Shown here in pieces: positions 1 through 38,379 of a stretch of 38,379 nt of DNA. The position numbers and the translations under genes were made by a program. The notes below the pieces were generated by a model, which searched no databases, was not told the DNA's origin, and worked only from the letters and a program-made list of their open reading frames with translations. The stretch lies in contig JAKEEW010000334.1 of the NCBI GenBank assembly GCA_022616375.1, positions 1-38,379 of the forward strand, given 5' to 3'. Every line of letters begins with the position of its first letter. Position 1 is the first letter of the stretch. Origin of the DNA: Sporichthyaceae bacterium (GTDB taxonomy: Bacteria; Actinomycetota; Actinomycetes; JAKEEW01).

Positions 1-151
1 CAAGTCGTCGGCGGCGCGGATCGCCGCCCAGGCGACGACCGGCTGCGAAGTCGAGAGTCGCCATAGCTCCACTATCGACTCCTCCTTCGCCTTGCCGGAC
101 GTCGTCTGGATCGCCGCCCGCATCCACCAAGACTTGGGAGACATACCCTAA
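1..151 (+). CDS. 3' end of a truncated ORF (C-terminal ~49 codons, ...ALPDVVWIAARIHQDLGDIP*), unknown product
   Basis: Frame 2 is open from the window edge to TAA at 149-151; converges on the response regulator with a few bp of overlap. No family recognised. Confidence 0.35.
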   Translation, partial: KSSAARIAAQATTGCEVESRHSSTIDSSFALPDVVWIAARIHQDLGDIP

Positions 152-819
152 CCGGCGTCCCCGATTCCGTGCCGGACCGCGAACAGCGCCGCTTGGGTTC
201 GATCGGCCAGGTCCAGCTTCATCAGGATGTTGGACACGTGCGTCTTGACCGTCTTCTCGGACAGCACGAGCGCTCTGGCGATCTCCCGGTTGGACCGGCC
301 GCGGGCGATCTCGGCCAGCACGTCCCGCTCCCGTGGGGTGAGCGCGGACAGCCCGTCGCCCGCCCCGCTGCGCCCGCTGCCCGGCGCCGCGGTCAGCAAC
401 GCGGCGGCCACCTCGGGGTGGAGCAGCACGTGCCCGGCATGGATCGAGCGGATCGCGTTGGCCAGCGCGTCCGGGTCGATGTCTTTGTAGACGTAGCCGG
501 CCGCGCCGGCCCGCACCGCCGGGACCACCGCGGTCAGGTCGGCGTACGACGTGACGACCAGCACCTTGGCGGCGACCTCCCGGGCCCGCAGCATGCGCAA
601 CGCCTCGACCCCGTCGACGCCCGGCATCTTCAGATCGAGCAGGATCACGTCCGGTTGCAGTGCCTGCGCCTGCTGCACCGCGACCTCGCCGTTGGCCGCT
701 TCGCCGACGATGTCGATGTCGTCCTGCACCTCGAGAAACGTGCGCAGCCCGCGGCGCACCACCTCGTGATCGTCGGCAATCAGCACCCTGATCTTCGTAC
801 GACCCGGCGGCTCAACCAT
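148..819 (-). CDS. NarL/FixJ-family DNA-binding response regulator
   Basis: N-terminal receiver (IRVLIADDHEVVRRGL, DVILLDLKMPGVDG) and C-terminal LuxR HTH (LTPRERDVLAEIARGRSNREIARALVLSEKTVKTHVSNIL). Confidence 0.95.
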   Translation of the reverse strand: MVEPPGRTKIRVLIADDHEVVRRGLRTFLEVQDDIDIVGEAANGEVAVQQAQALQPDVILLDLKMPGVDGVEALRMLRAREVAAKVLVVTSYADLTAVVPAVRAGAAGYVYKDIDPDALANAIRSIHAGHVLLHPEVAAALLTAAPGSGRSGAGDGLSALTPRERDVLAEIARGRSNREIARALVLSEKTVKTHVSNILMKLDLADRTQAALFAVRHGIGDAG

Positions 820-1951
820 CGGGCACCTCCAGATGGATCGTGGTGCCGCTACCGGCCCGGGAGCGCACCCGCAGCGATCCGCCGACCGACCTGGCCCGTT
901 CCCGCATCGACGCCAGGCCGAGACCGGACGACCCGCCGGTGCGGACCGCGGCCGGATCGAAGCCCAGCCCGTCGTCGATGATCTCTAGCTCCACCCCGCC
1001 CGGGCGGCCGAGCAACCGGACCGTGACCGAGGCGGCACCGCCGTGCCGCAACGCGTTGTGCAGCGCCTCCTGGGCCACCCGCAGGATCGCTTCCTCGGTC
1101 GCCGCCGGCAGCCGGCGCACCCCGTCGGCCTGGAACGTCACCGCAGCTGCGTGCACCCGGTCGAGCAGCGCCACCCGCCGGCGCAGGGTCTCGACCAACC
1201 CGTGGTCGGCCAGGTCGGCCGGCATCAGCTCAGCCACCACCTGCCGTAGCTCGTCTTGGGCCTCCGCGGCCAGCCGGCTCACCGCGGCCAGCTCGGTCGC
1301 GGCCCGGGCCGGATCGCGGCTCACCAAGGCACCCGCGGCCTGCGCGGTCAGCCGCAGGCTGAACAGCTTCTGCGCCACCGCGTCGTGCAGCTCGTGTGCG
1401 ATCCGCTGCCGCTCCTCGACCAGGGTCAGCTCCCGGCTGCGCTCGTAGAGCCGCGCGTTGGTGAGCGCGATCGCCGCATGTGCGGCCAGCACCCCGAGAA
1501 GCCGCTCGTCGTCGGTGCTGAACTCGGCCCGGTTGCGCGGATTGGCCAGGTAGATCGCGCCCAGGATGTCCGCGCCGTCCAGGATCGGCATGCCGATGAA
1601 GGCGCCGAGCACGGGATGTGACGCCGGCCACCACTCGAACCGCGGATCGGCCCGGATATCGGTCAGCCGCTGCACCTTGGCCTCTCGCAGCATCACCCCG
1701 AGCATGCCGTGTTGGCGGGGCAGCGGACCGATCGCGGCCCGCTCCGCGTCGCTGACCCCGTCCACCACGAACTCGGCGAACGAGTCGGCGTCATCGGGCA
1801 CGCCGAGCGCGGCGTAGTCGGCGTCCAGCAGGTCCCGGGCCGCGGCCACGATCGTCTGCAGCACGTCCCGGACCGACAGGTGCCTGGCCACGGCCAGGAC
1901 CGCGGCCGACAACGCGTCCAGGGTGGCCCGCTCAACCTCGCTGTGCGGCAC
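812..1951 (-). CDS. GAF-domain sensor histidine kinase (HisKA_3/NarX-type)
   Basis: GAF domain, then ERQRIAHELHDAVAQKLFSLRL and ATPase motifs (EEAILRVAQEALHNALRHG, DDGLGFD, GLGLASMRERA); overlaps the response regulator gene. Confidence 0.95.
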   Translation of the reverse strand: MPHSEVERATLDALSAAVLAVARHLSVRDVLQTIVAAARDLLDADYAALGVPDDADSFAEFVVDGVSDAERAAIGPLPRQHGMLGVMLREAKVQRLTDIRADPRFEWWPASHPVLGAFIGMPILDGADILGAIYLANPRNRAEFSTDDERLLGVLAAHAAIALTNARLYERSRELTLVEERQRIAHELHDAVAQKLFSLRLTAQAAGALVSRDPARAATELAAVSRLAAEAQDELRQVVAELMPADLADHGLVETLRRRVALLDRVHAAAVTFQADGVRRLPAATEEAILRVAQEALHNALRHGGAASVTVRLLGRPGGVELEIIDDGLGFDPAAVRTGGSSGLGLASMRERARSVGGSLRVRSRAGSGTTIHLEVPDG

Positions 1952-2074
1952 GCTCCCGACGGTACCGAGCCGGCCCGCGGCCGGGATCAGCCGGGCGGCC
2001 TAGGGCGAAGGTCCGGGCGCGGTACCCACTCGCGCCCGATCCGGCGGTCCCGGCCCCGACCTAGCGTCGATCAC

Positions 2075-2806
2075 ATGCCTGTCGCACTCGTTACCGGAGC
2101 CTCCAGGGGGCTCGGCCTTGCCCTGGCCACCGGGCTCGCCGAGGCCGGCTGGCGGCTGGTCATCACCGCCAAGCACGCCGAGCCGCTCCAGCTCGCCGCC
2201 GCCGAGCTGAGCGAGCTCACCACGGTGACCGCGCTCCCCGGCGATCTCACCCGCCCGGCACATCGGGCCGCGCTGGTCCGAGCCGTCGAGCCGGCCGGAG
2301 CCGCGGGCGGAGGCGGGTTGGACCTACTGATCAACAACGCCGGCATCCTCGGGCCAAGCCCGCAGCCGGCCCTCGGCGACTATCCGCTGGACGTGCTGCG
2401 GACCGTGTACGAGGTCAACGTGATCGCCCAGCTCGGGCTCGCTCAGCTGGCGCTGCCGGCATTGCGGGCGGCGGAGGGCGTGCTGGTCAACATCACCTCG
2501 GACGCCGCGGTCGAGGCATACGAAGGCTGGGGCGGCTACGGCTCGGCCAAGGCCGCGCTGGAGCAGGCCGGCCGGGTGCTGGCCGCCGAGGAACCGCGGG
2601 TGCGGGTCTGGTCGGTCGACCCGGGCGACCTGCGCACCCGGATGCACCAGGAGGCGTTTCCCGGCGAGGACATCTCGGATCGACCGCTCCCGCAGACCGT
2701 GGTCCCGGCGTTCCTGCAGCTGCTCGACCTGCGGCCGGCATCGGGCCGGTACCGGCTGCCGGAGCTGGTCACCGTGGGGGCGCCGGGCATTACGGGTTCA
2801 CCGTGA
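2075..2806 (+). CDS. SDR family NAD(P)-dependent oxidoreductase
   Basis: MPVALVTGASRGLGLALATGL (Rossmann TGxxxGxG), NNAG, YGSAKAALE. Internal ATG at 2075 preferred over the upstream ORF start. Confidence 0.9.
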   Translation: MPVALVTGASRGLGLALATGLAEAGWRLVITAKHAEPLQLAAAELSELTTVTALPGDLTRPAHRAALVRAVEPAGAAGGGGLDLLINNAGILGPSPQPALGDYPLDVLRTVYEVNVIAQLGLAQLALPALRAAEGVLVNITSDAAVEAYEGWGGYGSAKAALEQAGRVLAAEEPRVRVWSVDPGDLRTRMHQEAFPGEDISDRPLPQTVVPAFLQLLDLRPASGRYRLPELVTVGAPGITGSP

Positions 2807-2856
2807 CCGATCCGGCCGGCAACCGGGTGCTGTTGTGGACCGAGGCCGGCCAGTGA
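2791..2856 (+). pseudogene. C-terminal remnant of a VOC/glyoxalase-like protein
   Basis: Frame offset from the SDR reads YGFTVTDPAGNRVLLWTEAGQ*, the typical end of a VOC-fold protein (DPxGNRVLLWT). No N-terminal part is present. Confidence 0.55.
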
Positions 2857-3911
2857 CCGCAACCGTGGACTTCGAGCTCCCCGCGGCGCTGGCCGCGCGC
2901 CAACCGCCGGAGGCTCGTGGCCTGAGCCGGGACGGGGTCCGCCTGCTGGTGGGTGACAAGAGCACCGGCGCGGTCTCGCATCACCGGTTCGTCGACCTGC
3001 CTGGACTGCTACGGCCCGGCGACCTGCTCGTCGTGAACGTCTCTGCCACCGTGCCGGCTGCGGTGGACGCGGTGGACGGCTCCGGGCTGGTCGTGCACTT
3101 CTGCACCGAGCTGCCGGCCGGGCCGGCCCAGGCGCCCCGCCGATGGGTGGTCGAGCTGCGTCGCCCGGACCGCGGCGGGAGCACGGTGCCCTACCCGGAC
3201 GGCGAGTCCGGCCAGGTCTACCGGCTGCCGGGTGGGATGGCCGTGCGCCTGGTCCAGCCCTACTCCGATGGCCGGCTCTGGGTCGCCGCCATGGCCTGCG
3301 ACGGGCCGGACAGCTCCGGCGTGCTCGACTACCTGAGCCGGTACGGCCGGCCGATCAGGTACGGCTACGTGACCGAGGACTGGCCGCTGTCCGCATACCA
3401 GACCGTGTTCGGCATCGAGCCGGGCAGCGCGGAGATGCCAAGCGCCGGCCGGCCGTTCAGCCCGGCACTGGTGACCAAGCTGGTCAGTCGCGGCATCGCG
3501 GTGGTCCCGCTGACCCTGCACACCGGGGTCGCCTCGGCCGAGGCGCACGAGCGGCCCTACCCGGAGCGCTACCACGTGCCCGCCCCCACCGCGGCACTGG
3601 TGAACGCGGCCAAGACCGCCGGCGGCCGGATCATCGCGGTCGGCACCACGGTGGTGCGAGCGCTGGAGACGGTGGCCGATCCGGACGGCCGGATCCGGCC
3701 CGGCCGGGGCTGGACGAACCTGGTGGTCACCCCGGATCGGGCGATCCGGGTCGTGGACGGACTGCTCACCGGGCTGCACGAGCCACGCGCCTCGCACCTG
3801 GCGATGCTGGAAGCAGTCGCCGGACCGGATCTACTGCGCGACTGCTACCGGGAGGCCGTGGCGCGGCGCTACCTCTGGCACGAGTTCGGCGACCTGAACC
3901 TGCTTCGCTGA
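2853..3911 (+). CDS. QueA-like S-adenosylmethionine:tRNA ribosyltransferase-isomerase family protein
   Basis: LLRPGDLLVVNVSATVPA, HTGVASAEAHERPYPERYHVP, GRIIAVGTTVVRALET and HEPRASHLAMLEAVAG resemble QueA. GTG start overlaps the upstream stop (GTGA). Confidence 0.85.
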   Translation: MTATVDFELPAALAARQPPEARGLSRDGVRLLVGDKSTGAVSHHRFVDLPGLLRPGDLLVVNVSATVPAAVDAVDGSGLVVHFCTELPAGPAQAPRRWVVELRRPDRGGSTVPYPDGESGQVYRLPGGMAVRLVQPYSDGRLWVAAMACDGPDSSGVLDYLSRYGRPIRYGYVTEDWPLSAYQTVFGIEPGSAEMPSAGRPFSPALVTKLVSRGIAVVPLTLHTGVASAEAHERPYPERYHVPAPTAALVNAAKTAGGRIIAVGTTVVRALETVADPDGRIRPGRGWTNLVVTPDRAIRVVDGLLTGLHEPRASHLAMLEAVAGPDLLRDCYREAVARRYLWHEFGDLNLLR

Positions 3912-3943
3912 GCCACCCTGGCCAGGGCCGATAGCGTGGTTCG

Positions 3944-5152
3944 GTGCACGCAGAGACCCACCCTGCCACCTGGCCCGTCCGGACCCTGCTGCTGACCGTC
4001 ACCGGCCGGGACCGGCCAGGGGTGACCTCCGCCCTGTTCGACGTGCTCGCCGAGTATCCGATCCAGGTGCTCGACATGGAGCAGGTGGTGGTCCGCGGCC
4101 GGCTCATCCTCGGTGTGCTGGTCACCAGCCCGAACGAAGAGGGCGAGCTGTCGGCCCGGCTGACCCGGGCCGCTCGCGAGCTCGGGATGGACATCGAGAC
4201 GATCGCCGGCGCCGGCGACAACGCGCCGCGCGGACTGGGCCGGCTGCACGTCACGATGCTCGGTCAGCCGCTCCGCCCGGTCGACGTCGCCGCGGTGGCC
4301 GGGATCATCGCCGGCTGCGGAGCCAACATCGACCGGATCGTGCGGCTGTCCCGGAATCCGGTGACCAGCCTCGAGCTCGACGTGTCCGGCGCCGACTCGA
4401 TGGAGCTGCGCCGCAAGCTCACCGAGGAGGCAGCCCGGCGCGAGGTCGACGTGGCGGTGCAGCGCTCCGGCCTGTACCGCCGGGCCAAGCGACTGGTCGT
4501 GATGGACGTCGACTCCACCCTGGTCCGCGGCGAGATGATCGATGCGCTCGGCGGTCTGGCCGGCAGCGCCGACGAGGTGGCCCGGATCACCGCCGCGGCG
4601 ATGCGCGGCGACTTGGACTACACCGAGTCGCTGCGTCGCCGGGTCGAGCTGCTCGCCGGGCTGGACGCGAGCGCGCTGGACGAGGTGACCAAGCGGGTCG
4701 AGCTGACCCCGGGCGCGGCCACCCTGATCCGGACGCTCAAACGCCTCGACCACAAGGTCGCCGTGGTCTCCGGTGGGTTCACTCAGGTCACCGACGTGCT
4801 GGCGGCCGAGCTCGGGCTGGACTACGCGGCCGCGAACACACTGGAGATCGTGGACGGGCGGCTCACCGGCCGGCTGACCGGTCCGATCATCGACCGGGCC
4901 GGCAAGGCTGACGCGCTGCGCCGGTTCGCCGCGGCCGCCGAGGTGCCGCTGAGCCAGACGGTGGCCATCGGCGACGGCGCGAACGACCTGGACATGATCG
5001 CGCTGGCCGGGCTCGGCGTGGCGTTCAACGCCAAAGCCGTGGTCAAGCGGGCCGCGGACACCTCGGTGAGCATGCAGCAGCTGGACGCGATCCTGTTCCT
5101 GCTCGGGATCTCCAAGGACGAGATCGACGCGGAGGACGACGAGGTTGGCTGA
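3944..5152 (+). CDS. serB: Phosphoserine phosphatase with N-terminal ACT domains
   Basis: ACT-like N-terminus, then HAD motifs (VVMDVDSTLVRGEMIDALG, VVSGGFTQVTD, AIGDGANDLDMIALAGLGVAFNAK). Confidence 0.95.
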   Translation: MHAETHPATWPVRTLLLTVTGRDRPGVTSALFDVLAEYPIQVLDMEQVVVRGRLILGVLVTSPNEEGELSARLTRAARELGMDIETIAGAGDNAPRGLGRLHVTMLGQPLRPVDVAAVAGIIAGCGANIDRIVRLSRNPVTSLELDVSGADSMELRRKLTEEAARREVDVAVQRSGLYRRAKRLVVMDVDSTLVRGEMIDALGGLAGSADEVARITAAAMRGDLDYTESLRRRVELLAGLDASALDEVTKRVELTPGAATLIRTLKRLDHKVAVVSGGFTQVTDVLAAELGLDYAAANTLEIVDGRLTGRLTGPIIDRAGKADALRRFAAAAEVPLSQTVAIGDGANDLDMIALAGLGVAFNAKAVVKRAADTSVSMQQLDAILFLLGISKDEIDAEDDEVG

Positions 5153-5154
5153 CG

Positions 5155-5184
5155 TGTCGAAATCCGGGCGGCGGCATTCGTAGT
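5155..5184 (+). promoter_or_regulatory. Candidate ECF-type promoter upstream of the YCII genes (TGTCGA - 18 bp - CGTAGT)
   Basis: TGTCGA at 5155-5160 and CGTAGT at 5179-5184 with 18-bp spacing, about 50 bp before the YCII start; not sigma70-like. Confidence 0.45.
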
Positions 5185-5234
5185 AGGCAGCGAGAGGGCG
5201 CAGCCGCGTCCGAGGACCACAGGAGAACGACACC

Positions 5235-5576
5235 ATGAAGTACGTCATCTTGATCGTCGGAGACGAGTCGAAGTACCCCACCGACGACGCCGAGTCCGAA
5301 GCCTGGATGAACGAGATCGTGGCCTGGTACGACAAGTGGACCCAGGCCGGCAAGATCGTGGACGACGGCGCCGAGCTGGACTCGCCGACCAAGGCCAAGA
5401 CAATCCGCAGCACCGGCGTCACCGACGGCCCGTACATCGAGGCAAAGGAAGCTATCGGCGGATTCTCCACCCTAGAGACCGACACGATCGAGGAAGCGGT
5501 AGAGATCGCGTCCGGCTGGCCGGGAGTGTCCAACGGCCTGATCACGATCGAAGTCCGGCCGGTCCTGGAGCGCTAG
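5235..5576 (+). CDS. YCII/DGPF-domain protein
   Basis: MKYVILIVGDES...TDGPYIEAKEAIGGFSTLETDTIEEAVEIASGWPG; RBS AGGAG upstream. Confidence 0.93.
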   Translation: MKYVILIVGDESKYPTDDAESEAWMNEIVAWYDKWTQAGKIVDDGAELDSPTKAKTIRSTGVTDGPYIEAKEAIGGFSTLETDTIEEAVEIASGWPGVSNGLITIEVRPVLER

Positions 5577-5578
5577 GG

Positions 5579-5929
5579 ATGGGTATGCGCTACGCGATGT
5601 TGATCGGCGGCAATCCGGAGTCCTGGTCCGATTCCAGCGCGGCGGAGCGGGCCGCCGCGATGACCGCGACCTACGCCTGGTTCGAACGCTGGAGCCAGGC
5701 CGGCAAGATCGCCGACGGTGGGGCCGAGCTGGCCGAGCCGGGCACCGCCCGCACGATCCGGGGTGGGCTGGTGATCGACGGCCCGTTCCTCGAGTCCAAG
5801 GAGGTCATCGGCGGGTTCGTGCTGCTGGACGCGAATTCGATGGACGAAGCGGTCGAGATCGCCGCTACCTGGCCGAACGCCAGACGCCCCGACGTCGTCA
5901 TCGAGGTCCGCCCGGTGGTCGAGCATTAG
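5579..5929 (+). CDS. YCII/DGPF-domain protein (tandem paralogue)
   Basis: MGMRYAMLIGGNPESW...IDGPFLESKEVIGGFVLLDANSMDEAVEIAATWP; similar to the preceding gene. ATG at 5579. Confidence 0.92.
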   Translation: MGMRYAMLIGGNPESWSDSSAAERAAAMTATYAWFERWSQAGKIADGGAELAEPGTARTIRGGLVIDGPFLESKEVIGGFVLLDANSMDEAVEIAATWPNARRPDVVIEVRPVVEH

Positions 5930-6001
5930 CCGAGCAACGGCCGGGGGGCGAGCCGGACACAGCTCGACACACCCGGTCGGGCCGGCGAGCGGGCGCCGGG
6001 G

Positions 6002-7210
6002 TCAGGCCTCAGCCAGGCGGCGGGCGAGCAGCTCCCGCTCGGCCGGATTGGTGGCCAGCTCCAGTGCCCGCTTGTCGGCCAGGCGGGCTTCCTCGGTCCG
6101 GCCGAGATCGCGCAACAGCTCGCCGCGCACCGCATACCAGAGCCGGTAGTCGCGCAGCTCGCCCTCCAGCCGGTCCAGCTCGACCAGCGCGGTCGCGGCG
6201 CCGTGGGTATAGCGCGTGGCCACGGCCCGGTTGAGCCGCACCACCGGCGACGGGGTGAGCCGGTCGAGCTGGTCGTACAGCAGCCGGATCTGGGCCCAGT
6301 CGGTGTCCGCGTAGCAGGTGGCCTGCGCGTGCAGCGCGGCGATCGCGGCCTGGACCTGGTAGGGGCCGGGCCGGCGCCCGGCCAGCGCGCTGTCCAGCAG
6401 CTCGGTGGCCGCGACGATGGTCGCCCGATCCCAGCGGGACCGGTCCTGGTCGGCCAGCCGGACCAGCCGGCCCCAGCCGTCGAACCGGGTCGTGGCCCGC
6501 GCCTGGTGCAGCATCATCAGGGCCCGCAACCCGAGCCCCTCAGGCTCCCGCGGCATCAGCTGGTGCAGCAGATCGCCGAGCCACTGTGCGGTCGCGACCA
6601 GGTCGTGCCTGGCCGGCTCCCGCGCGCTGCTGGTCAGGTAGCCCTCGTTGAACAGCAGGTAGACGACGCCGAGCACCTCGTCCAACCGGGCATTGAACTC
6701 GTCCGGGTCGGGCACCGCGAACCGCACACCGCGCTGCTGCAGCAGCTTGCGGGCCCGGCTCAGCCGCTGTGCCATGGTCGGCTCCGGCTGCAGGTAGGCG
6801 GCCGCGACCTCGGCCGTGGTCAGCCCGCACACGCTGCGCAGGGTGAGCGCGATCTGCGACTCCCTGGGCAGCTCGGGCGAGCAGCACGCGAAGATCAGGC
6901 CGAGCAGGTCGTCGTCCGCGGGGTCCGAGTCCGGCCAGCTGTTCGCGATCAGCGCGAGCTTGTCCCGGCCGGCCTGCTCGCGGCGCAGCCGATCGATGCC
7001 CTTGCGCTTGGCCGTGGTCGCGAGCCAGCCGCCTGGATTGGCCGGCACGCCTTCCTCCGGCCAGTGCGCGGCGGCCTCGAGCAAGGCATCCTGCAGCAGC
7101 TCCTCGGCGAGGTCCAGGTCACCGAGCCGGTGGGCCAGTGCCCCACGGAGCCTGGCCGCCTCGGCTCGGTAGACCCGCTCAAGATCCGCCAGCGCGGACG
7201 GGTGCTGCAC
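6002..7210 (-). CDS. ECF42-like RNA polymerase sigma factor (long C-terminal extension, DUF6596-like)
   Basis: LERVYRAEAARLRGALAHRLGDLDLAEELLQDALLEAAAHWPEEGVPANPGGWLATTAKRKGIDRLRRE...FNEGYLTSS. GTG at 7210 is the most plausible start in an ORF that runs up to 7444. Confidence 0.9.
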   Translation of the reverse strand: MQHPSALADLERVYRAEAARLRGALAHRLGDLDLAEELLQDALLEAAAHWPEEGVPANPGGWLATTAKRKGIDRLRREQAGRDKLALIANSWPDSDPADDDLLGLIFACCSPELPRESQIALTLRSVCGLTTAEVAAAYLQPEPTMAQRLSRARKLLQQRGVRFAVPDPDEFNARLDEVLGVVYLLFNEGYLTSSAREPARHDLVATAQWLGDLLHQLMPREPEGLGLRALMMLHQARATTRFDGWGRLVRLADQDRSRWDRATIVAATELLDSALAGRRPGPYQVQAAIAALHAQATCYADTDWAQIRLLYDQLDRLTPSPVVRLNRAVATRYTHGAATALVELDRLEGELRDYRLWYAVRGELLRDLGRTEEARLADKRALELATNPAERELLARRLAEA

Positions 7211-7291
7211 ACCGGTCAGTCTCGCAGAGCCGATACCGCCGCCAGCGCGGACGGGTGCTGCACACCGGTCAGTCTCGCAGAGCCGATACCG
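7186..7291. repeat. Exact tandem duplication of a 53-bp unit (7186-7238 and 7239-7291)
   Basis: CCGCCAGCGCGGACGGGTGCTGCACACCGGTCAGTCTCGCAGAGCCGATACCG occurs twice head-to-tail; flanking bases diverge on both sides. Confidence 0.97.
7216..7263 (-). CDS. 15-codon mini-ORF (VQHPSALAAVSALRD*) between the MMPL and sigma genes
   Basis: GTG at 7263 in the second repeat copy is equivalent to the sigma factor GTG in the first; stop at 7216-7218 just upstream of the sigma start. Confidence 0.4.
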   Translation of the reverse strand: MQHPSALAAVSALRD

Positions 7292-9650
7292 GAACCGGTC
7301 GCCGATTCGGATGGCCGTCCGGCTCGCCGGCCGGGGCACCCACCGCCACCGGCCCCGCGGCCGGCCGGCCGGCCGGGCCAGGCTGGCCGTGCGAGAGCTC
7401 GGGCAGCCAGCGCAGCCACCGTGGCAGGTACCAGTTCCGCTCACCGAGCAGCGCCATCACCGCCGGCAGCAGCACCGCACGCACGATCGTGGCGTCGATC
7501 AGGATGGCCGCGGCCAGACCGAAGCCCAGCTGCTTCATCGAGACCAGCGACATCGAGGCGAACAGCCCGAACACCGCAACCATGACCACAGCCGCGCTGG
7601 TGATCGTGCCGGCGGTACCGGCGATGCCGTTCGCGACCGCCTGCCGGGTGGTCAGTCCGCGGTCGTGGCCCTCCCGGATCCGGGACAGCACGAACACGTG
7701 GTAGTCCATCGACAGCCCGAAAAGGATCACGAACAGGAACAGCGGCAGCCAGTTGGCGATCTCACCGGTCGAGGTGAAGTCGAGCAGGCTCTCGCCCCAG
7801 CCGAACTGGAAGGTCAGCACCAGCAATCCGTAGGCAGCTGCCACCGACAGCAGGTTCAGCGCGATCGCGGTGACCGCGACCACCAGGGACCGGAACGAGA
7901 CCAGCAGCAGCAGGAACGCGAGCCCGAGCACGAACCCGAACACCAGCGGCACGCTGCGCGACAGCAGGTCGTTGAAGTCCGCCGACCACGCGGTCAACCC
8001 GGTGACCCCGACCTCGGCACCCGGCAGCTGGCCAAGCGTGGCCGGGACCACCTCGTCCCGCAACGTGTGCAACGCGTCCTCGGACACCGCGTCGGTGCCC
8101 GACCCGGCCAGGCCCACGTCGATGACCGCGACGGTCCGGTCCGGGTTGACCTCGACCGTGATCGGCTCGTGCAGCTGCCCGGTCGCGATGGCCGCCTGGC
8201 GGAACTGCTCGATCGCGGTGCTCGTCTCCGCGGTGGTCACGTCGGCCGCCTTGACCACCACCACGGCCGGGTCGGTGCCACCGGGGAACGCCTGCTCGAT
8301 CTGCTTGAACGTGGCGATCAGCGGCAGGTCGTTGGGCACGTCGGAGATCCCGGGCGACGCGGTGTGCATCTGCAACGCGGGCAACGCGACCAGCGCGAGC
8401 GCACCGGCGCTCAGTGCGGCCGCCCGGCCGGGCCGGCGAAGCACCGCACCGAGCACGGCCCGCCAGACCCGGCCCTGCGCGGTCCCGGTCCCGTCCGGGT
8501 CGGGGCGCGGCCGGCGGTACAGCCCGGGAATCTTGCCCAGGTCGACCCGGTCCCCCAGCTTGGACAGCAAGGCGGGCAGCACGGTCAGCGAGCCGAGCAC
8601 CGCGACGAGCACGACCAGGATCGTGCCGACCGCGAAGCTCATGAACGTGCCGTCCCCGGTCAGGAACATGCCGGCCATCGCGACCACCACGGTCAAGCCG
8701 GAGATCAGCACCGAGCGGCCCGAGGTCGCCGCGGCAATCGCCAACGCCTGGTGCCGGTCGGCGCCGTTGGCCCGCTCCTCGCGCTCCCGGCGGATGTAGA
8801 ACAGGCAGTAGTCCACCCCGACCGCGAGCCCGATCAGCAGCATCAGGTGCGCGGTCGCGTCCACGGTCGGGATCGCCCGGCTGGCCACCGCGAGCAGGCC
8901 GAGGCTGGCCAGAAACCCGGTGATCGCCAGCCCGATCGGGATCACCGCGGCCAGCAACGCGCCGAACGCGACCAGCAGGATGCCGAGGGTGAGCGGGATC
9001 GACAGCATCGAAAGCCGCTGCAGATCGCGGTCCAGGCTCTCCCCGATCAGGCGGTCGCCACTGGCAGCGCCGGCCTGGGCGACGGTCAGATCCGGATACT
9101 GCGCCTGCACCCCGGCAACCGCATCGAGCACTTCACCGACCCGATCCGGCGCCGTTTCCGGGTCGCCGGCCAGCTCGAACGTGACCAGGGCAGCGTGCCG
9201 GTCGGCCGAGACCAGCCCGGCGCCGTCCGTGGCCAGTCCGGTGCCGTCGGCGGCCAGCGGCGACGCCAGGTTGGCCACCTCGCCGGTGGCCTCGACGGCC
9301 ACCGTGACGTCCCGTAACGCGGCCTGGAACTGCGGCGAGTCCACGGTGAGCTGGTCGCTGCGGATGAGCACCATCTCGCCCGGCTGCTCCGGGAACCCGG
9401 CCGCATCGATGATTTGCTCGGCCCGCGCCGAGCGCCCGCTACCCAGCTCGCTGCCGGCCGCGCTACGGGTGCCGATCGTGCCGCTGAGCAGGGTGGCTCC
9501 GATGACCAGCAGCAGCCAGCCGACGATGGCGGTGGCCCGGTGCCGGGCGCTCCATTGCGCGACGGTCGCGGCCAGGTTGCCGGTTGAGCCGGCTGTGGTG
9601 GGAACGGGCTGGGCTACTGGCAGGACGGCGTGCCGAGCGCGGCGCGGCAT
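7269..9650 (-). CDS. MMPL-family (RND superfamily) transporter
   Basis: 793 aa, two repeated multi-TM halves (IPLTLGILLVAFGALLAAVIPIGLAITGF; GLSMDYHVFVLSRIREGHDRG). Confidence 0.95.
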   Translation of the reverse strand: MPRRARHAVLPVAQPVPTTAGSTGNLAATVAQWSARHRATAIVGWLLLVIGATLLSGTIGTRSAAGSELGSGRSARAEQIIDAAGFPEQPGEMVLIRSDQLTVDSPQFQAALRDVTVAVEATGEVANLASPLAADGTGLATDGAGLVSADRHAALVTFELAGDPETAPDRVGEVLDAVAGVQAQYPDLTVAQAGAASGDRLIGESLDRDLQRLSMLSIPLTLGILLVAFGALLAAVIPIGLAITGFLASLGLLAVASRAIPTVDATAHLMLLIGLAVGVDYCLFYIRREREERANGADRHQALAIAAATSGRSVLISGLTVVVAMAGMFLTGDGTFMSFAVGTILVVLVAVLGSLTVLPALLSKLGDRVDLGKIPGLYRRPRPDPDGTGTAQGRVWRAVLGAVLRRPGRAAALSAGALALVALPALQMHTASPGISDVPNDLPLIATFKQIEQAFPGGTDPAVVVVKAADVTTAETSTAIEQFRQAAIATGQLHEPITVEVNPDRTVAVIDVGLAGSGTDAVSEDALHTLRDEVVPATLGQLPGAEVGVTGLTAWSADFNDLLSRSVPLVFGFVLGLAFLLLLVSFRSLVVAVTAIALNLLSVAAAYGLLVLTFQFGWGESLLDFTSTGEIANWLPLFLFVILFGLSMDYHVFVLSRIREGHDRGLTTRQAVANGIAGTAGTITSAAVVMVAVFGLFASMSLVSMKQLGFGLAAAILIDATIVRAVLLPAVMALLGERNWYLPRWLRWLPELSHGQPGPAGRPAAGPVAVGAPAGEPDGHPNRRPVPVSALRD

Positions 9651-9670
9651 GGGAACCCCTCGAGTCGAGC

Positions 9671-9688
9671 GAACGTACTCCGACGTTC
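9671..9688. promoter_or_regulatory. Perfect inverted repeat GAACGT-N6-ACGTTC upstream of the MMPL gene
   Basis: GAACGTACTCCGACGTTC about 20 bp before the MMPL start codon; operator-like. Confidence 0.5.
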
Positions 9689-9803
9689 TCCGACGCTAGG
9701 GAGCGGGCCGGTTCGTCCCCATCCGGCAGCCACCCTGGTTCGGGGTAGGGATAGCCCCCGATCTTCGCCGGGGGGCTCGGCCGGGGTTGCGGTCGGGGTC
9801 GGG

Positions 9804-11782
<1,979 letters not shown>

Positions 11783-11845
11783 GGCAGGATCCTTGCCGAG
11801 GCCACTGACAACCCGGTGCACCAACCCGCCCCTCTGGAGTGATCA

Positions 11846-13356
<1,511 letters not shown>

Positions 13357-13360
<4 letters not shown>

Positions 13361-14772
13361 GTGACCGGGCGGAGATGACCGCGCAGGACACGGTCGAGCG
13401 GGTGCTCGGGCTGTCCAAGGCCGACGGCTGCATGGTGATCGCGGACGAGAAGACCAGCGCCAACTTGCGCTGGGCGGGCAACACGCTGACCACCAACGGT
13501 GCGATGCGCTCCCGCCAGCTCACCGTGATCGCCTCGGTGGGTGGCGCCACCGGGGTGGCGGCCGGGGTGATCTCACGGAGCAACGTCACCGCGGACGAGC
13601 TCGAGTCGGTGGTCCGCGCTGCCGAGACGGCCGCGGTCAGCAGTGGGCCGGCCGACGACGCGTTCGCCCTGGTCGAGCCCGGCGGGGCCGACACGGCCAC
13701 GGGCCGGCGCTGGGACGAGCCGCCGGCCGAGACCGACATCGCGGTGTTCGGCACGTTCGCGCCCGCACTCGGCGAGGCGTTCGTCCGATCGCGGGCTGCC
13801 GGGCGCCGGCTTTACGGCTTCGCCGAGCATGTCACGACGTCCAGCTACCTAGGCTCGTCCACCGGGCTTCGGCTGCGGCACGACCAGCGGTTCGGCAGCG
13901 TGACCGTGAACGGCAAGTCCGAGCCCGGCGGCTCGGCCTGGGTCGGCGCGGCCACCGACGACTTCACCGACGTGGACGTTGCCGCGCTGGACGCCGACCT
14001 GGCCCGCCGGCTGGACTGGGGCAAGCGCACCATCGACCTCGAGCCAGGCCGCTACGAGACGCTGCTGCCGCCGACCGCGGTCGCCGACCTGATGATCCCG
14101 CTGTACTGGTACGCCGGCGGGCGGGACGCCGAGGAGGGCCACACCGTGTTCTCCCGGGCCGGTGGTGGCACCCGGCTCGGTGAGCAGCTAGCGAACGTCC
14201 CGGTCACACTGCGCAGCGACCCGGCGGCCACCGCGGCCGGGCTGACCTGCGCGCCGTTCGCGCTCACCCACGCCTCGGGCCGCACCGAGTCGGTCTTCGA
14301 CAACGGGTTGCCGCTAGCCCCGACCGACTGGATCAGCAACGGCGTGCTGGCCACCCTGATCCACACCCGCTCGTCGGCCGGGCAGTTCGGAGCGGGCACC
14401 GCGCCTCCGATCGGCAACCTCATTCTGGACGGCCAGGGCCAGGGCCGGACGCTGGCCGAGATGATCGCCTCGACCGAGCGCGGGCTGCTGCTCACCTGCC
14501 TGTGGTACATCCGCGAGGTCGACCTGGAGACCCTGCTGCTGACCGGACTGACCAGAGACGGGGTCTACCTGGTCGAGCGCGGCGAGGTCGTCGGTGCGGT
14601 GACCAACTTCCGGTTCAACGAGAGCCCGGTCGACCTGCTCGGCCGGCTGGGCGAGGTGGGGCGCACCGAGGTGACATTGCCGCGGGAGTGGGACGAATAC
14701 GGGGTGCGGACCGCGATGCCGCCGATCCGGATTCCGGACTTCAACATGAGCACGGTCAGCCAGGCCTCGTAG
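13357..14772 (+). CDS. TldE/PmbA-family metallopeptidase partner
   Basis: ATGA overlap with TldD; TldE/PmbA-like features (VTTSSYLGSSTGLRLRHDQRFGSVTVNGKS, C-terminal GEVVGAVTNFRFNESPVDLLGRLGEVG). Confidence 0.92.
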
Positions 14773-14777
14773 CGACC

Positions 14778-14811
14778 GGTGGCGCCCGCGATCCCGGGCG
14801 TGGCCGCCACC
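14778..14811 (+). terminator. Possible hairpin terminator after the tldD/tldE operon
   Basis: GGTGGC...GCCACC outer stem with inner GCCCG/CGGGC stem; no U-tract. Confidence 0.35.
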
Positions 14812-14961
14812 TGAGCGCTGATCCTGGGCAGCACTTGCCCCACTACGACGAGTTGCGTAGAAATCACGCCTAGATACGGGCTATCGTGCCCTGTCCGGAT
14901 CTGGACGGGACATGTCCTGATCTGCGCCCGCCGCGGTGTCGCGTCACCTGGGGAGCTCGCT

Positions 14962-16302
14962 ATGACCACCGAGCCGGTGCCCACCATGTCCGTGCAACCG
15001 GAGGCCGTGACCGACGCGCTGCGCACGCTGCGCGACGATGCCGTCCGGAACGCGTTCGAACTGGTCGAGCACCTCGAGCGGATGCCGCCTGACGAGTACA
15101 AGGCGCGGCACCAGGACCAGCTGACGGCGGCGGCCGACCATGCCCGGGCCACCATGCAGCCGCTGATCGAATGGCCGGGCGCGGCGCAGTTCTATCTCAA
15201 GATCATGACTAGGGACAGCAACTACACCCGGGTGCGCCGGATGCTGGACTTCGTCCTGCCCGGCGACCGGGTGCTCGACATCGGTTCAGGCCGCGGCTAC
15301 CTCAGCGGCGTGCTGCTGCGGGACAGCGCGCTCAAGACCTATACCGGCATCGACATCATGGACAGCCATCTCGCCTCGGCCCGGTCCATGATCGACGCGA
15401 ATGAGCTCGGTGATCGGCCGGCGCAGTTCGAGGTCAAGAACATCTACGACCTGACCCCGGAATGGGTGGCCCAGCACGACCCCAGCCTGGTGATCATGCT
15501 GGAGATGCTCGAGCACCTGCCGGACGCCGAGGAGGGCCTGGCCACGATCGCCAAGTGCCTGCCGCCTGATGCCTCGCTGGTGTTCTCGGTGCCGCTGTAC
15601 GGCAGGCTGGAGAAGGTCTGGGGGCATCTGAGCCGCTTCGACGTGCCGCGGATCCGGCGGATGTGCGAGCAGGCCGGCCTGCACATCCAGCACGTGGAGA
15701 TCATCTACGGCACTTGGGTCCTGATCATGGCGACCACGGCGGACGTGGTGGACCCGCGCGCGCTGTACCTGGCCCGGCAAGAGCAGCCACCCGCCTCGGG
15801 GCGCAACACCCCGATCCAGGAGTTCGTCTCGGTCGTCACCAAGCGGGCCCGGCTGGCGAAGGCGAGGGGCGGAGCGCGCCGGGTGGAGCTGCGCACCGAG
15901 AAGGACACCACGCACGTTGCGGTGGAGGGCTCGCGAAACCCGTTTGGTGACCAGTCCGGCGGGCTGAGCTTCGATCTTGCCGGCAACGACGCGGTCCGGC
16001 TCGAGTTGGAGTTCGAGAAACCGAGGAACGTCCGCAGGGTCGTGGTGGAGCTGGTGGATGACGCCGGCGTGCCGACCGCCCGCTGGGTCTGGCGGTGCGG
16101 GAGCCCGCTGCGGCGGTCGCCGTTCAAGTACCGCAGGACGTTCCTGCTGTTCCCGGGCCAGCCGGCGCGCCCGTTCCGGCCCGACGGTCCGGTCCGGGAT
16201 GCGGTAGCGACCAGGGCGGACGTCTACATCGAGGTGTTTCCCACCCGGTCGGCGGGGTTCGGACTGCGCCGGGCCGCGGCGCTGCGCACCCGCCCGGCCT
16301 AA
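14962..16302 (+). CDS. Class I SAM-dependent methyltransferase with a C-terminal domain of unknown function
   Basis: VLDIGSGRGYLSGVLL motif I, YTGIDIMDSHLASAR, PSLVIMLEMLEHLPDAEEGL; ~170-aa C-terminal region with beta-rich appearance. Confidence 0.88.
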   Translation: MTTEPVPTMSVQPEAVTDALRTLRDDAVRNAFELVEHLERMPPDEYKARHQDQLTAAADHARATMQPLIEWPGAAQFYLKIMTRDSNYTRVRRMLDFVLPGDRVLDIGSGRGYLSGVLLRDSALKTYTGIDIMDSHLASARSMIDANELGDRPAQFEVKNIYDLTPEWVAQHDPSLVIMLEMLEHLPDAEEGLATIAKCLPPDASLVFSVPLYGRLEKVWGHLSRFDVPRIRRMCEQAGLHIQHVEIIYGTWVLIMATTADVVDPRALYLARQEQPPASGRNTPIQEFVSVVTKRARLAKARGGARRVELRTEKDTTHVAVEGSRNPFGDQSGGLSFDLAGNDAVRLELEFEKPRNVRRVVVELVDDAGVPTARWVWRCGSPLRRSPFKYRRTFLLFPGQPARPFRPDGPVRDAVATRADVYIEVFPTRSAGFGLRRAAALRTRPA

Positions 16303-16366
16303 GGTTCGTCGGGCCGCGACCTCGGTTCCTCCCGGGCCCGTTTCCCCCCAAGGCGGCGTCGGCTCC

Positions 16367-16582
16367 CTACTGGGCGTCCTCGAGCCGGAAGCCCACCTTC
16401 ATCCCCACCTGGACGTGGTCGATCTGACCGTCCACCAGATGGCCGCGGATCTCGGTCACCTCGAACCAGTCCATGTGCCGCAGGGTCTGGGCGGCCCGGC
16501 CCAGCCCGTTGCGGATCGCCGCATCGACACCCTCGGGCGAGGTACCCACGATCTCGGTGACCCGGTAAGTACGGTTGGCCAT
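16367..16582 (-). CDS. Dodecin family flavin-binding protein
   Basis: MANRTYRVTEIVGTSPEGVDAAIRNGLGRAAQTLRHMDWFEVTEIRGHLVDGQIDHVQVGMKVGFRLED, 71 aa, classic dodecin. Confidence 0.95.
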   Translation of the reverse strand: MANRTYRVTEIVGTSPEGVDAAIRNGLGRAAQTLRHMDWFEVTEIRGHLVDGQIDHVQVGMKVGFRLEDAQ

Positions 16583-16707
16583 CGGTCCTCCTGACTGTGT
16601 CGGCAACTGCCCGCGACGCGCCGACCGGAGGCGGTGCCCGGGCAGCATCGGCAACCGCTGTGGCTGCCAGCCCGCCTCGGCCGTACGGTGTAACCGAGGA
16701 GGGCAGG

Positions 16708-17049
16708 ATGTCACGGAAGCAGTCCGGCCAGTCGGTGTACCCCATCACCGGGGCCCGCCGCGGGCTAACCGCCGACGTCGCACACCGGCAGACCCGTTAT
16801 GTGATCTCCATGGGGATCCGGACCGTCTGCTTCGTCCTGGCCGTCATCGTCCCGGGGCCGCTGCGCTGGGTGTTCCTGGCCGGTGCGTTCCTGCTCCCCT
16901 ATCTGTCCGTGGTGTACGCCAACGCCGGTCGCGAGCAACCGCCCGAGGCGCCGGCTCCCATCCCCGGCACCCGGCCTGAGCTACCGCCGGGAGCGGCCAC
17001 GATCGAGGGCGCGACGAGCCGGACGGTCCACGACAGACCGGGCGAATAA
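16708..17049 (+). CDS. DUF3099-like membrane protein
   Basis: YPITGARRGLTADVAHRQTRYVISMGIRTVCFVLAVIVPGPLRWVFLAGAFLLPYLSVVYANAGRE; two TM segments. Confidence 0.88.
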   Translation: MSRKQSGQSVYPITGARRGLTADVAHRQTRYVISMGIRTVCFVLAVIVPGPLRWVFLAGAFLLPYLSVVYANAGREQPPEAPAPIPGTRPELPPGAATIEGATSRTVHDRPGE

Positions 17050-17093
17050 GCGTGACGTGCCTCAGTCGGTGACACTCCGGTCGCGGCCACGGA

Positions 17094-17124
17094 TTGTGCT
17101 CGCGCCGAGACTCGGGTGTAATAC
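17094..17124 (+). promoter_or_regulatory. Candidate sigma70-type promoter for the 6C-like RNA (TTGTGC - 19 bp - TAATAC)
   Basis: -35-like TTGTGC 17094-17099, -10-like TAATAC 17119-17124; predicted TSS near 17131. Confidence 0.5.
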
Positions 17125-17130
17125 TGCGTT

Positions 17131-17219
17131 GTGCGCTCCGTATCCCCCGTCGGAGCGACAGACGCGATGCCGGGCGGCTTCCCCCGTGGCTGCCCGGCAT
17201 CGCCCATGTGTAGGCGCAC
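17131..17219 (+). ncRNA. 6C-like small RNA
   Basis: Hairpin 1 CGCTCCG-TATCCCCCGT-CGGAGCG (17134-17157); hairpin 2 CGATGCCGGGC-GGCTTCCCCCGTGGCT-GCCCGGCATCG (17165-17202). Both loops carry TCCCCCGT, as in the actinobacterial 6C RNA family. Confidence 0.72.
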
Positions 17220-17234
17220 GGTGGCTGAGCGCGT

Positions 17235-18263
17235 CTAGCCGCCGATCGCCGACATCGGCCGGGCCGGCTGGAGGAAGCCCGGATCATCGATTCCATGGCC
17301 GGGTTTCTTGGTCAACATCGCCGCTTCCCAGCGCCCGGCCAGCTCCTCGTCGGACGCGCCGGCCCGCATCGGCTCGCGAAGATCGGACTCCTCACGGGCG
17401 AACAAGCAGGTCCGGACCTGGCCGTCCGCGGTGATCCGGACCCGGTCGCAGCTGCCGCAGAACGGCCGGCTCACCGAGGCGATCACACCAACCCTGCCGG
17501 GCCCACCGTTGACCAGGAATGTCTCCGCCGGAGCACTGCCGCGCACCTGCTGGCCTTCCGGTTCGAGGTCGAACTCCTGCTCCAGCGCGGCGAAGATCTC
17601 GGCCGCGGTGACCATCGTGTCGCGGCGCCAGCCGTGCTGCGCGTCCAGCGGCATCTGCTCGATGAACCGCATTTGGTAGCCGCGCTCTAGACACCAGCGC
17701 AACAGCGCGGGCGCCTCGTCGGAGTTGATCCCGCGCATCAGCACCGCGTTGACCTTGACCGGGGTCAGCCCGGCCGCGGCAGCCGCTGCCAGCCCGTCGA
17801 TCACATCGTCCAGCCGGTCACGCCGGGCCAGCTCGATGAACCGGTCCCGGTCGAGGGTGTCCAGCGACACGTTGATCCGGTCCAGTCCGGCCTCCCGCAG
17901 CGCTACCGCGATCCTGGCCAGCCCGATCCCGTTGCTGGTCAGCGAGATCTGCGGGCGCGGTCGCAGCGCGGCCACCTGTTCGACGATGCCGACCAGGCCC
18001 TTGCGCACCAGCGGCTCGCCGCCGGTGAAGCGCACCTCGGTCACGCCCAGCCGCTGCACCGCGACCCGGACCAGCCGGACGATCTCCGCGTCGGTCAGCA
18101 GGGTCGGCGACGGCAACCAGTCCAGGCCCTCGGCGGGCATGCAGTAGGTGCACCGAAGATTGCACCGGTCGGTCAACGAGACCCGAAGATCAGTGGCGAG
18201 TCGGCCGTACGAGTCGACGAGCACCGAGCGGGCCTCCTTCTCCTCGACGCGATCAGGCAACAC
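17235..18263 (-). CDS. moaA: GTP 3',8-cyclase MoaA
   Basis: LRVSLTDRCNLRCTYCMPAEG (radical SAM CxxxCxxC), C-terminal FCGSCDRVRITADGQVRTCLFA and terminal GG. GTG start at 18263 is an estimate. Confidence 0.95.
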   Translation of the reverse strand: MLPDRVEEKEARSVLVDSYGRLATDLRVSLTDRCNLRCTYCMPAEGLDWLPSPTLLTDAEIVRLVRVAVQRLGVTEVRFTGGEPLVRKGLVGIVEQVAALRPRPQISLTSNGIGLARIAVALREAGLDRINVSLDTLDRDRFIELARRDRLDDVIDGLAAAAAAGLTPVKVNAVLMRGINSDEAPALLRWCLERGYQMRFIEQMPLDAQHGWRRDTMVTAAEIFAALEQEFDLEPEGQQVRGSAPAETFLVNGGPGRVGVIASVSRPFCGSCDRVRITADGQVRTCLFAREESDLREPMRAGASDEELAGRWEAAMLTKKPGHGIDDPGFLQPARPMSAIGG

Positions 18264-18306
18264 TACGCCGCAGGGGTGACCAGCGACGACAGTAGGTTGT
18301 CCGGCT

Positions 18307-19590
18307 ATGGACGTTGATCGGTTGCTCGAGCTGGACCGCGCCCATGTGTGGCATCCGTATGCCTCGGCCACCGGCGGGGTGCCGGTCTATCCGGTGCGGC
18401 GGGCCGACGGAGTACGGATCACGCTCGGCGACGGCCGGTTGGTGATCGACGGGATGGCGTCGTGGTGGGCCGCGATCCACGGCTACAACCACCCGGCGTT
18501 GAATGCGGCCGTCACCGCGCAGCTGGAGCGGATGGCACACGTGATGTTCGGCGGGCTGACTCACGAGCCCGGAGTGGCCCTGGCCGCCCTACTCGCCGAG
18601 ATCACCCCGGCCGGGCTGGACCGGGTGTTCCTGTGCGACTCCGGCTCGGTGTCGGTGGAGGTCGCGCTCAAGCTGGCCATCCAGTACTGGCAGGGCCGCG
18701 GCCGGCCGGCCAAGCAGCGGCTGCTGACCGTGCGCGGCGGGTATCACGGCGACACGTTCGGCGCGATGGCCGTGTGCGATCCGGTCAACGGGATGCACCA
18801 CCTGTTCACCGGGTCGCTGCCGGCGCAGCTGTTCGCCGAGCGGCCGCGCTGCCGCTACGGCGATCCGGTCGGCGACGCCGACTTGGCCGACCTCGCCGGG
18901 CTCCTTGCCGCGCACCGGGACGAGCTGGCCGCGGTCGTCATCGAGCCGGTCGTCCAGGGTGCCGGCGGCATGTACTTCTACGCGCCCGAATACCTCACCA
19001 GGCTGCGCGCGCTGTGCACCGAGCACGACGTGCTGCTGATCTTCGACGAGATCGCGACCGGGTTCGGCCGGACCGGGGAGCTGTTCGCCGCCGAGCACGC
19101 CGCGGTCGCTCCGGACATCATGTGCCTGGGTAAGGCCCTCACCGGCGGCTATCTGTCGATGGCCGCGACCCTGTGTACGGACGAGGTTGCCGACGGGGTG
19201 TGCGCGAGCGAGGCCAGGGTGTTCATGCACGGCCCGACGTTCATGGCCAATCCACTGGCCGCGGCGGTGGCCAGGGCCAGCGTCGAGCTGCTGCTGGCCG
19301 GACCTTGGCGGCAGCGCGTGGCTGCGATCGAGGCCGGGCTGCGGGCCGGGCTGGCGCCGGCTGCCGAGCTGACTGGGGTGGCCGACGTGCGGGTGCTCGG
19401 CGCGATCGGGGTCATCGAGACCAGGGCGCCGATCGACGTCGCCCGGGTGCAGGCCGTCGCACTCGAGCACGGGGTATGGCTGCGACCGTTCGGCCGGCTG
19501 CTGTACACGATGCCGCCCTACATCATCGGGGCCGACGAGCTGGCCGAGGTCACCGGTGCGATGGTGGCCGGCGCGGCGGTGGCACGATAG
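18307..19590 (+). CDS. bioA: Adenosylmethionine-8-amino-7-oxononanoate aminotransferase
   Basis: [80 protein letters not shown]. Confidence 0.95.
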
Positions 19591-20401
19591 CCGAACCGGC
19601 GACCGGCAGGCCGGCCTGGCCGGTCTGGCTGGTCTGGCCGGTCTGCGGCGGCACGGCCGGGTCCGTCGCGGCTGCGCGCAAGTCCGCGGCCTCTCTGCGG
19701 GCCAAGTAACCGACTCCGATCACCGCGCCGATCGCGAACAACCACCACTGCACCGCGTAGGCCAGGTGCGGTCCGGTGGACAGCCGCGGCACCTCGGCCA
19801 GCACCGAAGCGGTTGCCGGAGCCGGCCGCTCCGCCACCAGCTCGACATACCCGGCGTGGAGCGGATGTCCGAGCGCGCCGGACAGCTCGGACGTGTTGAT
19901 CTTCGCGATCTGCCCGGGCGGCATCCCGGCAGCGGTGATCGCGCCGGGCTGGGCGAGCCGCAGCCGGCCGAGCACCGACACGACCCCGGTCGGCGGCGCC
20001 GGCGGGGTCGGGCTGTCGGTCGCCCGCTCCCCCACCGGGATCCAGCCCCGGTCGACCAGCACCGCCGGACCCGACTCGGTGAGCAGCGGGACCAGCACGT
20101 GGAAACCGGGCCGGCCGTGGTTGCTGCGATGCCGCACCAGCCGCTGACCGGCCAGGTCGTAGTGCCCGCTCGCGGTCACCCGGCGCCACTGGTCGGTGCG
20201 GGACACCGAACCGCCCACCGGAGCTAGCTGCTCGACCGGAGCCGGAGCGGCGGCCAGGTTCGTCTCGATCAGCCGGTTCGCCGCGACCCGCTGGTCGAAC
20301 CGGTCAAGCTGCCAGCGCCCGAGCAGGATGAACGCCGGCACCAGCACCAGCAACGCGGCCCACACACCCAGCCAGCGGCGGGTCAGCAGGAACCGGTACA
20401 C
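19550..20401 (-). CDS. SURF1 family protein
   Basis: [90 protein letters not shown]. Confidence 0.92.
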
Positions 20402-20424
20402 GACCCCAGACGCTACCCGCCCGG

Positions 20425-21198
20425 CTACTCGAGCGCGGCGGCCACCAGACGCGGCAGCACCGCACCGATCGGCTCCCGAAGCACCGCGTCGGCCACCGGG
20501 TCGTACGGGGTCGACTCGGCATTGATCACCACGAGCTGGGCGCCCACCCCCATCGCGTAGTCGCACAGCCCAGCCGCCGGATACACCTGCAGCGACGTGC
20601 CAACCGTCAGGAACAGCTCGCAGTCCCTGGCGGCCCGGACCGCGGCATCGAGAACATCCGGGTCCAGCGACTGGCCGAACGAGATGGTCGCCGACTTCTG
20701 GATCCCGCCGCAGCGCAGGCACGGCGGGTCGCTCTCGCCGGCCGCCACCCTGGCCAGCACGTCCGGCATCGGGGTACGCAGATCGCAGCTCAGGCAGATC
20801 GCCCAGCGCATCGTGCCGTGGATCTCGATGACCAGATCGGGATCCGAGCCGGCCATCTGGTGCAACCCGTCGATGTTCTGGGTCACCAGGGCGCGCAGCT
20901 TCCCGGCCCGCTGCAGCTCGACCAGCGCGCGATGGCCGGCGTTCGGCTCGGCTCGCCAGGCCGGGCTGTCGCTCCTGGTCCGCCAGGCTCGCTGCCTGAC
21001 CTCGGGATCGGCCACGTAGTTCTGGAACGTGAACAGCGCGGCGGCAGCCGGGTCCTTGGTCCACACGCCCTGCGGGCCGCGAAAGTCGGGGATGCCCGAG
21101 TCGGTGGAGATTCCGGCACCGGTGAGCACGGTGACCCGCCCGGCCGCGCGTAGCAACGAGGTGACCAGTTTCTCCGCCTGCTCGGCCATCGATTGCAT
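20425..21198 (-). CDS. Sir2-family NAD-dependent protein deacylase
   Basis: VTVLTGAGISTDSGIPDFRGPQGVW, TQNIDGLHQMAGS, CLRCGGIQKSATISFGQSLD, FLTVGTSLQVYPAAGL. Confidence 0.95.
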   Translation of the reverse strand: MQSMAEQAEKLVTSLLRAAGRVTVLTGAGISTDSGIPDFRGPQGVWTKDPAAAALFTFQNYVADPEVRQRAWRTRSDSPAWRAEPNAGHRALVELQRAGKLRALVTQNIDGLHQMAGSDPDLVIEIHGTMRWAICLSCDLRTPMPDVLARVAAGESDPPCLRCGGIQKSATISFGQSLDPDVLDAAVRAARDCELFLTVGTSLQVYPAAGLCDYAMGVGAQLVVINAESTPYDPVADAVLREPIGAVLPRLVAAALE

Positions 21199-21225
21199 GC
21201 TCCCGACGCTAGCGCGCGATTCGCC

Positions 21226-21279
21226 GTCGAGGCTCGGCAGCCGGCACGGCAAGTCGAGGCTCGGCAGCCGGCACGGCAA
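21226..21279. repeat. Exact tandem duplication of a 27-bp unit
   Basis: GTCGAGGCTCGGCAGCCGGCACGGCAA twice head-to-tail in the divergent Sir2/SDR intergenic region. Confidence 0.95.
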
Positions 21280-21289
21280 GATGGTCGGC

Positions 21290-22051
21290 ATGAACCTGGA
21301 TCTGAAAGGTCGGGTGTATCTGGTCACCGGCGGGACCCGCGGCCTGGGCTGGGCTACCGCGCAGACGCTGGTCGCGGAGGGCGCCAGCGTGGTGGTGTCC
21401 AGCCGCGACGAGCAGGCCGTGCAGAAGGCCGCGATGGAGCTCGGCCCGGCGGACGTCGCGGTCGGGCTGGCCGCGGACAACGCCGACCCGGGCGCCGCGG
21501 AGCGGTTGACCGCCGCCGCGGTGGCCAGGTTCGGCCGGCTGGACGGCGCGCTGATCAGCGTCGGTGGCCCACCGCCCGGCGCGGCCAGCACGGTGGTCGA
21601 TTCGGACTGGCGGCATGCGTTCGAGTCGGTGTTCCTCGGCGGGGTGCGGATCGCCCGTGCGGTGGCCGGCGCAATCGGCGACGGTGGATCGATCGCGTTC
21701 GTGCTGTCCAGCTCGGTCCGGACCCCGATCGAGGGCCTGGCGATCTCGAACGGTTTGCGCCCAGGCCTGGCCATGGTGGCCAAGACGATGGCCGACGAGC
21801 TCGGCCCGCGCGGGGTCCGGGTCAACGGGCTGCTGCCCGGCCGGATCAGCACCGACCGGATCCGGGAGCTGGACGCCGCCAGCGGCAACGCCGAGTTGGC
21901 CCAGGCCCAGCACAGCGAGCGGATTCCGCTGCGCCGCTACGGCACGCCGGACGAGTTCGGCCGGGTCGCCGCGTTCGTGCTCTCCCCCGCCGCGTCCTAC
22001 CTCACCGGTGCCATGATCCCGGTGGACGGCGGAGCCACCCGCGCGCTCTAG
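21290..22051 (+). CDS. SDR family oxidoreductase
   Basis: MNLDLKGRVYLVTGGTRGLGWATAQTLVAEGASVVVSSR...YLTGAMIPVDGGATRAL. Confidence 0.9.
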   Translation: MNLDLKGRVYLVTGGTRGLGWATAQTLVAEGASVVVSSRDEQAVQKAAMELGPADVAVGLAADNADPGAAERLTAAAVARFGRLDGALISVGGPPPGAASTVVDSDWRHAFESVFLGGVRIARAVAGAIGDGGSIAFVLSSSVRTPIEGLAISNGLRPGLAMVAKTMADELGPRGVRVNGLLPGRISTDRIRELDAASGNAELAQAQHSERIPLRRYGTPDEFGRVAAFVLSPAASYLTGAMIPVDGGATRAL

Positions 22052-22077
22052 CGCGCCTGCCGCACCACCGTTGTTCG

Positions 22078-22138
22078 TGATCGTGGTGAGTCTGCAGCGG
22101 CAAGACCCCGCATTTGCGCTGCGGATCCACCACGATCA
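22078..22138. repeat. 61-bp interrupted palindrome between convergent genes
   Basis: TGATCGTGGTG ... GCAGCG GCAA ... TTGC GCTGC ... CACCACGATCA; 11-bp outer stem plus an inner stem with one bulge. Confidence 0.85.
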
Positions 22139-22151
22139 ACGGATGGTCGGG

Positions 22152-24161
22152 TTAGCGGATGATCCGGTCCAACGGCTCGGTCACCTCGGGCCCGAGCACG
22201 GCCACCCGGTCGTCGCCTGGCTCGGGCTCCGCCTCGTCCAGGGACGGCGGCTCCTCGACCGGCTCCGCTTCCTCGTCCGGGACCGGGGACGCGGCGAACT
22301 GAGTGCGGTACAGCTCCGCGTACAGCCCGCCGGCGGCCAGCAGCTTCTCGTGCCGGCCGCGCTGCACGATCCGGCCGTCGTCGAGCACCAGGATCAGATC
22401 CGCGTCCCGGATCGTGGACAGCCGGTGCGCGATCACGATCGAAGTCCGTCCGGTCAGCGCGGTGGACAGCGCGGCCTGTACCGCCGCCTCCGACTCCGAG
22501 TCCAGGTGCGCGGTCGCCTCGTCCAGCACGACCACCCCGGGCGCCTTGAGCAGCAGCCGGGCGATCGCCAACCGCTGCTTCTCCCCGCCGGACAGCCGGT
22601 AGCCGCGGTCGCCCACCACCGTCTCCAGGCCGTCCGGCAGGCTGTCCACCAGCTCCCAGATCTGCGCCGCCTTGCACGCCTCGACCAGCTCGGCCTCGGT
22701 CGCGTCCGGCTTGGCGTAGACCAGGTTGGCCCGGATCGTGTCGTGGAACATGTGCGAGTCCTGGGTCACCACGCCGACGGTCTGGTACAGCGACGCGAAG
22801 CTCAGCTCGCGGACGTCGAGCCCGCCGATCCGGACCGCGCCGCCGGTCACGTCGTACAGCCGGGCGATCAGCGACGAGGTCGTGGTCTTCCCGGATCCGG
22901 ACGGTCCGACCAGCGCGACCAGCTCACCCGGCCGGACCCGGAACGACACGTCGTGCAGCACGGTCTGCCCGGTCGAGGTGTCCAGCCGGGCCACCGCTTC
23001 GAGCGAGGCCAGCGACACCTCGTCGGCGGCCGGGTAGCGGAACGTCACGTGGTCGAACTCGACCGGCTGCGGGCCCGGCGGCAGCGCCCGCGGGGTGGCG
23101 GCCTCGGCGACCATCGGCGGCAGGTCGAGCACCTCGAAAACCCGCTCGAACGAGACCAGCGCGGTCATCACGTCGACCCGGACGTTGGACAGCGCGGTCA
23201 GCGGCCCGTACAGCCGGCCGAGCAGCGCCGCGATCGCGAGCAGGGTACCCAGCGAGAGCGCGCCGGAGATGGCCAGCTGCCCGCCGATCCCGTAGACCAG
23301 CGCGGTCGCCAGCGAGGCCACCAGCATCAATGCGGTGAAGAACACCCGGCCGATCATCGCGATCTTGATTCCGATGTCCCTGACCTGTCCGGCCCGGGTG
23401 CTGAACTCGGCGTCCTCCTCGGCCGGCCGGCCGAACAGCTTCACCAGCAGCGCGCCGGACACGTTGAAGCGTTCGGTCATGGTCGCGCTCATCGCCGCGT
23501 TGAGATTCATCTGATCGCGGGTCAGCGCGGACAGCCGGCGCCCGACATACTTCGCCGGCCACAAGAAGAGGGGCAGCATCAGCAGCGAGAGCACGGTGAT
23601 CTGCCAGGACAGCACGATCATCACGGTGGCCACCGAGATCAGGCTGATCACGTTCGAGACCACCCCGGACAGCGTCGAGGTGAGCGCCTGCTGGGCGCCG
23701 ACCACGTCGCTGTTCAACCGGGAGATCAGGGCGCCGGTCTGGGTCCGGGTGAAGAACGCGATCGGCATCCGCTGCACGTGGGCGAACACCCGGGTCCGCA
23801 GGTCGTAGATGACCCCTTCCCCGATCTGCGCGGAATACCAGCGCTGGACCAGCGACAGCGCCGCGTCCAGGAGGGCCACCGCGGCCACCAGCAGCGCGAG
23901 CGTGGTTACCAGGCCGCGGTCGTCCTTGAGCACGCCGTCGTCGATCAGCTTGCGCAGCAGCAGCGGGGTCGCGACCACCAGGAACGCGTCCGCCACCACC
24001 AGGACCAGAAAGACCGTGATCTGCCGCCAGTACGGCGCCGCGAACCGCATGATCCGCCGGACCGTGCCCGGCTTGAGCTTGTGCTCCTTGATCGACTCGT
24101 CCTGGCGGAATGATCGCGACATCCCGCCCCGGCCCCAGCCGCCGCCCGCCATGTGCGCCAC
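22152..24161 (-). CDS. ABC transporter, fused permease/ATP-binding (exporter type)
   Basis: 6-TM N-terminus; Walker A VALVGPSGSGKTTTSS, signature YRLSGGEKQRLAIARLLLKAPGVVVLDEATAHLDSESE. Confidence 0.95.
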   Translation of the reverse strand: MAHMAGGGWGRGGMSRSFRQDESIKEHKLKPGTVRRIMRFAAPYWRQITVFLVLVVADAFLVVATPLLLRKLIDDGVLKDDRGLVTTLALLVAAVALLDAALSLVQRWYSAQIGEGVIYDLRTRVFAHVQRMPIAFFTRTQTGALISRLNSDVVGAQQALTSTLSGVVSNVISLISVATVMIVLSWQITVLSLLMLPLFLWPAKYVGRRLSALTRDQMNLNAAMSATMTERFNVSGALLVKLFGRPAEEDAEFSTRAGQVRDIGIKIAMIGRVFFTALMLVASLATALVYGIGGQLAISGALSLGTLLAIAALLGRLYGPLTALSNVRVDVMTALVSFERVFEVLDLPPMVAEAATPRALPPGPQPVEFDHVTFRYPAADEVSLASLEAVARLDTSTGQTVLHDVSFRVRPGELVALVGPSGSGKTTTSSLIARLYDVTGGAVRIGGLDVRELSFASLYQTVGVVTQDSHMFHDTIRANLVYAKPDATEAELVEACKAAQIWELVDSLPDGLETVVGDRGYRLSGGEKQRLAIARLLLKAPGVVVLDEATAHLDSESEAAVQAALSTALTGRTSIVIAHRLSTIRDADLILVLDDGRIVQRGRHEKLLAAGGLYAELYRTQFAASPVPDEEAEPVEEPPSLDEAEPEPGDDRVAVLGPEVTEPLDRIIR

Positions 24162-24296
24162 AGATCACCCTCTACCGCAGGAACCCGTACCTGCTGTCAC
24201 CGGCATCAACACGGTCGGTCACCGCGGTATGCCTGCGCTAGGGCGGCACCTCCTCCGGCCGTTGGCCAATCGCCACATTAGGGGCATGCTGGAGGT

Positions 24297-24572
24297 ATGA
24301 AAGGCGATCGCGTCGAGATCGTGGTGGACGCCGGCGGCGAGGTCAGAACCTACGACCTGACCGCGACCCGGGCGGGTCGGCGCATCGAGATCTCCACCGG
24401 CCGCGGCATCGTCGAGGTCACCGAGGTGACCCGGACCGGGACGCCGGTTCGCACCGCCCGGTTCATGGCCAGCCGGGTGCTGGCCCTGGTCGAGCATCCG
24501 GCCCACGACGTCGTGCTGCCCGGCGACGAAGACACCGCGGCCGGCGGCCGGCAGCTACGCCCGTCCGCCTAG
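24297..24572 (+). CDS. Small hypothetical protein (91 aa)
   Basis: MKGDRVEIVVDAGGEVRTYDLTATRAGRRIEISTGRGIVEVTEVTRTG...; protein-like composition, in an otherwise unassigned gap. Confidence 0.7.
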   Translation: MKGDRVEIVVDAGGEVRTYDLTATRAGRRIEISTGRGIVEVTEVTRTGTPVRTARFMASRVLALVEHPAHDVVLPGDEDTAAGGRQLRPSA

Positions 24573-24718
24573 GACCCGCCCTCGCGCCGGCGAAATCCTG
24601 GTGCCGGTGCGCGCCCGGCCCGACTAAGGTCGGGCGCCGTGACCGTCACGCTGAGCGTCCCCGGGAGGATTCCGAGCCGGACCAGGCCGAAACCTGGCGC
24701 ACCCGGATCCGCGTCGCC

Positions 24719-25990
24719 TTGCTCGATGCGTCCGCAACCTCGGTGCTGATGCAGGCGGACCGGCCGGAGTTCCCCGTTCTGCCGGTCGTCGAAGTCGACG
24801 GTAAGGTCTGGGCCGGCGACGCTGCAGATCTTGCCGCGCCGTTCCTGGAACAACTCGGCACCGCCGCAGTCCTGCTGTGGCTCGGCGAGGAGGTCGACGA
24901 CGCCGGGCAGCGCGTCCGCCGTACCCGGGTGATCGCCCAGGCGCTCGCGCCGGACGGCGCCAACGGGATCTGGCAGCCGCTGGAGGCGCTGGCCGCGGCC
25001 CCTACGGATCCCGAGGACGCCGAACTGCTCCGCGAGATCCACGGCGAGCGGGCCCAACCATGGATGCGGCCGGGATGGTTCGACGAGGCGGCAGCCTGGA
25101 CATCGACCGCGTTGGGTGCGGTCGGCCGACCGCCGACCGGCCCGATCGAGCAGTTCCGGACCTGGTCGCTCGCCACCGTCATGCGGGTACCCATCCGCGG
25201 CGGCTACGGATACTTCAAGACCAGCGCGCCGTCGCCGCTGTTCTGCGCCGAGGCGCCGGTCACCGCGACGCTGGCCGAGCTGTTCCCGGCGTCGGTGCCG
25301 CCCGTGCTGGCCGTCGACCGGGACCGCGGGTGGCTCGTGACCGAGGACGCCGGGACCGAGATCGGGTGGACGGCGCCGGTGGAGGCGGGCGCCGCCGCGC
25401 TGCGGGCGCATGCCGACATGCAGGTCGCCGCGATCTCGCACGTCTCGCGCCTGCTCACCGCGGGCTGCGTCGATCGGCGTCTGGACACGTTCGCGGGCCT
25501 GGCCGGACGAATCCTGCTGTCCGCCGACCTCCACCGGTGGGTATCGGGCGACCTGGTCGACGCGATTCCGCGCGGCATCGAGGCAGCGCTTGACTCCGTG
25601 GCGGTGCTGCGGGCCGGGCCGGTGCCGGAGACACTGATCCACGGTGACCTGAACTGGTCCAATATCGCCCGGCAGGGAGATCGGTTCGTGGTGTTCGACT
25701 GGACCGATGCCGCCGTCTCGCACCCGTTCTTCGACCCGCTCGGTGTCCTCGACGAGACCCGACCCGAGGTCCGCGAGCTCCTGCTGGACGCCTACCTGGC
25801 GCCCTGGCTCGAGTTCGGCCCGATCGCCGAGCTCCGGGCGCTGTTCGAGGCCGCCGAGCCGGTCGCCGCGCTGTTCCACTCGATCAGCTATGTGTCGCTG
25901 TGCCGGTCGCCGGATCCGGCCGTCGCAACGGATCTGAGCGTGGGTGTCACGACCTGGCTCGCGAAGCTGGCGGCCACCGGCGCCGCCTAG
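24719..25990 (+). CDS. Aminoglycoside phosphotransferase (APH)-family kinase-like protein
   Basis: LIHGDLNWSNIARQGDRFVVFDWTDAAVSHPFFDPLG (APH catalytic HGDxxxxN, DW). 5' end uncertain: coding-like sequence continues upstream of the TTG. Confidence 0.82.
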   Translation: MLDASATSVLMQADRPEFPVLPVVEVDGKVWAGDAADLAAPFLEQLGTAAVLLWLGEEVDDAGQRVRRTRVIAQALAPDGANGIWQPLEALAAAPTDPEDAELLREIHGERAQPWMRPGWFDEAAAWTSTALGAVGRPPTGPIEQFRTWSLATVMRVPIRGGYGYFKTSAPSPLFCAEAPVTATLAELFPASVPPVLAVDRDRGWLVTEDAGTEIGWTAPVEAGAAALRAHADMQVAAISHVSRLLTAGCVDRRLDTFAGLAGRILLSADLHRWVSGDLVDAIPRGIEAALDSVAVLRAGPVPETLIHGDLNWSNIARQGDRFVVFDWTDAAVSHPFFDPLGVLDETRPEVRELLLDAYLAPWLEFGPIAELRALFEAAEPVAALFHSISYVSLCRSPDPAVATDLSVGVTTWLAKLAATGAA

Positions 25991-25991
25991 C

Positions 25992-26027
25992 CGAGACTAG
26001 AACGCCGAGACTAGAACGCCGAGACTC
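25992..26027. repeat. 14-bp tandem repeat (CCGAGACTAGAACG x2 plus partial)
   Basis: CCGAGACTAGAACGCCGAGACTAGAACGCCGAGACT, overlapping the stop of the acyl-CoA dehydrogenase gene. Confidence 0.9.
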
Positions 26028-27171
26028 CGGTCAGGGCCCGGCCGATGAGCAACTTCTGGATCTGCGAAGTGCCCTCGTAGAGGGTGGCAACCCGGGCGTC
26101 GCGCAGCAGCTTGCCGGCGATGTACTCGTCCACATAGCCGTACCCGCCGTGCACCTGGACGCAGTTGTCGGCCGCCCGGATCGCCGCCTCGGTGGCGAAC
26201 AGCTTCGCCTTCGACGCCGCCAGCGTGTAGGGCTCGCCCCGGCCGGCCAGATCGGCGGCCTGCCAGGTCAGCAACCGGGCGGCGTCCAGGTCGACCGCGG
26301 TGTCCGCGATCAGCTCCTGGACCAGCTGGTGCCCGGCGATCGGCTTGCCGAACTGGGTGCGGGAGCCGGCGTAGTCGACCATCGCGTCCAGCGCCGCCTG
26401 GGCGATCCCGACGCTGGACGCGGCGATCGACATCCGGCCGTCGTCGAGCGCGCGCAACGCGATCCGCAGCCCGTCACCTTCGTCCCCAAGCAGTGCCTCT
26501 GGCCCAACCGACACCGCCTCTAGCACCAGCTCGGCGGTGTCGCAGGACCGCAGCCCGAGCTTGCCGTGGATCGGCCGGGCCGCGAAGCCTGCAGCATCGG
26601 TCGGCACCAGGAACGCGGAGACGCCGCTGCCGCCGGGGCCGCCGGTGCGCGCCATCACCAGCGCGACACCGGCGACGGATCCGTTCGTGATGAAGATCTT
26701 CCGGCCGGTGATCCGGTAGCTGCCGTCCGGCTGCCGCACCGCGCGCGAGGTGAGCCCCGCCGGATCGGAGCCGTGGTCGGGCTCGGTGAGCCCGAAGCAG
26801 CCGAGCACCTCACCGGTGGCCATCTTGGGCAGCCACTGCTGCTGCTGTGCTGCGGTGCCGTGCCGGGCGATCGCGCCGGCCACCAGGCCCAGATGGACCG
26901 AGACGATGGAGCGTACGTTCGCGTCGCCGCGACCGAGCTCCTCGATCAGCAAGAGGTAGGACAGCGGGTCGGCACCGCTGCCGCCGAACTGGGTCGGGAT
27001 GGTCAAACCGAGGTAGCCGTTGGTCCGCAACGCGGCGAGCGCCTCGGCCGGAAACCGTTCCTCCCGGTCGTTGCGGATCGCGTCCGGGCGAAGCACCGCA
27101 TCGGCGAACTCGTGGAACGCCGAACGCAACGCCCGGTGCTCGTCGGAGAGCCGCAGATCCACCCGCTGCAC
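26011..27171 (-). CDS. Acyl-CoA dehydrogenase
   Basis: CFGLTEPDHGSDPAGL, YRITGRKIFITNGSVAGVALVMART, TQFGKPIAGHQLVQELIAD, CVQVHGGYGYVDEYIAGKLLRDARVATLYEGTSQIQKLLIGRAL. Confidence 0.96.
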   Translation of the reverse strand: MQRVDLRLSDEHRALRSAFHEFADAVLRPDAIRNDREERFPAEALAALRTNGYLGLTIPTQFGGSGADPLSYLLLIEELGRGDANVRSIVSVHLGLVAGAIARHGTAAQQQQWLPKMATGEVLGCFGLTEPDHGSDPAGLTSRAVRQPDGSYRITGRKIFITNGSVAGVALVMARTGGPGGSGVSAFLVPTDAAGFAARPIHGKLGLRSCDTAELVLEAVSVGPEALLGDEGDGLRIALRALDDGRMSIAASSVGIAQAALDAMVDYAGSRTQFGKPIAGHQLVQELIADTAVDLDAARLLTWQAADLAGRGEPYTLAASKAKLFATEAAIRAADNCVQVHGGYGYVDEYIAGKLLRDARVATLYEGTSQIQKLLIGRALTGVSAF

Positions 27172-27308
27172 CTCGTCGCTATGTCGTGTGGTCGGAACTG
27201 GCCAGGCCCGACCTTAGCGGGAGGGAACGGATTCGCCGACACCCCAGCCGGGGCCACCGACCGCACAGCTACGGTGGCGCACCGGCCGGGCGTGCCAGCT
27301 TGGCGAGG

Positions 27309-27593
27309 TCAGGTCGCGGGGACCGCCTGCTTGGCCGCTGCCTTGGCCTTGCCGCGAGTCGCGCCACCACGACCCCGCAGCGTCACACCGGACTCGGTGA
27401 GCATGCGGTGCACGAACCCGTACGACCGCCCGGTCTGCTCGGCCAGCGCTCGGATGCTGGCGCCGCCCTCGTACTTGCGCTTGAGGTCGGACGCGAGCTT
27501 CTCGCGGGCAGATCCGGTGACCCGGCTGCCCTTCTTCAGGGACTCAACCACAGGTGCCTCCTCAGGGATTGCCTGGCCTAGACCCATGATCAA
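27309..27593 (-). CDS. Small helix-turn-helix protein
   Basis: GSAREKLASDLKRKYEGGASIRALAEQTGRSYGFVHRMLTESGVTLRGRGGATR. Confidence 0.85.
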   Translation of the reverse strand: MIMGLGQAIPEEAPVVESLKKGSRVTGSAREKLASDLKRKYEGGASIRALAEQTGRSYGFVHRMLTESGVTLRGRGGATRGKAKAAAKQAVPAT

Positions 27594-27789
27594 GCATTAC
27601 ACAGAGATCGGCCAGCATTTCCACCAGATGAGTGAGCACAAACAGGTGAACTCCGTCAGGTAGCCAATTGGAGATCAACATCTTTGCGACAAACCGGGCG
27701 ACGGCGGGCGCATTTTCCGCCCGATTCGCCTCGATTCAGGCTCGTACTCGGGCTCGATCCGGGCCGCTCGGACCGCCGGATTACCGGCC

Positions 27790-29388
27790 TCAGGCCAGCG
27801 CGACGAGGTCCGCGTAGTCGGCGTTCCACAGGTCCTCGACGCCATCCGGCAGCAGGATCAGGCGCTCCGGATCCAGCGCGTCCACGGCCCCCTCGTCGTG
27901 CGTTACCAACACGATCGCACCCGGGTAGCCGCGCAGGGCGGCCAGCACCTCTTCCCGGCTGGCCGGGTCGAGGTTGTTGGTCGGCTCGTCAAGCAGCAGC
28001 ACGTTCGCGCTGGACACCACCAGCGTGGCCAGGGCCAGCCGGGTCTTCTCGCCGCCGGAGAGCACTCGAGCCGGCTTCGTGACGTCGTCGCCGACGAACA
28101 GGAACGAGCCGAGCACGGTGCGGGCTTGGGCCTCGGACAGCTGCGGTGCGGCGCCGAGCAGGTTGGCCAGCACGGTCCGATCCAGGTCCAGGGTCTCGTG
28201 CTCCTGCGCGTAATAGCCCAGCCGCAGGCCGTGGCCCGGCACGACCATCCCGGTGTCCGGCGGCTCGATCCCGGCCAGCAGTCGCAGCAGCGTGGTCTTG
28301 CCGGCGCCGTTGAGGCCGAGCACCACGACCCGGGAGCCGCGGTCGATGGCCAGGTCGACGTCGGTGAAGACCTCGAGCGAGCCGTAGGACTTGGACAACC
28401 CGGTCGCGGTCAGCGGGGTCCTGCCGCACGGCGCCGGGGCCGGGAAGCGCAGCTTGGCGACCCGGTCGGCCTTGCGGACTCCCTCGGTGTTGGCCAGCAT
28501 CCGCTCGGCCCGCCTGGCCATGTTCTGCGCGGCCACCGCCTTCGTCGCCTTGGCCCGCATCCGGTTGGCCTGGTCGAGCAGCGCGGCGGCCTTCTTCTCC
28601 GCGTTCGCCCGCTCCCGCTTGCGGCGCCGTTCATCGGTCTCCCGCTGCTGCAGGTAGGTCTTCCAGCCGACGTTGTACACGTCGAGCTCGGCCCGGTTCG
28701 CATCGAGATGGAACACCCGGTTCACGCAGTGCTCGACCAGGCCGACATCGTGGGAGATCACCACCAGCCCACCGTGATACGACTTCAAGAACTCGCGCAG
28801 CCAACCGATGGAGTCCGCGTCGAGGTGGTTGGTCGGCTCGTCCAGCAGCAGTGACTCGGCTCCGGAGAACAGGATCCGGGCCAGCTCGATGCGGCGGCGT
28901 TGGCCACCGGACAGGGTGCCGAGCGGCTGGCCGAGCACCCGGTCGGGCAACCCGAGGCTGGCGGTGATCTGGGCGGCCTCGGACTCGGCCGCATACCCAC
29001 CACGGGCCAGGAACTCGGCCTCGAGCCGGCCGTAGCGGCGCATCGCACGGTCGTGGGTGTCCGGGTCGGCGCTGGCCATGGCGCCCTCGGTATCCCGCAA
29101 GTCGGCGATGACCCCGTCCAGCCCGCGGGCCGAGAGGACCCGGGCCCGGGCTAGTACGTCGAGGTCGCCGGTGCGCGGGTCCTGCGGCAGGTAGCCGACG
29201 CTGCCGGTCCTGGTGACCTTGCCGGACACCGGCAGGCCCTCACCGGCCAGCACCTTGGTCAGCGTGGTCTTGCCGGCCCCGTTACGGCCGACCAGACCGA
29301 TCCGGTCGCCCGGGGCGATCCGGAACGACGTGGGCACGAGCAACGTGCGCGGGCCGACGCGCAGCTCGAGCTCGGTTGCGGTGATCAT
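27790..29388 (-). CDS. ABC-F family ATP-binding protein
   Basis: Two ABC cassettes (IGLVGRNGAGKTTLTKVLAG; VVLGLNGAGKTTLLRLLAG), LSGGQRRRIELARILF, LSGGEKTRLALATLVV, no TM domain, charged linker. ATG at 29388. Confidence 0.95.
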   Translation of the reverse strand: MITATELELRVGPRTLLVPTSFRIAPGDRIGLVGRNGAGKTTLTKVLAGEGLPVSGKVTRTGSVGYLPQDPRTGDLDVLARARVLSARGLDGVIADLRDTEGAMASADPDTHDRAMRRYGRLEAEFLARGGYAAESEAAQITASLGLPDRVLGQPLGTLSGGQRRRIELARILFSGAESLLLDEPTNHLDADSIGWLREFLKSYHGGLVVISHDVGLVEHCVNRVFHLDANRAELDVYNVGWKTYLQQRETDERRRKRERANAEKKAAALLDQANRMRAKATKAVAAQNMARRAERMLANTEGVRKADRVAKLRFPAPAPCGRTPLTATGLSKSYGSLEVFTDVDLAIDRGSRVVVLGLNGAGKTTLLRLLAGIEPPDTGMVVPGHGLRLGYYAQEHETLDLDRTVLANLLGAAPQLSEAQARTVLGSFLFVGDDVTKPARVLSGGEKTRLALATLVVSSANVLLLDEPTNNLDPASREEVLAALRGYPGAIVLVTHDEGAVDALDPERLILLPDGVEDLWNADYADLVALA

Positions 29389-29428
29389 GATGGCGGATGC
29401 TCCTGGAAATCGGATGGACGGCAGCACG

Positions 29429-29459
29429 AAAACGCCCACGGCAGGAGCTGCCGTGGGCG
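29429..29459 (-). terminator. Intrinsic terminator in the ABC-F leader
   Basis: Minus strand CGCCCACGGCAG-CTC-CTGCCGTGGGCG-TTTT: 12-bp perfect stem, 3-nt loop, U-tract, ~45 nt before the ABC-F ATG. Confidence 0.8.
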
Positions 29460-29468
29460 GGCCAGACC

Positions 29469-29486
29469 TCAGACCGCCAACATCAC
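29469..29486 (-). CDS. Putative leaderless uORF GTGATGTTGGCGGTCTGA (VMLAV*) in the ABC-F leader
   Basis: GTG begins 7 nt after the -10-like TACACT; ends shortly before the terminator hairpin. Confidence 0.4.
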   Translation of the reverse strand: MMLAV

Positions 29487-29492
29487 CCGACC

Positions 29493-29498
29493 AGTGTA
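29493..29498 (-). promoter_or_regulatory. -10-like element TACACT for the ABC-F transcript
   Basis: Minus-strand TACACT 6 nt before the GTG of the uORF; no convincing -35. Confidence 0.45.
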
Positions 29499-29682
29499 CG
29501 GGCGCCCGCCACCGGTTTCTCGCCGGGCCCAACCCGCAAATGATCTAGGTAGCTACCCGCGTGATCGCACGAGGAGCGGGCACAAAGAGCGCCTGGACGG
29601 CGGACGGACAGGCTCCGACCTGCGTGGATAGCGTGGATGGTGTCGTGGCCGTGCGCTGAGCGCGTACGCGAGGGAGTCATCG

Positions 29683-30591
29683 ATGCGCTTCGACGAAAAC
29701 GCCCAACTCGACACATCCCAAGTGCAGGACGTCCGCGGCCGGCGGATACCGGGTGGTGGAAAGACGATCGGCGGCGGTGCGGGGCTCCTCCTTCTCCTGC
29801 TGGCTATGTGTCTGGGACCCAGGCTGGGTCTGACCCCGGAAGACGTCGCCACCCTGCCAGGCGGCAACGATTCGGTGGTAGAGGGCCCGGGTGGCTCCGA
29901 GCTTGGTCAGCGCTGCGCGACCGGAGCCCAGGCCAACGTCGAGGAGGACTGCCGGATCGTCGCGGTGGTCAACAGCGTGCAGGACTACTGGAACAACCGG
30001 TTCACCCAGGGCGGGCGGCAGTACCAGCCGGCCCGCACCCAGCTGTTCAGCGGCGCCACCAGCACCGCGTGCGGCTCGGCCACCTCCGCGGTCGGCCCGT
30101 TCTACTGCCCGGGTGACCAGAAGGTGTATCTGGACCTCTCGTTCTTCAACGACCTGCAGAGCCGGTTCGGCGCCCAGGGTGGCCCGTTCGCGCAGGCCTA
30201 CGTGGTCGCGCACGAGTACGGCCACCACATCCAGAACCTGCTCGGCACCATGAACCAGGTCGGCGGCGACCGGCAGGGGCCGCAGAGTGCCGCAGTCCGG
30301 CTCGAGCTGCAGGCCGACTGCTTCGCCGGCGTCTGGGCGCATCACGCCACCACCAACCCGGATCCGGACACCGGCCGACCGCTGATCACCGAGCTGACCC
30401 AGGACGACATCCACCAGGCGCTGGACGCCGCGGCCGCGGTCGGCGACGACCGGATCCAGGAAGCGACCCAGGGTCAGGTCAATCCGGAGCGGTGGACGCA
30501 CGGCTCGGCCGAGCAGCGGGAACGGTGGTTCAGCACCGGCTTCCAGACCGGTGACCCGAACGCCTGCGACACGTTCGTCGGGGCGATCTAG
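29683..30591 (+). CDS. Neutral zinc metallopeptidase (YpfJ-like), membrane anchored
   Basis: MRFDENAQLDTSQVQDVRGRRIPGGG, N-terminal TM, AYVVAHEYGHHIQNLLG (HEYGHH). Confidence 0.95.
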   Translation: MRFDENAQLDTSQVQDVRGRRIPGGGKTIGGGAGLLLLLLAMCLGPRLGLTPEDVATLPGGNDSVVEGPGGSELGQRCATGAQANVEEDCRIVAVVNSVQDYWNNRFTQGGRQYQPARTQLFSGATSTACGSATSAVGPFYCPGDQKVYLDLSFFNDLQSRFGAQGGPFAQAYVVAHEYGHHIQNLLGTMNQVGGDRQGPQSAAVRLELQADCFAGVWAHHATTNPDPDTGRPLITELTQDDIHQALDAAAAVGDDRIQEATQGQVNPERWTHGSAEQRERWFSTGFQTGDPNACDTFVGAI

Positions 30592-31410
30592 CGCTTCGGC
30601 CGGCGGCCAGGATCCGGCCGCGACGATCTGGATCTCGAACAGCTTGGGCCAGCGCTTGCCGGTGACGAACAGCCGGTCCTGCTCGGGGTCATACGCGATC
30701 CCGTTCAGCACGTCGACCGAATCGGTGCGGTCGGCCGCCGGCAGCAGCCCGGTGAGATCGAGATAGCCGGTGACCTCGCCGCTGGCCGGGTCGATCCGGG
30801 CGATCCGGTCGGTCTGCCAGATGTTCGCGTACACCTGCCCGTCGATGTACTCCAGCTCGTTGAGCTGGTCGACCGGGCCGTCGGCATCGCGCACCTGCAC
30901 CGAGCCGATCTCGGTGAACGTGTCCGGGTCGAGGAAGCGCAGCCGCGCGGTGCCGTCGCTCATGATCAGGCGAGTGCCGTCGAAGGCGAGCCCCCACCCC
31001 TCGCCCGCGTAGCTGAACGTCTGCAGCGGCCGCAGGCTGGCCCGGTCGTAGCTAAAGCCGACTCCGGACCGCCAGGTCAGCTGCACGATCCGATCGCCGA
31101 CCACGGCCACGCCCTCGCCGAAATGCTCGTCCGCCAGCTCATGCCTGGCCAGCACCGCACCACTGGCCAGCTCCACCCGGCGTAGCGTCGACGGCCCGAC
31201 CCCGGACCAACCGGTGCCTTCGTAGAGCTCCCCGTCCAGGTAGACCAGCCCCTGGGTGAAGGCACCCGGGTCGTGCGGATACTCGGCGATCACCCGGTAG
31301 CCGAACGTCGGCAGCGGGTCCGGCTCGGAACCGTCTCCACCGGCACAACCCGCGGCGATGGCCAGCACGGGCAGCAGGCTAAGCCAGCCGACCCGCCGCC
31401 CGCGCACCAT
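30570..31410 (-). CDS. Glutaminyl-peptide (glutamine) cyclotransferase, lipoprotein-like; homologous part only (ORF continues to 29677)
   Basis: Lipobox-like LAIAAGCAGG; PHDPGAFTQGLVYLDGELYEGTG, LNELEYIDGQVYANIWQTDRIARIDPASGEVTGYLDLTGLL, LNGIAYDPEQDRLFVTGKRWPKLFEI. Homology fades near 30.6 kb with no stop there; the left boundary is approximate. Confidence 0.85.
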
Positions 31411-31455
31411 CGGACCAGTCTAGGAACCGTCTGCGGAGCCTGGTTCTATACCAAC

Positions 31456-33210
31456 GTGATCGGTTTCACCGCCGACGACCTGCTGGCCCGCGCCGGCATG
31501 GGCTCGTTCGAGCGCGGGCTGGACTACGTCGACCAGGTCGACGACCTGCACCGATCGGCGCGCGGGATCCGGGCCACGGTGACCGGCAGCCAGCCCTACG
31601 ACGTGCTGCTCACCCTCGATCACGAGCGTGGCGTGGACGGACAGTGCACCTGCCCGTACGGGGAGGAGGGCAACTTCTGCAAGCACTGTGTCGCGGTCGC
31701 GCTGGCGCTGCTGGCCGCTGAGCAGACCGGCTCCCCGATGGGATCGGCCGATCCGCCGCTTGACCTCGATCCGATCCATCGCTACCTCGGCACACTGTCG
31801 CAATCAGAATTGGCCGACCGGTTACGCGCCCAGGCGGAGGTGGATCCGACCCTGCGCCGGCGGCTCAGCTTGGAGGCCTCCGAGGCGGAGGCGAAGCGAC
31901 CGCGAGGGGTCACCCTCAGGTTCGCGTTGAGCTCCACCCTGACCGTGCGTGGCGCACTCGACTACCGGGAGAGCTACGCGTATGCCGAAGCCGCCCGCGA
32001 CCTGTGCCGGGAGCTGGCCGGGCTGCTCGCAGTCGGCCGAGCCGCCGACGCGGTGTCGCTGGCCAGGCGCGGGGTGGAGCTCCTGACCGCCGCGCTGCCC
32101 CGGGTGGACGATCCGTCCGGCGCGGTCGGCGAGGTGCTGGACGAGTTCGTCGCCCTGCACGCCAGGGCCTGCGCGCTTGCCCCGCCCGATCCGGGCCGGC
32201 TGGCCAGCTGGCTCATCGCCCGCGCGTTCGAGCGGCCGGACCGGCCGGTCGACATCGCCGCGTACGCGCCGGGGCTCGGCGTCCGGGGGCTCGCCGCCTA
32301 CCGCCGGCAGCTGGCCGCCCGAACTCACGAGGAGCGGACCTCCGAGGCGACTCGGGCCGGGAGCCGCGGCGGCCGGCGGGACGTGCTGACCCGGCTCCGC
32401 GCCGATCTAGCCGAGTACGAAGGCGACGCGGACCAGCTCGACGCGATCCTGAGCGCGGCCGGTCCCACGACCGACGACCAGCTACGGATCGCCACCGGGC
32501 TACTCGCTGCCGGCCGGGCCGCGGAGGCGCTGGACCGGGCCGAGCACGGGCTGGCCACGGCACCGTGGCCGGTCAGCGGGAGGCTGGCCGACTTCGTCGT
32601 GGTCGAGTATGTGCGCACCGGCCGTCTCGACGACGCGATCGCGGTCCGCCGGCACCGCTTCGCCACCCATCCGAGCCCGCTGACCTACCGGGACCTGCAC
32701 CGGACCGCCGCCCTGGCCGGGCCGGACCGCGGCGCGGCCGACCGGGACTGGGCCCTGGGGTTGCTGGAAACAGCCGCCGCTCGCAGCAGCGGTGCGCGCA
32801 CCCCGACCGATCCCGGCTCGGTGCTGGTCCGGCTCCGGCTCGCCGACGGCGAGCAGGAAGCCGCGTGGGATGCCTACCTGGAGTTCGGCGCGGACGAGTC
32901 CACCGAGCTCGCGCTGGCCGAACGGCGCGCGGTGGCCCATCCGGCGGACGCGATCCGGATCCTGCGCGCCCAGGTGGAAAACCTCGCCACCACGGACCAG
33001 CCGCGGGTCTACCGCCGGGCCGCCATGCTGGCGGCCCGGCTGCGGGACTGCTACCAGCGGGCCGGCGACGAGCCCGGTTGGGCGACCTACCTGGAGGCAT
33101 TGGTCGCCCGGCACCGACGTCGCCTGCCATTCATCGTCGCGCTGGACCGCCGTGGCCTGCTCCCCCACGACCGGCCGCGTGGCGATCCCCCGATCTCCGG
33201 GATCGGCTAG
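31456..33210 (+). CDS. SWIM zinc-finger domain protein
   Basis: YDVLLTLDHERGVDGQCTCPYGEEGNFCKHCVAVALALL (CxCxnCxH SWIM), then a long helical repeat region. GTG at 31456. Confidence 0.88.
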   Translation: MIGFTADDLLARAGMGSFERGLDYVDQVDDLHRSARGIRATVTGSQPYDVLLTLDHERGVDGQCTCPYGEEGNFCKHCVAVALALLAAEQTGSPMGSADPPLDLDPIHRYLGTLSQSELADRLRAQAEVDPTLRRRLSLEASEAEAKRPRGVTLRFALSSTLTVRGALDYRESYAYAEAARDLCRELAGLLAVGRAADAVSLARRGVELLTAALPRVDDPSGAVGEVLDEFVALHARACALAPPDPGRLASWLIARAFERPDRPVDIAAYAPGLGVRGLAAYRRQLAARTHEERTSEATRAGSRGGRRDVLTRLRADLAEYEGDADQLDAILSAAGPTTDDQLRIATGLLAAGRAAEALDRAEHGLATAPWPVSGRLADFVVVEYVRTGRLDDAIAVRRHRFATHPSPLTYRDLHRTAALAGPDRGAADRDWALGLLETAAARSSGARTPTDPGSVLVRLRLADGEQEAAWDAYLEFGADESTELALAERRAVAHPADAIRILRAQVENLATTDQPRVYRRAAMLAARLRDCYQRAGDEPGWATYLEALVARHRRRLPFIVALDRRGLLPHDRPRGDPPISGIG

Positions 33211-33806
33211 CCAACGGATACCAGCGGGAGCAGGTCACCGTCCTCGGACAGCGCTCCGACAATGTCCTCCTCCAGAGTGCCCAGATCCACCACGATGAGC
33301 ACCCGGTTGCCGGCGGCCAGCGCCGGGCCAAGCTTCCAGCTGGTGAACATCAGCGGGAAGTTCCACGGCACGATCTGCCCGACCGCACCGATCGGCTCGC
33401 GCAGCACGTAGTCGAGGAAACCGCGCTCGACCGGGATCACCGAGCCTTCGAACTTGTCCGCCATCCCGCCGAAGTAGCGGAACGTGGCCGCGGTGCGCGG
33501 TACGTCCAGCCCGGTGGTGTCCCGGATCGGGTGGCCGCTGTCCCTGGTCTCCAGCTCGGCCAGCTCGGCCGCGTTCACCTCGATCGCGTCCGCCAACCGC
33601 AGCAACAGCCGACCCCGCTCGGCCGCGCTGAACTCCCGCCACCGCCCGAACGCGTCCACGGCGGCGGCCACCGCCCGGTCGACGTCGGCGGCCCGGGCCT
33701 CGGCCACCTCGGCGATCAGTGCACCGTCGTGCGGATCGTGCACTTCGATCGTGGCGCCATCGGCGGCGTCGACGAAGTCGCCGCCGATGAACAACTTGGT
33801 CTGCAT
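33207..33806 (-). pseudogene. Truncated aldehyde dehydrogenase (N-terminal ~165 aa) joined to an unrelated C-terminal tail
   Basis: MQTKLFIGGDFVDAADG...IGAVGQIVPWNFPLMFTSWKLGPALAAGN, then RVLIVVDLGTLEEDIVGALSEDGDLLPLVSVG* instead of the expected NTVVLKPAE...; catalytic Glu and Cys regions absent. Confidence 0.88.
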
Positions 33807-34261
33807 CAGGCCGGGTCTGCCGCGAGCCACGGGTAGCGGGCGATGTCCTGGCCCGCATAGTCCGGGTCGAGGTAGATGAACACCCGCTGGATCAGCCAGT
33901 CCCTGATCTCGAACACGTCGCACCAGCGGCCGGCGCCCCAGTCCGGCACCCCGGCCCGCCACGGCCCGTCCTTGTGCTCGCCGAAGCTGGTGCCCTCGCA
34001 GACCACCAGGTCGGAGCCGGAGAAGATCCAGTTGAACGCCGCGTAGTCGTGCGTGATCGAAGTCAGCGTGCCACCGACGTCGCCGAACAACTGGCCGATC
34101 TCGGCCTTCCCGGTGGCCAGCCCCCACTTGGGGAAGTAGACCTGGGCGTCCTCGGCGAACAGGTCGAGGATGCTTCCCCCGGTCGAGGTCACCCCGCCGT
34201 TGTCGAACGCCTTCAGGTACTCCAACGCGACCGACTTGCGCTGCTCGTCGGTCATGCTCAT
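33806..34261 (-). CDS. SnoaL/NTF2-like protein
   Basis: MSMTDEQRKSVALEYLKAFDNGG...ILDLFAEDAQVYFPKWGLATGKAEIGQLF...RWCDVFEIRDWLIQRVFIYLDPDYAGQD; TGATG overlap with the ALDH remnant. Confidence 0.85.
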   Translation of the reverse strand: MSMTDEQRKSVALEYLKAFDNGGVTSTGGSILDLFAEDAQVYFPKWGLATGKAEIGQLFGDVGGTLTSITHDYAAFNWIFSGSDLVVCEGTSFGEHKDGPWRAGVPDWGAGRWCDVFEIRDWLIQRVFIYLDPDYAGQDIARYPWLAADPA

Positions 34262-34270
34262 CCGGGCCAG

Positions 34271-34582
34271 CGCTTTGACGCGTTCCTGGCCAGGGCCCGG
34301 CTTGACCCGTTGACCGAGTACACCGTCACCGATCCCGAGCTGCTGCGCAAGGAGCTGGAGCGAGTGCGCGAGCGAGGCTGGTGCGCGATCGACCAGGAGC
34401 TGGAGATCGGCGTGCGCTCGGTCGCCGTACCGGTCAGGGACGCCGACGGCCGGGTGGTCGCGGCGGTCAACGCGACCGCGCACGCGGCCCGGGTGCCGTG
34501 GCCGCGGTTGACCGAGCAGTTCCTGCCCAGGCTGGTCGAGACCGCGGGTCGGATCGACGCCGATCTGGCCGCGTTGCGCTGA
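34271..34582 (+). pseudogene. C-terminal remnant of an IclR-family (PcaR/PobR-like) regulator
   Basis: RFDAFLARARLDPLTEYTVTDPELLRKELERVRERGWCAIDQELEIGVRSVAVPVRDADGRVVAAVNATAHA...; N-terminal HTH absent. Confidence 0.8.
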
Positions 34583-34669
34583 GCTTGCAGCCTGCCGTAC
34601 GCATCTGGGGCCGTCGAAATAAGGCAGTTGACCTCTTGGCCGTGACCTTGGTCCGGCGTATGTTGCGCG

Positions 34670-35278
34670 ATGGCACACGTGAGGGGGTGCACGATGGCAC
34701 GTTGGGTGGGGCGCTGCTTAGCCGTGGCCGGTCTGGCCACCGCAGCTTGCCTACTGTTCGCAATCCCGGCCGCAGCCGACATCGTCGATCCACCAGGATC
34801 CTGCGTCGGTAGCGCTACCTGGCAGACCGGTCTGCCCGAGCGTGGCGGTTCGTTCTCCGAGACCTCGGCCGCACACCAGCCGGGCGACGTGATCGAGGTT
34901 CCGCGCGCGGACACGGTCGAGTGGTCGGGCCAGGTGGTAGGCCCGGCAGCCGGGACCGAGCGGGCGATCAGTGGCTCGGTCAAGGTCCTGCTGCCGGCAC
35001 CGTTGGGTGGCGTCACGATCGGCGACTGGGGTGGCAGCACCGACAAGGTGGACAACACCGGAACCCGCAGCTACGACCTGCCCGGCCTGGTCCCGGCCGG
35101 GGTCGAGTTCACCCTGTCCGGCACGCACAGCGAGGGCAGCAGCGAGTTCTGCTCGGGCTCGGTCAAGATGACGATTGCCGGCGGTGCGTTCGACAGCCCG
35201 TTGGTCTGGGGCGCAATCGCCGGTGACGTGCTGTTCGGAGCCGGTCTACTGCTGGCGGGAAGGCGGGTCGTGGCATGA
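34670..35278 (+). CDS. Secreted/membrane-anchored hypothetical protein
   Basis: Signal peptide-like ARWVGRCLAVAGLATAACLLFAIPAAA, C-terminal TM (VWGAIAGDVLFGAGLLLAGRR). A second ATG at 34694 is also plausible. Confidence 0.75.
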   Translation: MAHVRGCTMARWVGRCLAVAGLATAACLLFAIPAAADIVDPPGSCVGSATWQTGLPERGGSFSETSAAHQPGDVIEVPRADTVEWSGQVVGPAAGTERAISGSVKVLLPAPLGGVTIGDWGGSTDKVDNTGTRSYDLPGLVPAGVEFTLSGTHSEGSSEFCSGSVKMTIAGGAFDSPLVWGAIAGDVLFGAGLLLAGRRVVA

Positions 35279-35574
35279 CCACCACATCATCCGGCGAGCG
35301 GGCCGGCGGCTCCGGTCACCCGGTCCGCGGCGCGATCTTCGGCCTGCTGTTCTTCCTGTTCCTCGGCCTGACCCTGCTGCTGTTCGGCGTGCTCGCGCTG
35401 GACAGCGTGCTGCTGCTGGTGCTGCCACTGGTCGGGCTGGTGCTCGGCATCCTCTGGGGTCGCTGGGCGCCGCTCGGTGGCTCGGCCGCAGCGGCGCCGG
35501 CACCGGCTGGGTCCGGTGCCGGCGCACGTGCGACCGACGTCGACAGCGGTGCAGGTCAGTCCAGCCCGGAGTAG
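35275..35574 (+). CDS. Small integral membrane protein
   Basis: ATGA-coupled to the preceding gene; AIFGLLFFLFLGLTLLLFGVLALDSVLLLVLPLVGLVLGILWG. Confidence 0.75.
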   Translation: MTTTSSGERAGGSGHPVRGAIFGLLFFLFLGLTLLLFGVLALDSVLLLVLPLVGLVLGILWGRWAPLGGSAAAAPAPAGSGAGARATDVDSGAGQSSPE

Positions 35575-36623
35575 CCGAAGCCGGACTGCACGGCCGCACT
35601 GATCAGGTTGACCGTCTCGGCGTCGGTGTGCGCCTGCCGGACTCCGTTGTCCAGGCCACGGTCGGTGCAGCTGCTGAACGTGATCCATACCGGGGTGGGC
35701 GCGCCACCGCCCTGGCTGAACAGCAGCACCGCGTCGGGGGTCACCGGCTCGCCGTCCAGGCACTGGTCCGGCGGCTGGTCCGGGTTGCGCCCGGCCGGCG
35801 CGGCGTTGACCTTCGCGACCAGTGCGGCCGCGTCGGTCGGAGCCAGCTCACCCGAGGCCTGCAGGCGGCTGTCGAGTCCGCGGCCGTAGGAGCAGATCCG
35901 CACGGTGTCGGACTCGGCCGGAACCATGGCGGCCGGCGGGTCGGCCGGCGCGGACACGTCCGGCCGCTCGGTCGCGCAGCCGAGACGGTCCACGTCGACC
36001 AGCCGAGCGGTGTCCAGGATCGCGGCACCCTCGGCCGGGTCGGTGGTCCGGACCACTAGGAAGATCTCCCGGGACGAAACCGCGAGCTGAGCCGCATACC
36101 GCCCGTCCGGCAACGTGGTCTCGGTCAGCGTCGCGGCCACCCCGTCCAGCTTGACCGGGCTACCGGCCACGCCTTCCAGCGCGGCGTATCCCACCGGGCT
36201 GATGCCGGCGACCCGCTTGGTCGCCGGCTCCGGGGTGAGGCAGTCGTCGAGCACCAGGGCTCGGCCGCGGACCACGGACGGTGCGTTGGTCTGGTTGCAG
36301 TCGATGTCGTTGACCCGCCAGTCGGCCGGAACGGCGATCTCCATGCCGAGTGAGCTGTACCAGGTCCACCCGTCGGGGGCCGCCGGCTGGCCCGCCCCGG
36401 GCAGGGCCGCGACCGAGCCACCGCGATCGGGCTGGGTCACCGCAACGGTCACCGCGGCGACGACGGCGCCGGCCGCGAGTGCCGCCGCGGCAACGTGGAG
36501 CCCGCGGTTGCGCGGCCGGCGTGGCTCCAGGTCGGCGAGCAGTCGAGTTTGGCGGCCGGCCACCAGGTGTTCCCGGCTGCGGAACGTTTCGCGGACCAGC
36601 GCCTCGGTTTCGTGATCGGTCAT
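35556..36623 (-). CDS. Single-TM hypothetical protein, possible anti-sigma partner
   Basis: MTDHETEALVRETFRSREHLV..., one TM (GLHVAAAALAAGAVVAAVTVAV) and an extracytoplasmic domain; 4-bp overlap with the upstream sigma gene. Confidence 0.78.
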   Translation of the reverse strand: MTDHETEALVRETFRSREHLVAGRQTRLLADLEPRRPRNRGLHVAAAALAAGAVVAAVTVAVTQPDRGGSVAALPGAGQPAAPDGWTWYSSLGMEIAVPADWRVNDIDCNQTNAPSVVRGRALVLDDCLTPEPATKRVAGISPVGYAALEGVAGSPVKLDGVAATLTETTLPDGRYAAQLAVSSREIFLVVRTTDPAEGAAILDTARLVDVDRLGCATERPDVSAPADPPAAMVPAESDTVRICSYGRGLDSRLQASGELAPTDAAALVAKVNAAPAGRNPDQPPDQCLDGEPVTPDAVLLFSQGGGAPTPVWITFSSCTDRGLDNGVRQAHTDAETVNLISAAVQSGFGYSGLD

Positions 36624-37120
36624 GGCAGGGCCTCCGTGTGCATCGTGGGCAGCGCAGCGCGCAGCGTGGCCAGCGCCCGGGCGGCCTGGGACCGCACGGT
36701 GCTGGCTCGGCAACCGAGGACGGTCGCGATCTCCGGGTCGGACAGGTCCTCGTAGTAGCGCAGGACCAGCACCGCTCGCTGCCGGCCCGGCAGTCCGGCC
36801 AGCAGCGACCAGGCCGCGTCCCGGCTGGCGTAGGCGTCGGTGTCATCGGATGCCGCCGGCTCGGCGTGCACCGCCGGCATCGCGAGCTCCCGGCGCCACC
36901 GCCGCCTGGACCGGCGCAGCTGCTCGTGCACCAGCACCTTGCGGACGTACGCCTCCGGCTGGTCCAGGGTCGAGATCCGCGCCCAGCGCGGGTAGACCTT
37001 GGCCAGCACGGCCTGGACGAGATCCTCGGCCTCGTGCGGGCTGCCGCACAGCATCAGCGCGCCGCGCAACAGCGCCTCGCCTCGAGCCGCCACGAACTCC
37101 TCGATCGTCGGTGGCTGCAC
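36620..37120 (-). CDS. SigE-family (ECF) RNA polymerase sigma factor
   Basis: IEEFVAARGEALLRGALMLCGSPHEAEDLVQAVLAKVYPRW...LPGRQRAVLVLRYYEDLSDPEIATVLGCRASTVRSQAARALATLR. Confidence 0.95.
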   Translation of the reverse strand: MQPPTIEEFVAARGEALLRGALMLCGSPHEAEDLVQAVLAKVYPRWARISTLDQPEAYVRKVLVHEQLRRSRRRWRRELAMPAVHAEPAASDDTDAYASRDAAWSLLAGLPGRQRAVLVLRYYEDLSDPEIATVLGCRASTVRSQAARALATLRAALPTMHTEALP

Positions 37121-37246
37121 CGCACCTCCTGGATTGCCTGCGCTGTCCTACCAAAGGCCCCAGCCCACCGGATCTGCTGCATCGCAGCCGAGATCACTTA
37201 TCGGGCTCTGCAGTGGTTAGACGCGCCGAGGAGCCGATCCGGCTTC

Positions 37247-37277
37247 GCCGGGATCCGGAACAGCCGGGATCCGGAAC
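37247..37277. repeat. 16-bp tandem repeat (GCCGGGATCCGGAACA/C x2)
   Basis: GCCGGGATCCGGAACAGCCGGGATCCGGAAC between the LLM-like and SigE-like genes. Confidence 0.85.
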
Positions 37278-37301
37278 CCTACTCGACCGGAAGGAACCGG
37301 C

Positions 37302-38099
37302 TCAGTCGCGGTCGCGAGCGTGCAGCACCGGTGTCGGGCCGACCGCGACCGAGCGCAGCTGGGCGAGCAGGTCGACCACGTCCGCTTCGTCGGCCAGGGT
37401 GGCCCTGATCACATCGGCACCGGCCGCGGCCAGCGCAAGCGCCTGTTCCTGCGCGTCTTCGAGCCTGCCGAACAGGCCGGCCACTCGCGGATCGTGCTCG
37501 GCGCCGAGTGCCGGGTCGCGCAGCGCCCTGGCCACCGCCTCGCTCATGGTCCGGCCGATCGCCACCGGGAGCGCCACGACCAGCGGAAACTCCGCCCTGG
37601 TCAGCCCGGCCGCGGCGCGGGCGGCGCGCGCCCTGGCCAGTTCGGTGACCGCCGCGTCCCGGCTGTCCGCATGGACGACGAAGCCGGCCGCGGCGAGATC
37701 GAGCTCCGTGGTGCGGACCCTGGCTCGCCAGCCGGCCGCTCCCCCGACCGCCTCGACTAGGGTCGCCCGGTCCGAGTCCGCGGCCGTGGCCGTGACCGTG
37801 CCGCCGAGCTCGACCAATGCATCGGCGGTACCGGTCAGCCACTGCGCCAGCCCGGCTGGGCCACTGTCTGTGGCCCCATCCGCCGTGCTGCGAACCACGA
37901 GACCGAGCCGGGCCGGATCCGCCTCGATCGCGAGCAGGTCGAGCGTTGCCGGGTCGGGCCGGGTCGCGGAGTCGACCGGCAGCCAGACCGCCCGGTAGCC
38001 GAGCCGGCCGGCCAGGTGGGCGATGTGGCCCTGCCGGACCGGATCGTGCTCGCGTCGCAGCGTCAGCTCCAGCGCGACGAGCGTGGTTGGCACGCCCAC
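37302..38099 (-). CDS. LLM-class (luciferase-like) flavin-dependent protein, divergent
   Basis: HIAHLAGRLGYRAVWLP, long alpha/beta protein with the MSEAVARALRDPALGAEHDPRVAGLFG... pattern; family assignment is weak. Confidence 0.6.
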   Translation of the reverse strand: MGVPTTLVALELTLRREHDPVRQGHIAHLAGRLGYRAVWLPVDSATRPDPATLDLLAIEADPARLGLVVRSTADGATDSGPAGLAQWLTGTADALVELGGTVTATAADSDRATLVEAVGGAAGWRARVRTTELDLAAAGFVVHADSRDAAVTELARARAARAAAGLTRAEFPLVVALPVAIGRTMSEAVARALRDPALGAEHDPRVAGLFGRLEDAQEQALALAAAGADVIRATLADEADVVDLLAQLRSVAVGPTPVLHARDRD

Positions 38100-38122
38100 A
38101 CCGGCTCCCTAGGGTGTTCATC

Positions 38123-38379
38123 ATGCGAACGTCCGTTCGCGGAGCGTACGACAGTTCGGATGGACCGTCCACGCCCGCCGAGCTGGCTACCGGCCTGGTC
38201 GTGGCGCTCGCCGGAGGCCTGCGCCGGGCCGGCATTCCGGTGTCTTCCGGAGAGACCATCGACGCGGTCCGGGCGCTGGCCGCCGTTGACGTCACGAACC
38301 GCCCGGTGACCAGAGCGGCCTTACGCAGCTGCCTGGTCAAGGACGACGCGCACCTGGAGCTGTTCGAGCGGCTGTTCGA
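38123..38379 (+). CDS. VWA/CoxE-like protein, N-terminal part (runs off the window)
   Basis: MRTSVRGAYDSSDGPSTPAELATGLVVALAGGLRRAGIPVSSGETIDAVRALAAVDVTNRPVTRAALRSCLVKDDAHLELFERLF. Confidence 0.75.
   Translation, partial: MRTSVRGAYDSSDGPSTPAELATGLVVALAGGLRRAGIPVSSGETIDAVRALAAVDVTNRPVTRAALRSCLVKDDAHLELFERLF
38125..38140. promoter_or_regulatory. SOS/LexA-box-like palindrome GCGAACGTCCGTTCGC
   Basis: Perfect inverted repeat with GAAC-N4-GTTC core, overlapping the first codons of the CoxE-like gene and 26 bp from the divergent gene start. Confidence 0.4.

Follow-up and report, generated by a model that had tools for sequence, protein, structure and literature searches.

The DUF3099-moaA intergenic region

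The DNA analysed here (the window, 38,379 nt) comes from a fragmented actinomycete genome of 4.64 Mb in 971 contigs (G000). The intergenic stretch that separates the DUF3099 gene from moaA holds two adjacent hairpins. The features of the locus are as follows:

16708-17049, + strand: DUF3099 gene (PF11298, E 1.3e-22), the constant upstream neighbour
17117-17125, + strand: extended -10 promoter element, TGT-AATACT, a motif conserved across related loci
17130-17208, + strand: conserved core of the putative small RNA (model R1, 97.8 bits in a cmsearch of genome plus window; alignment A1)
17134-17157, + strand: hairpin 1, with a 7-bp stem (17134-17140/17151-17157) and the loop UAUCCCCCGU (17141-17150), from fold and covariation
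17164-17203, + strand: hairpin 2, a probable terminator, with a 16-bp stem (17164-17179/17188-17203) and the loop UCCCCCGU (17180-17187), from fold and covariation
17235-18371, - strand: moaA (molybdenum cofactor biosynthesis; Radical_SAM and Mob_synth_C domains), the convergent downstream neighbour

The stop codon of moaA lies on the opposite strand only about 27 bases from the 3′ end of the RNA (window 17208-17235), so that read-through from moaA would be antisense to the entire RNA. Divergently upstream of DUF3099 there is a dodecin gene (16367-16579), which many relatives outside the streptomycetes have in the same place.

Conserved hairpins and promoter element

A preliminary description of this locus, made from the window alone, had proposed two adjacent C-loop hairpins. 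They are present at 17134-17203 on the + strand, each showing UCCCCCGU, and fold and covariation agree on them. The window has exactly two copies of the 8-mer TCCCCCGT, at 17143-17150 and at 17180-17187 on the + strand, which is no more than chance in such GC-rich DNA (2 seen vs. 2.55 expected); the case for a real feature thus rests on structure and comparison. The MFE of the segment 17125-17230 was -60.4 kcal/mol (z = -3.9 vs. shuffles). Hairpin 2 had been credited with a perfect 11-bp stem; the fold gives a longer one of 16 bp, including two G-U pairs. The count of five rather than six consecutive C residues was right for each loop of the window, while the Streptomyces copies have 5 C in loop 1 and 6 C in loop 2. 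A further helix, thought to close the RNA by pairing GTGCGC (17131-17136) with GCGCAC (17214-17219), is complementary as described, and the closed and open forms of the window RNA are nearly equal in energy (-52.0 vs. -52.4 kcal/mol). It does not stand as a conserved feature, however, being present in 4 of 148 distinct sequences where 3.4 were expected.

In alignment A1, made up of 22 distinct sequences, 99.2% of cells are paired in the two-hairpin structure and eight pairs show double-sided changes (23 cells), three among the seven pairs of hairpin 1 and five among the 16 of hairpin 2. None of 500 shuffled alignments matched the real one on any of five measures, and pairing fell to 32-54% when the partner was moved by 1-3 columns. 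RNAalifold returned the same two-hairpin structure unprompted. The aligned pairs include 55 G-U cells vs. 0 A-C cells, which identifies the plus strand as the strand of the structured RNA.

The loops are constant while the stems change from one distinct sequence to the next. Of 94 distinct sequences, 93 carry CCCCCGT in hairpin 2 and 88 carry CCCCCG(T/G) in the region of hairpin 1; the set consists mostly of streptomycetes owing to the way it was collected. In two loci (L023 and L026) there are three hairpins in a row, all with the loop CCCCCGT. Several others (L007-L011, L018, L021 and L022) keep hairpin 2 and have a hairpin 1 without this loop; the twin loops are therefore not essential everywhere.

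The promoter had been described as TTGTGC-N19-TAATAC. Both sets of letters are there (TTGTGC at 17094-17099, TAATAC at 17119-17124), but only the second finds support in the comparison. No consensus sigma-70 site was found in the window and relatives outside Streptomyces have no conserved -35, arguing against TTGTGC in that role. The extended -10, on the other hand, is conserved outside Streptomyces as well as within it: anchored on the hairpins, TGN[ACT]AT[AG][ACT]T is present at 163 of 168 loci, against none of 168 control stretches taken 100 bases upstream (the consensus before the RNA can also be given as TGN(C/A)AT(A/G)(C/A)T). The distance from the -10 to hairpin 2 differs between loci by numbers not divisible by three, which speaks against a coding element. 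The proposal of a small RNA gene on the + strand with a promoter of its own is thus strongly supported by sequence comparison, through the extended -10, the covariation and the G-U asymmetry.

Given an extended -10 at 17117-17125, the 5′ end of the RNA is predicted near 17131-17133, the expected distance being 6-8 nt past TGACATACT. The 3′ end would probably be set by hairpin 2, at about 17204-17210. In 89 of 169 relatives, TTT or a short U-run lies no more than 8 bases past hairpin 2; no such run follows hairpin 2 in the window. In the streptomycete loci L032-L148, a conserved block resembling AAgCtcaagAAAAgCtCagAtcAATcatG..GTTCCggTGCc lies about 20-60 bases upstream of the -10; it was not seen in the window. 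This block may serve regulation, possibly as an activator site or an UP element.

Distribution, neighbours and relation to 6C

A nucleotide search of 60 relatives of the same class gave matches in 27 at E<=0.01, the clear ones ranging from E 1e-6 to 1e-22, and a pattern scan of the genome collection returned upwards of 100 stretches at least, among the matches listed, from genera that include Streptomyces, Kitasatospora, Streptacidiphilus, Actinacidiphila, Embleya and Jiangella. We built a covariance model for the new RNA (R1) and found it in 108 of 297 genomes of the class, in 37 of 105 genera and at one place per genome. Among 247 genomes drawn from the whole phylum, R1 was found only within this class. 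Many actinomycete families have close copies, which nearly always lie 3′ of DUF3099 and are usually opposite moaA.

For INDEPENDENCE from neighbours, 169 oriented loci were compared, part of the misses in the following counts being loci that are cut short. An upstream DUF3099 in the orientation of the RNA was detected in 163 and a convergent moaA downstream in 153. A small gene (MSDETPxCSAKGC...) lies between the RNA and moaA on the strand of the RNA in 151, mostly 20-130 nt from the RNA. Each neighbour can be missing where the RNA is kept: the small gene was not detected in the window or in L012, L014, L016, L020-L022 and L025, a nearby moaA was not detected in L017 and L020, and DUF3099 was not detected in L011, L018 and L026. 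The neighbours also occur without the RNA. DUF3099 is kept in 21 of 23 genomes that lack an RNA match, and the stretches downstream of DUF3099 in RNA-less genomes contained no such promoter, no R1 match above chance and no remnant. The small gene directly follows DUF3099, with no RNA between them, in L266, L275, L278 and L279. This independence in both directions indicates that the RNA is a separable gene and not a leader or terminator of its neighbours.

The same observations bear on two other explanations of the element. The first is that it is a bidirectional terminator serving DUF3099 and moaA, with hairpin 1 and the promoter-like motif incidental. Its location between convergent genes, the great stability of hairpin 2 and the TTT that follows it in about half of relatives would all fit a terminator. 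We nevertheless regard this as improbable: a conserved extended -10 lies between DUF3099 and the hairpins, the loop letters are constant although a terminator would not need this, hairpin 1 covaries independently, the pairing is strand-asymmetric, and element and genes are found without one another. The second, to which we give slightly more weight while still thinking it unlikely, is that in Streptomyces the RNA serves the small gene downstream of it as a 5′ leader or attenuator. The position and strand of that gene in most loci are consistent with this idea, but the RNA is intact in loci where the gene was not detected, the window among them, and the gene follows DUF3099 directly in four loci without the RNA. 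A secondary role as leader in Streptomyces may exist beside that of a separate RNA gene. The encoded protein (MSDETPxCSAKGCRxDAVWVLAWNNPKLHTPERRKTWLAC...; 20-130 bases past the RNA in L040 and further streptomycete loci) is conserved and a frequent neighbour of the RNA in Streptomyces, and has no match in Pfam or NCBIfam.

The window RNA had been called 6C-like, and a search with the 6C covariance model had been proposed as a check. The likeness holds for the architecture: 6C (RF01066; B11 in mycobacteria) is likewise an actinobacterial and probably trans-acting sRNA of about 75 nt, with two adjacent hairpins bearing C-rich loops, the second of which is terminator-like. It does not extend to membership of the family. 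RF01066 gave no match in the window at its gathering score (47 bits) or on 17000-17300 at E<=10, and none in the relatives' copies of the RNA. A genuine 6C, scoring 51.3 bits and thus above the cut-off, is located elsewhere in the same genome (G000:C481:7513-7588), beside the septum site-determining gene ssd, and R1 does not match this copy. By definition each 6C loop has six or more C (quoted in PMC8388888), whereas those of the window RNA are CCCCCGU, with five; its sequence and neighbours differ too, and it lies between DUF3099 and moaA and not next to ssd.

The two families also differ in part in their distribution. 6C was found in 143 genomes, out of the same number as in the R1 survey (297), and R1 and 6C lie at different places in all genomes compared by position (G000, G017, G056, G160 and G222). 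Family f4 has the strongest 6C matches, with no R1 among the f4 genomes listed. By sequence criteria, the window RNA is therefore a conserved actinomycete RNA family separate from 6C. That it could be a diverged copy or ortholog of 6C, as the shared two-hairpin architecture and similar length might suggest, is very improbable in view of the lack of a covariance-model match in either direction, the presence of both families at separate loci of the same genomes and their different neighbours.

No family of Rfam 15 matches the RNA at gathering, and the matches at lax thresholds are at chance level. Among these is Scr5676 (RF02832, Streptomyces RNA 5676), which shares a weak full-length alignment and a CCCC loop in a GC-rich hairpin with the window RNA and scores 13.4 bits (E 4.3), where gathering requires 56. 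Two further streptomycete RNAs described in PMC3765725, scr5583 and scr1434, have a stable hairpin with a C-rich loop and are conserved among streptomycetes. The scr numbers name the right flanking gene; as moaA of S. coelicolor is SCO1821 (PMC4021200), scr5583 and scr1434 would belong to other loci, a distinction that is drawn from gene numbering and not from sequence. The papers searched mention no sRNA next to SCO1821/moaA; the supplementary tables of RNA-seq surveys (e.g. PMC3765725) may hold an unnamed entry for the locus. C-loop sRNAs are thus a kind already known in actinobacteria, and this particular family is absent from Rfam 15. Few Streptomyces small RNAs have known functions. Present once per genome in 37 genera, with two seeds that hardly vary and no entry in Rfam, the new RNA makes a strong candidate for a core regulator at the post-transcriptional level. 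R1 would allow it to be annotated in thousands of genomes.

Proposed loop seeds and mode of action, with candidate targets

We consider the locus to be a stand-alone small RNA gene on the + strand, of a family separate from 6C and most likely acting in trans through its C-loops, with a probability of roughly 70%. C-rich-loop sRNAs that act in trans typically have a promoter of their own and conserved hairpins that present an invariant C-rich loop seed, and the window RNA has both, the former on the evidence of the extended -10 in 163 of 168 loci. An RNA of about 75-80 nt would be transcribed from this promoter and end at or just past the GC-rich hairpin 2, with each hairpin offering an unpaired CCCCCGU. 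Loops that stay single-stranded and unchanged while their stems vary are characteristic of a seed. The complement of CCCCCGU is ACGGGGG, which corresponds to Shine-Dalgarno regions rich in G; the loops would pair in trans with ACGGGGG(A) at ribosome-binding sites or close to them, blocking translation or triggering decay of the target. The two seeds (three in L023 and L026) would be interchangeable.

There is precedent for such a repressor in B11/6C, which acts through its C-loops on targets with a G-tract near the ribosome-binding site (PMC12395582, PMC10470900). In M. marinum, compensatory mutations support pairing of the C-rich terminator loop with G-tracts beside the ribosome-binding site (PMC12395582), and in M. 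abscessus either loop suffices (PMC10470900). Streptomyces have no Hfq (PMC11678152). By analogy, and given the constancy of the loops, the window RNA most likely works as 6C/B11 does, on G-rich ribosome-binding sites; complementarity of the loops is in itself weak evidence, as G-rich tracts are common in such genomes. The loops could instead form the site for a protein or RNA polymerase, with no mRNA seed involved. Their repetition, two or three times over, recalls protein-sponge RNAs, and the authors of PMC12395582 discuss a possible protein interaction of B11. With a seed that resembles an anti-Shine-Dalgarno sequence and a closest analogue that acts by base pairing, we attach little probability to this explanation.

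The clean separation of the RNA from 6C raises the question of whether each C-loop code has a regulon of its own. Target prediction among G-rich sites near ribosome-binding sites had been proposed in the preliminary description; an exact-match search gave no target shared between families. The pattern ACGGGGGA-N4-8-ATG or GTG yielded no convincing shared ortholog in four genomes of different families (for the GTG pattern in G017, the first 30 loci were covered). High identity across families was seen in one pair only (L204/L255), which resembles an antisense reading frame; L205/L241, with 35% identity, are two protein kinases of one Streptomyces genome. When two more Streptomyces genomes were added, two pairs within the genus appeared, one of Ser/Thr kinases (L241/L301) and one of SH3-domain proteins (L243/L295), which may reflect only conserved ribosome-binding sites. 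The pattern is more frequent than its reversed control, an excess that is not evidence of targeting because the pattern itself holds a Shine-Dalgarno-like tract before a start codon.

The window's genome has only five ACGGGGGA-N4-8-ATG sites, among which are those of ssd (TIGR03815) and of the FAD subunit of a molybdopterin dehydrogenase; these are candidates only. It is conceivable, though unlikely, that the RNA is a core actinomycete sRNA beside 6C, with a second C-loop code (CCCCCGU vs. a C6-9 seed) and its own regulon, which in this genome might include the candidates ssd and the molybdopterin-dehydrogenase subunit. If this were true, the two C-loop sRNAs would be linked in one network, 6C being next to ssd. 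In the same genome, 6C lies just upstream of ssd (L001:1501-1576 and L001:1685-1703, corresponding to G000:C481:7513-7715). The ribosome-binding site of ssd, one of the five, is ACGGGGGA and matches each loop of the window RNA as its exact complement.
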